The position numbers and the translations under genes are program-made. The notes below the pieces were generated by a model that was given only the letters and a program-made list of their open reading frames with translations, was not told where the DNA came from and ran no database searches. 64,000 nt of DNA from Gammaproteobacteria bacterium (lineage in GTDB: Bacteria > Pseudomonadota > Gammaproteobacteria > Steroidobacterales > Steroidobacteraceae): the NCBI GenBank assembly GCA_025358295.1, contig JANYJY010000068.1, positions 1 through 64,000 on the forward strand, in the 5' to 3' direction. Of this stretch, positions 1-64,000 are shown piece by piece; positions within the stretch are counted from its first letter, which is position 1, and each line of letters opens with the position of its first letter.

Positions 1-447
1 CACGTCGTCCGGATCGAAACCGTAGCGCGACGGCAGACACTGGTAAACAAGCGTCTTGGACGAAGCCCGCTCTTCGGTGGTCATGCCGCCATCGCCGGTG
101 GTGGTCGAGGTGCCCACCTCGGTCGCTGCGCGGCCGAGCGCATCCTTCACTCGCGCCGACAGCGCGCCGAAACTCATGCCGGCGACGGTAATGGGAATCG
201 CGAGCTCGATCGGACGGCTGGCGAAGCGTGTACCGAGCAGCGTCTTGGTAGCACAGCGCTCCCGATAGCCTTCGAGCGGGTAGCGCGACAGCGAGGCGGC
301 GAGAAACAACAAGTCGTCGAAATTCGGTACGCGGCGCTTGGCGCCCAAGCCTCGAATTTCGTATAGGCCGCTTGCCGCCGCGCGCTGAATGTAGTCGATG
401 GTCGATCGATCGAAGCCGGCCGATTCCTCGAGCTGAGGGCCCGTCAT
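1..447 (-). CDS. mgsC: N-methylglutamate synthase subunit MgsC (FMN-binding glutamate synthase domain), 5' part only
   Basis: This is the first 149 residues of a glutamate-synthase large-subunit-like protein; the rest lies beyond the left edge. In the NMG pathway the MgsABC complex makes N-methylglutamate from gamma-glutamylmethylamide, and MgsC carries the FMN and Fe-S centre of the GltB synthase domain. The visible part contains the conserved stretch with GMSFGALS and TSTTTGDGGM, typical of the FMN-binding barrel of GltB/GlxD proteins. The ATG lies two bases after the mgsB stop, so translation is probably coupled. It is the last gene seen in the operon. A glxD-type protein of unknown substrate is the alternative, but the mgd and gmaS neighbours favour MgsC. 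Confidence 0.85.
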   Translation of the reverse strand, partial: MTGPQLEESAGFDRSTIDYIQRAAASGLYEIRGLGAKRRVPNFDDLLFLAASLSRYPLEGYRERCATKTLLGTRFASRPIELAIPITVAGMSFGALSARVKDALGRAATEVGTSTTTGDGGMTTEERASSKTLVYQCLPSRYGFDPDDV

Positions 448-448
448 G

Positions 449-1159
449 TCAGTACTCCTGATTGGCATCGGCGTGCCAGTGATAGAGACTCTTCGCCGAG
501 GCCACGCGCTTGAATTCCGCGGGGTCGTGCGCGAGGCCGGATTGCGCCAGCAGGCTTTTGACGGCAGCCCGGTCAGTGTCGGTCATGGACTCGAATCGGG
601 CGTCCGCCCCGAGCGAACGCACCTTGCCGCGCACGTAGATGACGGCCTCATATAATGAGTCGCCAAGCGCGTCCTCGGCATCGCCGCAGATCACGATGCG
701 GCCGGCCTGCGCCATGAACGCGGAGAAGCTGCCGACGCTGCCTCCCACTACGATGTCCGCACCCTTGAGGGAGATTCCGCAGCGCAGGGAGGCATCGCCA
801 TCGATGACAAGTAAGCCGCCGTGTGCGGACGCGCCCGCGGCCGTGGAGGCGAAGCCGCGGATGTGCACGCGCCCCGACATCATATTCTCGGCGGCGCCGG
901 GACCCGCATTGCCGTGCACGGTAACTGCGGCGTGCTTGTTCATTCCCGCGACGTAGTAGCCGACGTGGCCATGAATCTGCACATCGAAGTGAGCATCGAG
1001 TCCGCAGGCAATCGAGTGCGCGCCGGCGGGGTTTCTGACCTCAATTTGCGCCACGCCCGCGTCGACCGCATGTTTATGCAGAAACAAATTCAAATCTCGC
1101 AGGCTGTCCCGCGAAAGATCGAACTCGCGCGTTTTGGGCACCGGCCTCAAATTCGCCAT
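449..1159 (-). CDS. mgsB: N-methylglutamate synthase subunit MgsB (GXGXG domain)
   Basis: The 236-residue protein corresponds to the C-terminal GXGXG beta-helix domain of glutamate synthase, here a separate polypeptide. Repeating glycine-rich turns run from about residue 45 to 185 (for example HGHVGYYVAGM, GNAGPGAAENMMSG, GGSVGSFSAFM). It is a structural subunit that joins the amidotransferase and synthase subunits. The start overlaps the end of mgsA by 13 bases and the stop is followed at once by mgsC, as expected for a stoichiometric complex. The family also includes GlxC of rhizobia; the surrounding NMG genes support MgsB. Confidence 0.88.
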   Translation of the reverse strand: MANLRPVPKTREFDLSRDSLRDLNLFLHKHAVDAGVAQIEVRNPAGAHSIACGLDAHFDVQIHGHVGYYVAGMNKHAAVTVHGNAGPGAAENMMSGRVHIRGFASTAAGASAHGGLLVIDGDASLRCGISLKGADIVVGGSVGSFSAFMAQAGRIVICGDAEDALGDSLYEAVIYVRGKVRSLGADARFESMTDTDRAAVKSLLAQSGLAHDPAEFKRVASAKSLYHWHADANQEY

Positions 1160-2043
1160 GAATAGATTTCCTCGGGCTTGGGCTCGAACAATATCGCATC
1201 CGAAATCTGCGGCAGGTGTGCCAGCGAACGAAATTCCGAGGCGATGGCAACATAGTCGTCGGTCTCGGCCACCACGGCCGGCTTGCAGGCGAAGGCGTCG
1301 CGCACGATGAGCAACTCTCTGTCCGTACCCATCAAAAAGGTAAAGAATCCGTCCAATTCACTGAAGCCGCGCTGCACCGCGGTTTTCAGGTCATCGCCTT
1401 CGCGCAGCCGCCACTCGAAGAAGCGGCATGCCGCTTCGGTATCGTTGTCGGTCTCGAATTCGATACCGAGCGGCTCCAGGCGCTTGCGCACCAAGTGCGG
1501 ATTGGACAGCGAGCCATTGTGCACCAGACAGAAATCGCGGCCGGCGGTAAACGGATGCGCATGCGCCGGGGTCACTGCGGATTCCGTTGCCATGCGCGTG
1601 TGACCCACCAGGTGCGAACCGCGCAACGCCTTGAAACGGTAGCGCTCGGCGATGTCCGCGGGCGCGCCCACATCCTTGTACAGATCGATCGACTGACCCA
1701 CCGAAAGCACCGCGATCATCGGCGCATGGCGGCCAAGCCACGCCACCAGCAGATCCGGATCGGCCGAACTGACCAGCACCGCGTGATTGCCCTGCACCGA
1801 AATCTCATGCGCATGCGCAAAGGCGGCGGCAATCTCCCTGAGCAGTTCCGGCCAATCCACCGCATGCTCGCCGCTGTACAAGCTGAGCTTATGATGATGA
1901 TCCGAGACCGGCTCGGTATAAACGGCCAGCCCCGCGGAATCCGGGCCGCGTTCGGTCATCCCCACCAACATGGGCACCATCAGCGCGCCGAGTTGATCTC
2001 GCAACGCAGGATTCTTGACCAGAAGACCGACGATTCCACACAT
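1147..2043 (-). CDS. mgsA: N-methylglutamate synthase subunit MgsA (class II glutamine amidotransferase)
   Basis: This 298-residue N-terminal-nucleophile amidotransferase begins MCGIVG, so Cys2 is the nucleophile after Met removal. The motifs HTRMATES and HNGSLSNP follow at the expected places. In the NMG pathway this subunit is thought to handle the gamma-glutamylmethylamide or glutamine side of the reaction, passing the amine to the FMN subunit. The length matches GlxB/MgsA proteins and is much shorter than PurF or GlmS. It lies 21 bases after gmaS and overlaps mgsB. Confidence 0.88.
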   Translation of the reverse strand: MCGIVGLLVKNPALRDQLGALMVPMLVGMTERGPDSAGLAVYTEPVSDHHHKLSLYSGEHAVDWPELLREIAAAFAHAHEISVQGNHAVLVSSADPDLLVAWLGRHAPMIAVLSVGQSIDLYKDVGAPADIAERYRFKALRGSHLVGHTRMATESAVTPAHAHPFTAGRDFCLVHNGSLSNPHLVRKRLEPLGIEFETDNDTEAACRFFEWRLREGDDLKTAVQRGFSELDGFFTFLMGTDRELLIVRDAFACKPAVVAETDDYVAIASEFRSLAHLPQISDAILFEPKPEEIYSWRI

Positions 2044-2064
2044 GCGGCTGCTCCCAAAATCAGT

Positions 2065-3399
2065 CTAGAAAAATTCCAAATAGCGGTGCGACTCCCAATC
2101 GGACACATGCCGCGAGTATTCGGTCCATTCCATGCGCTTCAGTCGAATGAACTCGTTCGCCAGGTCCACCCCCAATCCGTCGCAGATCACCTTGTCTTGC
2201 TCCAAGGCGTCGATGGCTTCGTGCAGGGACTGTGGCAAGAGCTTGATGCCCTTCTCCGCCAATTCCTCCAGCGACAACTGATACAGATTGATGTTGTGGG
2301 CCGGGCCCGGATCGATTTTGCGATCGATTCCGTCGAGGCCGGCGGCAATCAGCGCGGCCGAGACGAGATAGGGATTGCATCCCGAGTCCGGCAAGCGAAT
2401 TTCAAGACGTCCATGGGGAATGCGCACGCATGCCGTGCGGTTGTTGTCTCCGTAGGCAATGTAGGCGGGAGCCCAAGTGGCGCCGGACAAGGCACGGCCC
2501 ACCACCAGCCGCTTGTAGGAATTCACAGTGGGTGCGGCCACCGCGCACAGTGCGCGCGCATGGTGAAGCACGCCTCCCAGGAAATGATAGGCCATGATCG
2601 ACAGCCCCATGCCAGACTTGTCCTTCTTGTCGTAGAAGGCGTTCTTCTGTTTCGCCGTCCCGATCGACACATGGAAATGCGCGCCGCTGCCGGCACGGTT
2701 GGCGAACGGCTTCGGCATGAAGGTCGCCGTCATGCCGTGCTTGTGCGCAATCTCGCTTGCCGCCATTTTGACGAAGGTGAAGTTGTCGGCCGACTTCAGC
2801 GCATCGGCGTAGGTGAAATTGACTTCAAACTGGCCATTGCCGTCCTCGTGATCGATTTGGTAGACATCGATGCCGACCGCACGCAGGGCGCCCACCATTT
2901 CATCCAATACCTCGCGGCTGCGGAACAATCCCTTGTAGTCGTAGCAGGGTTTGTCAAGGTTATCGGTGGCATCTACGGGACCCAAGCTGCCGTCCCCCCG
3001 GCGTGACAACAGCATGAATTCGGGTTCGATACCCGTGTACATGGTGAAGCCGCGCTTGGTGAGGCGCGCGATCTGCGCCTGCAGCGCCACCCGCGAGCAG
3101 TAGGCGTAGGGTTTCTTGTTGACCACGCCATTGCAAATAAGGCGCGCATACCCCGGCATCCACGGAATATCCTGCAATGTCGACAGGTCGCCGACCGCCA
3201 TGTAATCCGGGCCCTCGGGACCCATGCCGAAACCCCACAGCGCAAAGCCCGCGAAGCCCGCGCCGTCGGTGAGCACCATTTGCAGATGTTCGACCGGGAC
3301 CGCCTTGGCCTTGGCGGCGCCGTGGATGTCCACGAACTGCGCCAAAACATAGCGCGTCTTGTGCTTTTCAAAAAACTTCTTCGCCTGTTGCTGATTCAT
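2065..3399 (-). CDS. gmaS: gamma-glutamylmethylamide synthetase (glutamine synthetase type III-like)
   Basis: The 444-residue protein is of the glutamine synthetase family and is predicted to join methylamine to glutamate using ATP, giving gamma-glutamylmethylamide, the first step of the NMG pathway. The beta-grasp domain is at residues about 15-100; the catalytic part has the metal-binding [13 protein letters not shown] region, the FMPKPF segment, GSGAHFHVS, and the [12 protein letters not shown] loop. It matches GmaS/GlnT better than GlnA because it is short and sits between mgd and mgs genes. The ATG shares ATGA with the mgdD stop; an upstream in-frame ATG at 3429 would place ten extra residues inside mgdD and is less likely. 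Confidence 0.9.
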
Positions 3400-3941
3400 C
3401 CGCAAGCTCCCGTGTATCTGCCGCCGCATTCAATGACCACCGCGCCCAAGGACTCGCCCAAGTACGGACCAAAAGTCGGATCGCACCAGATCCGGTATTG
3501 ACGCTCGGCCGCGGCGCCCTGCGGTACCACCAGCACCGACACCCCGATCATGAGCGTCATGATCAATGGCCGCGCTTCCAGCGACAAGGCCGAGAAATTC
3601 ACGTTGCATACTTGTGCGAGCACATCGTGCACGCGCGCGCCGCCCAGACTCAAGGCGAAATCCTCGCGCAGCACCGGGTACACGCCCGGTGGATTCTCGT
3701 CCAAGTCCGGCGCGATATCCTTGAGCTTCATGCCGGCCGCACCATCCTCGAGAAAAAACTCCGTGGCACCGAGGCGGGCAACGAGCAGCGCATCGCTCCC
3801 GGGATTTTCGCCGCACAGCATCCAGGTGTTGGGCTCCGGCGGCGACGCTATCCCGTTCGCGATCAACCATTGCGCGGCTCGCGGGCCCTTGAGACCGATC
3901 CGATCGCGGCGTTGGCGCGATTCCAGAACAAGAGCGCTCAC
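3396..3941 (-). CDS. mgdD: N-methylglutamate dehydrogenase subunit MgdD (SoxG-like)
   Basis: This 181-residue protein resembles the gamma subunit of heterotetrameric sarcosine oxidase, a GcvT-like fold without its own flavin that packs on the alpha subunit. It is predicted to be the smallest folate-fold subunit of N-methylglutamate dehydrogenase, which oxidises N-methylglutamate to glutamate and passes the methyl carbon to tetrahydrofolate. The start overlaps the mgdC stop as ATGA and the stop overlaps the gmaS start in the same way. SoxG proteins vary strongly in sequence, so the call relies on length, weak similarity and position. Confidence 0.8.
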
Positions 3942-6805
3942 GATCTGAAATCCACGCGTTGCCGAAGATTCTTCGGATCGTAAAAAGGCGCGGCGACAAC
4001 CCTTGCGGCCAGCATAGCGCCGTCGTCGACGCGAATCCGGATATCGCGCCCGATCTCAGCCAGTGCCGGCGACAACATGGCGAGTCCAATGGATCTGTTC
4101 AACGTCCGCGAGTGAGTCACGCTGGTGACACGGCCGGCGATGGCGTCCTGCTCGATGACCAAATGGCATTCCTTGGGCAGGGGCGTCGCCGCCGCGAGTT
4201 CGATGCCCATCAATTTCTGCCGAGGCCCGCGCGCCTGCAGTATCCGCAAGCTGCGTTGCCCGACGAAGAAAGGCTTCTTCATGGCCACCGCCCACATGGC
4301 ATTCGCCTCATATGGATCGGTCAAGCCGTCGGTGTCCTGCCCCACGATGAAATGGCCTTTTTCCAGGCGCAGTACCCGTTGCGCCTCCACCCCGAAGGGG
4401 CGCAGCCCCTTGGGTTTGCCCGACGCGCACAGTGCCTGCCATACCTCGACGGCATTGCCGGCGGCCATATGAATCTCATAACCCAATTCGCCCACAAAGC
4501 CGACGCGCATCAAACGCACCGCGGTGCCGGCAACCTTCCCGGACCTCACTGCCAAGTATGGAAACGCCTCGTCTCGCAGGTCGATGTCCGTCAATCCCTG
4601 CAAGATTTCCCGGCTGAAGGGGCCCGCGAAATTGAAGGCCGCGCGGTGACCGGTGACATTCATCAGCGCGCAATCGAGACCCCACAAGGCATTGAGCCGC
4701 AGCAATTCGCGGAACACGGTGGCCGAGCCGCCGGTCGTGGTGGTGAAATAGAACAGCTGCTCGCCGAGTCGCGCGATGACGCCATCGTCGATGATGACGC
4801 CCGACTCGTCCAACATCAGTCCATACCGGGTCATGCCGACTTTGAGGTCGGAATACCGCCCGGCGTACACGCGGTCCAGCAGTTCGGCCGCATCGGGTCC
4901 GTGCACCTCTATCTTCCCGAGCGTCCCCACGTCGATGATGCCGACAGCGCCGCGCACGGCGTGTACTTCGGCGTCGATGCTCTCAGCCCGGGATTCACCG
5001 GACACAGCATAGTATTCGGGGCGGCGCCAATTGCCCGCCGCCATCCACACGGCGCCCCATGCAGCATGCTGGGCGTCAACGGGCGTGCGCCGTTCCGGGT
5101 AAAAACTGCGTCCGGCCAGCAGCTTCATCGGCACGGGGTGATACATGGGCCTGGACGTAGTCAGGCCGAGCGCTTCGACGCCGATGCCGCGATAGCGCGC
5201 GAGTATGCGCAGCGCGTTCATATTGGAGTGCTTGCCCTGCGAAGGGCCCATGCCCACCGTGCTATACCGCTTGAGCAGCTCGCTGGAATCGAATCCCTCC
5301 TGGGCTGCGTTTTCCAGGTCCTTGACCTGCAGATCCTCGTCGAAGTCGACGAAATTCTTGCCTCGCGGATGATCGATGATGGGAAAGGGATGCGAAGGAC
5401 AGCGCTTGCTGCGCGCGATGACGGCGCTGCTCGGCGCGCCGAATCCGGCATGGGCCGCCGCCTGCGATCCCGCGCGCCGCCCATCGGCGAGCCGTGCATC
5501 GATGTCGTACACCCCGTTCAGGCGGCCGGCCGCAAAAATCCCGGACGGCAATTCCTGCGGCACGAACTGCTGCAGTGCATCGAGGAATCGCGTGCTGCCT
5601 CCGGCCTGAAGGAAAAGCTGTGCGGCCGCGGCCCAGCCCACACTCATCAAGATCGCATCGCACTCGAGTCGTCGCGTGGCGCCGGCATCGATCTGACCGG
5701 CGACGTTTAGGGGCGCGACCAACAGAGCCGCGACGGCGCCGTCGGGGCCGCAAATTGCTTCATAAGGCGCGTGGGCCGGCAGTACAGAGATGCCTGCTGC
5801 CGCACAGGCCGTCACGGCCGCATGGTCATCCGGGGCCGCACGCAGTTCGACGATGGCGGCGATCGGCACGCCGCGCGCATGAAACTCGAGGCAATGCAGA
5901 TACGCCTCCAGATTGGCCGCTATGAACACGACCCGACGCCCAGGCGCGACTCCGTAGTGCGCCAGCAATCGTGCCGCGCCTGCAGCCAACATGACGCCTG
6001 GCAGATCGTTGTTGCGAAAGACGGCAGGCTGCGCAATGACGCCGGTGGCGAACACCACGGCCTTGGCGCGCATCTTCGTCATATGCGTGGCTGAGGCCAG
6101 GGCGACCCAATGATCGGCGTAGTAACCCGCCGCGACGGTGGCGGGGAAATGTGTAATGGCGTTCGACGCGTGCACGGCATCGAGCAGCGCTGCTGGGGCG
6201 CCATTGCCCGCCGGCGTGAGGGATTCATCCACCAGAGCCACCTGCGCGCCGTTCTCGGCCGCCGCCAGCGCGGCAGACAATCCACTTGGACCGGCCCCGA
6301 TTACCAACACATCGCAAAATCCATAGCGTTTGGGTGTCGCCTCGCGTGCGGCGCCCAAATTCACCTCGCCCAAACCCGTGAGCGCGCGAAACATGCGCTC
6401 CCATACTGCGAACAACCGCTTGGAGTGAAATGCCTTGTAGTAGAAGCCCACCGGCAAGAGTCGCGCGAAGCGGTCCAGCACTCGAGCCTTGTCGTGAGCC
6501 AGACCGCCGAAGGTATTGATGGCCGACACCCGCATGCCTTCTCGCAGCAAGGTCACATCGCCGCGCACATTGGGCACGCCATCGACCTGCAACAGGGTGT
6601 TGCTGTCGTGATTTGCGAACGACAGGATGCCGCGCGGGCGGTGGTATTTAAAACTGCGCGCCAGATAAGCGACTCCGGCGGCGGCCAGCGCCGAGGACAG
6701 GGTATCGCCCGCATAGCCTTGATAATTCCGCCCTTCGAAACTGAAATTAAGCACCTGCCTGCGATCCAGGCACTCACCGGGCTGAACGTCGAGACGATGC
6801 ATCAT
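3938..6805 (-). CDS. mgdC: N-methylglutamate dehydrogenase subunit MgdC (SoxA-like, folate-binding)
   Basis: The 955-residue protein has the layout of the sarcosine oxidase alpha subunit: an N-terminal ferredoxin-like part (residues about 15-95, with RGILSFANHDSN), a pyridine-nucleotide/FAD Rossmann domain (VIGAGPSGLSAALAAAENG near 165), a linker, and two C-terminal GcvT-like folate domains (about 560-950). It would take the methylene group from N-methylglutamate onto tetrahydrofolate. ATG at 6805 shares ATGA with the mgdB stop; an upstream reading of about 108 more residues runs through mgdB and is not used. The family includes SoxA, but the operon with gmaS and mgs genes indicates N-methylglutamate as substrate. 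Confidence 0.9.
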   Translation of the reverse strand: MMHRLDVQPGECLDRRQVLNFSFEGRNYQGYAGDTLSSALAAAGVAYLARSFKYHRPRGILSFANHDSNTLLQVDGVPNVRGDVTLLREGMRVSAINTFGGLAHDKARVLDRFARLLPVGFYYKAFHSKRLFAVWERMFRALTGLGEVNLGAAREATPKRYGFCDVLVIGAGPSGLSAALAAAENGAQVALVDESLTPAGNGAPAALLDAVHASNAITHFPATVAAGYYADHWVALASATHMTKMRAKAVVFATGVIAQPAVFRNNDLPGVMLAAGAARLLAHYGVAPGRRVVFIAANLEAYLHCLEFHARGVPIAAIVELRAAPDDHAAVTACAAAGISVLPAHAPYEAICGPDGAVAALLVAPLNVAGQIDAGATRRLECDAILMSVGWAAAAQLFLQAGGSTRFLDALQQFVPQELPSGIFAAGRLNGVYDIDARLADGRRAGSQAAAHAGFGAPSSAVIARSKRCPSHPFPIIDHPRGKNFVDFDEDLQVKDLENAAQEGFDSSELLKRYSTVGMGPSQGKHSNMNALRILARYRGIGVEALGLTTSRPMYHPVPMKLLAGRSFYPERRTPVDAQHAAWGAVWMAAGNWRRPEYYAVSGESRAESIDAEVHAVRGAVGIIDVGTLGKIEVHGPDAAELLDRVYAGRYSDLKVGMTRYGLMLDESGVIIDDGVIARLGEQLFYFTTTTGGSATVFRELLRLNALWGLDCALMNVTGHRAAFNFAGPFSREILQGLTDIDLRDEAFPYLAVRSGKVAGTAVRLMRVGFVGELGYEIHMAAGNAVEVWQALCASGKPKGLRPFGVEAQRVLRLEKGHFIVGQDTDGLTDPYEANAMWAVAMKKPFFVGQRSLRILQARGPRQKLMGIELAAATPLPKECHLVIEQDAIAGRVTSVTHSRTLNRSIGLAMLSPALAEIGRDIRIRVDDGAMLAARVVAAPFYDPKNLRQRVDFRS

Positions 6806-7098
6806 GCCGAGGCTCCCCCGGCGGGCAGCGGAGTCAGCCCGCATCGCACCGCCTCGGCCGGATACGTGGCGACTACCACGTCGCGCGTCGTATCGCGCAA
6901 CACGGCGAACCAGAATCCCGAGGCGATATGGCACCACCATTCGTACTTGGCGCCCGGCGAACCCGAACGATTGAATACATAGGCGCTCCACTCGGCATCG
7001 CTGCAGGTATCGGGATTCGGGCTGGTGCGAATCTCGCCGCCGTAGGCGAACTCCGATACGGGGCGCGGTCCGTTCAACGGGCATACCATGACTTTCAT
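6802..7098 (-). CDS. mgdB: N-methylglutamate dehydrogenase subunit MgdB (SoxD-like)
   Basis: This 98-residue protein matches the delta subunit of sarcosine oxidase-type enzymes. The N-terminus carries CPLNGPRPVSEF where classical SoxD has a CPxCG zinc motif, so one of the usual zinc cysteines is Asn. Later residues include CSDAEW, EWWCH and FWFAVLRDT, all typical of the family. The ATG overlaps the mgdA stop by one base (TGATG) and the stop overlaps mgdC. It is about the usual length (80-100 residues). The Asn variant may be a feature of the N-methylglutamate branch rather than damage. Confidence 0.85.
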   Translation of the reverse strand: MKVMVCPLNGPRPVSEFAYGGEIRTSPNPDTCSDAEWSAYVFNRSGSPGAKYEWWCHIASGFWFAVLRDTTRDVVVATYPAEAVRCGLTPLPAGGASA

Positions 7099-8339
7099 CA
7101 GTGACCCACCGACGCCGCGCCCTTTTCACCGGTCAGCCGGTAATCGGCAAATCGCTTAAAGGTAAAGCCCTCGATCAGGGGATGGTTTCGGCCGGTCGCC
7201 ACGGTGTGGCTCATGGTCTTACCGCAGACCGGCGTCGCCTTGAAGCCCCAGGTGCCCCAGCCTGCGTCCAAAAAGAACCCCTCGACGGGCGTCACGCCCA
7301 TGATGGGCGCGAAATCCGGTGTCATGTCCGCGAGCCCTGCCCATTGGCGATTCACTTTGACCTCGCTCAGAAACGGAAACATGTCCAGCATGTGCGAGGT
7401 AAGACCTTCGACGAAATCCAAGGTCGGACGAGTGGAGTGCAATTCGTAGGGATCAAGCGATGCACCCATCACCAGCTCCCCTCGAGCGGTCTGCGACACA
7501 TACACGTGCAGCGATCCGGACACGATGATGGGATCGAGCCAGGGCTTTACAGGCTCGGAAACCATGGCCTGCAGGGGATGCACATAAATCGGCGTATGCA
7601 AATCCACCATATCGAGAATACGCGGCGTGAACCCCGCGACGGCGCACAGAACCTTGGGGGTGGCTATGGAGCCGCGAGAGGTATCGACACCCACGACCCG
7701 GCCGCCCTGCACCCGTATCCCGGTGACCTCGGTCTGCTGATGAATTTCCACGCCGCGGCGATCTGCGCCGCGCCCGTATCCCCATGCCACCGCGTCGTGA
7801 CGCGCAATGGCGCCCGGTTCGTGAAACAAGGCGCCGAGAATCGGCGCGTGGCCACCGCAGGACATGTCGATGGTCGGGATACCCTGCTTGACGAAGGCCG
7901 CATCCACTGCCTCGGAACGCACGCCGTAGTGCTTGTTGACCTCGGCCCGCCAGCGCATGGTGCGCATCGCCGAATCGGTGTGGGCCAAGGTGTAGTGGCC
8001 GCGCTTCGAATAGAACAGATTCAAGTCGAAGTCGACCGCGAGATCCTGCCAAAGGCGCAGACTCTCGTCGTAGAATTTCACCCCTTCCGACGTGAGATAG
8101 TTCGAGCGAATAATGGTGGTATTGCGTCCCGTATTGCCGCCGCCGAGATATCCCTTCTCGAGCACCGCCACATTGCGAATACCGTGATCGCGTGCCAAAT
8201 AATATGCGGCAGCCAAGCCATGCCCGCCCGCCCCGATAATGACCACGTCATAACTCGTCCGCATCGAGTCGTGGTGCGTAAACATGCGAGCTTCGGGGTG
8301 CTTACGCGACAGGCCGAAACGAAGTAGGCGATAGGGCAT
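7098..8339 (-). CDS. mgdA: N-methylglutamate dehydrogenase subunit MgdA (SoxB-like FAD oxidoreductase)
   Basis: The 413-residue flavoprotein is the catalytic amine-oxidising subunit of the heterotetramer. A DAO-family Rossmann motif, VVIIGAGGHGLAAAYYLA, begins near residue 32 and is followed by EKGYLGGGNTGRNTTIIRSNY, a hallmark of SoxB. The C-terminus has GWGTWGFKATPVCGK, part of the flavin and substrate pocket. The N-terminal extension before the Rossmann fold is normal for SoxB, so the start at 8339 is kept. It is the first gene of the NMG operon and is divergent from the PQQ dehydrogenase; a candidate promoter lies about 60 bases upstream. Confidence 0.9.
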   Translation of the reverse strand: MPYRLLRFGLSRKHPEARMFTHHDSMRTSYDVVIIGAGGHGLAAAYYLARDHGIRNVAVLEKGYLGGGNTGRNTTIIRSNYLTSEGVKFYDESLRLWQDLAVDFDLNLFYSKRGHYTLAHTDSAMRTMRWRAEVNKHYGVRSEAVDAAFVKQGIPTIDMSCGGHAPILGALFHEPGAIARHDAVAWGYGRGADRRGVEIHQQTEVTGIRVQGGRVVGVDTSRGSIATPKVLCAVAGFTPRILDMVDLHTPIYVHPLQAMVSEPVKPWLDPIIVSGSLHVYVSQTARGELVMGASLDPYELHSTRPTLDFVEGLTSHMLDMFPFLSEVKVNRQWAGLADMTPDFAPIMGVTPVEGFFLDAGWGTWGFKATPVCGKTMSHTVATGRNHPLIEGFTFKRFADYRLTGEKGAASVGH

Positions 8340-8398
8340 GCGGACTTAGTGAAATGCGCGGGCGCGACACCGGTTTAACACGGGGGTTAGCATATCTG

Positions 8399-8428
8399 AA
8401 TATAACCTGAAATTTAACTGTGGAGCAA
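8399..8428 (-). promoter_or_regulatory. candidate sigma70 promoter of the mgd-gmaS-mgs operon
   Basis: On the minus strand TTGCTC (8428-8423) and TATATT (8404-8399) are separated by 18 bases, about 60 bases before the mgdA ATG. The -10 box matches the consensus at five of six places; the -35 box is weaker, which suits an activated promoter. Confidence 0.4.
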
Positions 8429-8437
8429 ATCATTTGC
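8425..8437. promoter_or_regulatory. perfect 13-bp palindrome over the mgdA -35 region
   Basis: GCAAATCATTTGC is a perfect inverted repeat with a one-base centre. It overlaps the candidate -35 box of the mgd operon and lies in the divergent mgdA/PQQ-dehydrogenase gap, so it could be an operator for either direction. No regulator gene lies next to it. Confidence 0.35.
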
Positions 8438-8559
8438 GTGTTGTGCAATGCCTGTTCGCGCCCGGACGCCGCCCTGTGCCGCGAGCAGCAGGCGCTCCGT
8501 GATACTGTTCGCGGCGGATGTTCGCTAAGATTTGGACCGCCCCTGTAGGAGAAGAAAAC

Positions 8560-10794
8560 TTGTTCAAATACCACTTATTAGCGCGTGCCTGTGCGTGCCG
8601 CGCCGTCGCGGTATCGGGAGCGGCATTGGTAATGTTGCTGGGACTGGCCGCAGCGCCGGCGTCGGCTGCAAGCCCTGCGCACGCACCCGGCGATGTCGAT
8701 GCGGCGCGGCTGCAAGCCGCCGACTCGGAACCGAACAACTGGTTCACGGGCGGGCGCGACAAGAACGGCACTTATTATTCGCCGCTGGCGGATATCGACG
8801 CAAAAAACATCAACAAGCTGGGCTTTGCCTGGCAATACGATTTGGGCATGCCCATGCGAGGTCAGGAAGCGACCCCCATCGTGATCGATGGAGTCATGTA
8901 CACCTCGGGAACCTGGGGTTACGTGTATGCAGTGGACGCAGCGACCGGCAAGGAACTGTGGCGCTACGATCCGAAGCCCGATTACTTCCGTGGCAGACAT
9001 CCCTGCTGCGACCTGGTCAACCGCGGAGTCGCGGTCTGGAAGGGCAAGGTGTACGTGGCCTCGATCGACGGACGGCTGCATGCGCTGAACGCCGTGACCG
9101 GCAAGAAAATCTGGGACGCCGACACCATTACCGATCACAAGCTGCCCTACTCCAGCACCGGCGCGCCGCAAATCGCAGGCGCGGTGGTGGTCATCGGCAA
9201 CAGCGGCGCGGACATGGGTCATACCGCAGTGCGCGGCTATGTCGCGGCTTACGACTTGGAGACGGGCGCCTTCAAATGGCGCTTCTATACCGTACCGCCC
9301 GCGGTCGGACAGCCCTACGAAAATCCCGAACTGGCCCAGGCGGATAAAACATGGGATTCGCACCGTAAACCGGAATACAACGGCGGCGGCACGGCCTGGG
9401 ATGGATTCGCCTACGACCCGGACTTGAATTTGGTCTATTTCGGCACAGCCAACGCAGCGCCCTACGATCTGCGCCAGCTGGGGCCCGCGCGGCTGGACAG
9501 CTTGTTTACCGCCTCCATCATTGCGCTGGATGCGACGACCGGCCGCATGGCCTGGCATTATCAGACGACACCGCGCGACAGCTGGGACTACGACTCGGTA
9601 CAGAAACTGATTCTGGCGGACATGCCCAGCGACGACAAAACACGGCCCGTCATCATGCAGGCGACGAAGAACGGCTTCTTCTATGTGCTCGACCGCAAGA
9701 CCGGGGAGCTGCTCTCCGCCAAGAACTATGCCTTCGTGAACTGGGCCTCGCATGTCGACATGAAGACCGGCCGGCCGGTCCTCACCAAGAATGCCGATTG
9801 GTATTCGTCGCCGAAGAATGTGTATCCCTCGTGGTCGGGAGCACACACCTGGAACCCCATGTCCTATAGTGCGCAAACCCACTTGGTTTACATCCCTGTC
9901 ATTGATCTATCCGCGATCTGGGTCGACATGTTGCACAACGGCGGCACGGTGAAATATCTCGACGGGTTCTTCACGGTGAACGGCATTTATCCCGACGACA
10001 CCTACGACGCGGATGCGATCCGGCGCCTGTATGGACCGCTGCCGGATTTACAATCGCTGAAGTCGACCCGAAAGGTCAAGCTGGTGCGCGAGCTGTTGCG
10101 CGCCTGGGATCCCGTGGCACAGAAAATCGTGTGGGAACACGAGACTTCGTCGGGCATCCGCGGCTACGACGGTGGCGTGATGTCGACCGCCGGAAACCTG
10201 GTATTTCAGGGGCGCGGCAGCGGCGAACTCTGGGTTTACGCGGCCGATACGGGCAAGGTATTGAAGGTCATCAAGACGGGCAGTCACATCATGGCCGCGC
10301 CGATGACCTACGCCATCGGCGGCGAGCAATTCGTGGCCGTCCAGGCAGGCTACGGCGGCACCGCCATTACGGTGGGTCCGATACCGCCAAGCAGCGCGGC
10401 GCTCAAATATCAAAACGTCAACCGCATCATGGCTTTCAAGCTAGGCGGTGGTGCCGTGCCGACGCCGGCGCCGCGAGTCGAAGCGCCCTTTGAGAAGCCA
10501 CCGACTCAGAGCGCCGATCAGGCGCAGATTGCGGCAGGCGAAATCAAATTCATCGAGGAATGTTCGCGCTGCCATACGTTCGGGCCGAGCAGCACTCCGG
10601 ACCTGCGCAAGCTCAACGCTGGGCTGCACGCGGCTTTTAAAGATATCGTGTTGAAAGGAGTGTTGGCGCCCGCGGGCATGGAACGTTTCGACGATATCCT
10701 GAGCGACCAAGATGTGGACAATATCCATGCGTACTTGATCGACCAGAGTTGGGCTGCGTATCGGCAGCAGGAGAAAGCGGCCGGGCACCCCTGA
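8560..10794 (+). CDS. PQQ-dependent quinohemoprotein alcohol dehydrogenase (type II)
   Basis: This periplasmic enzyme oxidises an alcohol or aldehyde with PQQ and passes electrons to its own heme c. I chose the TTG at 8560 because AGGAG lies eight bases upstream and it gives a clean signal peptide (MFKYHLLARACACR, hydrophobic core, APASA); an in-frame ATG at 8518 adds 14 residues and has no ribosome site. Counting from 8518, vicinal Cys163-Cys164 is the disulfide next to PQQ, Asp357 is the catalytic base, and Asp359 two residues later is the residue seen in lanthanide-dependent enzymes. The beta-propeller is followed by a cytochrome domain with CSRCH at 682-686 and a likely Met ligand in AGMERF. 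The substrate is unknown. Confidence 0.88.
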   Translation: MFKYHLLARACACRAVAVSGAALVMLLGLAAAPASAASPAHAPGDVDAARLQAADSEPNNWFTGGRDKNGTYYSPLADIDAKNINKLGFAWQYDLGMPMRGQEATPIVIDGVMYTSGTWGYVYAVDAATGKELWRYDPKPDYFRGRHPCCDLVNRGVAVWKGKVYVASIDGRLHALNAVTGKKIWDADTITDHKLPYSSTGAPQIAGAVVVIGNSGADMGHTAVRGYVAAYDLETGAFKWRFYTVPPAVGQPYENPELAQADKTWDSHRKPEYNGGGTAWDGFAYDPDLNLVYFGTANAAPYDLRQLGPARLDSLFTASIIALDATTGRMAWHYQTTPRDSWDYDSVQKLILADMPSDDKTRPVIMQATKNGFFYVLDRKTGELLSAKNYAFVNWASHVDMKTGRPVLTKNADWYSSPKNVYPSWSGAHTWNPMSYSAQTHLVYIPVIDLSAIWVDMLHNGGTVKYLDGFFTVNGIYPDDTYDADAIRRLYGPLPDLQSLKSTRKVKLVRELLRAWDPVAQKIVWEHETSSGIRGYDGGVMSTAGNLVFQGRGSGELWVYAADTGKVLKVIKTGSHIMAAPMTYAIGGEQFVAVQAGYGGTAITVGPIPPSSAALKYQNVNRIMAFKLGGGAVPTPAPRVEAPFEKPPTQSADQAQIAAGEIKFIEECSRCHTFGPSSTPDLRKLNAGLHAAFKDIVLKGVLAPAGMERFDDILSDQDVDNIHAYLIDQSWAAYRQQEKAAGHP

Positions 10795-10815
10795 AGCGGC
10801 GGAGCGCGCGAAACC

Positions 10816-11271
10816 ATGTCGGTCCGTCTCGCTACGCCGGACGATGCGGAGCAAATCGCGCCGCTGGTGGAGCGGTATTGGCAATTCGAGTCCATCGCCG
10901 GATTTGATCGGCTGCGCATCACGGCGCTGCTGGCGAGTTTGCTGTCGGAGCCGCAGCGCGGCGCGTGCTGGGTGATCGAGGCGCAAGGCCGGCTTTGCGG
11001 CTACTTGCTGGCCGTGTTCATGTTTAGCCTCGAGCATGGGGGACTGATGGCGGAAATCGACGAGCTATTCGTTACCGACGAGATGCGTTCGACGGGAGCC
11101 GGCGCGCGCCTCCTGGCACAGGCCGAGCGCGATCTCGCGGAGCGAGGTTTGGTCCGATTGCAATTGCAACTCGGGACCGGCAACCATCGCGGACGGCTTT
11201 TCTACGTTCGACATGGGTTTTCCGCACGCGCCGGCTATGAGTTGCTCGATAAGCCCCTGGGCAACAACTAA
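10816..11271 (+). CDS. GNAT-family N-acetyltransferase
   Basis: The 151-residue protein has the acetyl-CoA binding motif RSTGAGARLLAQAER near residue 95 and the preceding beta strands of the GNAT fold (EIDELFVTDEM). It starts with VRLATPDDAEQIAPLVE, typical of the family. The acceptor cannot be deduced. It lies 21 bases after the PQQ dehydrogenase and directly before an acyl-CoA ligase, so the three may share a transcript. Confidence 0.85.
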   Translation: MSVRLATPDDAEQIAPLVERYWQFESIAGFDRLRITALLASLLSEPQRGACWVIEAQGRLCGYLLAVFMFSLEHGGLMAEIDELFVTDEMRSTGAGARLLAQAERDLAERGLVRLQLQLGTGNHRGRLFYVRHGFSARAGYELLDKPLGNN

Positions 11272-11272
11272 A

Positions 11273-12895
11273 ATGCTGCAACCCGGACTGATGATGGATC
11301 GGCCTTTGTTGGTATCGGCCATTCTGGAACACGCCGCCGCTCAGTTCGGCGCAGCGCAGATCGTGTCGCGCGAGACTCATGGCCCGGTGTTTCGCTACAC
11401 CTATGCCGAGTGCGCCGCGCGCGCGCGGCGCCTGGCTAACGCTCTGCACGGTTTGGGTTTGGCGACCGGCAGCGCGGTGGGATCGATTGCCTGGAACAAT
11501 CATCGCCATCTGGAGGCCTACTATGCTGTCTCGGGCAGCGGCATGGTGATGCACACCATCAATCCGCGGCTGCATCCGGAACAGTTGATCTATGTCATCA
11601 ACCACGCCGACGACCGCGTGCTGTTGTTCGACGCCACGTTTGCACCGCTGATAGCCGGGATTGCCGCCCTGTGTCCCGGGGTTGAGGCATGGATTTGTCT
11701 CAGCGATTCGGCGCACATGCCCGAGGTCCGAGGAATCGGCAACCTGCTCTGCTACGAGGAGCTTCTTTCCCCGAGCAGCGAACAATTCGAATGGCCCGAG
11801 TTCGACGAACGCACCGCTGCCGCTCTGTGCTACACCTCCGGCACGACGGGCGACCCCAAGGGATCGCTCTATTCGCATCGCTCCTTGGTGCTCAACGCCA
11901 TCACCATCTGCATGCCCGGAATTCTCGGGCTGTCCCAACGGGAGGTCCTGCTGCCCATCGTCCCCATGTTCCATGTCAACGCCTGGTGCAGCCCTTATGC
12001 CGCATTAATTGCGGGCGCCAAGCTGGTATTGCCCGGACCGCGACTGGACGGCGCTGGATTGCACGACATGATGGAAACCGAGAGCGTGACGGTCAGCGCT
12101 GGCGTACCGACAGTATGGTTTGGGCTCGTGCAGTATCTGGAGCAGCAGCAGATAAAGCTGTCGAGCGTGCGGGTCATTATCTCCGGGGGATCCGCCATGC
12201 CGTACGCCCTGGCAGCCACTCTGAGCGATCGCTACGGCATCGAGGTGCGGCACGGCTGGGGAATGACCGAGACCACGGCAGTGGCCACCTTAAACGCTTT
12301 GGATGCCGAGCAGATGAAACTGCCCGCAGAGGAGCGGCATGCGATCGTGACCAAGCAGGGAAGAAGCGTGTTCGGCGTGGACATCAAGGTTGTCGATGAT
12401 CGCGGCGACACATTGCCGCGCGACGGTAAGTCGCAGGGCGAACTCATGGTCCGTGGCCACTGGATCGTGAGCGGCTATTTCAAGTGCGCGACCTCGCCGC
12501 TTAGTGCCGGATGGTTTCCCACCGGCGACATCGCCAGCATCGATGCTCACGGCGTGATGCAGATCAAGGATCGCGTCAAGGATTTGATCAAGACTGGCGG
12601 CGAATGGGTCAGTTCCATCGACTTGGAAAATGTCGCCGTCGCTCATCCCGCGGTGGCGTTCGCGGCCGTGATCGGCGTAAAGCACCCGAAGTGGCAGGAG
12701 AGACCCCTGCTGTTCATCGTGCGCAAGCAAGGCCGGACTCTGCAGCGAGAAGAAATCGTCGAATTTCTATCCACGCGCGTTGCCCGCCTATGCGTTCCGG
12801 ACGAGGTGATTTTTTTGGACTCGCTGCCGGTGGGAGGAACAGGCAAAGTGCAGAAGGCTGTACTGAGAGAGCAATACGGAGACGTATTCAAATGA
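11273..12895 (+). CDS. AMP-forming acyl-CoA synthetase (medium-chain / AlkK-like)
   Basis: The 540-residue protein of the ANL superfamily activates a carboxylic acid as acyl-AMP and then acyl-CoA. Visible motifs are the P-loop [11 protein letters not shown], the GWGMTETT adenylate-binding motif, TGDIASID and the C-terminal hinge [21 protein letters not shown] 11273, two bases after the acetyltransferase stop, is chosen; an earlier in-frame ATG at 11213 lies inside that gene. Family members include AlkK and 3-methylmercaptopropionate-CoA ligase DmdB; the substrate cannot be told from sequence alone. The stop overlaps an ATG of the next frame, so the small downstream gene may be coupled. Confidence 0.88.
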
Positions 12896-12915
12896 GGCGC
12901 AGGAGCGTGACTGTC

Positions 12916-13218
12916 ATGACCAAATATATTGCGGTATGCATTTTTGTCGGCTGGGCCGCAGCGCCATTGTGCACTGCATACGCGGCGGACAATCCGGCCG
13001 CCCCTGCGGCCGAAACGGTGAAGGCGGACGCCAAAACCGTCGCCGCAGTCGTCAAACGCGACGCCAAATCCGTGTCGGCGGCCGCCAAGAGCGGCGCTCG
13101 CCAAGTCGCGGTCGCGGCCAGGGATTTCGGCCACGAAATTGCAACCGCGGCCAAACACGCCGCAAAAAAGGTCAAAACAGCCGTGAAACCCGAAAAATCG
13201 GGGCAAGCCGCCGATTAA
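12916..13218 (+). CDS. small secreted Ala/Lys-rich protein
   Basis: The 100-residue product has a signal peptide (MTKYIAVCIFVGWAAAPLC, then AYAAD). The rest is low complexity, rich in Ala, Lys and Val, with many short repeats of the type KxDAKxVAAxVK that would form an amphipathic basic helix. I recognise no family. AGGAG lies ten bases before ATG 12916; another in-frame ATG at 12892 overlaps the acyl-CoA ligase stop and adds eight residues. A histone-H1-like or surface-coating role is only a guess. Confidence 0.6.
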   Translation: MTKYIAVCIFVGWAAAPLCTAYAADNPAAPAAETVKADAKTVAAVVKRDAKSVSAAAKSGARQVAVAARDFGHEIATAAKHAAKKVKTAVKPEKSGQAAD

Positions 13219-13340
13219 AGCTGAGTGCCACGTTTCCGGCACACATGAGCAGAACTGGAGATTGCTCAAGTTTTAATCGTTTGTCGCCAGAAGCGCGCCC
13301 GCCTATGGTGACTACCATGCGCATGCCACCGGAGTTCTCG

Positions 13341-13751
13341 ATGAAAATATTGCCGCTTTCTCTTGTGGCTGTTCTGGCAGTAAGTGCCGTCGCCGGCGCC
13401 GCCGCTCTTCCTGCGGAACGCTCGGTCTCATTGACCCAGGACCCGCTCATCATGCGGCTCAACAAGGATGAGTTCCGTATTGCATTCGGCATCAATGGCG
13501 AGCGCTGCGGCACCAATGGCTGCAACGGCATGATCCGCTACCGGGTCGACTGGAAGACCGCGGATGGCACAAAGCGTTCCGAGACCAAGCACGTCAACTA
13601 CACCGTGTCGCCGCTTGCGAATCGCACCATCGCGGTGGACCGACAATACTTCGATACCGCTGAAGGGCAGCATACGACCGAAGTCGTCAAGGTCAGCATC
13701 GACACCATTACCTGCCGCGATGGAGTGGGCGACAGCATCGAACGCCTGTAG
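13341..13751 (+). CDS. secreted protein of unknown function
   Basis: The 136-residue product starts with MKILPLSLVAVLAVSAVAG and a likely cleavage after AGAAA, so it is probably periplasmic. GGAG lies six bases before the ATG. The mature part has a CGTNGC pair and a C-terminal Cys, and a beta-rich look (RYRVDWKTADG, NYTVSPLANRTI) suggesting an immunoglobulin-like or lipocalin-size sandwich. No family recognised. It is transcribed toward the convergent carbonic anhydrase gene six bases away. Confidence 0.6.
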   Translation: MKILPLSLVAVLAVSAVAGAAALPAERSVSLTQDPLIMRLNKDEFRIAFGINGERCGTNGCNGMIRYRVDWKTADGTKRSETKHVNYTVSPLANRTIAVDRQYFDTAEGQHTTEVVKVSIDTITCRDGVGDSIERL

Positions 13752-13757
13752 CTCGCG

Positions 13758-14288
13758 CTAGGGTTCGGGGATCAACTGCAGCTGATCTCGATAGTGATTA
13801 CCGCGCGCCGCATAGTTCGCGGCATTCAATAAAAGATTGCGCCGCTCCTGGTCGGTAAGTTCGCGCACGACCTTCGCGGGCGCTCCCACTATAAGCGTTC
13901 CGTCCGGGAACACCTTGCGCTCGGTGATGATTGCACCGGCACCGACCAAACAACCCTTGCCGATGACGGCCGCATTCAACACCACCGCCTGGATGCCGAT
14001 CAGCGAGCCCTCGCCGATGGTGCAACCGTGCAGCATGGCCTGATGTCCGATCGATACATTCTCTCCCACCATCAGCGGGAATCCCGGATCCGTGTGCATG
14101 ACGCTCCCATCCTGCACATTGCTGTTGGCGCCGATGCTGATCACTTCGTTGTCGCCCCGCAAAATCGCGCCGAACCAGACATTGCTATGGTCGCCCAGGA
14201 CCACATTGCCGATGATGGAAACACCGGGTGCGACATACGCGCTGGGCGCAATGGTGGGCGACAAACTGCCCAGCCTATACAAAGCCAT
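13758..14288 (-). CDS. gamma-class carbonic anhydrase family protein (YrdA-like)
   Basis: The 176-residue protein is a left-handed beta-helix with hexapeptide repeats, as in YrdA/PaaY and the Cam family. Putative metal-binding histidines occur in MHTDPG, IGHQAML and the following HGC, in the usual pattern. The ATG at 14288 is preceded by AGGAG seven bases away; a longer reading to 14399 lacks support. Members may be carbonic anhydrases, CoA-thioester acyltransferases or unassigned metalloproteins; no neighbour decides the role. Confidence 0.85.
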   Translation of the reverse strand: MALYRLGSLSPTIAPSAYVAPGVSIIGNVVLGDHSNVWFGAILRGDNEVISIGANSNVQDGSVMHTDPGFPLMVGENVSIGHQAMLHGCTIGEGSLIGIQAVVLNAAVIGKGCLVGAGAIITERKVFPDGTLIVGAPAKVVRELTDQERRNLLLNAANYAARGNHYRDQLQLIPEP

Positions 14289-14379
14289 AATTACTCCTGC
14301 GCTCGTGGCATACCATTTTTGGCAAGGGTAGAGACCATACCCCACAACCGGGGCGGTCCATAGCCTGCTGCTATCATCG

Positions 14380-15729
14380 ATGCCGATGATGAATGACATT
14401 CCACCGAACCCCGACGGTCCGCGGCAAGGCTGGCTTGCAGCCTTGGCTCACCTGTGGCTGTTACGGCCGGTCGACTCTGCACCGGCCGGCACTCCCCTGC
14501 GCGCCACTCTCATCATGGCGGCAGCCTGGCTCGCAGCCTGGACCGCCATCAACCGATGGCAGTCGCAACCGGAGCCGTTATTTACCGCCGCCGGCATTCC
14601 TCTGCTCGCCTGGTACGCATTGGCCGTTCTCGCGTTGGCGGAACTGCTGCGTCGTCGGGCGCGGCCGACCGCGGCGTATGGGTCCATGCTGGCGCTGGCG
14701 ATGGGAGCGGTACCGGTACCGCTGGTCTTTGCGGGCATGGCGGTGCCTTACCTCGGCGACTGGTTACTGGGCGCAACCGGCATCGTAGCGGCCTATGTGC
14801 TGCTGTACTTGGCACGTGGCCTGCGCGCAACCACCGGTGAAACGCAGCGCTCAACGGCCTGCGCCGGGCTGGCTTTCGTCGCCCTATTCGTCTGGCTTAC
14901 GAACGCGCTGGATGTCATCCCGGACGTGTGGAACCCGCGCGAAACACAAACCGCGCAGAGCGGTGATGATCTTGTGGATGGGGAAGAAATCCTGTTCGAG
15001 CAGGCCGCCCGTATCGATGCGGCGCTGGGGACTGTGAGCCGCCCGGCCGCGCCAAATCCTCAAGCCTTCTTCCTGGGCTTTGCCGGGGTGGGCGATGAGA
15101 AGGTGTTCGCTCAAGAAATTCAATTGGCATCGAGAGTACTCGGAGAGCGCTACGGCATCGGCACCCGCAGTGTGTCGTTGATTAACGATGAGCGAGACTT
15201 GCAGCGCGCGCCGCTGGCAACCGTATCGGGCCTGAAATACGCGCTGCACGGCCTGGCCTCCCGCATGGATCTTGACCGAGACGTGCTGTTCCTGGCGATC
15301 TCCTCGCACGGCACGGAAGATCCGGCAATTGCAGTCGCGAACTCGCAGCTGCCACTCAATGATCTGACCGATGAGGATCTCGCCGAGGCCCTGCACGAAT
15401 CAGGAATCAAATGGCGGGTGATCATCATTTCGGCCTGCTACGCCGGGGGATTCATTGAATCCTTGAGCGACTCACACACCATTGTCATCACGGCCGCCGC
15501 CGCTGATCGCACCTCGTTCGGCTGCTCCAACGACCGCGATCTGACCTACTTCGGCGAAGCCTTCTATCGCGACGCGCTGCCCGATGCCGCCTCATTGCGC
15601 CAGGCATTCGACGCCGCCAAATCGGCCATCGACGCGCGCGAGCGCCGCGAACACGTCACGCCATCCAAGCCGCAGGCCTATTTCGGTGCGGAAATTCAGG
15701 CGAAGCTCGACGCCATCAGCCCCCATTGA
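14380..15729 (+). CDS. membrane-anchored C13-family (legumain/caspase-like) peptidase
   Basis: The 449-residue protein has an N-terminal membrane part with about four hydrophobic segments (residues about 45-175) and a C-terminal caspase-fold domain from about 225. The catalytic pair is His310 in SSHGTED and Cys353 in SACYAGG, both in the expected context for clan CD C13 peptidases. Cleavage specificity and targets are unknown. Three candidate ATGs (14380, 14386, 14389) follow a TATCAT box closely, so a leaderless message is possible. The stop overlaps the TTG start of the antiporter gene. Confidence 0.82.
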   Translation: MPMMNDIPPNPDGPRQGWLAALAHLWLLRPVDSAPAGTPLRATLIMAAAWLAAWTAINRWQSQPEPLFTAAGIPLLAWYALAVLALAELLRRRARPTAAYGSMLALAMGAVPVPLVFAGMAVPYLGDWLLGATGIVAAYVLLYLARGLRATTGETQRSTACAGLAFVALFVWLTNALDVIPDVWNPRETQTAQSGDDLVDGEEILFEQAARIDAALGTVSRPAAPNPQAFFLGFAGVGDEKVFAQEIQLASRVLGERYGIGTRSVSLINDERDLQRAPLATVSGLKYALHGLASRMDLDRDVLFLAISSHGTEDPAIAVANSQLPLNDLTDEDLAEALHESGIKWRVIIISACYAGGFIESLSDSHTIVITAAAADRTSFGCSNDRDLTYFGEAFYRDALPDAASLRQAFDAAKSAIDARERREHVTPSKPQAYFGAEIQAKLDAISPH

Positions 15730-16910
15730 CGACCAATCTGACGCAATTGGGTTTCTTGCTGTTCGTCGCCTCGCTGGTGGCCATCCTGACCCGGCGTCTG
15801 CGGCTTCCCTATACCGTGGGGCTGGTGCTCGCCGGCATGGGCCTGTATCTACTGCATATCAAGATGCATCTGCACCTCACCAAGGACCTGATTTTCTCGG
15901 TTTTCCTGCCGCCGCTGATTTTCGAAGCGGCGCTGTGCATCAACTGGAAGGAATTCAAGCAAGACCTGCCGGTGGTGGCGCTGCTGGCGACCCTCGGCGT
16001 GGTGATCGCCGCCGGCGTCACCGCCGCGGGCATGCATTACGCATTGAGTTGGGACTGGGGCAGCGCGCTGGTCTTCGGTGCATTGATTGCCGCCACCGAT
16101 CCGGTCTCGGTCATTGCCACGTTCAAGGAGGCCGGAGTGCATGGCCGCTTGCGCCTGCTCATCGAGGCAGAGAGCTTGTTGAACGACGGCACGGCGGCCG
16201 TCGCCTTCGTGGCAGTGCTGGGCGTGCTGGCCGGGCAGCATCAAAGCGTTGCATCGATCGGCGCCTCGCTGGCTCTGACCATAGGCGGCGGCGGCGCCAT
16301 CGGCGCCGTGATCGCCCTTGGCTTCATGGCATTGGCCGGACGGGCCGAGGATCGCCTGGTGGAAATCACCCTGACCACGCTGACGGCCTATGGCTCGTTC
16401 TTCGTGGCCGAGCACTTTCACTGTTCCGGCGTGCTCGCCGCGCTGACCGCCGGGTTGATCGTCGGAAATTTTCGATCCGCCGGCGCCATTTCAGACAACG
16501 GCCGCCAATCCCTGGATGCGTTCTGGGAATATGCGGCCTTCCTGAGCAATTCACTGATATTCATCTTGATCGGCATTCAAGAAGCGCAGCAGCATTTCAA
16601 TGGCTTGTGGACACCGGTGGCAATCGCGATTGCGCTGGTAACCCTGGGAAGGGCAACCTCCATCTATCCGCTGTGTGCGATGTTCGCGGGCAGTTCCTTC
16701 ACAATCGATGCGCGCCACCAGCACATTTTGTTTTGGGGCGGTTTACGCGGTGCATTAGCGCTGGCGCTCGCCCTTGCCATACCCGAGGATCTGCCTCAAC
16801 ACGACGCCATCGTTACCCTCACGTTCGCGGTCGTCGCGTTTTCCGTGTTCGCGCAGGGACTGACTATCACTCCGCTGCTGCGGCGCCTGGGACAGATCGA
16901 CCCGCGCTGA
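15726..16910 (+). CDS. CPA1-family Na+/H+ antiporter
   Basis: The 394-residue integral membrane protein is built of about 12 hydrophobic helices. It has the CPA1 signature ATDPVSV with the ion-binding Asp, followed by EAESLLNDGTA and a late GGLRGALALALAL helix. It is shorter than NhaP-type proteins with a cytoplasmic tail; no such tail is present. The start is a TTG overlapping the peptidase stop (TTGA), implying coupled translation. It ends four bases from the convergent XRE regulator. Confidence 0.88.
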   Translation: MTTNLTQLGFLLFVASLVAILTRRLRLPYTVGLVLAGMGLYLLHIKMHLHLTKDLIFSVFLPPLIFEAALCINWKEFKQDLPVVALLATLGVVIAAGVTAAGMHYALSWDWGSALVFGALIAATDPVSVIATFKEAGVHGRLRLLIEAESLLNDGTAAVAFVAVLGVLAGQHQSVASIGASLALTIGGGGAIGAVIALGFMALAGRAEDRLVEITLTTLTAYGSFFVAEHFHCSGVLAALTAGLIVGNFRSAGAISDNGRQSLDAFWEYAAFLSNSLIFILIGIQEAQQHFNGLWTPVAIAIALVTLGRATSIYPLCAMFAGSSFTIDARHQHILFWGGLRGALALALALAIPEDLPQHDAIVTLTFAVVAFSVFAQGLTITPLLRRLGQIDPR

Positions 16911-16914
16911 TCGC

Positions 16915-17553
16915 CTAGGTATTTTGGTCGTCGTACATGATGATGGAGAGCATCCGTATCGGCACTTTGTCCAAAGTCTCCGGACCATGCGGCACATCGC
17001 CGCGGAAGCTCAAGGAATCGCCCGCCGCGAGCGGATAGCTATGGCTGCCATGCCTATAAGTCAGAGAACCGGCTAGGATATAGATGAATTCCGTGCCCGG
17101 GTGCTGAAAGCCCGGAAAGACTTCGCTCTTGTCCGTCAGCGTCACAAGAAAGGGCTCGAAGGATTTTCGCGGACCCCGCTGAGCGGCCAGCAGGTGGTAG
17201 GTATGGCCGCGACGAGTGCCACGTCGAACCACTTCGAGCCCCTGGCCGGCAGGCACCCTTTGCGCTCCTTCCTCGTCGCCACCCACTTGCTGCAGCAGCA
17301 GTGCGGGCCGTACGCCGAGCGCGCCCGCCAAGGCAACCAGCGTCTCCAAACTCGGCGTGACATGCCCTGTTTCCAACCGGCTGAGCATTCCGGCGCTGAT
17401 ACCGGCGGAGGTCGCCACATCGGTCAGCGTTAAGTCCTGGCTCTCCCGCACCCGACGCGCGACGGCACCGAGTTGCCGCCCCACATTGCCGGCATTGCCC
17501 GATGCGATCGTGACAATGGCATCCGCCTTCGGCTTTTTGGGTACACGTGCCAC
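16915..17553 (-). CDS. XRE-family regulator with C-terminal cupin domain
   Basis: The 212-residue protein combines a helix-turn-helix of the Cro/C1 type (residues about 27-85, with LTDVATSAGISAGMLSRLE) and a cupin sensor domain (about 135-208, with HPGTEFIYILAGSL and HGPETLDKVP). Such proteins often control amine and polyamine genes such as puu. It is divergent from the trimethylamine dehydrogenase operon, so it most likely controls that operon and itself. The ligand is unknown; trimethylamine, dimethylamine or an aldehyde are candidates. Confidence 0.88.
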   Translation of the reverse strand: MARVPKKPKADAIVTIASGNAGNVGRQLGAVARRVRESQDLTLTDVATSAGISAGMLSRLETGHVTPSLETLVALAGALGVRPALLLQQVGGDEEGAQRVPAGQGLEVVRRGTRRGHTYHLLAAQRGPRKSFEPFLVTLTDKSEVFPGFQHPGTEFIYILAGSLTYRHGSHSYPLAAGDSLSFRGDVPHGPETLDKVPIRMLSIIMYDDQNT

Positions 17554-17617
17554 GCGAGGCCCCTTCTATGTCCTGTGAATGGGCAAGGACCACAGCTTCC
17601 ATGCGCCTACCAGTCAA

Positions 17618-17648
17618 TTTACACTGCACGCAATAAGTTTGCACTACA
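17618..17648. promoter_or_regulatory. direct repeat TTTACACTGCA / TTTGCACTACA upstream of the TMA operon
   Basis: Two 11-base half sites that differ at two positions begin 20 bases apart (17618 and 17638), nearly two helical turns. They lie in the 278-base gap between the XRE-cupin gene and tmd and overlap a weak promoter-like pair, TTGCAC at 17639 and TATTTA at 17662. They are the best operator candidates in the gap. No strong terminator or small gene was seen in the rest of the gap. Confidence 0.4.
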
Positions 17649-17813
17649 GTAACTGACATGCTATTTATTTCCGATGCTCGCGCACTCACCATATTGCTCG
17701 TCGCGCACTCCCGATTGGCGTGCCGATCATCTGGCAAGCGCCGCTCGAACGAGAATATGATACGAGTTCCTCGCCTCGCGGGGCGAGTCCTTCCCAAATA
17801 AACACCGCTATAA

Positions 17814-20024
<2,211 letters not shown>

Positions 20025-20026
20025 CC

Positions 20027-22147
20027 GTGAGCCGCACCGACGCCGTCACTCGGATTCTTTTCGAGGCGTTCACAGCGGCCGAGGTGCGGCTTTTCTACTT
20101 GCTGGGCTATGCCGCGATCGCGGTATTCCTCTACGGCGCCTACGTGCAGATACGCAAGTATCGGCGCGGCGCCGCCCTGAAGCTCGAGGGCAGCATCCCA
20201 GCGCGCTTGGGCGCGATGTTCTCCTCGGTATTGAGCCATCGCACCATCGATCGCCGCGATCCGGCGGCGGGCGGCGCGCATCGCCTGATTTTCTATGGAT
20301 TCCTGCTGCTGTTTGCCGGCACCGCCACCATCACCCTCGAATACGACATTCTCGAACCCTTGTTCGGCATTCGATTCTGGCACGGTGAATTCTACTTGGT
20401 GTTCTCCTTGGTGCTGGACGTCGCCGGCGTCGCATTGATCGCGGGCCTGATGTTCATGATGTACAGGCGCGGCTGGATGCATTTGCCCAAGCTGGATTAC
20501 GCGCGGCCGGATCGGGTCCCCGGCGATCCTGATTTCAACCGGCCGCAATACCGCCGCGAAGATTGGGCCTTCCTCTGGATCCTGGTGATCATTGCCTGCA
20601 CGGGATACGTGCTGGAAGCCGCCCGATTGGTCTGGCTGCACGCGCGGGCGGACATCTGGGATACTCGCTGGTGGTCGCCGGTCGGCGCCCTGCTCGCGCA
20701 GGGCATGCGCGCCATGGGACTGGGCGCGGATGGAGCGGGTCTGCTGCGACATGGTCTTTGGTGGTTTCACGGACTCATTGCGCTCGTGCTGATCGCGCTG
20801 ATTCCGTACACCAAGGTGAAGCACATTTTCACCGCGGCGGCCTCATTGATGGTTCGCGATCCGCTCGCTGCGCAGCGCTTGCCGCGCGTCCCCGAGTCGC
20901 AGGAACAAGCCGGCGCGGCCAAGATCACCGATTTCAACTGGAAGCAGCTGCTGAACCTGGATGCCTGCACCAAGTGCGGCCGCTGTCACGAGGCCTGTCC
21001 CGCGCGCGCGGTCGGCGCGCCCTTGTCGCCGCGCGATGTGATATTGAGCCTGCGCGAATTTGCGCACGCCACCCTGGAATCAGGCGCCATCCCGGCGGCT
21101 GCCGAACTCGACATCCACGGCAAGGCGCCAGGGCAGGTAGCCATGGAAACGCTGTGGTCCTGCCGCACCTGCATGGCCTGCGTCGAAATCTGTCCAGTTG
21201 CCGTGGAACACGTGCCCATCATCGTGCAAATGCGCCGCAAGCTGGTCGAAGAGGGTGCCATGGATCCGCTGCTGACCAAGACCTTGCAGACCATTCACAA
21301 GACCGGTAATTCCTTCGGCGAATCCAAACGCAAACGCGGTGCTTGGAGCAAGGGTCTGCCTTTCCCCGTCAAGGATGCGCGCAAGGAACCCGTGGATGTG
21401 TTGTGGTTCGTCGGCGACTATGCGTCTTTCGAGCCGCGCAATCAGAAGGTATCGCAGGTCTTTGCCTCGCTGCTGCAGGAAGCCGGCGTCGATTTCGGGA
21501 TTCTTTACGACGGCGAGTCGAATGCCGGAAACGACGTTCGGCGCGTGGGCGAAGAAGGGCTCTACGAAGTGCTGGCGACCGCCAATGTGAATGCCCTGTC
21601 CGGCGCCAATTTCAAATCCGTGGTGACCACCGATCCTCATTCCTTCAACACGATTCGCAATGAGTATCCGGACTTCGGCGGCAAATACGAAATCGAACAC
21701 TACACGACTCTGGCCAAGCGACTGTTCGCCGAAGGGCGACTCAAGGTCACCAATCCGCTGAAATACCGCGTGACCTTTCATGATCCGTGTCACCTCGGCC
21801 GCTTCAACAAGGGCTATGACGCACCCCGGGAATTATTGGCCCTGCTCGGCTGCGAACTCATCGAGATGGGACGCTGCAAGGCGAACTCGTTTTGTTGTGG
21901 CGCCGGAGGCGGCAGGATCTGGGTACCGGATCCCGTGGGCGCCGAGAAGCCCGCGCAGAATCGAATGAAAGAGGCGGCGGCAATAGCGGGCCTTGAGGTC
22001 TACGTCGTCAGCTGCCCCAAGGACCTCACCATGTTCGAGGATGCACTTAAAACCACCGGCAATGAAGGAAAATTCGTGGTCAAAGAACTCATAGAACTCA
22101 TTCGCGAAGCCATTCCCGCGCGCAGCACCGAGGAATTGCCCGCATGA
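20027..22147 (+). CDS. membrane Fe-S oxidoreductase, ETF:quinone oxidoreductase type (DgcB/EtfD-like)
   Basis: The 706-residue protein has an N-terminal NarI-like membrane part with about five or six helices (residues 20-275), two 4Fe-4S ferredoxin motifs (CTKCGRCHEACP near 318 and CRTCMACVEICP near 384), and a C-terminal HdrD-like CCG domain (HDPCHLGRFN, SFCCGAGGGRIW). Such proteins take electrons from ETF and reduce membrane quinone. It lies between tmd and etfBA, so it should link TMA oxidation to respiration without a classical ETF-QO. The GTG start is two bases after tmd; the stop overlaps etfB. Confidence 0.85.
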   Translation: MSRTDAVTRILFEAFTAAEVRLFYLLGYAAIAVFLYGAYVQIRKYRRGAALKLEGSIPARLGAMFSSVLSHRTIDRRDPAAGGAHRLIFYGFLLLFAGTATITLEYDILEPLFGIRFWHGEFYLVFSLVLDVAGVALIAGLMFMMYRRGWMHLPKLDYARPDRVPGDPDFNRPQYRREDWAFLWILVIIACTGYVLEAARLVWLHARADIWDTRWWSPVGALLAQGMRAMGLGADGAGLLRHGLWWFHGLIALVLIALIPYTKVKHIFTAAASLMVRDPLAAQRLPRVPESQEQAGAAKITDFNWKQLLNLDACTKCGRCHEACPARAVGAPLSPRDVILSLREFAHATLESGAIPAAAELDIHGKAPGQVAMETLWSCRTCMACVEICPVAVEHVPIIVQMRRKLVEEGAMDPLLTKTLQTIHKTGNSFGESKRKRGAWSKGLPFPVKDARKEPVDVLWFVGDYASFEPRNQKVSQVFASLLQEAGVDFGILYDGESNAGNDVRRVGEEGLYEVLATANVNALSGANFKSVVTTDPHSFNTIRNEYPDFGGKYEIEHYTTLAKRLFAEGRLKVTNPLKYRVTFHDPCHLGRFNKGYDAPRELLALLGCELIEMGRCKANSFCCGAGGGRIWVPDPVGAEKPAQNRMKEAAAIAGLEVYVVSCPKDLTMFEDALKTTGNEGKFVVKELIELIREAIPARSTEELPA

Positions 22148-22944
22148 AAATTCTCGTGGCCGTCAAACAAGTCGCGGCGCTCGACGAAGATTTTTCGATT
22201 CGCGACGACGGGCGCGGCGTCGACCCGGATTTCCTCATCCGCGACTTGAACGAATGGGACGATTTCTCCCTGGAAGAAGCCGTCAAGATCAAGGAAGCCG
22301 CGACAGAGCCGGTGGAGGTCGTGGTCGTGTCGGTGGGTTCCGATGAGGTGGACGAGTCGCTGCGCAAGTGTCTGGCCAAGGGCGCGGACCGCGCGATCCG
22401 GGTCTGGGATTCGGCCATCGAAGGCTCCGATTCCATTGCCGTTGCGCGAGTGCTGGCGGCGACGGTCCAGCGCGAAGCGCCGGACATGCTGTTTGCCGGC
22501 GTCCAATCCTCCGATCAATCATTCGCCTCGACGGGGATCGCCACCGCTGGATTTCTCGGCTGGCCGCATGCGGCGGTCGTCAGCAACCTGACTCTTGCCG
22601 CGGGGACGAAGTCGGCGGTTTTTCGGCGCGAATTGGAAGGCGGGCTTCTGCATGAAGTGGAGATTCAATGCCCCGCCGTGCTGACCATCCAGCTCGGCAT
22701 CAACACGCCGCGCTATGCGTCCCTACGCAGCATCAAACAGGCGTCGGCAAAACCCATCGAAGTGTTGTCCCTCGCGGACATCGCTTTGGGGGCAGCGGAC
22801 GTAGGCGAAGCCGGATCCCTGTCTCGAGTACGCCGTATGTATGTGCCGGATATGGGCCGCGCGCAGCTCATTGAAGGAAGCGCGGCACAGCAGGCGGCGC
22901 GGCTTGCCGAAATCATTCGCGAATTCAAGGGAGCCGCAGCATGA
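22144..22944 (+). CDS. etfB: electron transfer flavoprotein beta subunit
   Basis: The 266-residue protein begins MKILVAVKQVA and keeps the AMP-binding region typical of EtfB. With EtfA it forms the soluble one- or two-electron carrier that is the natural acceptor of trimethylamine dehydrogenase. ATGA overlaps exist on both sides (with the Fe-S gene and etfA), pointing to a fixed stoichiometry. It is probably dedicated to amine oxidation rather than to fatty-acid beta-oxidation, because no acyl-CoA dehydrogenase is present here. Confidence 0.9.
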   Translation: MKILVAVKQVAALDEDFSIRDDGRGVDPDFLIRDLNEWDDFSLEEAVKIKEAATEPVEVVVVSVGSDEVDESLRKCLAKGADRAIRVWDSAIEGSDSIAVARVLAATVQREAPDMLFAGVQSSDQSFASTGIATAGFLGWPHAAVVSNLTLAAGTKSAVFRRELEGGLLHEVEIQCPAVLTIQLGINTPRYASLRSIKQASAKPIEVLSLADIALGAADVGEAGSLSRVRRMYVPDMGRAQLIEGSAAQQAARLAEIIREFKGAAA

Positions 22945-23897
22945 GCGGGATTCTGGTCATCGCGGAGCAGCGGCGCGGGGAACTGCGTCCCGTTTCGTTG
23001 GAACTGCTGGCGGCGGCCCAAGGCCTGCGGCGCGCGGGCGATGAGGTGGCGGTCGCCATCCTGGCCGAGTCGCCGGACATCTTCGTGGGGTCTTTGAGAC
23101 TCGCCGGAGCCGATGAGATCGTGACCATCAAGACCGGAGCGCGCGAGTTCGATCCGGACACATTCGAGTCCGCGATCGGTGCGTTGATCGCCCAACGAAG
23201 CCCTGACGTGGTGTTGGTCGCCCACAGCGTCGACTCATTCGGTTACGCGGCAGCGCTTGCCGCCCGCCATGGATGGGGATTCGCCACGGATGTGTTCATT
23301 GCGCAGCGTATCGACGGCGAACTGGTCGCCACGCGCGGCGGCTACGGTCAGAAGGTAAGCGTGGAAGTGGACTTCCCCGGTCGCAGCACTGTAGTGCTGG
23401 CGATTCGCGGCAACGTCTTCAAACCGCCGGAACAACCCGCGGAGCCGCGGATCACCGTATTCGACGCGCCGGCGGTTCAGAGCCGTGCCGTTGGCCGGAA
23501 CTTCATTGAGTTGAGCGCCGGCGACGACGTCGACATGACGGCGGCCGAGTTCATTCTCACGATTGGACGCGGCATCGGCGAAGAGGCCAAGGTGCCGCAA
23601 TTTCGCGAGCTGGCGGATGCCGTCGGCGCAACCCTGGGTTGTTCGCGGCCCATCGCCGACGCGGGCTGGCTGCCGAAGAGCCGCCAGGTCGGGCAATCCG
23701 GCAAGACCGCAAGCGCCTGTAAGCTGTATGTGGCCATGGGCGTCTCCGGCGCGATTCAACACCTTGCCGGCATGAAGCATGTCAGCACCATCGTTGCCGT
23801 CAATACCGACGCTGAGGCATCGATTTTTAGCGTGGCCAAGTACGGCATCGTGGGAGACATCTTCGAGATCGCCGAGGAATTGCGCCGTTTGTTCTAG
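22941..23897 (+). CDS. etfA: electron transfer flavoprotein alpha subunit
   Basis: The 318-residue protein has the EtfA N-terminal domain and the C-terminal FAD-binding region with GVSGAIQHLAGMK and VAVNTDAEASIF, near the usual family signature. The segment before it, SGKTASACKLYVA, is slightly unusual compared with the common TGKxVxPxLY form. It pairs with EtfB to receive electrons from trimethylamine dehydrogenase and pass them to the membrane Fe-S protein. Its start overlaps etfB by four bases. Confidence 0.9.
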   Translation: MSGILVIAEQRRGELRPVSLELLAAAQGLRRAGDEVAVAILAESPDIFVGSLRLAGADEIVTIKTGAREFDPDTFESAIGALIAQRSPDVVLVAHSVDSFGYAAALAARHGWGFATDVFIAQRIDGELVATRGGYGQKVSVEVDFPGRSTVVLAIRGNVFKPPEQPAEPRITVFDAPAVQSRAVGRNFIELSAGDDVDMTAAEFILTIGRGIGEEAKVPQFRELADAVGATLGCSRPIADAGWLPKSRQVGQSGKTASACKLYVAMGVSGAIQHLAGMKHVSTIVAVNTDAEASIFSVAKYGIVGDIFEIAEELRRLF

Positions 23898-23909
23898 AAA
23901 GGGAGACGT

Positions 23910-25595
23910 ATGAGTTCTACTGCGGAAACAATCGCGACGCAGGCCGGCGCCAAGGGTGCCGGTTTGGAACGCGGCATCGATTGGACCGGCGCTTTTTGGG
24001 TGGCGAGCGGCGTGCCGCCACTGGTGCTGTTCTCCATCGGCGCCGTGGCGGCGACGGTGGGCAAGCTGTCTTGGGTGATCTGGATGGCATCGATTGCCAT
24101 GGGATTCCTGCAATCCTTCACCTATGCGGAAATCGCCGGCCTGTTTCCCAACAAGGCGGGCGGCACATCGATCTACGGCGCAATCGCCTGGGTGCGTTAC
24201 GGCAAACTCGTCGCGCCGATTTCTGTGTGGTGCAATTGGTTCGCCTGGTCGCCGGTTCAAGCGACAGGTTCCGCACTCGCCGCCGGGTATATATTGAGCG
24301 GGCTGTTCGCGCCGGACGCGGTCATCAACACCTGGCACATCACCCTGCTCGATCTGGGCAATTTGAAGACGGGTTTGAGCCTGCGCATCAATGCCATCTT
24401 CGTGTTGGGCGCGGTCATTCTATTGGCGGTCAAATTCATTCAGGACGGCGGTATTCTGCGTTCGGCGAACACCACCAAAATACTGGGAATTTCGGCGATG
24501 ATCCCCCTGCTTCTGATCGGCATCGTACCGATCCTGACCGGCGACATCGCCAGGGCGAATTTCTTTCCGCTCGCCCCCTTGGCGCACGATGCCTTGGGAA
24601 ATGTCGCCGACGGTGCCTGGAACATGGCCGGCGTCACCGTGTTTGCAGCGGGCATGTTCCTCGCGGCCTGGTCCACCTACGGCTTCGAAACCGCGGTGTG
24701 CTACACAGGCGAATTCAAGAATCCCAAGACCGACACCTTCAAGGCGATCTTCTATTCAGGACTGCTCTGCCTGGTCGTGTACACCCTGGTGCCGTTCGCC
24801 TTCCAAGGCTTTCTCGGCTTGGGCAGTTTGGTTCACCCGGCGATTATCGATGCGGCCGGCAACGTAACCACGCCGGCGCAGTACGGCGGCATCCTCGCCC
24901 CGGAAATCAACAGCGGCATGGGCGTCGCGGCCGTGATGGCGAAAATGGTGCATGCTGGACCTCTGATCGGCGCGATCGTGGTCATCATGTTGATTCTCGC
25001 ACTGGTGCTGTCTCTCATGACTTCCATGGCGGGTTCCTCGCGCACTTTGTATCAAGCCTCGCTCGATGGCTGGCTGCCGAAATATCTGGCCAAAGTGAAC
25101 GCCCATGGTGCGCCAACGAACGCCATGTTCACCAATCTCGGATTCAATCTCGTGCTGCTGCTGCTGTCCGATTCAGTATTCGTCATCGGCGCCGCCAATA
25201 TCGGCTATTTGATTTTCAATTTCTTGAACCTCAATGCGGGCTGGATTCACCGCCTGGACCGGCCCAGACAGGAGAGGCCCTGGCGCGCGCCGACCTGGAT
25301 CCTCGGCGCGGGCGCAGTGCTGTCCTTCGTCAATCTCGCCTTCATGGGATTCGGCGCCAATGTATACGGCTCGGGGACGCTGATGACGGGTCTGATTTTT
25401 GCCGCGTTGATCGTCCCGGTTTTCGTCTACCGTCACTACATTCAGGACAAGGGTTCGTTCCCGCAGGAAATGGCCGAGGATCTGGAGACGGTGGACGGCG
25501 AGAAAATCGTCAAGCGCGCGGGAATCTGGCCCTACATCGTGCTGGTACTGGGCATCGTCGTGGTTTATGTCACGCATAGGCTCGCGGTGTACTAA
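23910..25595 (+). CDS. APC-superfamily permease, candidate methylated-amine or amino-acid transporter
   Basis: The 561-residue membrane protein has about 12-13 hydrophobic helices and APC-type features: an early unwound helix region (SGVPPLVLFSIGAVAAT) and a GFETAVCYTGEFKNPKTD loop. It begins 12 bases after etfA with AAAGGGAGA before the ATG and ends directly at the dmmA start. Its place inside the tri- and dimethylamine operon suggests uptake or exchange of an amine or of a pathway amino acid such as glutamate. The substrate cannot be read from sequence. Confidence 0.82.
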   Translation: MSSTAETIATQAGAKGAGLERGIDWTGAFWVASGVPPLVLFSIGAVAATVGKLSWVIWMASIAMGFLQSFTYAEIAGLFPNKAGGTSIYGAIAWVRYGKLVAPISVWCNWFAWSPVQATGSALAAGYILSGLFAPDAVINTWHITLLDLGNLKTGLSLRINAIFVLGAVILLAVKFIQDGGILRSANTTKILGISAMIPLLLIGIVPILTGDIARANFFPLAPLAHDALGNVADGAWNMAGVTVFAAGMFLAAWSTYGFETAVCYTGEFKNPKTDTFKAIFYSGLLCLVVYTLVPFAFQGFLGLGSLVHPAIIDAAGNVTTPAQYGGILAPEINSGMGVAAVMAKMVHAGPLIGAIVVIMLILALVLSLMTSMAGSSRTLYQASLDGWLPKYLAKVNAHGAPTNAMFTNLGFNLVLLLLSDSVFVIGAANIGYLIFNFLNLNAGWIHRLDRPRQERPWRAPTWILGAGAVLSFVNLAFMGFGANVYGSGTLMTGLIFAALIVPVFVYRHYIQDKGSFPQEMAEDLETVDGEKIVKRAGIWPYIVLVLGIVVVYVTHRLAVY

Positions 25596-26216
25596 ATGCT
25601 GGTTACCGGGATCAAGAGCAAGCCTGTCTACGCGCCGCTGCAAGTCGACACGCGCGGCCGCTATCACCTGATGCTGGGCATGGGTGTCGGGGGCGCTCCG
25701 CTGCTGCGTGTGATCACCGACATGCGTGCCATTGCAGCACAGTCTCTGCTTAGCACCCGGGTGCTGTTTCTGCCGGACAGCGCCGCGACCGGCGTAGCGG
25801 CGCACGCCGTGCAATTCGAGACGGCCGGCGTCGCCGACGTGCAGGCATTCTCGGGAACACCGCAGCTGCTGGATCGATTCAGAACCCTCTTGTCGCAATC
25901 CCTGATGGGTACCCGGCTCTACGTCGCGGGCCCGGAGAGCTTCATCGGACTCGCCATGAAGATCGCGCTCGAATTCAATTTGAACAAAGACGAGATTCGC
26001 GCCGAAGAATGCGGCACCTTGGCGCGGCGAGTCTACTGCATTCATTGCCGGGCCACCACCGAGAATGTGCGGACGAACATTGTCCGCTGCGTCGGCTGCG
26101 ATCGCTGGCTGCTGGTTCGCGACCACTACTCGCGCCGCCTGGCCGCCTACATGGGCGTCATGGCAGATGCAGAAGCGCCGGGCGAATTACCTCCGATCAA
26201 GGAGGTATTCCTATGA
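25596..26216 (+). CDS. dmmA: dimethylamine monooxygenase subunit DmmA-like
   Basis: The 206-residue protein has a Rossmann-like N-terminal part and a C-terminal small metal-binding ribbon with two CxxC pairs (CIHC at 149-152 and CVGC about 18 residues later), typical of DmmA. It is a subunit of the heme-dependent oxidative N-demethylase that turns dimethylamine into methylamine and formaldehyde with O2 and NADPH. It abuts the permease stop and overlaps the next gene as ATGA, so all subunits are likely made together. Confidence 0.82.
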   Translation: MLVTGIKSKPVYAPLQVDTRGRYHLMLGMGVGGAPLLRVITDMRAIAAQSLLSTRVLFLPDSAATGVAAHAVQFETAGVADVQAFSGTPQLLDRFRTLLSQSLMGTRLYVAGPESFIGLAMKIALEFNLNKDEIRAEECGTLARRVYCIHCRATTENVRTNIVRCVGCDRWLLVRDHYSRRLAAYMGVMADAEAPGELPPIKEVFL

Positions 26217-27175
26217 ATGACGCGCAGACCATCACCGTCCAGGTCGTCGGTATAGAACAGGTAACGCCGCTGATCAAGCATTTCAAGCTCGCACCGGTGG
26301 CCGGCGGCAGCCTGCCCGTATTTTCCGGCGGCTCGCACATCATCGTCGTCATGCAACGCACAGACCGCGTCCACAAGAATCCGTACTCCTTGCTCAGCTC
26401 GCCGTCGCAATTGGACGCGTATGAAATCGGCGTGAGGCGAATGGAAGAATCACGCGGCGGATCACATTTCATGCACGATGCGGTAAAGGTCGGCAGCCGC
26501 CTGGAAATTGCCCATCCGGTGAACCTGTTCGCCCTCGACAAGATCGCCCGCAAGCATGTGCTGATTGCCGGTGGCATCGGCATCACGCCCTTTCTTGCCC
26601 AACTCGAGGACTTGCACGACGGTAGCGTTCCCTACGAGCTGCATTATTCGGTGCGTTCAGCCGAACACGCGGCTTTTCTCGAGCGCCTGCGCCGCCGCGA
26701 GGGCGACAAAATCCATATGTACTACGACGATGCCGGTCTGACGATCCCATACCAGGAATTGCTGGCCGCTCAACCACTCGGTACCCATGTGTACGTTTGC
26801 GGCCCGGCCGGTATGATCAAGCATGTGATTGGCACCGCTCAGACCTGGGGGTGGCCGGACAGCCACATTCACTGGGAGCAATTCAGCGCGCCCCCCGTCG
26901 GCGACGCGTTTGAAGTGTTTCTGGCGCGGTCGAAGGTCAGCGTGCACGTTCCGCCGGATCAGAGCTTGCTGGAGAGCATCGAGGCCGCGGGTGTGGAAGT
27001 ACCCTATCTGTGCCGCGGTGGGGTCTGCGGCTTTTGCCACACGAAGGTGCTCGAGCTCGACGGCGAATTGGTGCACAACGACCACTTTTTGTCCGAGGCG
27101 GAAAAGGCCAAGGGCAAGAGCATCATGCCGTGCGTATCGCGGGCCCAGGGCAAGCGCCTGGTCCTGGACTTGTGA
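26213..27175 (+). CDS. dmmB: dimethylamine monooxygenase reductase subunit (FMN / 2Fe-2S, phthalate dioxygenase reductase type)
   Basis: The 320-residue protein has a flavin domain (NPYSLLSSPS near residue 60), an NAD(P)H domain (IAGGIGITPFLAQ near 121, VYVCGPAGMI near 195) and a C-terminal plant-type ferredoxin domain with CRGGVCGFCHTK and a later Cys. It passes electrons from NAD(P)H to the heme subunit. GGAGG seven bases upstream supports ATG 26213, which overlaps dmmA. The same fold occurs in VanB; the neighbours assign it to dimethylamine oxidation. Confidence 0.88.
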   Translation: MNDAQTITVQVVGIEQVTPLIKHFKLAPVAGGSLPVFSGGSHIIVVMQRTDRVHKNPYSLLSSPSQLDAYEIGVRRMEESRGGSHFMHDAVKVGSRLEIAHPVNLFALDKIARKHVLIAGGIGITPFLAQLEDLHDGSVPYELHYSVRSAEHAAFLERLRRREGDKIHMYYDDAGLTIPYQELLAAQPLGTHVYVCGPAGMIKHVIGTAQTWGWPDSHIHWEQFSAPPVGDAFEVFLARSKVSVHVPPDQSLLESIEAAGVEVPYLCRGGVCGFCHTKVLELDGELVHNDHFLSEAEKAKGKSIMPCVSRAQGKRLVLDL

Positions 27176-27191
27176 GCGCCAGGAGCCGTCG

Positions 27192-28232
27192 ATGAACACC
27201 GTATTCAAGAACGAAACTTTCCGCGACGATTTCACTTACCGCAACACCCCGCAGGCCATCCAGCGCTTCCCTCTGCCGTTTCCCGAAGACAGTTATATGT
27301 ATTCGGTGAACATCGAGCCGCACCTTCCCGGACCGCGCGGGTCGGTCACGGAGTTTGCCTTCGACGTCGATGAGCACTATGTGGCGGAATGCCGCGAGCG
27401 CGCCATCGTGCTGGCCACCGAGCCGCTGCGCTACCAGGCCCTGCCCCACATGCTGAGCTCGCAATGGGATTGCCTGGAATTGATCATGGACTCCCTCGCC
27501 CGGGATTATCCGGCGCATTTTTCATTGTCCAAGCAAGGCAATCGATGGCACTGGGTCAATCGGCCATTGCAGATCGATCAACAATTCACTTTCGGCGATA
27601 CCTCGACCCTGCCGCGGCAGCCGCTTGACTACATCACACGCCAGGCGCAAGGCGACTTCGTGGTCATGGACCAGCGTGAAGGGGATTTGTGGACCGAGGC
27701 CGGCATGGTGACCACGCAGGCGGACTGGTCCTTGGATTTCGACGTCGGCATGACCTTCAAGGAATGGCATGGTCCGGTGCCGCTCGCACACGAGCTGCAG
27801 GTTTTTGACAGGGCGCTCAAATTTCTGCTCAACCTCCGATTGGGCCAGCCCGTGCGGCGTCTGAATTGGACCATGACCGTCAACCCGCGCCTTGACACCT
27901 CGCCTGAAAATTATCCCCACTGGGGCACCGACCGCGCCTCGGTGACCCCGCAAAACGCCGGTGATCGAGTCCATCTGCGTGTTGAACTGCAGGGACTGTG
28001 GCGACTGCCGCGCAGCAACGCCATCGTCTTCGGCATTCGCTGTTACTTGATCAGCTTGCGCGAACTGTCGACCGTGCCGAAGTGGGCGCGGCGCGTGCAT
28101 CGCGTCCTGAAAGAACTTCACCCCGCGCTGGTGGATTACAAGGGCTTGACGCGCTATCGCGACGCGGCCGTCGCATGGCTGGCGCCTTTCGACGACGGCT
28201 CTCCCACCACGCCGGGCACGGCACCCGAATAA
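27192..28232 (+). CDS. dmmC: heme-dependent oxidative N-demethylase alpha subunit (DUF3445 / HODM_asu)
   Basis: The 346-residue protein matches the catalytic heme subunit of dimethylamine N-demethylase, whose PAS-like fold binds heme and dimethylamine. Recognisable parts are MNTVFKNETFRDDFTYRNTP-like N-terminus, the central QGDFVVMDQREGDLW stretch and the late RLPRSNAIVFGIRCYLIS segment. AGGAG lies six bases before ATG 27192. The product methylamine would feed GmaS. Subunit letters differ between reports, so the symbol is tentative although the function is firm. Confidence 0.85.
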   Translation: MNTVFKNETFRDDFTYRNTPQAIQRFPLPFPEDSYMYSVNIEPHLPGPRGSVTEFAFDVDEHYVAECRERAIVLATEPLRYQALPHMLSSQWDCLELIMDSLARDYPAHFSLSKQGNRWHWVNRPLQIDQQFTFGDTSTLPRQPLDYITRQAQGDFVVMDQREGDLWTEAGMVTTQADWSLDFDVGMTFKEWHGPVPLAHELQVFDRALKFLLNLRLGQPVRRLNWTMTVNPRLDTSPENYPHWGTDRASVTPQNAGDRVHLRVELQGLWRLPRSNAIVFGIRCYLISLRELSTVPKWARRVHRVLKELHPALVDYKGLTRYRDAAVAWLAPFDDGSPTTPGTAPE

Positions 28233-28254
28233 TTGATCAACTCTGGAGACAAAC

Positions 28255-29388
28255 ATGGCACTTAGCTGGCGTACCTCGGTCCTGGCCGATCGGCATCGGG
28301 CACTCGGATCGAAGCTCGAGGATTGGAACGGCATGGGCACCGCCTGGACCTACGCCAAAGATGTGGCCCAGGATCACGTGGCCATTCGTACCAAAGCCGG
28401 ATTGATGGACGTGTCCGGTCTGAAGAAGCTGTACCTGGTCGGTCCGCACGCCTCCGCCATATTGAATTACGCGACCACGCGAGACGTCAGCAAAATCTAC
28501 CCTGGTAAATCAGCCTATGCCTGCATGCTGAGCGACGCAGGCCATTTCATCGAGGACTGTATTCTGTACCGCATGGGTCCGAATTCCTGGATGGTGGTGC
28601 ACGGCAGCGGCGCCGGTCACGAGACCTTGACCAAGTACGTGGTCGGCCGCAATGCCGCCATTATCGTCGACGATGATCTGCACGATCTTTCCCTGCAAGG
28701 GCCCGTGGCGGTGGATTTCCTCGCCAAGCATGTCCCCGGAATTCGCGACCTGAAATATTTTCACCACACCCCGGCGACTCTGTTCGGCCGCGCGGTAACA
28801 ATTTCGCGTACCGGCTATACGGGCGAACGCGGTTACGAAATCTTCTGCAAGGGCGATGACGCCGGCCTCATCTGGGATTCCATTCTGAGCGAAGGCAAGT
28901 CCTTCGGCATCATTCCCGCCTGTTTCACGACACTGGATTACCTGCGCGTCGAGAGCTCTCTGTTGTTCTATCCCTACGACATGTCCCAGATGTATCCCTT
29001 CGACAAGGATCCTCCGGGCGACAGCCTTTGGGAACTCGGTCTCGACTTCACCGTGAGCCCGGGGAAGAACGATTTCAATGGCGCGGATGCGCATGGCCGG
29101 CTCAAGGGCAAGGAGCGCTTCAAGATATTCGGCCTGCTGGTGGACGGACAGGCGCCGGCCGACATGGGTGACCTGGTGTACTCCGGCGACAAAAAAGTCG
29201 GCGTCGTGACCTGCGCCATGGTGTCGACCTTGACGGGTAAATCCATGGCCATCGCGCGCCTCGATGTCCCCGTAGCGGTTCACGGCACGAAATTGTCGAT
29301 TCGCGGTAAGAACGTCAATGGTCCCGCAACGGCGCACACTCTGCCCTTCGACGATACCGACAAGAAAAAGCGGACGGCGGTAGGCTGA
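28255..29388 (+). CDS. GcvT-family folate-dependent aminomethyltransferase-like protein
   Basis: The 377-residue protein has the GcvT fold: [15 protein letters not shown] near residue 45, [14 protein letters not shown] near 183 and a C-terminal beta-barrel. GcvT proteins bind tetrahydrofolate and accept a methylene group. It follows the heme subunit by 22 bases with a GGAGA site. A folate-binding subunit is reported with the N-demethylase complex, so it may catch the released formaldehyde as methylene-THF; a separate demethylase role is the alternative. The exact substrate is an inference. Confidence 0.8.
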
Positions 29389-29389
29389 C

Positions 29390-30814
29390 ATGCAAACCCA
29401 GCTCTTGATCGACGGACAACTCGTTGCCGGTGCAGGTCCGATCGAGCGCATAGTGGACCCGGCGATCGGCAAAACCATCGCGCAAGTCGCGGAAGCCGAT
29501 GTCGCGCAAGTGAATGCAGCGGTGGCCGCTGCGGAAAAGGCAGCGGCCGGCTGGGCCCAAACCGTGCCCAAAGACCGCGCCACGATGTTGCTGCGTCTCG
29601 CCGATCGCATCGAAGCGCAAGGCCCCGCGTACGCCAAGCTAGAGTCCGACAATACCGGTAAGCCGCTCACCGCGGCGCTCAACGACGAGATCCCGGCGAT
29701 TGCCGACGTGTTCCGCTTCTTTGCCGGCGCCGCGCGCGTGCAACACGGCGCTCTGGCGGGCGAATACATCCCTGGCTATACCAGTATGATCCGGCGCGAT
29801 CCGGTCGGCGTGATCGCCTCGATCGCGCCATGGAACTATCCGTTGATGATGGCGGCCTGGAAGCTGGCTCCCGCGCTGGCGGCAGGCAATACCGTGGTGC
29901 TGAAGCCCTCCGAGCAGACGCCCCTGACGGTGTTGAAACTAGCCGAATTGCTGATCGAGATTTTCCCCAAGGGCGTCGTCAATATCGTCTGCGGCCGCGG
30001 CGACAGCGTCGGCGCGCCCCTGGTGTCGCATCCCCGGGTTCGCATGGTTTCCCTCACCGGCGATGTCTCCACGGGACAGAAAATTCTCACCGCGGCCGCG
30101 GGCAACCTTAAGCGCACTCATTTGGAACTCGGCGGCAAGGCGCCGGTCATCGTCTTCGACGATGCCGATCTGGATGCCGTGGTCGCGGGAGTGCGGACTT
30201 TCGGCTTCTACAATGCCGGCCAGGACTGCACGGCGGCCTGCCGCCTGTATGCCGGCGCCAAAATTTACGATCGCTTGGTGGCCGACCTGAGCGATGCCGT
30301 GCGCTCGCTGAAGGTGGGCACTCAATCCGAGGCCGGAGTGGAAATGGGCCCGCTGATCTCCGCAGAGCAACTCGCCCGGGTGGCGGGCTTTGTCGAGCGG
30401 GCGGCCGCCACCAAGCACGTGCAGATCACCACCGGCGGCAAGGTGCGCGCGGGCGATGGGTTCTTTTTCGAGCCGACGCTGGTGGCCGGAACCCAGCAGA
30501 GCGACGAAATAGTGCAGCGCGAAGTGTTCGGGCCGGTGGTTACGGTCACTCGCTTCACGGACGCCGACGATGCGGTCGCCTGGGCGAACGACTCAGAGTA
30601 TGGGCTGGCCTCCTCGGTCTGGACCCAGGACGTGGGCAAGGCCATGAGCGTGGCGGCGCGGCTGCAATACGGCTGCACCTGGATCAACACACATTTTATG
30701 CTGGTCAGCGAAATGCCGCATGGCGGCTTCAAGCGCTCCGGGTACGGCAAGGATCTATCGGCGTATGCGCTCGAGGACTACACCGTGCCGCGGCACGTAA
30801 TGGTGAAGTTATAG
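29390..30814 (+). CDS. aldehyde dehydrogenase, gamma-aminobutyraldehyde dehydrogenase (PatD/YdcW) type
   Basis: The 474-residue NAD-dependent aldehyde dehydrogenase is very close to PatD in length and in segments such as [20 protein letters not shown] and [11 protein letters not shown]. Glu246 (LELGGK) is the general base and Cys280 the nucleophile. It starts directly after the GcvT-like gene. In this operon it could oxidise an aldehyde made from amine breakdown, perhaps formaldehyde or a polyamine-derived aldehyde; PatD similarity alone would say 4-aminobutanal. Confidence 0.88.
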
Positions 30815-30827
30815 GGCGGACGCGTCG

Positions 30828-30833
30828 TATAAT
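30828..30833 (+). promoter_or_regulatory. TATAAT box seven bases before an ATG: possible leaderless promoter
   Basis: A perfect TATAAT lies seven bases upstream of the TPR gene ATG, where transcription would begin at or next to the start codon. No Shine-Dalgarno is present before the ATG and no good -35 box was found. Confidence 0.35.
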
Positions 30834-30840
30834 CCCCGCC

Positions 30841-32532
30841 ATGAAAACACTCACACTGGTTTTGCTCGTCCTCGCGGCATTCCCCGTCGCTGCCCAGGCG
30901 CCGGGCGACGTTTCCGCGCACAGCGCAATGGCATATCCCGGCGAGAGCCTGGGCGCGGTGTCTTTCTCGGTCTCCTGCTCACCCGCAGTGCGTGCGTCCT
31001 TCAGCCGCGGCGTCGCACTGCTACACGACTTTTGGTACGAAGAGGCTCGTCCGCAATTCGAGCGCATCGCGAAGCGGGATCCGACGTGCGCCATGGCGCA
31101 TTGGGGCGTCGCCATGAGCCTGTTTCACCAGATCTGGGACCGTCCGGACGAGCACGCGGTCGCTCTGGGATGGAAGGAGATGCAGGCGGCGCAGGCGCAT
31201 CGGGCAAAAACCGCGCGCGAACGGGAGTATGTTGCGGCGCTCAGCGGTTTCTTCAGGCCGGACAAACGAGAATATCAGTCCCGCATAGACGAGTACGCCG
31301 CGGCCATGGCGACGCTTTACAGTCACTATCCGCGCGACGTCGACGCCGGCACCTTCTACGCCTTATCACTGTTGGCAGCCGTCGCTCCGGATGACGCCAG
31401 CCTGACTCACGAACGCCAGGCGCTGGCCGTTCTTAATCCGCTGTTCGCGACTCATCCCGACCATCCGGGAGTCGTGCACTACATCATCCACACCTGCGAT
31501 ACGCCCTCGTTGGCGCCGCAAGGCCTCGTCGCCGCCCGGCACTATGGAAAAATCGCGCCCTCAGGCCCGCATGCCGTCCATATGCCGGGACATATTTTTG
31601 CGCGCCTCGGCCTGTGGCAGGAAGACATCGATTCCAACGCAGCCTCCGTGGCGGCCTCCCGCGCAGCCGAAGTCCACCATGAAAACGGGGCCATGGATCA
31701 GTTTCACTCCGACGACTTCCTCTTGTACGCCTATTTGCAAAGCGCCCAGGATTCGCATGCCAAGCAGGTTCTCGCCGCGTCGGCGACGGCCCTCAGCCAC
31801 TTCGAATCGATGCCGGAGATGGGGGAGCACTACATGACGGGAATGTTCCCCTATTACCGCGCCAAGCTGCCGATTTTTTACGCGCTGGAGATGCGCGATT
31901 GGCAATCCGCGGCCGCGCTCAAGCCGGTTGCCGGCGGTCCGCCCGAAACCCGAACGCTGACCTATTGGGCGCGCACCATTGCCACAGGACATTTACGCCA
32001 GGCAGAGGACTCACGCGCCAATCTGGCGCAATACGATGCCCTGATGGAGCAAGTGAAAAATGGCCGGCATGCCTATTTCGCGGACTCGACCGGATCGCGG
32101 GTCGAACGTGGCGAGATGCAGGCCTGGGTTGCTTACGCAGCGGGCGATTCGGTCGACGCACTGAAGCATATGCGCGAGGCGGCGGACCTCCAGGACAAGG
32201 TCGGCCAAGGGGAAGTGGATATCCCGGCGCGCGAAATGCTCGGCGATATGCTGCTGGATTTAAAGCAACCGGCAACGGCTCTGGTCGAATACAAACAATC
32301 CCTCGTATTGAGCCCCAACCGATTCAATGGACTGTTCGGCGCCGGCATGGCTGCCGAGGCCGCCGGTGACTCGTCTCAGGCAAGGAACTATTACACTGCC
32401 TTGCTCGAATCGACGGACAATGGATCCCAATCGGTGCGGCCCGAGTTTGCCCATGTGAATCAATTCCTGTCAGCGTCAGCGGCGAGCCGGACTTCCATGG
32501 ACGGCAGCGGGCAACAAGCCGGCCAGCATTAG
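30841..32532 (+). CDS. secreted TPR-repeat protein
   Basis: The 563-residue product has a signal peptide (MKTLTLVLLVLAAFPVAAQA). The mature part is helical with tetratricopeptide-type repeats: the first near residues 60-110 (FSRGVALLHDFWYEEARPQF), the last near 455-535. A HTCDTPS loop and a HMPGHIFARLG segment are characteristic of a family of TPR proteins seen often in proteobacteria, whose function is not known. The 3' end overlaps the convergent MFS gene by 57 bases. A perfect -10 box just before the ATG suggests its own promoter. Confidence 0.8.
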   Translation: MKTLTLVLLVLAAFPVAAQAPGDVSAHSAMAYPGESLGAVSFSVSCSPAVRASFSRGVALLHDFWYEEARPQFERIAKRDPTCAMAHWGVAMSLFHQIWDRPDEHAVALGWKEMQAAQAHRAKTAREREYVAALSGFFRPDKREYQSRIDEYAAAMATLYSHYPRDVDAGTFYALSLLAAVAPDDASLTHERQALAVLNPLFATHPDHPGVVHYIIHTCDTPSLAPQGLVAARHYGKIAPSGPHAVHMPGHIFARLGLWQEDIDSNAASVAASRAAEVHHENGAMDQFHSDDFLLYAYLQSAQDSHAKQVLAASATALSHFESMPEMGEHYMTGMFPYYRAKLPIFYALEMRDWQSAAALKPVAGGPPETRTLTYWARTIATGHLRQAEDSRANLAQYDALMEQVKNGRHAYFADSTGSRVERGEMQAWVAYAAGDSVDALKHMREAADLQDKVGQGEVDIPAREMLGDMLLDLKQPATALVEYKQSLVLSPNRFNGLFGAGMAAEAAGDSSQARNYYTALLESTDNGSQSVRPEFAHVNQFLSASAASRTSMDGSGQQAGQH

Positions 32533-33651
32533 CAGCGCCGCACCGCTCAGCAACACCGGCAAGCCTCGTTCGGGCCAAAGATCCATGGCGATACCACCTG
32601 CGCTCGGCCCGATCACGCCGCCCAGGCAGTACACCATGACGAATAGGGTATTGGCGCTGGGCAGATCGTCCAATGCGAATTCTTCGCCGAGCAAAGCAAC
32701 TCCCTGGCTGTAGAACGCATACAGGGTGCCGCCCCAAATGAATAGCAGCGGCCACAGCAAGAGCGGAGAGCGCAGGGAGGATTGCAGGAGCAGGGGCCCT
32801 ATACAACTGGTCGCCGCGCAAAAGCCCAGCAAGGTCTTGCGCCCATAACGATCGGCGAGCAAGCCGATCGGCACTTGCAGAACCACATTGCCGGCCATGA
32901 ATACCGCGACCAGGAGAAGTGCCGCCTTCTCGGTGAGTCCGGAGCGGATTCCGAACAGCGGCAAGAGCGTCAAATCCGCCGACTCGACCAAACCGGCAAC
33001 GAGCGCAGCCAGCATGACAATCGGCGCTGTTCGCAGCACCCCCGACAATCCTCGCAGCGGCTTGAAATCCTGTGTTGCACTCGTCACGCCGCGCAAGACT
33101 GCCAGTGGCAGCAGGGTCAGGATCAGGCAGGCGGCGCCGATGGCAAAGGGTTTGGCGCCCTCGGTCCCTGTAAATTCGAGAAGCACCGGACCTGCGACGA
33201 TGCCGACGGAAAACACCGTGCCGTAAACCCCCATGACCGTGCCGCGGGATTCGGGGCCGCTGACGCTGTTCATCCAAATCTCGCTCGAGATCCAGACCAA
33301 GCCCAACGCGCATCCGGCAATGAACCTCAGGAGCAACCAAATCGGCGCGCTGGGCCATGCCGGCATGAGCAGCAGGATGGCGGCTGCAAACACGATGCCG
33401 CCCACGATGCAGCGCTTCAGACCGAGTCGCACGATGGCGCGGGGATAAAAGGGACCGCACAGGATCACCGCGATCAAACTTGCTGCGGTCACCGCACCGA
33501 CGGCAAAGCTCGAATAGCCAAATCGGCTCATGGACAAGGCAATCAGCGGCGGCTGGAAGCCGAAGATTAGGCCGACGCCCAAGCAGCTGGAGAATACTGC
33601 CCCAAGAACCATCCGGCGCGAGGGGCCCGGCATGGAGGCATCAGGCGTCAT
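32476..33651 (-). CDS. MFS transporter (YcaD-like)
   Basis: The 391-residue protein has 12 predicted membrane helices and MFS motifs: after helix 2 a short RAIVRLGLKR loop and after helix 8 GLLADRYGRKTLLG. Length and pattern resemble YcaD and other small-molecule exporters. No substrate can be assigned. Its last 57 bases are antisense to the TPR gene, and its start faces the TonB-dependent receptor, leaving a 233-base shared upstream region. Confidence 0.85.
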   Translation of the reverse strand: MTPDASMPGPSRRMVLGAVFSSCLGVGLIFGFQPPLIALSMSRFGYSSFAVGAVTAASLIAVILCGPFYPRAIVRLGLKRCIVGGIVFAAAILLLMPAWPSAPIWLLLRFIAGCALGLVWISSEIWMNSVSGPESRGTVMGVYGTVFSVGIVAGPVLLEFTGTEGAKPFAIGAACLILTLLPLAVLRGVTSATQDFKPLRGLSGVLRTAPIVMLAALVAGLVESADLTLLPLFGIRSGLTEKAALLLVAVFMAGNVVLQVPIGLLADRYGRKTLLGFCAATSCIGPLLLQSSLRSPLLLWPLLFIWGGTLYAFYSQGVALLGEEFALDDLPSANTLFVMVYCLGGVIGPSAGGIAMDLWPERGLPVLLSGAALLMLAGLLPAAVHGSPARR

Positions 33652-33739
33652 TCACGATCGCCTCGGACTGCAACATTTCCAGGACATCAAAAGCCACTTT
33701 CCGCGTACCTCTTGCGCAATAAACTTGCGTGCCAGTAAA

Positions 33740-33765
33740 CCCTATGTTACGTATTGTGCATAGGG
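33740..33765. promoter_or_regulatory. inverted repeat CCCTATG-N12-CATAGGG upstream of the TonB-dependent receptor
   Basis: Perfect seven-base arms at 33740-33746 and 33759-33765 lie in the divergent gap between the MFS gene and the receptor, about 120 bases before the receptor ATG. It may be an operator for a dimeric regulator or a stem in the receptor leader. The rest of the 233-base gap shows no gene. Confidence 0.35.
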
Positions 33766-33884
33766 ATCGCTCGGAGATCATCAACAAGATTGACGGGATG
33801 AATTGGTCGGGTTACCGGTTACGTGTTTCGTCGCAGCCAGCGTCGTACGGCCGCTTTTATTGCTATTTTCAGGGAGATACGGTG

Positions 33885-36419
33885 ATGAAAAAAGTGTTGT
33901 GTGCAGATGACACAAGCCTGGGTATCCGCGCGACGGCGCTATCCGCGATGCTCTGCGCGCTGTCGCTGGGGATGCCTGCCACGGCGGCACCCAGTGCCGG
34001 TCCGGGCGATAACTCGGGGTTGGAAGAAATCGTCGTCACTGCCGAAAAGCGCGACTCGACGGTGCAGGCAACCGCCATCAGCATCACGGCCTTGAGCGCC
34101 GGCGACCTTTCCGAAGAGAACATCACTACCGTCGAAGACTTGGTCGGCAAGGTGCCCGGCATTTCGCTGCGCACCGCGGGTCCCGGCCAGACAGAATATG
34201 AAATGCGCGGCCTATCCTCGGGCGGTGGAACCGCGGCGACGGTTGGCTTCTACATCGACGAGACGCCGCTGTCGGCATCCGCGGTGGCGCTCAATGGCCG
34301 CACCGTCATCGATCCCGATCTGTTCGACCTGAACCATGTGGAAACCCTGCGCGGCCCACAGGGTACTTTATATGGCTCAGGCTCCATGGGCGGCACCATC
34401 AAGCTGGTTACCAATCAACCCAAACTCGGCGCATTCGAAGGCGCGACGGACACGTCGGTTTCCCAAACGACTCACGGTGGTACCAACGGCAGCGGCAGCC
34501 TGATGCTGAACCTGCCGCTGGGTGACATAGCGGCCCTTCGCACCGTGATGACCGCAAAATACGTCAGCGGCTTCATCGATCGCATCATCGCGCCGCCTGG
34601 GCAGTTTCCTTCACCCACCGTACAAGCCGGAACCCCTGGCGCGCCGACACTGTGCGCCTACTACTGTCAGCGCGGCGACGTCGTCGATGCGCCCGTGCAA
34701 AAAGTGGTCAAGGGCGCCAACCAGGAACGATTCATTTCCGCCCGCGCCATTTTGCTCGTCAAGCCCTCCGAGCCGCTGTCGATCACCACGACCCTGATGT
34801 ACCAGCGTATCGATGCGGATGGCTACAACAACTTCCAGGATCCGCCTGGCGGCCTGGTCTTGTACCAACCCTACGATCAAAAAGAGCCCTACTACGACGC
34901 CTTCAAGATGGCGAGCCTGAAAGTCGACTACAACTTCGGCCCGGCGACGCTGACTTCCGCGACCAGTTATTGGAAGCGCAATGTCATGCAGTCGACGGAC
35001 TCGACCGAGGCCCTGCAAAACATCAATAACCTGACCCACTTGGTGAATGGCGCCTACGTACCGAATTTCATTCAGAACCTGTACGTTGAAGAAGATCCGA
35101 CCACGCAATTTGCCGAGGAGTTGCGTCTGACGTCCAACGGCGATGGGAAAGTTCAATGGGTCGGCGGCCTTTACTACGCCAAGCTCGACTCCGGATATAT
35201 CACCCACAATCAGGCGCCGGGATTCGCGACCGCGTTGACTTGCGGCTACGCCTCGTTTCCCGTGGCCGGCTACTGTCCCGCGAGCGCCGTGGCCCCGGCC
35301 AACAGCGTTCTACGCTACCCGGATCCCTCGCTGCCGCAGTACCCGAGCGCGCAGGCGGCCAACCCCGATGGGGTGGTATTCAACGACAACAATCCCAACG
35401 TCCTGAAGCAGAGCGCGATTTTCGGCGAGGGCAGCTACAAGTTCACCGACGCGCTCAAGCTGACCGCCGGCATTCGATTCTTCCACTTCTCCATCGACAA
35501 TCATGCCGATCAGGCCGGCTTGGGAACCGCATCGGTTAACGGCGACCACACGATTTTGGACCAGAGCGCCAACGGCAATGCGGTTCTACCCAAGCTCAAC
35601 TTGGCGTACGAGCCGACACCGGAATTGACGGTGTACGGCACCATCGCCAAGGGCTCGCGCCCCGGTGGCTTCAATCTGCCGATTCCCCTGCCGAGCGCAG
35701 CAGTGCTCAAAATCAATCCGTTCGCCTATAACTGCGCGGCCGGGGCGGTCACAGTCACCTCGCAACCCAACTACTCGCCCGACTCGGTGTTGAGCTTTGA
35801 AGTCGGCGAGAAGGCCAAGTTCGCCGATCGCAGGTTCATGGTCAACGCGGACTTCTACTACATCAAATGGACCAACATCCAACAGGTGATTTCGCTCACT
35901 TGCGGCTATCCGTACAACACCAACGCCGGCAATGCGAAATCCTACGGGCCCGAGCTCGAGGCGTCGGCCATGATCATCCCCGGGCTCGTATTGGATTTTG
36001 CCGGTACCTATAACAAGGCCGTCATCAGCGACCCGACGGCCGCCGCCGTTGCGGCCGGCATCACCCCGGGAACCCGCGTCCTCAGCGTGCCGAAATACAC
36101 GGCCACCTTCGGATTGAGCTACCAGACTGCGATCAACGACAAGCTGAACGGCATGTTCAATGTCTCGAGTTCTTTGGTGGGCGACGTGCGGGACCAGGCC
36201 GCCTATCCGCAAACTCTACCGTCATACAATCTCGTCGATGCGCGTGCAGGGCTCGGCGCCGGCTCATGGACGGCGGCGCTCTTTGCCACCAACCTCACCA
36301 ACAAGGAGGCGAAGCTGACCATCAACAACACCGTGTTCGCCTGGCAGACCTATGCCATCACCCGGGTCTCCACCAACCAGCCGCGCACCATCGGCTTGGA
36401 TTTTCAGTACAAGTTCTGA
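33885..36419 (+). CDS. TonB-dependent outer-membrane receptor
   Basis: The 844-residue receptor has a signal peptide, a TonB-box region (LEEIVVTAEKR near residue 48), a plug domain (VEDLVGKVPGISLRTAG, VETLRGPQGTLYGSGSMGGT) and a 22-stranded barrel ending in FQYKF with a terminal aromatic residue. ATG 33885 with AGGGAGA upstream is chosen over earlier in-frame starts because it gives a normal signal peptide. The type without an N-terminal signalling extension imports siderophores, cofactors or organic nutrients; the ligand is unknown. A strong terminator follows. Confidence 0.9.
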   Translation: MKKVLCADDTSLGIRATALSAMLCALSLGMPATAAPSAGPGDNSGLEEIVVTAEKRDSTVQATAISITALSAGDLSEENITTVEDLVGKVPGISLRTAGPGQTEYEMRGLSSGGGTAATVGFYIDETPLSASAVALNGRTVIDPDLFDLNHVETLRGPQGTLYGSGSMGGTIKLVTNQPKLGAFEGATDTSVSQTTHGGTNGSGSLMLNLPLGDIAALRTVMTAKYVSGFIDRIIAPPGQFPSPTVQAGTPGAPTLCAYYCQRGDVVDAPVQKVVKGANQERFISARAILLVKPSEPLSITTTLMYQRIDADGYNNFQDPPGGLVLYQPYDQKEPYYDAFKMASLKVDYNFGPATLTSATSYWKRNVMQSTDSTEALQNINNLTHLVNGAYVPNFIQNLYVEEDPTTQFAEELRLTSNGDGKVQWVGGLYYAKLDSGYITHNQAPGFATALTCGYASFPVAGYCPASAVAPANSVLRYPDPSLPQYPSAQAANPDGVVFNDNNPNVLKQSAIFGEGSYKFTDALKLTAGIRFFHFSIDNHADQAGLGTASVNGDHTILDQSANGNAVLPKLNLAYEPTPELTVYGTIAKGSRPGGFNLPIPLPSAAVLKINPFAYNCAAGAVTVTSQPNYSPDSVLSFEVGEKAKFADRRFMVNADFYYIKWTNIQQVISLTCGYPYNTNAGNAKSYGPELEASAMIIPGLVLDFAGTYNKAVISDPTAAAVAAGITPGTRVLSVPKYTATFGLSYQTAINDKLNGMFNVSSSLVGDVRDQAAYPQTLPSYNLVDARAGLGAGSWTAALFATNLTNKEAKLTINNTVFAWQTYAITRVSTNQPRTIGLDFQYKF

Positions 36420-36448
36420 GCGTCGCGCGGGACTTGCTTTGGGAACTC

Positions 36449-36475
36449 ATCGGGGGGCGTAAGCCCCCCGATTTT
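36449..36475 (+). terminator. rho-independent terminator of the TonB-dependent receptor gene
   Basis: A perfect ten-base stem, ATCGGGGGGC paired with GCCCCCCGAT around a GTAA loop, ends in a short T run. It lies 30 bases after the receptor stop. Confidence 0.85.
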
Positions 36476-36536
36476 CGTGAGATGATAGGGACGCTCGCGC
36501 AAACAAGCGTCCACTTAAGGGCAGAGGGAGAAATCG

Positions 36537-38027
36537 GTGACCGATAATTCCGCCGTGAGCGTTGATCAAGACGCTGAGCAATTGAAGGCCTTGGGTTACG
36601 TGTCTCACTTCGATCGCACCATGACGAAGTGGGAGAATTTTTCCCTGGGGTTTACCTATCTCTCGCCGGTGGTGGGCGTATACAGTCTGTTCGCTTTCGC
36701 GCTGGCTGCCGGCGGTCCGCCGATGTTCTGGTGGTACCTGCTGGTCGGTATAGGCCAGATGTTCGTCTGTCTGGTGTTCTGCGAAGTCGTCTCCCAATTT
36801 CCGATTTCCGGCGGCCTGTATCCCTGGGCACGGCGCCTAGTCGGCAAGCGCTGGGCGTGGATGGCCGGTTGGGTATACGGTTGGGCGCTGCTCGTCTCGA
36901 TAGCTGCCGTTGCGACCGGCGGAGCGCCTTTCGTTGCGCAACTGCTGGGCTTTGCGGTCACGCCGGCAAACACGACCTGCATTGCGCTGGCGATGATTGC
37001 CTTTGCGACAGTTTGCAACGTCAGCGGCACCCGCTTGCTCTCGCGCGTAGCGATGTTCGGGTTTGTTTGCGAATTGATCGGGGCCATTATCGTCGGTGGT
37101 TACTTGCTGCTGTTCGCACGCCACCATCCGTTCAGCGTGCTGTTCGACACGGTCGGGATTCGCAGATCAGGCAGCTATCTGCCCGCGTTCCTCGCGTCGG
37201 CGCTGGCGGCCATGTTTTGTTATTACGGCTTCGAGGCTTGCGGCGATGTCGCGGAAGAAACTCCGGACGCCAGCCGGATGATCCCCAAGGCCATGCGCAT
37301 GACCATTTACGTGGGTGGGGCGGCGGCCATGCTGGTGTGCCTTGCACTCATTCTCGCCGTGCCCGACATGAACGCCATCATCTCGGGCAAGGATACGGAC
37401 CCGGTGGCCACCATTCTGCGCACGGCGATGGGCGAGGTCGGGTTTCGCGCCGTGCTTGCCGTCGTTCTCGTGTCGTTCATCTCATGCGCTCTGAGCATGC
37501 AGGCCGCTGCGAGTCGCCTGCTGTTTGCTTACGCGCGCGACGAGATGATCGTCGGCAGCAAGCTGTTGAGCCGCATATCACCGCGCACGCATGTGCCGGT
37601 CGCCGCATTGCTGGTGGCGGGCCTGATCCCGGCGTTGATCGCGACCTGCGGCCTATGGCTGCAAAATGCGGTCGCCACCATCATTAGTTTTGCCTCCGTC
37701 GGCATCTACATGGCGTTCCAAATGCTGGTGCTTGGTGCGTTGATTGCCAGAGCAAAGGGCTGGATACCCACAGGTCCCTTCAAGCTGGAACGATGGGGAT
37801 GGCCCGTGAACATCATCGCCTTCGCTTACGGCGTGAGCGCGATTTTCGACATGATGTGGCCGCGCAACCCACACGATCCCTGGTACAGCAACTACGGAAT
37901 GATTGTAACCGCGCTTGGGGTGGTCGCGCTCGGAACCATCTACATGCTGATGGCGAAACCCTATGAGCATGGCAAAGCACCAGCGGGCGATGCGCATCGA
38001 TTGGCCACGGCGGCCATGAAGGCCTAG
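36537..38027 (+). CDS. APC-family amino acid or amine permease
   Basis: The 496-residue protein has about 12 membrane helices and typical features of the eukaryote-like/bacterial amino acid-choline group: SLGFTYLSPVVGVYSLF in helix 1 and CYYGFEACGDVAEETPDASR between helices 6 and 7. The start is GTG with GAGGGAG six bases upstream. It lies near the TMADH-like paralogue and is convergent with the SDR, ending within it by four bases. The substrate may be an amine, choline-like compound or amino acid. Confidence 0.85.
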   Translation: MTDNSAVSVDQDAEQLKALGYVSHFDRTMTKWENFSLGFTYLSPVVGVYSLFAFALAAGGPPMFWWYLLVGIGQMFVCLVFCEVVSQFPISGGLYPWARRLVGKRWAWMAGWVYGWALLVSIAAVATGGAPFVAQLLGFAVTPANTTCIALAMIAFATVCNVSGTRLLSRVAMFGFVCELIGAIIVGGYLLLFARHHPFSVLFDTVGIRRSGSYLPAFLASALAAMFCYYGFEACGDVAEETPDASRMIPKAMRMTIYVGGAAAMLVCLALILAVPDMNAIISGKDTDPVATILRTAMGEVGFRAVLAVVLVSFISCALSMQAAASRLLFAYARDEMIVGSKLLSRISPRTHVPVAALLVAGLIPALIATCGLWLQNAVATIISFASVGIYMAFQMLVLGALIARAKGWIPTGPFKLERWGWPVNIIAFAYGVSAIFDMMWPRNPHDPWYSNYGMIVTALGVVALGTIYMLMAKPYEHGKAPAGDAHRLATAAMKA

Positions 38028-38803
38028 GGATAGGGTCCCGCCGTGGCATCATTTCCGCCGTCTACGCTCAAGTTCGTGCCGGTCACGTAGCTCGCGTCGT
38101 CGGATGCCAGAAAATGCACGCAGCGCGCGACTTCGGAGGGATGAGCCAGCCGCCGCATCGGAATTCCGGCGGCAAGGCCGCGCAGGTTTTCGGCCAGGTC
38201 GCCGCCGCGCTTGGCAAGAATTTCATCCACCATTCGCGTATGGATCTCGCCGGGGCATACCGAATTGATGCGGATATTGTCGCCCGCATGATCGAGCGCC
38301 ATGCAACGGGTGATCTGCACGACCGCACCCTTGCTGGCGCAATACGCCACATGATTGGCCTCACCATTGAGGCCCCATTCCGAAGCAATGTTCACGATTG
38401 CGCCCTTGCCCGCTATTTTCATGTGACGGACCGCGGCACGGCACAGATAGAACACCGCATTGACGTTCACCGCCATGGTATCCAGCCATTGTTCGTTGCT
38501 GGTATCGAGCGCGTTCGCCGTATAGAGAATGCCGGCATTGTTAACCAATACATCCAGACGTCCTAGGCGCTCGATCGTGTCGCCGACAAGCCGTTCGCAG
38601 GCGCCCGGGGCGCGCAAATCCACGGCGGCGAACTCGGCGTGGCCACCCGCCCCCCGGATCGACTCGACCACGGCGCGGCCTCGCGCCTCGTTGCGTCCCG
38701 AGACCATGACGACGGCGCCGGATTCGGCGAAAGCACGCGCGCAAGCCGCGCCGATTCCGGTGGTCGATCCTGTGACCAGCACGACTCTTCCTGCAAAGAT
38801 CAT
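38024..38803 (-). CDS. SDR-family NAD(P)-dependent oxidoreductase
   Basis: The 259-residue classical SDR has TGSTTGIGAA near residue 11, NNAG near 88, the catalytic Ser (NIASEWG), Tyr and Lys (YCASKGA), and PGEIHTRM. ATG 38803 follows a GGGGGAGA site and gives a standard N-terminus; a longer reading to 38947 runs into the divergent gene and is dropped. It is divergent from the TMADH paralogue with only 56 bases between them, so the two may be co-regulated. Substrate unknown. Confidence 0.88.
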   Translation of the reverse strand: MIFAGRVVLVTGSTTGIGAACARAFAESGAVVMVSGRNEARGRAVVESIRGAGGHAEFAAVDLRAPGACERLVGDTIERLGRLDVLVNNAGILYTANALDTSNEQWLDTMAVNVNAVFYLCRAAVRHMKIAGKGAIVNIASEWGLNGEANHVAYCASKGAVVQITRCMALDHAGDNIRINSVCPGEIHTRMVDEILAKRGGDLAENLRGLAAGIPMRRLAHPSEVARCVHFLASDDASYVTGTNLSVDGGNDATAGPYP

Positions 38804-38859
38804 CGATGTCTCCCCCTCGAGGCGCTGCCGCCGTTTCGCGATTATAAGAGGAATCAGCC

Positions 38860-41064
38860 ATGTCCCGAGACCCAAAGCACGACGTACTGTTCGAGTCGGT
38901 GAACATCGGTCCGAAGAAAATCCGCAATCGCTTCTGGCAGACTTCACACTGTGCCGGACCGGGGGCCGAAAGACCGGGCGCGCAGGCGCATCTGCGCGGC
39001 ATGAAAGCCGAGGGTGGCTGGGGCGCGGTCTTCACCGAATACTGTTCCATTCATCCTGAATCCGACGAATATCCCTATACTTCGGCGCGTATTTGGGATG
39101 AAGGCGACGTCCTCAACCTGGGTTACATGTGCGAGTTGGCCCACAAGTTCGACAGCCTCGCGGGAATCCAGCTCTGGTACAGCGGCGGCAACGCGCCGTC
39201 CCTCGAGTCGCGCGAATTCGGCCGTGCTCCCAGCCAATGGCTGTCGCCGATATTCGCCACGCGTTCGGTCTACGGCTGCGAAATGGATGAGCTCGACATC
39301 CGAACCGTGATCAACATGTACATCGAAGCGGGCAAGCGCGCCGAGCAGGCTGGATTCGATTTGCTGGAGGTCTCCGCCGGCGATGACACTTTGCCCATGC
39401 AATTTCTCGAGCCGCGTTTCAATCGGCGCACCGACCGCTACGGCGGCAGCTTCGAAAATCGGTCGCGCTTTTTTATCGAACTATTGCATGCGCTGAAGCG
39501 CTCGCTCGGGGCTACCTGCGGCATCACGGCGCGATTCGAGATGGACACTCTGCACGGGCCCGAGGGCGTCGAAGCCCGTGAGGATGGCGTCCGAATGCTC
39601 GAGTTGTTCCGCCAGGAGGGCGTGGTCGATGCAGTGGCGTTGAAGATCGGCGATTACGCTGAATGGGGCGAGGACGCGGCCGTATCGCGGTTTCGAAAAT
39701 CCGGCTGGATGACACCGTTCATCAAACAAGGCAAATCGATTCTGGGACCCGGCATTCCGGTGATAGGCAACGGCCGTCTCACCAGTCCCGACGATATGGT
39801 GGCGTTGGTGCGCGCGGGCATCCTGGACATCATCGGCGCCGCCCGCCCATCCATCGCGGATCCCTTCTTGCCCACCAAGATCTCCGAGGGCCGAGTGGAG
39901 GATATTCGCGAATGCATCGGCTGCAATATCTGCGTGTCGAAGTTCCAGCAGGGCGGCCAGATCATGTGCACACAGAACGTGACCGTCGGCGAGGAATATC
40001 GCCGCGGCTGGCATCCGGAGAAATTCACAAAGACCACCCGACCCTGCTCGGTGCTGGTGGTGGGCGGCGGTCCCGCGGGCATGGAATGCGCGCGCATACT
40101 GGGCGAACGCGGTTATGTGGTCCACCTGCGTGAAGCCGAGAAGGAACTGGGCGGCCATTGGAAGACCGTTGCGACTCTGCCGCGACTGAACGAATGGGCC
40201 CGGGTGATCACCTACCGGCAGACCCAGCTCTCCAAGATGAAGAAAAACGTCGAGGTGCATCTCGGCGTGGGCAGAATGACGGCCGACGCTGTCCTTAACT
40301 ATGGGGCCGACCGCGTCGTCATTGCAACCGGCGCACACTGGAACGGCGATGGCCGGGGAGCGAATTTCGGCCCGATTCCCGGCGCCGACGATTCGCTGCC
40401 GCACGTATTGACTCCATTCCAGATCACGGCCGGAAAGCCCGTGCCGGGCAAGCGGGTGCTGGTGCTCGACGGCGACGGCCATTTCATGGGCATCACGCTC
40501 GCCGAACACATGGCCAATCAGGGGAAGGAAGTCATCTACGTCTGCGATGCCTCCGATATTGCCGAATATGGGGTCTTTACCATGGAGTCCTTCAACAACA
40601 AGCGCATGCTGTTCGAGAAGGGCGTGAGGGTTTACACCAGCCACTGGCTCGACAAAATCGAGCCCGGCAGGGTGCGGCTGAGCTATCTCTACAAGTACGG
40701 CCCGGACCTGACGGACCCCACCCCCGGCGCCATACCCCGCAAGGACAATGGCGGTGAATTCGACCTGGAAGTCGATGCCGTCATCCTGGTGACTGCACGC
40801 TCCTCGGACGATCGCTTATGGCGCGCGTTAAAAGCGCGCAAGGACGAATGGGCATCGAACGACATTCAAGATGTATTTCGCACCGGCGACTGCAAGGCCC
40901 CGGCCCAGCTCAACCAAGCCCTGTGGGATGCGCATCGGCTGGCGCGCGAATTCGACAGCCCTCACCCGGCGTATCCCTTGCCGTGGATACGCGAGAGACA
41001 GCTTTGGGGTTCTGCCACTGTCCCAAAACTCGGCGATCCGCGAGTCAATGTGGAAGCAGGGTAA
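38860..41064 (+). CDS. trimethylamine dehydrogenase paralogue with altered substrate pocket
   Basis: The 734-residue Fe-S flavoprotein is clearly homologous to tmd over its whole length. It keeps Cys31 for covalent FMN, Tyr61, Ser75, Trp106, the WGED motif with the bowl Trp and active-site Asp, and the four cluster cysteines (CIGCNIC plus a later Cys, spaced one residue closer). It differs where the TMADH substrate is held: the bowl Trp356 is Phe, Tyr170 is Ser172 and His173 is Asp175. It is therefore probably not a trimethylamine enzyme; other N-methylated or bulkier amines are possible. It has no ETF of its own nearby and may use the one encoded at 22144-23897. Confidence 0.85.
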   Translation: MSRDPKHDVLFESVNIGPKKIRNRFWQTSHCAGPGAERPGAQAHLRGMKAEGGWGAVFTEYCSIHPESDEYPYTSARIWDEGDVLNLGYMCELAHKFDSLAGIQLWYSGGNAPSLESREFGRAPSQWLSPIFATRSVYGCEMDELDIRTVINMYIEAGKRAEQAGFDLLEVSAGDDTLPMQFLEPRFNRRTDRYGGSFENRSRFFIELLHALKRSLGATCGITARFEMDTLHGPEGVEAREDGVRMLELFRQEGVVDAVALKIGDYAEWGEDAAVSRFRKSGWMTPFIKQGKSILGPGIPVIGNGRLTSPDDMVALVRAGILDIIGAARPSIADPFLPTKISEGRVEDIRECIGCNICVSKFQQGGQIMCTQNVTVGEEYRRGWHPEKFTKTTRPCSVLVVGGGPAGMECARILGERGYVVHLREAEKELGGHWKTVATLPRLNEWARVITYRQTQLSKMKKNVEVHLGVGRMTADAVLNYGADRVVIATGAHWNGDGRGANFGPIPGADDSLPHVLTPFQITAGKPVPGKRVLVLDGDGHFMGITLAEHMANQGKEVIYVCDASDIAEYGVFTMESFNNKRMLFEKGVRVYTSHWLDKIEPGRVRLSYLYKYGPDLTDPTPGAIPRKDNGGEFDLEVDAVILVTARSSDDRLWRALKARKDEWASNDIQDVFRTGDCKAPAQLNQALWDAHRLAREFDSPHPAYPLPWIRERQLWGSATVPKLGDPRVNVEAG

Positions 41065-41094
41065 TATGGCGTCACAACTACCAAGGGATATCCG

Positions 41095-42498
41095 ATGACC
41101 CAGCTGAATACGACCGCGCAGGACTCTCCTAAGAACGAACTCAGCCGCTCGCTAAAGGGCCGTCACCTGACCATGATTTCAATTGGTGGGATCATCGGTG
41201 CGGGGTTATTCGTCAGCAGCAGCACCTCCATTATCGCGGGCGGCCCGGCAAGCTTCATCAGCTATGCGATTTGCGGCATGCTTATTCTTCTCGTGATGCG
41301 CATGCTGGGAGAAATGACCACTTCGCTTCCGCACGTCCGATCGTTCACCGAGTTCGCCCGTGCCGGGCTCGGCGAGGGAGCAGGCTTTGTGATCGGCTGG
41401 TTGTATTGGTACTTCTGGGTTCTGGTCGTACCGGTAGAAGCGATTGCGGGCGCCAAGATCCTGCAACATTGGTTTCCCACGTTCTCGCCGCTGGAAATCG
41501 GCGTGGCGCTGATGTCCGTCATGACATGCGTCAATCTCATGTCGGCGCGTTCGTACGCGGAATTCGAATTCTGGTTTGCGTCCATCAAGGTCGCCGCCAT
41601 CATCGCGTTCATCGCGATTGCAGCCTCGTATGCTTTCGGCTGGACCTCGCCGCATGGTGCGACCTTCGGCAATCTCGTCGACCATGGCGGCTTCACGCCG
41701 CACGGGTGGATCGCGGTGCTCGCGGCCGTGCCCACCGTTTTCTTTGCGATGACCGGCGCGGAAATTACCACCATCGCCGCCGCAGAGTCCGCGCAGCCCG
41801 GTCGTGCGGTCGCCAGAATGAGCACCACGGTGATCCTGCGCATCCTGGTTTTCTACGTCATCTCGCTGTTCCTGATCGTTTCCGTGACCCCGTGGAACAT
41901 GGTGCGTTCCGGTGAATCACCGTTCACGCTGGCCTTGAATACCATGCATGTGCCGTGGGCGGGCAACATCATGAGCGTCATCATTCTCACCGCCGTCCTG
42001 TCATGCCTGAACTCGGCGTTCTACGTCAGCTCACGCGTGATGTTCCTGCTTGCCGATCGCGGCGATGCCCCGCAGGCGTTGGTGAAGTTGAACGCCCGCC
42101 GCGTGCCGGTGGGCTCGGTTTTGGTCGGCGCGGTCGCGGGCTTTCTCGGGATCATTGCGGCCACCGAAGCGCCCCAAGTCGTGTTCGATTTTCTGGTCAG
42201 TTCCTCGGGCGCCGTCATCGTGTTCGTCTACATGACCATCTGCGTCGCGCAAATTGCCTTGCGCCGTAAGCGAGAACGCGAAGGCCTGCCGGCGCCCGCG
42301 GTCCGCATGTGGCTGTTTCCTTATTTGAGCATCGCCGCAATCGCCGCCATGGCCGGCGTCCTGATCGCCATGGCATTCACGCCGGGACTGCAGAGAGATT
42401 TCTACGTCAGCTGCGTCACCCTGGTGGTGGCGGTGCTCGCCTACTTCATCGTCAACCGGCTGCGCCGGCCGCGCCGGGTGTCGCCGACAGCGACCTAA
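41095..42498 (+). CDS. amino acid permease, GabP/AroP type
   Basis: The 467-residue protein starts with a hydrophilic N-terminus and LSRSLKGRHLTMISIGGIIGAGLF, the signature of the AAT family that includes GabP, AroP and ProY. About 12 helices follow. It begins 30 bases after the TMADH paralogue and is probably co-transcribed, so it may import that enzyme's substrate or a product such as an amino acid. A structured element with a terminator lies about 180 bases downstream. Confidence 0.88.
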   Translation: MTQLNTTAQDSPKNELSRSLKGRHLTMISIGGIIGAGLFVSSSTSIIAGGPASFISYAICGMLILLVMRMLGEMTTSLPHVRSFTEFARAGLGEGAGFVIGWLYWYFWVLVVPVEAIAGAKILQHWFPTFSPLEIGVALMSVMTCVNLMSARSYAEFEFWFASIKVAAIIAFIAIAASYAFGWTSPHGATFGNLVDHGGFTPHGWIAVLAAVPTVFFAMTGAEITTIAAAESAQPGRAVARMSTTVILRILVFYVISLFLIVSVTPWNMVRSGESPFTLALNTMHVPWAGNIMSVIILTAVLSCLNSAFYVSSRVMFLLADRGDAPQALVKLNARRVPVGSVLVGAVAGFLGIIAATEAPQVVFDFLVSSSGAVIVFVYMTICVAQIALRRKREREGLPAPAVRMWLFPYLSIAAIAAMAGVLIAMAFTPGLQRDFYVSCVTLVVAVLAYFIVNRLRRPRRVSPTAT

Positions 42499-42632
42499 TG
42501 TAAAATTGTCAAGCGAGAAAACTTTCACCGTCGGATATAAAGCATACGCCCCGACCGGCATCGACTTAGGCACGATGAAACCCAGCTTAGATGTCTCGAA
42601 CGGTTTTCTGAGCTGACGGTTTAGGTGAATCT

Positions 42633-42668
42633 CGCGCCGGCAAGCCAGCCAACTCCCCCGCTGGCGCG
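42633..42668 (+). ncRNA. stable hairpin before a terminator: candidate small RNA or 3' UTR element
   Basis: CGCGCCGGC (42633-42641) pairs with GCTGGCGCG (42660-42668), nine pairs with one G-U, around an 18-base C-rich loop. It sits ten bases upstream of a strong terminator and about 135 bases after the permease stop. No known RNA family was recognised. Confidence 0.35.
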
Positions 42669-42677
42669 ATATCCCGG

Positions 42678-42713
42678 CGGCGTGGGTACCTTATAAGGCC
42701 CACGCCGTTTTTT
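42678..42713 (+). terminator. rho-independent terminator after the permease gene
   Basis: CGGCGTGGG (42678-42686) pairs perfectly with CCCACGCCG (42699-42707), followed by six T and then ATTT. It would end the transcript of the TMADH-paralogue/permease operon or of a separate small RNA. Confidence 0.8.
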
Positions 42714-42776
42714 ATTTCCCGTTCATTTACCGGCTCATTCCCCGCCCTAGGCGCCATTCGGCGATTACGATCGCAC

Positions 42777-42935
42777 TCAGTCCCGGTCGTTGCAAGGTGG
42801 CGTGGTGCCGTCGCGGCACAGGGCCGGGCCCTCGCTGCCTTTCTTGGCTGCAGGGCCATCCTCATGCGCTATGCCTGTGTCGGCGCATCCTGAGATGAGA
42901 TAGGCGGCAATCAGCAGGCTTAATACTGTCTTCAT
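42777..42935 (-). CDS. small lipoprotein
   Basis: A 52-residue reading frame starts MKTVLSLLIAAYLISGC, a textbook lipoprotein signal with Cys17 as the lipid-attached residue. The mature part is about 36 residues, hydrophilic, with Cys40 and Cys48 that could form a disulfide. No Shine-Dalgarno is obvious, and an AT-rich inverted repeat overlaps the start codon. No family recognised. It lies between a terminator on the other strand and the SulP gene. Confidence 0.55.
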   Translation of the reverse strand: MKTVLSLLIAAYLISGCADTGIAHEDGPAAKKGSEGPALCRDGTTPPCNDRD

Positions 42936-42949
42936 AACAATATTATGAA
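42931..42949. promoter_or_regulatory. inverted repeat TTCATAA-N5-TTATGAA over the small lipoprotein start
   Basis: Perfect seven-base arms with a five-base centre cover the start codon of the small lipoprotein and lie about 80 bases before the divergent SulP gene. It could be an operator controlling either gene. Confidence 0.3.
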
Positions 42950-43026
42950 CTCATAATCGAATTAGAAGAAAGGGCACGAATCCGTATATAACTGTAGGGA
43001 TGCGTCCGACCTTCGTCCCATAGCCC

Positions 43027-44685
43027 ATGATTGCGCTCCTCGAGGCCAAAGCGGCGGGATTGTGGTCACGCTCGCAAATCCGCCACAATGCGCTTGCCGG
43101 CTTGGTCGTGGGCATTGTCGCCTTGCCGCTCGCGATGGCTTTTGCGATCGCCTCCGGCGCCAGACCTGAACAGGGGCTGTACACGGCCATTGTCGCCGCG
43201 TTGTTGACGTCCATTTTTGGCGGCACACGCGTGCAAATCTCAGGGCCGACGGGCGCCTTCATTGCCGTACTGTCGATCATCACCGCACAACACGGCATCG
43301 CCGGCCTGCAAATAGCCACGCTCATGGCCGGCGTGATTCTCCTGGTATTCGGATTCGCACGCCTCGGCGCCGTCATCAAGTACATCCCGAATCCCGTCAT
43401 TGTCGGCTTCACGGCCGGCATCGCCGTCATCATCTTCGTCGGGCAATGGAAGGACTTCCTGGGTCTGACCCCCGCCCCATCGGGCCTGCGCTTTCATCAG
43501 AAGTTATGGGCTTTGATCGAAGCTTGGCCTACCATCAATCCGGCTACCTCCGGTCTGGCGCTCCTGTCGCTTGCCATCCTGACCTTCGGCGCCCGCTATT
43601 TGCGGCGCATTCCTGCACCCCTGGTCGCGCTCATCGTGGTCACCGTCGTGCAGACAATGTTTCAATTCAAAGGAGTCGCGACCATCGGTTCCGCCTTCGG
43701 AGGAATCCCCCGTACTTTGCCGGCATTCTCCTTGCCGTTCTTGGATCCGGCCCGGGTTCTCTCACTGGTGGGACCGGCATTCACCATCGCCTTATTGGGA
43801 TCGATCGAGTCGCTCTTGTCGGCCGTCGTGGCGGACGGCATGGCCGGCACTCGCCACGACTCCAATCAAGAACTCATCGGTCAAGGCATAGCCAACATAG
43901 TCGCTCCCCTGTTCGGCGGATTCGCCGCCACCGGCGCGATCGCGCGTACGGCAACCAATATCCGCAACGGCGCCACCAGTCCGCTCGCCGGCATCACGCA
44001 TTCCGTTTTTCTGATTTTGGTAATTGTGCTGTTTGCGCCGCTGGCCTCGGCCATACCGCTGTGCTGCCTGGCAGCCGTGCTATTCGTCGTCGCCTGGAAC
44101 ATGAGCGAATTGCCGCATGTGGTGCGATTATTACGCGGCGCGCCGAAAGTCGACGTCGGCATCCTGCTGCTGACGTTTTTCTTGACGGTATTCGTCGATC
44201 TGGTCGTCGCCGTCAATGTGGGCGTCATTCTGGCGGCGCTTTTCTTCATGCGGCGAATGGCCGACTCGGTCAGCGTCGAACAGCAGGTAAACGCCCCGTC
44301 GGGCGTGGCGTCCCAGCCGGGCGAGTCGCCCTTGCCCGCCACCAACGGCATCGTCATTTTCAACATCGACGGCCCGGTGTTCTTCGGCGCCGCCGAGAAA
44401 CTCGAACGCACCCTGGTGCACATTCAACGTCCCGCGACGACGCTCATCCTGCGCCTCGGCAGTGTCCCCTTCATGGACGCGACCGGCATCTTTGCGCTTG
44501 AAGAGATCGTCAAGGATTTCAAGCGCCACGGCGCGACGGTGCTGCTGGTCGAGGTACGCCCCAATGTGCGTTACAAGCTGGAGCGCGGCGGCCTCATTGA
44601 GCATTTGGGGCCCGAAAATGTCATCGATACTCTCGAGCAGGCGCTGTTGCGGGCAAAGGAATTGCAAGCGGCAGCCCAAGCCTAG
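43027..44685 (+). CDS. SulP-family anion transporter with STAS domain
   Basis: The 552-residue protein has the SulP membrane domain (about residues 15-420, with GLVVGIVALPLAMAFAIASG and SGPTGAFIAVLS) and a C-terminal cytoplasmic STAS domain (about 440-545, with SVPFMDATGIFALEEIV). It is likely a sulfate, bicarbonate or dicarboxylate carrier; the family is broad. The length is standard. It is convergent with the Lrp gene 62 bases away; no terminator was seen there. Confidence 0.9.
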   Translation: MIALLEAKAAGLWSRSQIRHNALAGLVVGIVALPLAMAFAIASGARPEQGLYTAIVAALLTSIFGGTRVQISGPTGAFIAVLSIITAQHGIAGLQIATLMAGVILLVFGFARLGAVIKYIPNPVIVGFTAGIAVIIFVGQWKDFLGLTPAPSGLRFHQKLWALIEAWPTINPATSGLALLSLAILTFGARYLRRIPAPLVALIVVTVVQTMFQFKGVATIGSAFGGIPRTLPAFSLPFLDPARVLSLVGPAFTIALLGSIESLLSAVVADGMAGTRHDSNQELIGQGIANIVAPLFGGFAATGAIARTATNIRNGATSPLAGITHSVFLILVIVLFAPLASAIPLCCLAAVLFVVAWNMSELPHVVRLLRGAPKVDVGILLLTFFLTVFVDLVVAVNVGVILAALFFMRRMADSVSVEQQVNAPSGVASQPGESPLPATNGIVIFNIDGPVFFGAAEKLERTLVHIQRPATTLILRLGSVPFMDATGIFALEEIVKDFKRHGATVLLVEVRPNVRYKLERGGLIEHLGPENVIDTLEQALLRAKELQAAAQA

Positions 44686-44747
44686 ATATCGAATTCGATC
44701 TAATACGGCGCCTGTCGCCCGGCCTGCATGCTCAAAATTGCGCGCGC

Positions 44748-45173
44748 TCAACGCTCGAATTTCGTCGAAAGAATGATGGATGATGTGGTGCGTTCCACCC
44801 CGTCCAGTGCGCCGATGCGATCGATGACCTGGTCCATTTCGGCAACCGAGGCAGTGGCGGCAACGGCGATCAGGTCCACCTCCCCGCTCACGGAATGCAG
44901 CACACGCACCTGACCGATGGCGCGCAGCGCCGCGGTGACTGCGCGGGCCTCCTTCGGACCCACTTTGATCATGACATGGGCGCGCACCGCCCCCAGCCCA
45001 TGTTCCGGCGCCAGTAGCACGCCGTAGCCGACGATGACGCCCTGCTTTTCCAAGCGCTCGATGCGGCTTTGAACACTGGTGCGCGAGCGGCCTACCAGCC
45101 GCGCAAGTTGCGCGGTCGACGCGCGGCCGTTTTCCCGCAGCGCCAGAAGCAACCTTTCATCTATGGCATCCAT
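44748..45173 (-). CDS. Lrp/AsnC-family transcriptional regulator
   Basis: The 141-residue protein has an N-terminal winged helix (residues about 4-55, with STAQLARLVGRSRTSVQSRIERLEKQG) and a C-terminal RAM ligand-binding domain (about 65-140, with HVMIKVGPKEARAV and YLIAVAATAS-like strand). It is divergent from the saccharopine-dehydrogenase-like gene; a 25-base dyad lies between them. It likely responds to an amino acid such as lysine and controls that gene and itself. Confidence 0.9.
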   Translation of the reverse strand: MDAIDERLLLALRENGRASTAQLARLVGRSRTSVQSRIERLEKQGVIVGYGVLLAPEHGLGAVRAHVMIKVGPKEARAVTAALRAIGQVRVLHSVSGEVDLIAVAATASVAEMDQVIDRIGALDGVERTTSSIILSTKFER

Positions 45174-45202
45174 TGCATTTCGCCGTTTTTTCCCTGCATA
45201 AC

Positions 45203-45227
45203 GACGTAATTATACCTTAAATACGTC
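45203..45227. promoter_or_regulatory. 25-bp dyad between the Lrp gene and the saccharopine dehydrogenase-like gene
   Basis: GACGTA at 45203 and TACGTC at 45222 form perfect outer arms; inner TTA and TAA add three more symmetric pairs around an AT-rich centre. Size, symmetry and AT content fit an Lrp/AsnC operator, in the only gap between the regulator and its divergent neighbour. Confidence 0.5.
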
Positions 45228-45289
45228 TAAATCCACCCTACCATTCGCAGGGTATCCCACCGACAATGCCGCAATACTTTGGAGGCTCA

Positions 45290-46390
45290 ATGAAAGACAT
45301 CGTTATCGTCGGCGCGGGCAAGATCGGATCCATGATTGCGGAAATGCTGGGGGGATCCGGCGATTATGGCGTGACGGTGGTTGACCGCTCACAGCAACAA
45401 CTGGACCGGCTCGAGACCTCCGCCGTGATCACGAAGGTCGCCACCGACATCACTCAAGGCGACAGCTTGCGCAAGATACTGACGGGCAAGTTTGCCGTGC
45501 TCAGCGCTGCGCCCTATCACGCAACGCGCCTGATCGCCGAGGCGGCGAAATCCGCCGGCGCGCACTACCTGGATTTGACCGAGGATGTCGCCAGCACTCG
45601 CGCGGTAAAGCAGTTCGCGGAAGGCGCGCGCACCGCGTTCATTCCGCAATGCGGATTGGCGCCCGGCTTCATCACCATCGTGGCCAGCGACCTCGCTTCG
45701 CGCTTCGATCAACTGCAGGATGTACGCATGCGGGTCGGCGCCTTGCCGAAATTTCCGTCCAATGCGCTCAACTACAATTTGACCTGGAGCACGGACGGGG
45801 TCATCAATGAGTACTGCGAGCCCTGCGAAGCCATCGTCAACGGCCAGCTGCGTGAAACCCAGCCTCTCGAGGAGCTGGAAGAGTTCTCTCTCGACGGAAT
45901 TTTATACGAGGCGTTCAACACCTCGGGCGGTCTCGGCACTCTGTGCGAGACCCTTGCGGGCAAAGTGCGCAATCTAAACTACCGCACCATCCGCTATCCG
46001 GGCCACGCAGCGATCATGAAGGCATTGCTGAACGATCTTCGACTGCGTGACCGCCGTGAGTTGTTGAAGGACATCCTCGAGAATGCGGTGCCTGTCACCC
46101 TGCAAGACGTGGTCATCGTGTTCGTGACCGTGAGCGGCCTGCGCGGTGGTCAGCTCATGCAAGAGACCTATGCAAACAAGATCTATGCCGCCCCCCTCGG
46201 CGGCCGTGTTCGCAGCGCCATTCAGATCACGACGGCGGGCGGCATCTGCGCCGTGCTCGACATGCTGAGTGCGGGCAAGCTGCCGCAGTCCGGCCTGATC
46301 CGTCAGGAAGACATCAAGCTGCCAGACTTTCTCGCGAATCGCTTCGGCCGATTCTATGCGATGCCCGCACCGGTGGCTGCCGCCGCCTGA
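45290..46390 (+). CDS. saccharopine dehydrogenase / lysine 6-dehydrogenase family protein
   Basis: The 366-residue protein has an N-terminal NAD(P) Rossmann fold (IVIVGAGKIGSMIAEML) and the typical C-terminal domain of saccharopine dehydrogenase-like enzymes, with CGLAPGF near residue 123 and GGLGTLCETLAGKV near 210. GGAGG lies four bases before ATG 45290. It may be a lysine 6-dehydrogenase or related reductase in lysine breakdown. Divergence from an Lrp-family gene supports control by amino acid supply. The 3' end is antisense to the esterase gene by 37 bases. Confidence 0.85.
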   Translation: MKDIVIVGAGKIGSMIAEMLGGSGDYGVTVVDRSQQQLDRLETSAVITKVATDITQGDSLRKILTGKFAVLSAAPYHATRLIAEAAKSAGAHYLDLTEDVASTRAVKQFAEGARTAFIPQCGLAPGFITIVASDLASRFDQLQDVRMRVGALPKFPSNALNYNLTWSTDGVINEYCEPCEAIVNGQLRETQPLEELEEFSLDGILYEAFNTSGGLGTLCETLAGKVRNLNYRTIRYPGHAAIMKALLNDLRLRDRRELLKDILENAVPVTLQDVVIVFVTVSGLRGGQLMQETYANKIYAAPLGGRVRSAIQITTAGGICAVLDMLSAGKLPQSGLIRQEDIKLPDFLANRFGRFYAMPAPVAAAA

Positions 46391-47259
46391 CCGACAAAGG
46401 CTGCGACGTCGGCGAGGGTGGGCGCGCGGCCGCGGGCCGGCAAGCTCATTGCAGCCACGGTATCGGCATGGGCGAGCTTTGAATACAGACGCAGCGTCAC
46501 GGGCACTCCGCGGGCGCGCATCGCGCTGGCGAAATTGCGCGAGTTCTTCGGCCACACCGTGTCGTCCTTCAAGCCGTGCACCAACAGCATGGGCGGCGCA
46601 TCGGCGCGAACGAAATTGATGGGCTGGGAGTCCGGGTAGATCGGCGGCGGCCCAAACATATCCTGAACATCCGCCTCGAGCAGCGGCAAAAAGTCATACG
46701 GCCCCGACAAGCCGATTACGCCGGCTATGCGCGGCTTGGGGCGTGCGACGGCCGTGAAATACCGCGGGTCGAGCGCAACCAAAGCGGCGATGTGGGCGCC
46801 CGCCGAGTGGCCCATCAAGTGCAGGCGGCCCGGATCCGCGCCGAACTCGCCGCCGTGTTGTGCGGCCCACAAGGTCGCTTCAGCGGCATCCTGCATGAAC
46901 CCGGGCATTTTGACGTCGGGGTAGTGCCGATAATTCGGCAGCACGGCGATGCAGCCCAACTCCGTCAGGGCCGCGCCCACAAACCGATAGTCGGCCTTGT
47001 CGCCGAAACTCCAACGCCCGCCATGCCAAAAAACAATCAGCGGCCGCGGCTGCGACCCGGCTCGAACGGGCACGTACACATCCAAACGCCGGTGCGGGTC
47101 GGAACCATAGGAAATATCGGCATGACGCTTGTAGGAACCAAAAGCGGCGGGGACATTCGCGGCAGTGAATGCGAGGCGCCCGCAGGCTGTCGTCAGCAGG
47201 GCCGTCAACCCCGCAAGCACGGTGCGGCGTGCCACGCGAGCCGGCTTATCGGCAGGCAT
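46354..47259 (-). CDS. exported alpha/beta-hydrolase (esterase, BD-FAE / kynurenine-formamidase-like)
   Basis: The protein of about 301 residues has an N-terminal export signal with RRTVLAGLTALLTTACG, which combines a twin-Arg-like motif and a lipobox. The hydrolase core has oxyanion HGGRW near residue 80, the nucleophile elbow GHSAGAH near 150, then an Asp (GLKDD) and His (LAHAD). Likely substrates are acyl esters or amides. ATG 47259 is chosen; ATG 47271 overlaps the upstream gene and adds four residues. The last 37 bases overlap the saccharopine dehydrogenase-like gene on the other strand. Confidence 0.82.
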   Translation of the reverse strand: MPADKPARVARRTVLAGLTALLTTACGRLAFTAANVPAAFGSYKRHADISYGSDPHRRLDVYVPVRAGSQPRPLIVFWHGGRWSFGDKADYRFVGAALTELGCIAVLPNYRHYPDVKMPGFMQDAAEATLWAAQHGGEFGADPGRLHLMGHSAGAHIAALVALDPRYFTAVARPKPRIAGVIGLSGPYDFLPLLEADVQDMFGPPPIYPDSQPINFVRADAPPMLLVHGLKDDTVWPKNSRNFASAMRARGVPVTLRLYSKLAHADTVAAMSLPARGRAPTLADVAAFVGQAAAATGAGIA

Positions 47260-47725
47260 ACGTGACCTCATCGGTGACGCGCAGGAGACCGTGGTGAATC
47301 AGCCAATTGCGTGCATCCTCGGCGTCCTTGGAAAACCAGCTCGCGGCACTACCCAACCTGAAGCTGTAACCCCACTCACCCATGTCGCGGCACATGCGCT
47401 CCCGGCTCACGTTCGGCAGCATCTGCGCCAGCAGTACCTGGAGATAGCACACCGCGCATTCCTCCGCATCGTCCCCGCCCGCATCCGTGTCCAATCCGGC
47501 ACGCCGCTCGGGCGTCATGCAAATGAAATGCGCGCTCTCGTGCAGCACCGAATGCAGGGGGGTGTCGAGCCGCGCGAAGATCGTGGCGCCGATAAGACCG
47601 GCCTCGCGTTCGCCCCAGTAAGAGCCGGAAATGACCTCCTCGCGCGCCACCAAATGCAGCTCCAGTCCATAGCGATCCAAAAGCATTTCAAGGCTCAGTC
47701 GATCGATGGCGTTTACCAGCAACAC
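47246..47725 (-). CDS. conserved HExxH protein of unknown function downstream of lptE
   Basis: The 159-residue product (GTG 47725; ATG 47686 is the alternative giving 146) contains HSVLHESAHFICM, an HExxH motif as in zinc metallopeptidases, followed by DAGGDDAEECAVCYLQ with acidic residues that could supply further ligands. A C-terminal part reads FRLGSAASWFSKDAEDARNW. I have the impression of a conserved proteobacterial family with no assigned role. It takes the position where holA commonly follows lptE. No signal peptide or membrane helix is evident. Confidence 0.7.
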   Translation of the reverse strand: MLLVNAIDRLSLEMLLDRYGLELHLVAREEVISGSYWGEREAGLIGATIFARLDTPLHSVLHESAHFICMTPERRAGLDTDAGGDDAEECAVCYLQVLLAQMLPNVSRERMCRDMGEWGYSFRLGSAASWFSKDAEDARNWLIHHGLLRVTDEVTYACR

Positions 47726-47739
47726 CGCGGCCGCGCCGC

Positions 47740-48282
47740 CTACTTCAAACTGGTGAGGCGGCGCATCGCAATCGTCACGAGATCGCGCGCCATTTGCTGC
47801 CGCAGAATATCCGCCTCGTGCTCCTTCGCCAGCAGCACGTCCTCCTCGAAGCTGTAGTCCTTGGACAGACTGATGGTCTGCGCCGCCATCAATTCCTTGT
47901 CCGTGCCCTGCACTTCGAAGGTAACCGTGTACGTGAGTTCGTACTCGGTGGGAATATTGAGCGCGGACACCGACAGGGTCCGCTGCTCGACCAGATCCTT
48001 GGTTACATCGATGGTCGCCGTGGAGTTCGCGCGCACGGTCTGCAGCGTTGCTCCGGCACTTTTGAGCTGGCGCTCGAATTCGCGCGAGAAATCCGTGTAC
48101 GGATCTTTGAGTGATAGATACGGACGCGCCAGAACGCCCGGCAGGGGGTCGCCCCCCGCCAGACGGAACCCGCAGGCGGATAACGCCAGAACCGCGCCGA
48201 GTACCGCCAACGCCGCCCAAACCGGGCCGCCGGCGCCCCGGTTGGCAACGTGAGTCCCGCGGCAGTGAGTCATGCAAGCCAT
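47740..48282 (-). CDS. lptE: LPS-assembly lipoprotein LptE
   Basis: The 180-residue lipoprotein has the lipobox ALSACGF near residue 38 after a long N-terminal region and the LptE-type mixed alpha/beta fold. LptE plugs the LptD barrel in the outer membrane and helps deliver lipopolysaccharide. The ATG at 48282 is seven bases after the leuS stop; ATG 48273 is an in-frame alternative. The leuS-lptE order is standard in gammaproteobacteria, which supports the call despite weak sequence conservation. Confidence 0.85.
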   Translation of the reverse strand: MACMTHCRGTHVANRGAGGPVWAALAVLGAVLALSACGFRLAGGDPLPGVLARPYLSLKDPYTDFSREFERQLKSAGATLQTVRANSTATIDVTKDLVEQRTLSVSALNIPTEYELTYTVTFEVQGTDKELMAAQTISLSKDYSFEEDVLLAKEHEADILRQQMARDLVTIAMRRLTSLK

Positions 48283-48289
48283 GCTGCGA

Positions 48290-50887
48290 TTACACCACGA
48301 TGTTGACGAGCTTACCCGGCACGATGATGACCTTGCGCACCGGCGCGGCCGCGATAAATTTCTGCACGTTGGGGTCGGCGAGCGCCGCCGCCCGTACGGT
48401 GTCCTCGTCGGCCCCGACGGCGACCGAGATATGTGCACGCAGCTTGCCGTTGACCTGTACCACCATGGCGATTTCCGATGTCTGCAGCGCAGCGAGATCC
48501 ACCGTCATCCAGGGCTCGTCGATCAGAGCCCGCTGATGTCCCAGGGCCCGCCACAAAGCATGCGTCACATGGGGAATGATGGGTGAGAGTCCGAGTACCG
48601 CTATTTCCAATGCCTCCTGAATGACACTGCGATCCTGAGGCGAGCGTTGCGGAAACTTCGCCAGTGCGTTGAGCAGCTCCATTGCCGCCGCTATCGCCGT
48701 ATTGAAGGTGCGGCGGCGCCCGATATCGTCGGTGATCTTCGACAGCGTTTGATGCGCCTGTCTGCGAATCGCCCTGTGCTCGTCGTTCAAGATAGATTTA
48801 TCGAGCGGCACGCAGGCGCCTGGGGCCACATGGTCATGCACGGCCTTCCACAGCCGTTTGATGAACCGAAACGCGCCCTGCACTCCCTCGTCGGACCACT
48901 CCAGAGTTTGCTCCGGCGGCGCGGCGAACATGGTGAACAAGCGCGCCGTGTCCGCGCCGAACTCATCCACGAGTGCTTGCGGATCTACGCCGTTGTTCTT
49001 CGACTTGGACATGGTGACTACACCGCCCGACTCGACTTCCAGACCGTCGGAGCGCAGCACCGCAATGCGGCGCTGCGCCGTCGGATCCAAGGTCACTTCG
49101 ACATCCGCGGGATTGAAATACTCCACGCGGCCGGTATCCGGCTTGCGGAAGAACACTTCATTCAGCACCATGCCCTGCGTGAACAAATTGGCGAAAGGTT
49201 CCTTGAACTCGACCGCCCCCAACTCCTGCACGACACGGGTCCAGAAGCGCGAGTACAGCAGGTGCAATATGGCGTGCTCGATCCCGCCGATGTATTGATC
49301 TACGGGAGCCCAATACCGAACCCGTGCATCCAGCATGGCCTTGTCGTTGTCGGGGCAGGCGAAGCGTAGAAAGTACCAGGAGGAGTCCACGAAGGTATCC
49401 ATGGTATCGGTCTCGCGCCGTGCCTTGGCCCCGCACCGGGGGCAGGAAACCGCCAGGAACGCTTCGTCCTTGAGCAGCGGATTGCCGCTGCCGTCGGGCA
49501 CCAGATCCACCGGCAGCACAACCGGCAATTGCTCGTCGGGCACGGGCACCGTTCCGCAGGCTGCGCAATGAATTACCGGGATCGGGCAGCCCCAGTAGCG
49601 CTGTCTGGAAATCCCCCAATCCCGCAGACGCCAGGTAGTTTGTTTCTCGCCGAGATTGAGGCGCTGCAAATCCGCCGCGATGGCCTCGATGGCCGCTTGA
49701 AACTCCAAACCATCGTACGTTCCGGAATTGATGCACCGGCCGTGCCCTGCATACCAAGGCGCCCATGCATGCAGAGAATATTCGCGGCCCGGGACGTCGA
49801 TGACCGGCTTGATCGGCAAATGATATTTTTTCGCGAACTCGAAATCCCTCTCATCGTGCGCAGGCACGCCCATGACCGCGCCGTCGCCGTAACTCATGAG
49901 CACGTAATTTCCCACCCACACGGGCAGGGCCACGCCACTGATGGGATGCCGCACCGTCAATCCGGTCGGCATGCCCTTTTTCTCTTGGGTCGCGAGTTCC
50001 GATTCGATCGCCGGCCCGCGCTTGCATTCTTCGATGAACGCGGCCAGCTTCTCGTTGTGGCGCGCCGCGTGGGCAGCCAGCGGATGTTCCGCCGCCACCG
50101 CGCAGAACGTCACGCCCATGAGCGTGTCCGCCCGCGTCGTAAAGGCATGCAGCACGCCCTCGCCCAGCCCCTCGATGCGGTATGGAAATCCCAGCCGCAC
50201 ACCCACGCTCTTGCCGATCCAATTGGCCTGCATGGCGCGCACCCGCTCGGGCCAGCCCTGCATTTGGCTCAGGGCATCGAGCAGATCTTCGGCATAGGCC
50301 GTGATCTTGAGGTAGTACATGGGAATTTCGCGTTTCTCGACCGGCGCGCCGGTGCGCCAGCCGCGACCGTCGATCACCTGTTCATTGGCGAGCACGGTCT
50401 TATCGACGGGATCCCAATTGACCACCCCAGTCTTCTGGTAGGCAATCCCCTTTTCCAACATGCGCAGGAACAGCCACTGATTCCAACGGTAGTACTCAGG
50501 ACGGCAGGTGGTCAGCTCCCGGCTCCAATCCAAGGCAAAGCCCAGCGATTTGAGCTGCGCCTTCATGTAGGCGATATTGTCGAAGGTCCACTTCGCCGGC
50601 GGCACGCCGTTCGCCATGGCCGCGTTCTCGGCGGGCAAACCGAAAGCGTCCCAGCCCATGGGCTGCAGGACATTTCTACCGTTCATGCGCATGAAGCGCG
50701 ACAGCACGTCCCCGATGGTGTAGTTGCGTACATGCCCCATATGCAAGCGCCCGCTTGGATAGGGGAACATGGACAGGCAATAATACTTTTCGCGCGCAGC
50801 GTCTTCCTTGGCTTCAAAGCAGCGCTGGTCGTTCCAAAATCGCTGGGCGTCCGCTTCAACGGCGGCAGGTTCGTATCTTTCTTGCAT
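48290..50887 (-). CDS. leuS: leucyl-tRNA synthetase
   Basis: The 865-residue class I synthetase attaches leucine to tRNA-Leu. The HIGH equivalent is in [13 protein letters not shown] near residue 45, the CP1 editing domain lies at about 220-420, zinc-binding cysteines are in the 430-500 region, and the KMSKS loop is [10 protein letters not shown] near 615. The length equals that of other bacterial LeuS. It is divergent from lnt with about 60 bases between. Confidence 0.98.
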
Positions 50888-50949
50888 GATTGGGCCTCAG
50901 AATACCCGACCGCCTCTTGGCCGTGAACTCAATTGACCCCGAATTAAGC

Positions 50950-52518
50950 ATGCTTAAGCTCGATTTCTACCGCCTCTTCGGCCTCGCCACCTTAAGCGGC
51001 TGCCTGTGGTTTCTAGCCGTCACACCCTTCGATCTGTCCGCTCTCGCCTGGTTCGCAGCAGTGCCGATGCTGCTCGCCATAGATCGGGCACCGACCTTCA
51101 AACAGGCGCTCTTCCTGGGCTGGTGGGCCGGCATTGTCGAAACCGCGGGAGGCTTTTACTGGCTGTCCGACGTGACCCAGCGCTTTGCTGGATTCAGCTG
51201 GTGGGCCGCAGGGCTGGTCCTGCTGTTGTTTTGCGCCGCCCGCGGGCTCATATTCTTGTTGTTTACCGCCATTGTCTGCGGCATTCGCCGCCGGCGACGC
51301 GCGGCAATGACCGTGCTCGCGCCCATCGTCATGGTCGCCTGCGAACTTCTGGTGCCGCAGCTATTTCCCTGCGGTCAGTGGATATCCCAGGCCTGGAATC
51401 CCCTGGTCATTCAGATCGCCGAATTTACCGGCCCATTCGGCGTTACGGCCCTTCTCATGCTGGTCAACGGTGCGATTTATGACTGGGTCAGCGATGGCCG
51501 CGTCGCCTGCAATCGCGTGGTAATCGCCGCTGTTCTGGTGGCGACCGCGCTCATTTTCGGAGCCGTGCGCATGCGCCAGGTGGACAGCCTCATGGCGGGC
51601 GCGCCGCGGCTCAAGATCGGCCTGGTGCAGCCGAATTTCGCATACCCGGTGGATGGAGAATTCTCTCGCGACGAAGCCCTGCGCCAGCTCACTGCCCTGC
51701 AGTCAGCGTCTCACCGCCTGGAGGCGGCCGGCGCGCAACTCATTGTCTGGAGCGAGGGGAGCTATCCCGTGACTCTGCCGCGGGACTTCAGCGCCGACTT
51801 CGCACCCGATTATCTGGGAATGATTCGACGCGGTTTCGGCGTGCCGGTGGTGATAGGCGCCGAGATGTACGACACGGCTCACGAAGATGCATTCAATTCG
51901 GCCATTCTTCTCGACAGCAGCGGAAAGGTGGGCGGGCGCTACGACAAGGTCAGGCTGCTTGCGTTCGGCGAATACATTCCGGGCATCGAGACCTTTCCAT
52001 GGCTGAGAAACCTGTTGCCGGCCGGCACCGGACGATTCACCGCGGGCAATGGACCCAGCCTCATGTCGCTCGAATTACCCGGCGGCAAAACCTGGAAACT
52101 CGGTCCGGTGATTTGCTACGAGGATATCTTGCAGGGCTTCGTGCGCGGCGTCGGGCGGCTGGAGCCCAACCTTCTGGTCAATTTGACCAGCGACTCTTGG
52201 TTCGGCGCGGACACAGAACCGTGGGAGCATCTGGCACTGTCGGTGTTTGCCGGCGTCGAGCTTCGCGTGAGCATGGTGCGCGCCGTTAATTCCGGCATAT
52301 CTGCGTTCATCGATGCAAACGGCCGGGTCGTGCAGAAGACCTATCCCAACGATCCGTACCGCAACCCGCGCGCCGAAGATGGAGTGCTGGTGGACGCACC
52401 CATGATGCCCGGAACTCGAACCGCGTACGCCGCCGCGGGTAATCTGTTCGCCTATCTATGCATTGCGGCGACGCTGATCTACCTCGTGCTTGCCGCGAAA
52501 ACGAAGGGCGGACGGTAG
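50950..52518 (+). CDS. lnt: apolipoprotein N-acyltransferase
   Basis: The 522-residue inner-membrane enzyme N-acylates the Cys of lipoproteins. Seven or eight helices occupy residues about 5-215, then a nitrilase domain with the Glu (VWSEGSYP), Lys (YDKVRLLAFGEYIP) and Cys (VICYED) triad follows, and a last helix near 495. ATG 50950 is selected since it precedes helix 1 closely; an upstream in-frame start at 50890 lies beside leuS. No Shine-Dalgarno is clear before either. Confidence 0.9.
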   Translation: MLKLDFYRLFGLATLSGCLWFLAVTPFDLSALAWFAAVPMLLAIDRAPTFKQALFLGWWAGIVETAGGFYWLSDVTQRFAGFSWWAAGLVLLLFCAARGLIFLLFTAIVCGIRRRRRAAMTVLAPIVMVACELLVPQLFPCGQWISQAWNPLVIQIAEFTGPFGVTALLMLVNGAIYDWVSDGRVACNRVVIAAVLVATALIFGAVRMRQVDSLMAGAPRLKIGLVQPNFAYPVDGEFSRDEALRQLTALQSASHRLEAAGAQLIVWSEGSYPVTLPRDFSADFAPDYLGMIRRGFGVPVVIGAEMYDTAHEDAFNSAILLDSSGKVGGRYDKVRLLAFGEYIPGIETFPWLRNLLPAGTGRFTAGNGPSLMSLELPGGKTWKLGPVICYEDILQGFVRGVGRLEPNLLVNLTSDSWFGADTEPWEHLALSVFAGVELRVSMVRAVNSGISAFIDANGRVVQKTYPNDPYRNPRAEDGVLVDAPMMPGTRTAYAAAGNLFAYLCIAATLIYLVLAAKTKGGR

Positions 52519-52552
52519 GCCCGTCCGCCCAGTCAGCCGGATGTCGCGCCGG

Positions 52553-52681
52553 TCAGCGGCTGCCGGTGGGTTCCCAGGTCAAGCGCCGCGGTACGCCGCC
52601 CGCGGCGCTCATGACGTAAACGGGAATGTTCTCGCCCACATAGACGAGTGCATCGCCGAGTTCTATAGTCCGGCATTGAGG
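52553..52681 (-). pseudogene. possible remnant of a PD40/TolB-like propeller gene
   Basis: The minus strand reads an open 42-residue stretch with VYVMSAAGGVPRRLTWEP, which looks like one blade of a TolB/Tricorn-type beta-propeller, ending at a TGA. It has a stop immediately upstream and no convincing start. It may be the decayed end of a larger gene. Confidence 0.25.
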
Positions 52682-52719
52682 TTAGGAAGTCGCAATCGCC
52701 TACCTGGGGGAGGTTCTTC

Positions 52720-53172
52720 ATGATCAGCCTGCGGATCAATGACGAGACAAGGAATGTCGATGCACCGCTCGACATGCCCCTGCTGTGGGTGCTACGCGAT
52801 ATCCTGGGGCTGACCGGCACCAAGTTCGGGTGTGGAATCGCCCAATGCGGCGCTTGCACCGTTCACGTGGATGGTGCGCCGGTGCGCTCCTGCCTCTTGC
52901 CGGTAGGCGCGATCGGGCAACGAGCTGTCACCACCGTCGAAGCCATCGGCGCCACCGCAGCCGGAGCCAAGATTCAAAAGGCGTGGCTGGATCTGGAAGT
53001 GATTCAGTGCGGCTACTGTCAGTCCGGACAAATCATGTCGGCGACGGCGCTCCTCAACGCCACTCCGCATCCGGAAGATTCAGACATCGATGCCGCCATG
53101 GCGGGGAATATTTGCCGCTGCGGAACCTATGTGCGCATACGCGCGGCAATCAAGCAGGCTGCACAAGCCTGA
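52720..53172 (+). CDS. 2Fe-2S subunit of a xanthine dehydrogenase-family molybdenum hydroxylase (IorA type)
   Basis: The 150-residue protein carries two 2Fe-2S clusters: a plant-type one ([14 protein letters not shown] with a later Cys) and a C-terminal helical one ([10 protein letters not shown] and NICRCGTY). It transfers electrons from the molybdopterin subunit. GGGGAGG lies shortly before the ATG. It resembles the small subunit of isoquinoline 1-oxidoreductase. Its partner with a Tat signal is the next gene, so the pair is probably exported together. Confidence 0.9.
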
Positions 53173-53194
53173 ATACCGCCGGGAGAATATAGCC

Positions 53195-55351
53195 ATGCAC
53201 GGACTGAAGGACGCGTTGACCAGGCGTGACTTCCTGCAAGCGGGACTAGCCGTCGGGGGTGTTTTGGTGGTCGGTTTCCATGTGCCTGTGGCCGTCGGCG
53301 CACAAGCCGACAAGGCGCCGTTCGCGCCGAATGCCTTTATTCGTATCGATACCCACGGCGCCGTCACGCTCATCATGCCGCAGGTCGAGATGGGTCAGGG
53401 CATTTATACCTCCGTCGCCATGATCCTGGCGGAAGAGCTCGACGCGAACTTCGATCGAGTGACTCTCGAAGCCGCACCACCGAATGACAAGCTGTACGCC
53501 AACCCCATATTCGGCATTCAGGTCACCGGTAATTCGAATTCGGTCCGTTCATTCTGGTTGCCGCTGCGTAAAGCGGCGGCGGGCGCGCGCGCCATTCTCG
53601 TTCAAGCAGCCTCGCAGCAATGGAAAGTGGAGCCGTCCAGCGTGCGCACAGAGAACGGCGAGGCAATTCACGACGCCAGCGGCCGTCGCCTTGCCTATGC
53701 GGCATTGATCGGACGCGCACAGAGCCTGACCGCACCGAAAGACGTCCCGCTGAAGGCCGTGAGCGATTTCAAACTGATTGGCAAGCCGCTTAAGCGCTTC
53801 GACACGCCCGACAAAGTGAATGGCAAGGTCGTCTACGGAATAGATGTCATGCCACCGGGCGTGAAATTCGCCACGCTCGCCGCCTGCCCCGTATTCGGCG
53901 GCACTGTGGGGCGGGTCGATGATGCCAAGGCGAAAAGCCTTCCTGGCGTGCGTCAGATTGTCGTCCAGCAGAACTTTGTCGCCGTCGTGGCCGATCACAT
54001 GTGGGCGGCGAAGCAGGGATTGGCCGCGCTCGACATCACCTGGAACGAAGGCCCGCACGCAGCAGTATCCGACGACGACGTCTGGAAGCAACTACGCGCG
54101 GCAAGCGACAAGGAAGGCGCGGTGGCCAGATCAGACGGAGACATCGCCAAGGGTCTGGCCGAGGGCGACAAAATGGAAGCTGCCTACGAGTTGCCCTTCC
54201 TGGCTCACGCCACCATGGAGCCGATGAACTGCACCGTGCACATAACGCCGACGAGCTGTGAGGTCTGGGTCGGCTCCCAGGTCCTGTCCCGGGCGCAGTC
54301 CACCGCGGCGAAAGTGAGCGGACTACCCCTCGACATGGTCACCGTGCACAACCATCTGATCGGCGGCGGCTTCGGCCGCAGGCTCGAGACGGATATGGTC
54401 GCAAGTGCCGTGCAAATAGCCATGCAGGTCGACGGTCCGGTCAAAGTGGTCTGGACTCGAGAAGAAGACATTCAGCACGATGTGTATCGGCCGGTGTATC
54501 GCGATACGTTTTCCGCCACCGTGTCGAATGGGCGCATCATGGGATGGAAGCATCGCATCGCGGGCTCCTCGGTCATCGCTCGCTGGCTGCCGCCTGCTTT
54601 TCAAAAGGGAATCGACATCGACGCCATCGACAGCGGCGCCGATATTCCCTATGACATCCCCAATCTGCGTGTGGAATACGTGCGCGATGAGCCGCCGGGT
54701 GTGCCCACCGGATTCTGGCGCGGCGTGGGCCCGAACAATAATGTGTTCGCGATTGAAAGCTTCATGGACGAATTGGCCAAGAAATCCAACAAGGATCCGG
54801 TGGCTTTTCGGCGCGATCTGCTGGGCAAGTCGCCCCGCCTCAAGGCCGCAATGGAACTTGCAGCAGAGAAATCCGGATGGGGGAAACCCCTGCCTGCCCG
54901 CACCGGCCGGGGCATAGCCCTGCAGGTCTCCTTCGGCAGCTTCATTGCGACCGTGGCCGAAGCCGAGGTCGGTGTCGATGGCGAGGTCCGGATTCACCGC
55001 ATCGTCTGCGCCGTAGACACCGGAATCGCCGTCAATCCGGACACCGTCGTTGCACAGATTCAGGGAGGCCTGATTTTCGGGCTGACGGCGGCCCTATACG
55101 GTAAAATCACCATTGCCCGTGGCAGAGTTCAGCAAAGCAATTTCAACGACTATCGAATGCTGCGAATCAATGAAATTCCGTTGATCGAGGTGTACTTGAT
55201 CAAAAGTGGCGAAGCGCCGGGCGGCATCGGCGAAACAGCCGTCACCGCCGCACCGCCCGCTCTCGGCAACGCTTTGTTCGCCGCGACCGGCATTCGCCTG
55301 CGCAAGCTGCCCATTGACCGAGAAATACTGTCCGGGAAGAAACCATCATGA
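53195..55351 (+). CDS. molybdopterin subunit of an exported xanthine dehydrogenase-family hydroxylase (IorB type)
   Basis: The 718-residue protein has a twin-arginine signal (LTRRDFLQAGLAVGG), then the aldehyde-oxidase-type domain with GQG-like GMGQGIY near residue 65, the GGGFGRRLE motif near 390 and the catalytic Glu680 in GGIGETAV. It hydroxylates an aromatic heterocycle or oxidises an aldehyde in the periplasm. GGGAGA lies upstream of ATG 53195. The stop overlaps the triheme cytochrome as ATGA. The substrate is unknown. Confidence 0.88.
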   Translation: MHGLKDALTRRDFLQAGLAVGGVLVVGFHVPVAVGAQADKAPFAPNAFIRIDTHGAVTLIMPQVEMGQGIYTSVAMILAEELDANFDRVTLEAAPPNDKLYANPIFGIQVTGNSNSVRSFWLPLRKAAAGARAILVQAASQQWKVEPSSVRTENGEAIHDASGRRLAYAALIGRAQSLTAPKDVPLKAVSDFKLIGKPLKRFDTPDKVNGKVVYGIDVMPPGVKFATLAACPVFGGTVGRVDDAKAKSLPGVRQIVVQQNFVAVVADHMWAAKQGLAALDITWNEGPHAAVSDDDVWKQLRAASDKEGAVARSDGDIAKGLAEGDKMEAAYELPFLAHATMEPMNCTVHITPTSCEVWVGSQVLSRAQSTAAKVSGLPLDMVTVHNHLIGGGFGRRLETDMVASAVQIAMQVDGPVKVVWTREEDIQHDVYRPVYRDTFSATVSNGRIMGWKHRIAGSSVIARWLPPAFQKGIDIDAIDSGADIPYDIPNLRVEYVRDEPPGVPTGFWRGVGPNNNVFAIESFMDELAKKSNKDPVAFRRDLLGKSPRLKAAMELAAEKSGWGKPLPARTGRGIALQVSFGSFIATVAEAEVGVDGEVRIHRIVCAVDTGIAVNPDTVVAQIQGGLIFGLTAALYGKITIARGRVQQSNFNDYRMLRINEIPLIEVYLIKSGEAPGGIGETAVTAAPPALGNALFAATGIRLRKLPIDREILSGKKPS

Positions 55352-56715
55352 CCGATTCCTCCAACATTCATCCTATCCGGCGTTACACCCTGATCGGCGG
55401 CGCAGCCGTCCTCGCCGTTGTGCTCGTGGGCTATCTGTGGGTGGTGGTGCTTGCACCCCACCCCATGGATTTTGCGGGCGGTCCTCGTGTGACACTGAGC
55501 GACTATCACGCCCAGGATCCGACCGGCGTCCCCGTCGAACTCAAGAACGCGAGCCTTATCGAGCGCGGCGAGTACCTGGCGCGCGCCGCCGACTGCGCCG
55601 CCTGTCACACCGCCGAAGGCGGGACGCCTTTCGCGGGCGGGCGGGCATTCGTGCTTCCCTTTGGGACCTTGTATTCGACCAACATCACGCCGGACAAGGA
55701 AACGGGCATCGGCAATTACAGCGACGCGAATTTTCTCGATGCGATCCATAAGGGCATTGGACCCGGCAACACGAAACTGTATCCGGCAATGCCGTTTGCC
55801 AGTTACACCTATATGACCGATGCCGATGCGGGCGCCATCAAGGCCTACCTCTTTAGCCTCAGCCCCGTGCATGCACCGGCGCCGCAGAACACGCTGAACT
55901 TCCCCTTCAATCAACGCGCACTCATGGGCGTTTGGGCGATGCTGTTCAATCCGGACAAGCGGTTTGAACCGCGCACCGAACGCGATCCGCAGTGGAATCG
56001 CGGCGCCTATCTCGTTGAGGCCATGGCGCATTGCGGCGAATGCCATACACCGCGCAATTTAATGCAGGCGCTCGACAATCGGCAGAAATTCTCAGGTGCG
56101 GTGCAAGCCGGCTGGCGCGCCTACAACATTACATCGGATCCCAAGAGCGGCGTGGGTGAGTGGAGCGAGTCCGATCTCGCGCACTACTTGGCAATCGGCC
56201 ATGCCGAAGGGCGCGGCACGGCGACCGGGCCCATGGGCGAAGCGGTCGACAACAGCCTTCAATATCTGACGCCGAGCGACATCTCCGCCATGGTGGTGTA
56301 TCTGCGCTCGGTCAAGGCAATTGCGGCATCCGATCTGCCTGCACTGAAGTCATCCGCCGCGCCCGCATCGCATGCGGAAGGCGTCGCGGCCAATGCCGAT
56401 TCGCGGGGCAAGGCCGTGTATGCCGGCGCCTGCGCGGGTTGTCACGATTGGACGGGCGTCAGTCCGGTGATTCCATATGCGACCCTCACCGGGGTGAGAT
56501 CCGTGAACGATCCTTCCGCCACCAATGTGGTGCAGGTCATCCTGTCGGGCGCACATCGGCACGCCGCCGATACGCGCGCCATCATGCCGTCCTTCGGCAG
56601 CGCCTATTCCGACCTGGAAATCGCCAGCCTCGCCAATTACGTCACCGCGCGGTTCGGCGCGCAGCCGTCGGCGGTAACGGCGCAGAACATCGCGACTCTG
56701 CGAGCCCAAAATTAG
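55348..56715 (+). CDS. triheme c-type cytochrome (alcohol dehydrogenase cytochrome subunit type)
   Basis: The 455-residue protein has an N-terminal membrane anchor (about residues 10-35) and three heme c motifs: CAACH at 83, CGECH at 229 and CAGCH at 362. It is of the type that passes electrons from periplasmic dehydrogenases to the respiratory chain. Overlap with the molybdenum subunit shows that it serves that enzyme. It may alternatively also accept electrons from the PQQ dehydrogenase. Confidence 0.9.
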   Translation: MTDSSNIHPIRRYTLIGGAAVLAVVLVGYLWVVVLAPHPMDFAGGPRVTLSDYHAQDPTGVPVELKNASLIERGEYLARAADCAACHTAEGGTPFAGGRAFVLPFGTLYSTNITPDKETGIGNYSDANFLDAIHKGIGPGNTKLYPAMPFASYTYMTDADAGAIKAYLFSLSPVHAPAPQNTLNFPFNQRALMGVWAMLFNPDKRFEPRTERDPQWNRGAYLVEAMAHCGECHTPRNLMQALDNRQKFSGAVQAGWRAYNITSDPKSGVGEWSESDLAHYLAIGHAEGRGTATGPMGEAVDNSLQYLTPSDISAMVVYLRSVKAIAASDLPALKSSAAPASHAEGVAANADSRGKAVYAGACAGCHDWTGVSPVIPYATLTGVRSVNDPSATNVVQVILSGAHRHAADTRAIMPSFGSAYSDLEIASLANYVTARFGAQPSAVTAQNIATLRAQN

Positions 56716-58037
56716 AAGGACTTGAACACCCTGCCGTCCTTCATCACGAAGGCCACGGTCTTTAGAACATTGACATCCGCCAGCGGATCTCCCGCGACGG
56801 CAACCACGTCCGCATAGGCTCCGGGCGCGATCACCCCGATCTCGCCGCGCTTGCCGAGCAAGTCGGCCGCGCGCGACGTGGCGGATTGAATGGCTTGCAT
56901 TGGCGTCATGCCGAATTGCACTTCGCGCGAAAACTCTGCTGCTATCGGGTCGGACCACTTGAATCCGCCCACATCCGTACCGAATGCCATTTTGACCCCC
57001 GCGCGCAGCGCCTTGCTGAATGACACGCCATGCAGCGCCACACGTTTTCGATCGCGCTTGCCGGATTCCGTATCCGCGGGATCCCAATCGGTGTAGTACA
57101 CCTCGAGTGTGGGGACATACCAAGTGCCTTGCCGCAGCATTTGCGCAATCTGCGCGTCGCTGATCTGGAGGCCGTGCTCGATCGAATCGCAGCCGCCGTC
57201 GAGCGCGCGCTGCAGGCCCGGTCCGTTGTACGCGTGGCAGGCAACCTTGCGCCCCCAGCCGTGCGTCTCATCGACGATGGCCTTCAGTTCCTCGACGGTG
57301 AGCGTCGGCTGCGAAACAAGCTCGCCCTGCGCATCGAGCCAGGAGCGATGAGTCATGTACACCTTGATCCAGTCGGCGCCCTTGTCCAATTGCTCGCGCG
57401 CGGCCTTGCGCGCCTCGATGGGCCCGTCGATCAACTGCGCACCCTTGGGCACACTGATCTCCGGCGCATAGCCCTCGAGCGGATATCCGCCCGTGGATGA
57501 AATGGACAATGTGGATACCGACATTCTCGGGCCGGGGATGATCCCTTCATTGATCGCCTGTTTGATCCCGACATCTCCGTAACCGGCGCCCTCGGTCTCC
57601 ATGTCGCGAATGCTGGTAAATCCCTGCTCGAGCGCGCGCTGCGCCGCCACCACAGCACGCGCAACGCGATAGGAAGCGGGATATTTAAGCAATTGCACAT
57701 CGTAACCGCCGGCTGCCGGATCTTCGCCCTGTAAAAATAAATGCGTGTGCGTGTCAATGAGTCCCGGCAGAACCGTGGCCTCGCCCAGGTCGATGACCTG
57801 CGCTGCGGGCGGCAATGACGTCGAATTGGCTGGGCGCACCTCGACGATGCGATTGCCGCGAATCACGATCTCCATGTTGTGCTGCGGCTTGTCGCTCATG
57901 CCGTCGATGAGTGAGCGGGCTCGTACGACCACATCATGACCGCCGGCGGATCCCGTGGAACTTCCCCTCGCGGTTTGCGCAAGCATCGCGTGCGCGCAAA
58001 ACATCAACCCCAATGCAGAGCAAATGGGTCGCATCAT
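56712..58037 (-). CDS. exported amidohydrolase (imidazolonepropionase / Xaa-Pro dipeptidase-like)
   Basis: The 441-residue protein has a signal peptide (MMRPICSALGLMFCAHAMLAQT) and the metal-dependent amidohydrolase fold: HTH near residue 96, the bridging Lys in WIKVYMTH, His in CHAYNGPG and IEHGLQ, and Asp in GTDVGG. Members hydrolyse C-N bonds in peptides or cyclic amides. It converges with the cytochrome gene and overlaps by four bases. The substrate is not determined. Confidence 0.88.
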   Translation of the reverse strand: MMRPICSALGLMFCAHAMLAQTARGSSTGSAGGHDVVVRARSLIDGMSDKPQHNMEIVIRGNRIVEVRPANSTSLPPAAQVIDLGEATVLPGLIDTHTHLFLQGEDPAAGGYDVQLLKYPASYRVARAVVAAQRALEQGFTSIRDMETEGAGYGDVGIKQAINEGIIPGPRMSVSTLSISSTGGYPLEGYAPEISVPKGAQLIDGPIEARKAAREQLDKGADWIKVYMTHRSWLDAQGELVSQPTLTVEELKAIVDETHGWGRKVACHAYNGPGLQRALDGGCDSIEHGLQISDAQIAQMLRQGTWYVPTLEVYYTDWDPADTESGKRDRKRVALHGVSFSKALRAGVKMAFGTDVGGFKWSDPIAAEFSREVQFGMTPMQAIQSATSRAADLLGKRGEIGVIAPGAYADVVAVAGDPLADVNVLKTVAFVMKDGRVFKSF

Positions 58038-58046
58038 TGAGACTCC

Positions 58047-58853
58047 TCAACCAAATTGAAAGCCGGAGATCTGTTTGCCGCCGATGGACTCGCCGAAAGC
58101 GCGAACTCCGCGCTCGCCCTCGGCGGCGCCCGCGGCGACCATTAGCGGAATGAGATGTTCTTCGCGCGGATGGGAAGCGGCCCCGCCCGGCGCTTCGCGC
58201 CACTTGACCAACAGTTGATCGCGCGTCGCCGGATCTTGAACGGCCTCGCCCAGCCAGGCATCGAAGTCCGCCGCGGCGGCGGCGCCTCGTCCGGAGAACA
58301 TGTCCGCCAGGTTGTGGTAGCTCATGCCGCTGCCGACGATCAACACACCCTGATCACGCAGCGGTGCCAAGGCATGACCCAACGCAAGATGTAATGCGGG
58401 ATCCAGGCTTGCTTGCAGCGACAACTGCAATATGGGCACATCCGCGTTGGGATAAATCAGCAGAAACGGCACGAACACGCCGTGATCAAGGCCCCGCCTT
58501 GATTCCACATCGGTTTTGAAACCGGCGCCGTCGAGTAATTTGCGCACCCGTTCGGCGAGATCGGGCGCGCCGGTGGCGGGATACTTCAGCCGGTAGGTGT
58601 GCTCCGGGAAGCCGTAATAGTCGAACAGCAATCCCGGCTTGATCGCGACATTGAATGTCGGGAGCGGGTTTTCCCAGTGGCCTGAAATGACCAACACCGC
58701 CTTGGGCCTGACGCCCAGCGAGGCGTCGATACCACGAAGATACCCGGCCAGCCCATCCCACATATGCGGGAATGCCGCCGGCGGATCGATAAAAAAGCAC
58801 GGCCCGCCGCCATGCGGGATGTACAGAGTCGGCAGTCGTTTAACGTTGTTCAC
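58047..58853 (-). CDS. DODA-type extradiol ring-cleavage dioxygenase family protein (YgiD-like)
   Basis: The 268-residue protein has the conserved histidines of class III DODA-type dioxygenases: PHGGGP near residue 14, SGHWENP near 57, DHGVFVPF near 125 and a later SGMSYHNL. It would bind Fe or Zn and cleave a catechol. Similarity to YgiD suggests a DOPA- or unspecified catechol-dioxygenase activity. It is located ten bases upstream of the amidohydrolase in the same direction, likely an operon. Confidence 0.85.
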   Translation of the reverse strand: MNNVKRLPTLYIPHGGGPCFFIDPPAAFPHMWDGLAGYLRGIDASLGVRPKAVLVISGHWENPLPTFNVAIKPGLLFDYYGFPEHTYRLKYPATGAPDLAERVRKLLDGAGFKTDVESRRGLDHGVFVPFLLIYPNADVPILQLSLQASLDPALHLALGHALAPLRDQGVLIVGSGMSYHNLADMFSGRGAAAAADFDAWLGEAVQDPATRDQLLVKWREAPGGAASHPREEHLIPLMVAAGAAEGERGVRAFGESIGGKQISGFQFG

Positions 58854-58941
58854 GGGGGATTTTACCGGCGGACTCGAGCCTAGCCGGGGGAACTGCGAAC
58901 GTCAAATACGCGCCGGTGCGATCAGCGCGTCCGGCGCGGCG

Positions 58942-59364
58942 TCAGACGTTGACGCTGATGGTGGACCCCGCGAGAGTGGGCCGGCGTAAATCATTGGACT
59001 GCGCGTGCTGCGACACATTGTTCAAATAATTCTGCAGTAGTCGGCCCGCGGACGGCGTGGAGGCCGAACTCGTCCCGGCATCGGGCGCCGCTCCACTGGC
59101 AGGGACGGCGGCGCTCGCCGTGACGGCCGGTGACGATGTCGTCGACGCGTTGGGCGCGCCGATTTGCACGCCGATCACCTGCCCCAGCGTTTGCAACAGG
59201 CTGCCGAACAAATTGCGCACCGTGTTCGACGGAATCAGCGTCGCCGTGTCGCTGCGGGAGTCATCCGCAGATCCCACGTGGGCGCCCTTTTTGTGGCTGT
59301 GCGGATGGATATTGACGGCGGGAAGGGCCGCCGACGCAGAGTTCGATATTGCGATTGCCGACAT
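58942..59364 (-). CDS. small Ala/Ser/Thr-rich protein of unknown function
   Basis: The 140-residue product (ATG 59364) has no clear signal peptide; the sequence is rich in Ala, Ser, Thr, Pro and Asn with a low-complexity centre (about residues 75-105) and a better structured part near NTVRNLFGSLLQTLGQVIGVQIG. A C-terminal SNDLRRPTLAGSTISVNV is notable. No family recognised. Longer readings upstream to 59661 are less plausible. It is divergent from the carrier-tmpA-tmpB operon, so the 334-base gap holds promoters for both. Confidence 0.5.
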   Translation of the reverse strand: MSAIAISNSASAALPAVNIHPHSHKKGAHVGSADDSRSDTATLIPSNTVRNLFGSLLQTLGQVIGVQIGAPNASTTSSPAVTASAAVPASGAAPDAGTSSASTPSAGRLLQNYLNNVSQHAQSNDLRRPTLAGSTISVNV

Positions 59365-59569
59365 CAATGTGCCCTCTGTAAAAGCCTCGTGGGGTGGTTC
59401 GCGCACTTGCATTCGTGGATAGAGCATCGAGCGGCAACGATTTGCCGCTTGCGGCAGCAACTTTGGCCGAAGATTGCCGCCCGCAATGCCGGTCGGCCGC
59501 TTCGCATCTCGCCCGGATTGAACGAACACCGCATTGCTTGGCCCGTGTGCACTTGAGTTCTCTATCCTT

Positions 59570-59588
59570 AGCAGCAAGCATTGCTGCT
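59570..59588. promoter_or_regulatory. perfect palindrome upstream of the carrier-tmpA-tmpB operon
   Basis: AGCAGCAAGCATTGCTGCT has eight-base arms around a three-base centre and ends five bases before a TATAGT box (59593-59598), about 110 bases before the carrier ATG. The position fits an operator. The rest of the 334-base gap (59365-59698) shows no gene or further repeats. Confidence 0.45.
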
Positions 59589-59698
59589 CTCCTATAGTGG
59601 CAAGCAGGTTTTGTGCCAACGCGGCAGTGGTCCACCAGTCGTTCAAATGAGATGATGGCAAAAGAACAACACTCGCCGCCTCTTTTCAGGGAAACTGT

Positions 59699-61054
59699 AT
59701 GACCACCGCGCCCGAACTCAGGGTAGGATCTGATGCGGGCGCAGCCGCCGCAACATCTCGGTCGCTGGTGTTTCGGCAAGCCATCACGGTACTGCTGATG
59801 TTCGGGGGCTATGCCGCCCTGTATTTTTGCAGGGCCGACCTATCGGTGGCCACGCCGCTCCTGGTGGAGGAACTGGGCAAGCACGGCGTCAGTCATGCGG
59901 ACGCCATCGTTCGCATGGGGGGCATTACCTCCATCGGGGTGCTGGCCTACGCGGTGGGCAAGCTGTTTCTGACCGGATTGGGCGATTTCTGGGGAGGCCG
60001 GATCAGCTTTCTCATCGGCTTGGCTGGAGCGACCGCCTTCACGATAATGTTCGCCTCCGGGCTCAGCGTGCCGCTGTTCACCACTGCCTGGATAGGCAAT
60101 CGACTCACCCAGTCCCTTGCATGGGCCGGACTGATCAAGGTCTCCTCGAAGTGGTTCAACTTCTCATCGTACGGAATGATCATAGGCATACTCAGCATCA
60201 GCTACCTCGTCGGCGATGCTGTGGCACGGCAATGCATGGGAATGTTGATCGATCATGGCTATGGATGGCGTACCTTGTTCTTTTTTGCGGCTGCCGTCGC
60301 AGCGCTGTTCTTGGTCGTGAATTTCCTTTTCTTGCGGGAGTCACGCGCCGACGCGGGTTACACCGAGGCAAAGCCCAACCCGCTCAATCTGTTTGCGGCG
60401 TCGGAATCTCCGCCGCAAAGTATTGGCGCACTATTGCTGCCGCTGCTGCGCAGCCGCGCGTTCCTGCTGGTTTGCCTCCTATCCCTGGGCTGCACCATCA
60501 TTCGCGAGACTTTCAACGCTTGGACACCGCAGTATTTGAGCGACTACGTTGGTTACAGTAAGGGGGAAGCCGCACGTATGAGCGCGATTTTCCCGGGTGT
60601 CGGCGCCGTGTCGGTGCTGGTGACCGGCTGGCTCAGCGACCGGCTCGGGGTCAATGGGCGCGCGTTGATCATGTTCCTGGGATTGAGCGCGGCTGCCGCG
60701 GCCCTGCTGGTGTTGATGACCATGCGTTCCGGCTCATCCGGCTCGATGCTGCCGATCATCACCATTGGCGCCGTGGCATTCTGCCTGCTCGGCCCCTATT
60801 CATATCTCGGCGGCGCGTTCGCGCTCGACTTCGGCGGCAAGCAGGCGGGCGCAGCCTCCTCGGGAATCATCGACGGGATCGGCTATCTCGGTGGAGCGGC
60901 GGCGGGATATATTGTCGCCGAGATCTCCATATCCTTCGGCTGGAAGGGCGTGTTCGTGGGATTGGCAGGGGTCAGCGCTGTGGCCGCGCTCGGGGCCGGA
61001 TGCCTGTACATCTTGAATGCGCGAGCAGCCGCGCGTGGAACGCATCTGCCATGA
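59699..61054 (+). CDS. MFS transporter, organophosphate:phosphate antiporter (GlpT) type; probable phosphonate carrier
   Basis: The 451-residue protein has 12 predicted helices and OPA-type features: GYAALYFCRADLSVATPLL in helix 1 and conserved RLTQSLAWAGLIKVSSKWF around helix 4. OPA carriers handle phosphorylated or phosphonate compounds. It leads an operon with an Fe/2OG oxygenase and a PhnZ-like enzyme; its stop overlaps the next ATG. The setting suggests import of 2-(trimethylammonio)ethylphosphonate or another phosphonate. Confidence 0.85.
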   Translation: MTTAPELRVGSDAGAAAATSRSLVFRQAITVLLMFGGYAALYFCRADLSVATPLLVEELGKHGVSHADAIVRMGGITSIGVLAYAVGKLFLTGLGDFWGGRISFLIGLAGATAFTIMFASGLSVPLFTTAWIGNRLTQSLAWAGLIKVSSKWFNFSSYGMIIGILSISYLVGDAVARQCMGMLIDHGYGWRTLFFFAAAVAALFLVVNFLFLRESRADAGYTEAKPNPLNLFAASESPPQSIGALLLPLLRSRAFLLVCLLSLGCTIIRETFNAWTPQYLSDYVGYSKGEAARMSAIFPGVGAVSVLVTGWLSDRLGVNGRALIMFLGLSAAAAALLVLMTMRSGSSGSMLPIITIGAVAFCLLGPYSYLGGAFALDFGGKQAGAASSGIIDGIGYLGGAAAGYIVAEISISFGWKGVFVGLAGVSAVAALGAGCLYILNARAAARGTHLP

Positions 61055-62202
61055 GTGAGTCCGCCTCGGTAAAACACTTAAGAACATCACCCGATACCCT
61101 CGGCATCGAATGGTCCGACGGCACCTCGAGCGAATTCGCCAGTCTCTGGCTGCGTGACAATCTAAGCGAAGACCGCGATGCACACAGCGGCCAGCGATTG
61201 ATCGACATCGCGGATCTGCCGCAGGATCCGAAGATTCAGTCCGCCGTGACCCTGAATGGCGCGATTCGGATCGAATGGGAGGCCGAATCGCGCGCCGCAT
61301 CGTTTGATATCCGCTGGCTGCGTGCAAATTCCGAGACTCGCGCCGGCCGCCCCGCGGAGCGCAGACCCAAGTTCTGGCTCGAGGGCGCAAGTCTCGACGC
61401 CGCGTGCGACTTTGCCTGGGCAAGATTTTCCGACGCGAAAACAGATCGGCCGCTGCGCGCCCGGTGGCTATCGCGGCTGTTGCGGGACGGCATCGCATTC
61501 CTAAGCGAAGTGCCTGCCGCCGATGCGGGAATTCTCGAGGCGGCAGCGCTCACGGGAAGGGTCTCTGAGACCAACTACGGCATGGTATTTGATGTGAGGT
61601 CGGTCGCGCAGCCAGAGAATCTGGCTTATTCCGACCTTGGCCTTGGCTTGCACACGGACAATCCCTATCGCGAGCCGGTCCCCGGGTTTCAGGTGCTGCA
61701 CGTACTGATAGCGTCGCCCGACGGCGGAGAGAGCATTTTCGGCGACGGCTTGGCCATTGCAGAACACTTGCGCACCACGTCTCCCGAAGCGTTTGCCGTC
61801 CTGACGAGGACGGCCGTGCCATTCTTATACCGCTCCAAAGATGCCGAGCTTTACGCCGAGAGGCCGCTGATCCAGTTGACTTGCGACGGTGAAGTCAGCG
61901 CGGTGCATTACAACAGCCGATCGATCGCGCCGCTGCATCTTGCCGCCCGCGAAGCACATCCGTTCTACTCCGCTTACCGGCGCTTTGCCGCATTGCTGCG
62001 CGATCCGCGGTTTCATTTGAAATTCAGGTTGCGGGACGGGGACCTCGTGGTCTTCGACAACCAGCGCACCCTGCATGGCCGCACTGCATTTTCATCCGCG
62101 AAATTCCCGCGGCATTTGCGCGGCTGCTACCTGACCCGCGACAGCGTGTACTCCGAAGCCGCTATGTTGCGGCGTGAATTCCCCACGGATCTATCCACAT
62201 GA
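61051..62202 (+). CDS. tmpA: Fe(II)/2-oxoglutarate oxygenase of the gamma-butyrobetaine hydroxylase family, probable TmpA
   Basis: The 383-residue protein has a BBOX-type N-terminal domain (about residues 15-95) and a TauD-type catalytic domain with the iron triad His201-x-Asp203 ... His342. The N-terminal domain has WLRDN but lacks the cysteines that bind zinc in gamma-butyrobetaine hydroxylase. TmpA hydroxylates 2-(trimethylammonio)ethylphosphonate at C1 and is homologous to BBOX, not to PhnY. The partner tmpB overlaps its end by four bases, which favours TmpA over carnitine or trimethyllysine metabolism. Confidence 0.75.
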   Translation: MSESASVKHLRTSPDTLGIEWSDGTSSEFASLWLRDNLSEDRDAHSGQRLIDIADLPQDPKIQSAVTLNGAIRIEWEAESRAASFDIRWLRANSETRAGRPAERRPKFWLEGASLDAACDFAWARFSDAKTDRPLRARWLSRLLRDGIAFLSEVPAADAGILEAAALTGRVSETNYGMVFDVRSVAQPENLAYSDLGLGLHTDNPYREPVPGFQVLHVLIASPDGGESIFGDGLAIAEHLRTTSPEAFAVLTRTAVPFLYRSKDAELYAERPLIQLTCDGEVSAVHYNSRSIAPLHLAAREAHPFYSAYRRFAALLRDPRFHLKFRLRDGDLVVFDNQRTLHGRTAFSSAKFPRHLRGCYLTRDSVYSEAAMLRREFPTDLST

Positions 62203-62750
62203 CACCGACCGACGAAATTCTCGCGATTTTTCACGCACGCGGCGCCGGCGAATATTTCGGCGAGCAAGTATCGATGACCGAACATGGCCTGCAGGCCGCT
62301 TACTTCGCGCAAATTGCCGGTTCGACGCCGGCACTGGTCATTGCCGCTCTGCTGCATGACATCGGGCACCTGGTCGAAGAGGTTCCGAGCGACATTGCCG
62401 ATTGGACGTTCGATGCGCATCACGAACGGGTCGGCAGCCAGTGGCTGGCCAAGCGATTCGGCCCCGAAATCTCCGACCCGGTGCGGCTGCACGTCCCCGC
62501 CAAGCGCTATTTGTTGGCAACGGATGCCGGCTATTTTGCGAAGTTGAGCCCGGCGTCGGTGATCACATTGAAACTGCAAGGCGGCCCGATGAACGCACAA
62601 GAAGTACTGAGCTTCGAGACCGAACCATTTTACAAAGATGCCGTGCGAGTCCGCCAATGGGATGATCAAGGCAAGGTTCAGGGACTGAAGACTCCCTCCG
62701 TCGGCGACTATCGAGAGCTGATCGAGGCATTGAGCGCGCCGGGCGACTGA
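62199..62750 (+). CDS. tmpB: HD-domain mixed-valent diiron oxygenase (PhnZ family), probable TmpB
   Basis: The 183-residue HD-fold protein has His29, the His53-Asp54 pair in LLHDIGH, His57 and further His/Asp, and keeps the Tyr19/Glu22 pair (YFGE) that in PhnZ gates the diiron centre. Such enzymes cleave the C-P bond of 1-hydroxyphosphonates with O2. Pairing with the BBOX-type oxygenase indicates (R)-1-hydroxy-2-(trimethylammonio)ethylphosphonate as substrate, giving glycine betaine and phosphate. The ATG overlaps tmpA by four bases. Plain PhnZ activity on hydroxy-2-aminoethylphosphonate is the alternative. Confidence 0.78.
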   Translation: MTPTDEILAIFHARGAGEYFGEQVSMTEHGLQAAYFAQIAGSTPALVIAALLHDIGHLVEEVPSDIADWTFDAHHERVGSQWLAKRFGPEISDPVRLHVPAKRYLLATDAGYFAKLSPASVITLKLQGGPMNAQEVLSFETEPFYKDAVRVRQWDDQGKVQGLKTPSVGDYRELIEALSAPGD

Positions 62751-62780
62751 CTGCCGCTCGGCAGCCGGTGCAGTCAGTCG
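62744..62780. terminator. inverted repeat at the end of tmpB, possible bidirectional terminator
   Basis: CGACTGACTG (62744-62753) and CAGTCAGTCG (62771-62780) pair perfectly around a 17-base GC-rich loop; the left arm includes the tmpB stop. The T run is poor, so termination would be weak or aided. It lies in the gap between the convergent tmpB and M28 peptidase genes. Confidence 0.4.
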
Positions 62781-62911
62781 CCCCTGCTTTCCCTGGGGTG
62801 GGTTAGGTTCTCTCAACCGTCATTCCCGTGCTCTTGACGGGCTACGAGAATGTATAACCCGATCATTACGGCGACATGGCGGCGATATTGTCTTTTGATA
62901 ACCCTCCATCC

Positions 62912-64000
62912 TTAGTCCACGACGCGGATTTTCTGCAGCGCTGTCAAATACTCGAGCACCATCTCCAGGGGCACCGGACCATATTCCGCTACTAGTTCAT
63001 CGGTGATCTGCTGCACGTCGCGCGATCCGTCGGCGAAGTTCAGCGCCTCGTAGGCGTACTCCTCCCCGCCGCCCCAGTTGCCGTCGTAACTCAACAATTT
63101 AGGCATGGCAATGCCGGCCGCCTTGGCATGATCGGCAAAATAGTCGTATCCGAACACGACCAGCTGCCCGCGTGGCTGCGCGCGACGGCGGTACTTGTGC
63201 GCATGCTCTACTTGGGCAGATACGGCAGAGCGCATTGCGGCCGGCCGAGCGCCGGCGTTGAACGAATCGAGCGAGGCGAGCACTCCGCGTTCGTACTCCT
63301 CTCGCGGCCCCTCGGGCGCCTGTCGCTCCATGTCCGAGACCTCGCGCATTAAACGGCCGATTGCAACAGCCCTCTGCGTTGCAACCACATCGTGAGACGA
63401 GAAGTTCGCGAGAAAATAGCCCGCGGCCGCGCCGATGAAGGCCGCACGCTTGAGCTTGGTCGGATCGATATTGGCCGCCGAGTCGAAATTGGTGTGGATA
63501 TAGCGATCGGGCCAGTCGTTCAGATAAATGGCCGGGATGGCGAACGATGAATCCTGATAGACGTCGTGGTCGCTGCCCATGGTGTACGCCGAGTACATCG
63601 CACGCTGGGGCTCCCTGCCGCCCTCCGGCGCGAGCAGCGGATGTTCGGCCGAGTCCGTCGCCGCGAATTGATACGACTCCTCGTTTACCCACGCTGCGAA
63701 CGCCCAAGCAACGTCATGTACGAACGACGGCAAGCTCCTCGGCCCGCGCGTCACATGAAATACCGCCTTAGTTTCCGGACCACCCCCGACCATGTCCATG
63801 TGCACCACGGCCTTGATACGTTTGGCAAATTCCGGCCTGGCATTCAGCAAAGTCACGGTACCTTCGACTTCCGGCGGCCAGATGAATCGGATACTGCGAG
63901 CCGGCCGCGCGAGCCGGCCGTCGCCGATCATTTTTTGCAGGGTCCGCGCCGCTTCGAGGATGGTGACGCAGCCGCTCGCATTATCATTGGCCCCCGGACG
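62912..64000 (-). CDS. M28-family metallopeptidase, C-terminal part only
   Basis: The reading frame is open to the right edge; 363 C-terminal residues are visible. The M28 aminopeptidase core shows PGANDNASGCVTIL at the edge, HMDMVGG near the start and PDRYIHTNFDSAANID, with His/Asp/Glu metal sites. A long C-terminal part after the core (about 150 residues) resembles that of larger M28 proteins with DUF4910-like or related tails. The protein is probably exported, but the N-terminus is missing. Confidence 0.85.
   Translation of the reverse strand, partial: RPGANDNASGCVTILEAARTLQKMIGDGRLARPARSIRFIWPPEVEGTVTLLNARPEFAKRIKAVVHMDMVGGGPETKAVFHVTRGPRSLPSFVHDVAWAFAAWVNEESYQFAATDSAEHPLLAPEGGREPQRAMYSAYTMGSDHDVYQDSSFAIPAIYLNDWPDRYIHTNFDSAANIDPTKLKRAAFIGAAAGYFLANFSSHDVVATQRAVAIGRLMREVSDMERQAPEGPREEYERGVLASLDSFNAGARPAAMRSAVSAQVEHAHKYRRRAQPRGQLVVFGYDYFADHAKAAGIAMPKLLSYDGNWGGGEEYAYEALNFADGSRDVQQITDELVAEYGPVPLEMVLEYLTALQKIRVVD

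Follow-up and report, generated by a model that had tools for sequence, protein, structure and literature searches.

The three consecutive genes described here form a real, conserved operon, which is probably dedicated to the uptake and cleavage of 2-(trimethylammonio)ethylphosphonate (TMAEP) or of a very close quaternary-ammonium phosphonate. The proposal is based on gene order, family placement, active-site residues and conserved linkage, from which we infer the substrate, the direction of transport and the antiport. Coordinates refer to the whole stretch of 64,000 nucleotides that was analysed, hereafter the window.

59699..61054, + strand: OPA-type MFS carrier (P0001, 451 aa), a candidate phosphonate importer
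61051..62202, + strand: TmpA-like Fe(II)/2OG oxygenase (P0002, 383 aa), with an ATGA overlap with the carrier gene
62199..62750, + strand: TmpB/PhnZ-like HD-domain oxygenase (P0003, 183 aa), with an ATGA overlap with the tmpA-like gene

According to the open reading frames, the genes follow each other on the + strand at 59699-62750, with ATGA stop/start overlaps at both junctions (61051-61054 and 62199-62202); the start of P0002 was taken as 61051, the mechanical ORF list starting the same frame at 61000. The Pfam search assigned MFS_1 to P0001, TauD and GBBH-like_N to P0002, and HD to P0003, and together with the second overlap these domains bear out the original prediction of a BBOX-like Fe/2OG oxygenase gene overlapping a PhnZ-like HD gene. 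In the region 59400-62950 a scan picked up a single promoter-like site, against 1.2 expected, and its position is within the carrier gene; of six terminator-like sites (3.2 expected, sd 1.9), none follows the operon. The window is part of contig C14 of a 4.02 Mb genome in 74 contigs (97.5% complete).

Conservation was analysed in a lineage set of 36 tmpA genes that share at least 50% identity with that of the window (the others are 53-77% identical, and two are fragments of one genome); G+C-rich loci contain many spurious ORFs, and neighbours were named only with support from family searches or homology. In 28 of the 36 loci the carrier gene immediately precedes tmpA, and in one it lies downstream of the HD gene; five loci have none and two reach a contig end. 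An HD gene is next to tmpA in 32 loci, with a contig end in three and no such gene in one. The gene arrangement is therefore not due to chance.

The carrier and its linkage to tmpA

The best NCBIfam model for P0001 is TIGR00881 (PgtP type), with 157.9 bits against a cut-off of 407.75, and the best PDB matches are SLC37A4, followed by GlpT. Carrier rows aligned to E. coli GlpT (including one over-long ORF, L065, with a broken source frame) retain R45 (24/24 readable rows), K80 (26/26) and R269 (28/28), with H165 replaced by Tyr and Glu at position 270 in 28/28 rows, and Asn at position 273 in 27/28. R45 and R269 are arginines of the GlpT phosphate site. On the basis of the best model and the retained arginines, the original assignment of the first gene to the OPA-type MFS carriers is supported.

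In the genus (23 genomes) the carrier was found in 12 genomes and a tmpA more than 50% identical in 15; both are present in 11, tmpA without a carrier match at E 1e-30 in four (G002, G005, G006 and G019), and neither in seven (Fisher p 0.009, a descriptive value as the genomes are related), and G001 has the carrier and the HD gene without a tmpA more than 50% identical. In the class-wide sample only one of 369 genomes, the window's own, gave a carrier match at E 1e-70. Among 49 more distant tmpA-like genes, 24 adjoin a P0003-type HD gene, and such a carrier accompanies 0/24 of these pairs (flanks of up to 6 kb); likewise, no OPA carrier was found beside TmpA/HD pairs in ten plasmid regions (three of them unannotated; among the records listed, 25 of 40).

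A precedent for a carrier of this type is AepP of P. putida BIRD-1, which two reports (PMC8316502, PMC9311074) describe as an OPA-type 2AEP carrier that is required for the use of 2AEP as N source and is the sole 2AEP transporter for its use as C source, uptake under P limitation proceeding mainly through an ABC system. By analogy with AepP, and given the gene order, a single carrier may replace an ABC system in the operon studied here. The pairing of TmpAB-type enzymes with a one-protein OPA carrier looks new, as the literature searched, to the extent that its text was available, reports neither an OPA carrier with tmpAB nor a TMAEP carrier.

A different view of the transport step, compatible with the enzymes of the preferred explanation, is that the operon scavenges P and that its carrier works not as an antiporter but by proton symport or as a Pi-independent facilitator. 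We consider this a serious possibility, if a somewhat doubtful one: the type of carrier seems replaceable, as judged from the five lineage loci without it and from one of these loci (L074), where another MFS protein precedes tmpA (L068 looks similar by eye), but the GlpT-like phosphate-site residues are kept, the AepP precedent concerns N and C use, and no Pho box was found near the operon (the whole window has two pattern matches, with 3.5 expected).

The TmpA-like hydroxylase and its HD partner

By HMM, PDB and fold scores and in both trees, P0002 is nearer to TmpA than to BBOX or trimethyllysine (TML) dioxygenase (TMLD). Its top PDB match is TmpA (6npb, 255 bits), followed by DfmD (136 bits) and human BBOX (129 bits), and the NCBIfam models rank in the order TmpA (357.1 bits), BBOX (298.2 bits) and TMLD (173.1 bits), with the TmpA score under the equivalog cut-off of NF049936 (400 bits). 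The AlphaFold model (mean pLDDT 89.7) yielded a predicted fold for which TmpA chains are the first matches (6npb_A, E 5.5e-42, TMq 0.87), compared with E 3.0e-33 and TMq 0.80 for the best human BBOX chain.

In the first TmpA tree (85 of 87 rows, two short rows being left out) the window protein belongs to a clade of 34 rows (100/100), itself nested in a group of 59 rows that contains TmpA (94/98, slightly below the tool's 'starred' level). In the second tree, made of 50 chosen rows (41 of the 87 and 9 plasmid rows) including bacterial BBOX-like references, with DfmD and 45 other rows left out, the TmpA rows join the window lineage (33 rows in all) at 97/92, apart from BBOX/TMLD, with a long branch (0.91 changes per column) leading to the window lineage. 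The placement of the first oxygenase that the original prediction had proposed to check thus favours TmpA in both trees; however, the AU test did not reject a tree constrained to keep the window lineage together with BBOX/TMLD (p 0.154), nor two narrower groupings with BBOX/TMLD (p 0.082 and 0.067).

According to PMC9296572, the phosphonate ligands of TmpA are N187, N287 and R288, the counterpart ligands of human BBOX are N191 and N293, and the trimethyl group is held by aromatic residues. In the alignment P0002 has N at position 187, Ser at 287 and R at 288, so that two of the three phosphonate ligands are kept. Within the lineage N187 is conserved in 35/35 rows and R288 in 33/33 readable rows (2 gaps), and at position 287 the 33 readable rows divide into 20 with N and 13 with S (window counted; 2 gaps); in other TmpA-like enzymes beside HD genes N, S, D, T and E are found there. 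The positions of the trimethylammonium cage (177, 181, 194 and 366 in human BBOX) are occupied by Y, F, Y and Y in both P0002 and TmpA.

For P0003 the first PDB match is TmpB (138.4 bits), with PhnZ at 118.7 bits, and the sequence carries the metal ligands H-HD-H-H-D, the YxxE loop, whose role is described for PhnZ and TmpB in PMC8177086, and HVxAKRY. Its score of 196.7 bits is under the TmpB cut-off of NF049941 (300 bits), and the generic Phn-HD model TIGR03276 is slightly ahead (202.7 bits, cut-off 214.6). The HD tree (62 of 63 rows, one truncated row being left out) has poor resolution: the window clade, with low support, does not include TmpB and PhnZ. Among the closest neighbours of P0003 in that tree are two HD proteins whose loci show no tmpA over the 15 kb read; one of the two loci encodes PhnX (311 bits, cut-off 220) as well as a TIGR03364 oxidoreductase. 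The substrate assigned to the HD step therefore depends mainly on the partner oxygenase.

The original identification of the pair as TmpA and TmpB holds in so far as these are the nearest characterised proteins and the trees favour TmpA; it is weakened by the two missed cut-offs, the outcome of the AU tests, the Ser at position 287 and the slight lead of the Phn-HD model over TmpB. As neither NCBIfam equivalog cut-off is reached, P0002 and P0003 most likely work like TmpAB as a divergent lineage, to judge from their sequences. The pair could instead cleave a different phosphonate by the same chemistry, such as an amino-phosphonate that is longer or carries fewer methyl groups, a reading to which the replacement of N287, the variability of position 287, the scores of both proteins below their cut-offs and the long branch lend some weight; we find it unlikely, since the cage positions and N187/R288 are conserved and the genome has, on another contig, a glycine-betaine-type locus (see below) that would fit TMAEP.

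It is very improbable that P0002 is a gamma-butyrobetaine/trimethyllysine hydroxylase of carnitine-type metabolism next to an HD phosphohydrolase by chance, as, in spite of the 298 bits of the BBOX model, the GBBH-like_N domain and the AU tests, none of the 8 rows that the tree places with BBOX/TMLD has the DNPYR motif or the NxR arginine (two of them retain Arg at the DNPYR position), the HD gene is a neighbour in 32/36 loci, and the other homologue in the genome is a separate TML dioxygenase, above its cut-off (310.3 vs 268.3 bits). The warning that TmpA is easily misread as an enzyme of carnitine biosynthesis proved apt: a Phyllobacterium plasmid TmpA beside an HD gene is labelled 'gamma-butyrobetaine dioxygenase', with 596 bits for TmpA and 417.0 for BBOX, just above the cut-off of 414.75, and two scanned TmpA proteins (L087 and L136) pass both cut-offs. 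The TmpA group is wider than the curated model and in places still carries the carnitine label.

A sister oxygenase class paired with another HD protein also has the DNPYR motif and the NxR arginine, which therefore mark a wider group than TmpA alone. This class comprises 22 oxygenase rows, most of them with TNFG...SPRLD and Asp in place of N187. Its HD partner was detected by tblastn in 19 of the 22 loci, directly downstream in 13, and in 0 other loci searched; a model of this second protein retrieves PhnZ and TmpB, with no more than a weak match to myo-inositol oxygenase (E 0.14), and the profile alignment places Tyr at the position of the Glu of the TmpB-type YxxE. In two loci (L067 and L073) both oxygenase/HD pairs are arranged around one OPA carrier.

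AlkP-like, HD and TmpA-like parts are joined in a single open frame, 758-826 codons long, in nine loci whose titles read Acidimicrobiia, Acidimicrobiales, Acidimicrobiaceae or Actinomycetota (L100 and L111 were checked with Pfam; the AlkP match of L099 lies partly in another frame), and a separate AlkP-family gene is found beside tmpAB in a Chloroflexota contig and a Labrenzia plasmid. The triple fusion supports the TmpA/TmpB partnership and suggests that an ester-hydrolysing first step may precede it; in the text available from the literature searched there is no report of an AlkP/HD/TauD fusion.

Proposed pathway and use of the products

In the proposed pathway, the OPA-type carrier would import TMAEP, probably in exchange for phosphate, the TmpA-like P0002 would hydroxylate it at C1, and the HD oxygenase P0003 would cut the C-P bond to give glycine betaine and phosphate. 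By analogy with AepP, the carrier may supply TMAEP for C and N, perhaps against Pi. Because such a carrier would return phosphate and the genome has a glycine-betaine-type locus, C/N use would be at least as likely as P use. The locus in question, on contig C12 of the same genome (G000), contains a GbcA-like gene (501 bits, cut-off 670; one of 16 matches to this model in the genome) beside SoxB (661.7 bits, cut-off 529.45), and is a possible route onward from glycine betaine. PhnJ was not found in the 97.5% complete genome.

A Rieske gene 4 kb downstream of the operon (C14:66766) was also considered as a linked glycine betaine oxygenase, but was not counted as part of the operon: its GbcA match is weaker than that of the C12 gene (286 vs 501 bits), and the near relative L028 lacks it at the corresponding site, though L029 has it.

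We tentatively speculate that the operon might spend phosphate, external TMAEP being swapped for the phosphate released by the HD oxygenase, so that the cell would live on the C and N of glycine betaine and free phosphate would enter the soil; Tyr for H165 and Glu at position 270 of the carrier might then fit the quaternary ammonium group. This opens the testable question of a phosphonate pathway that releases phosphate rather than hoarding it. The operon extends the oxidative breakdown of TMAEP, on the reading we prefer, to a lineage of uncultured soil bacteria, and supplies a candidate carrier for this compound.

Comparison with known systems

The closest system is TmpA/TmpB of Leisingera caerulea (6npb-6npd, 6npa), which shares with the window the two folds, the cage positions, N187/R288, the HD ligands, YxxE and the adjoining genes; P0002 is however only 37.2% identical to this TmpA and has Ser for N287, both window proteins score below the NCBIfam cut-offs, and the three annotated plasmid TmpA loci have no carrier of the window type alongside in the (incomplete) gene table. 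PhnY/PhnZ, acting on 2-aminoethylphosphonate, likewise involves an HD oxygenase partner with YxxE, whereas the window hydroxylase is of the TauD/GBBH type and nearest to TmpA, and PhnZ is a weaker match than TmpB. BBOX has the fold and the cage of P0002, but lacks DNPYR and the NxR arginine and lies outside the TmpA group in the trees.

On the carrier side, AepP of Pseudomonas putida BIRD-1, going by its published description, resembles P0001, which keeps the GlpT phosphate residues, in being an MFS carrier of the OPA subfamily with a link to phosphonate use; it differs in serving 2AEP and in its reported position beside PhnWX, PhnWAY or putative catabolic genes. Finally, GlpT and SLC37A4 belong to the same carrier family, and the window-type carrier keeps R45, K80 and R269 (GlpT numbering), but differs from GlpT in Tyr for H165, Glu at 270 and mostly Asn at 273.

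A second oxygenase class with its own HD protein

Another class of TmpA-like oxygenases, most of which carry the signature TNFG...SPRLD, is accompanied by an HD protein of its own in 19 of the 22 loci; representatives, among others, are:
L112:4853-6614, second-class oxygenase with its own HD protein
L110:5607-7374, the same pair
L103:5917-7662, the same pair

The HD protein of this class lacks the glutamate of the YxxE loop motif and is predicted to be PhnZ/TmpB-like; the oxygenase and its HD partner together are an uncharacterised pair. In two loci (L067:1193-4611 and L073:1278-4612) a single OPA carrier is flanked by both oxygenase/HD pairs.

AlkP-family genes and single-frame fusions

In nine loci (L095, L099, L100:4312-6711, L101, L102, L106, L108, L109 and L111:4375-6696) one open frame combines an AlkP-like region (PF01663) with an HD region resembling TmpB and an oxygenase resembling TmpA, possibly a three-in-one enzyme degrading phosphonate esters. 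A PotD-like binding-protein gene is present in the fusion locus L111, with homologues in L095, L098, L099 and L102. Elsewhere tmpA/tmpB adjoin a separate AlkP-family gene, in two loci:
L083:4627-5463, stand-alone AlkP-family gene, Chloroflexota contig
L133:6670-7515, stand-alone AlkP-family gene, Labrenzia plasmid

Neighbours and incomplete gene sets

A Rieske oxygenase gene with a weak match to GbcA (G000:C14:66766-67983; L049:16766) lies outside the window, 4 kb downstream of the operon; it is not conserved at that site. In the relative L073 the tmpA/HD pair is followed, after 1.5 kb, by a carnitine 3-dehydrogenase-like gene (9222-10679), which scores 563 bits against a cut-off of 592. Among loci without the OPA carrier, L070 has an MttB-like methyltransferase gene (3111-4733) near tmpA and divergent from it (TIGR02369: 387 bits, cut-off 525, NCBIfam run on L070 only), and the same arrangement was recognized by eye in L066 and L077.

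In L042 (G001:C17) the OPA carrier directly adjoins the HD gene, with no tmpA between them, and an SPRLD-class oxygenase of the same genome is encoded at a separate locus, L146, next to a PotF-like gene. L046:7642-9116 encodes an HD protein close to that of the window in the tree; tmpA is absent from the 15 kb read, the HD gene adjoins phnX, and a TIGR03364 FAD oxidoreductase gene lies 5 kb off.

Pocket residues and the TmpA model

A subclass represented by L113:8425-9438, L114:4954-6018 and L119:6001-7056 has Trp, Ala and Met at three of the four cage positions. Its member L114 scores 400.4 bits against the NCBIfam TmpA model (cut-off 400), and thus the model admits proteins with a different pocket.
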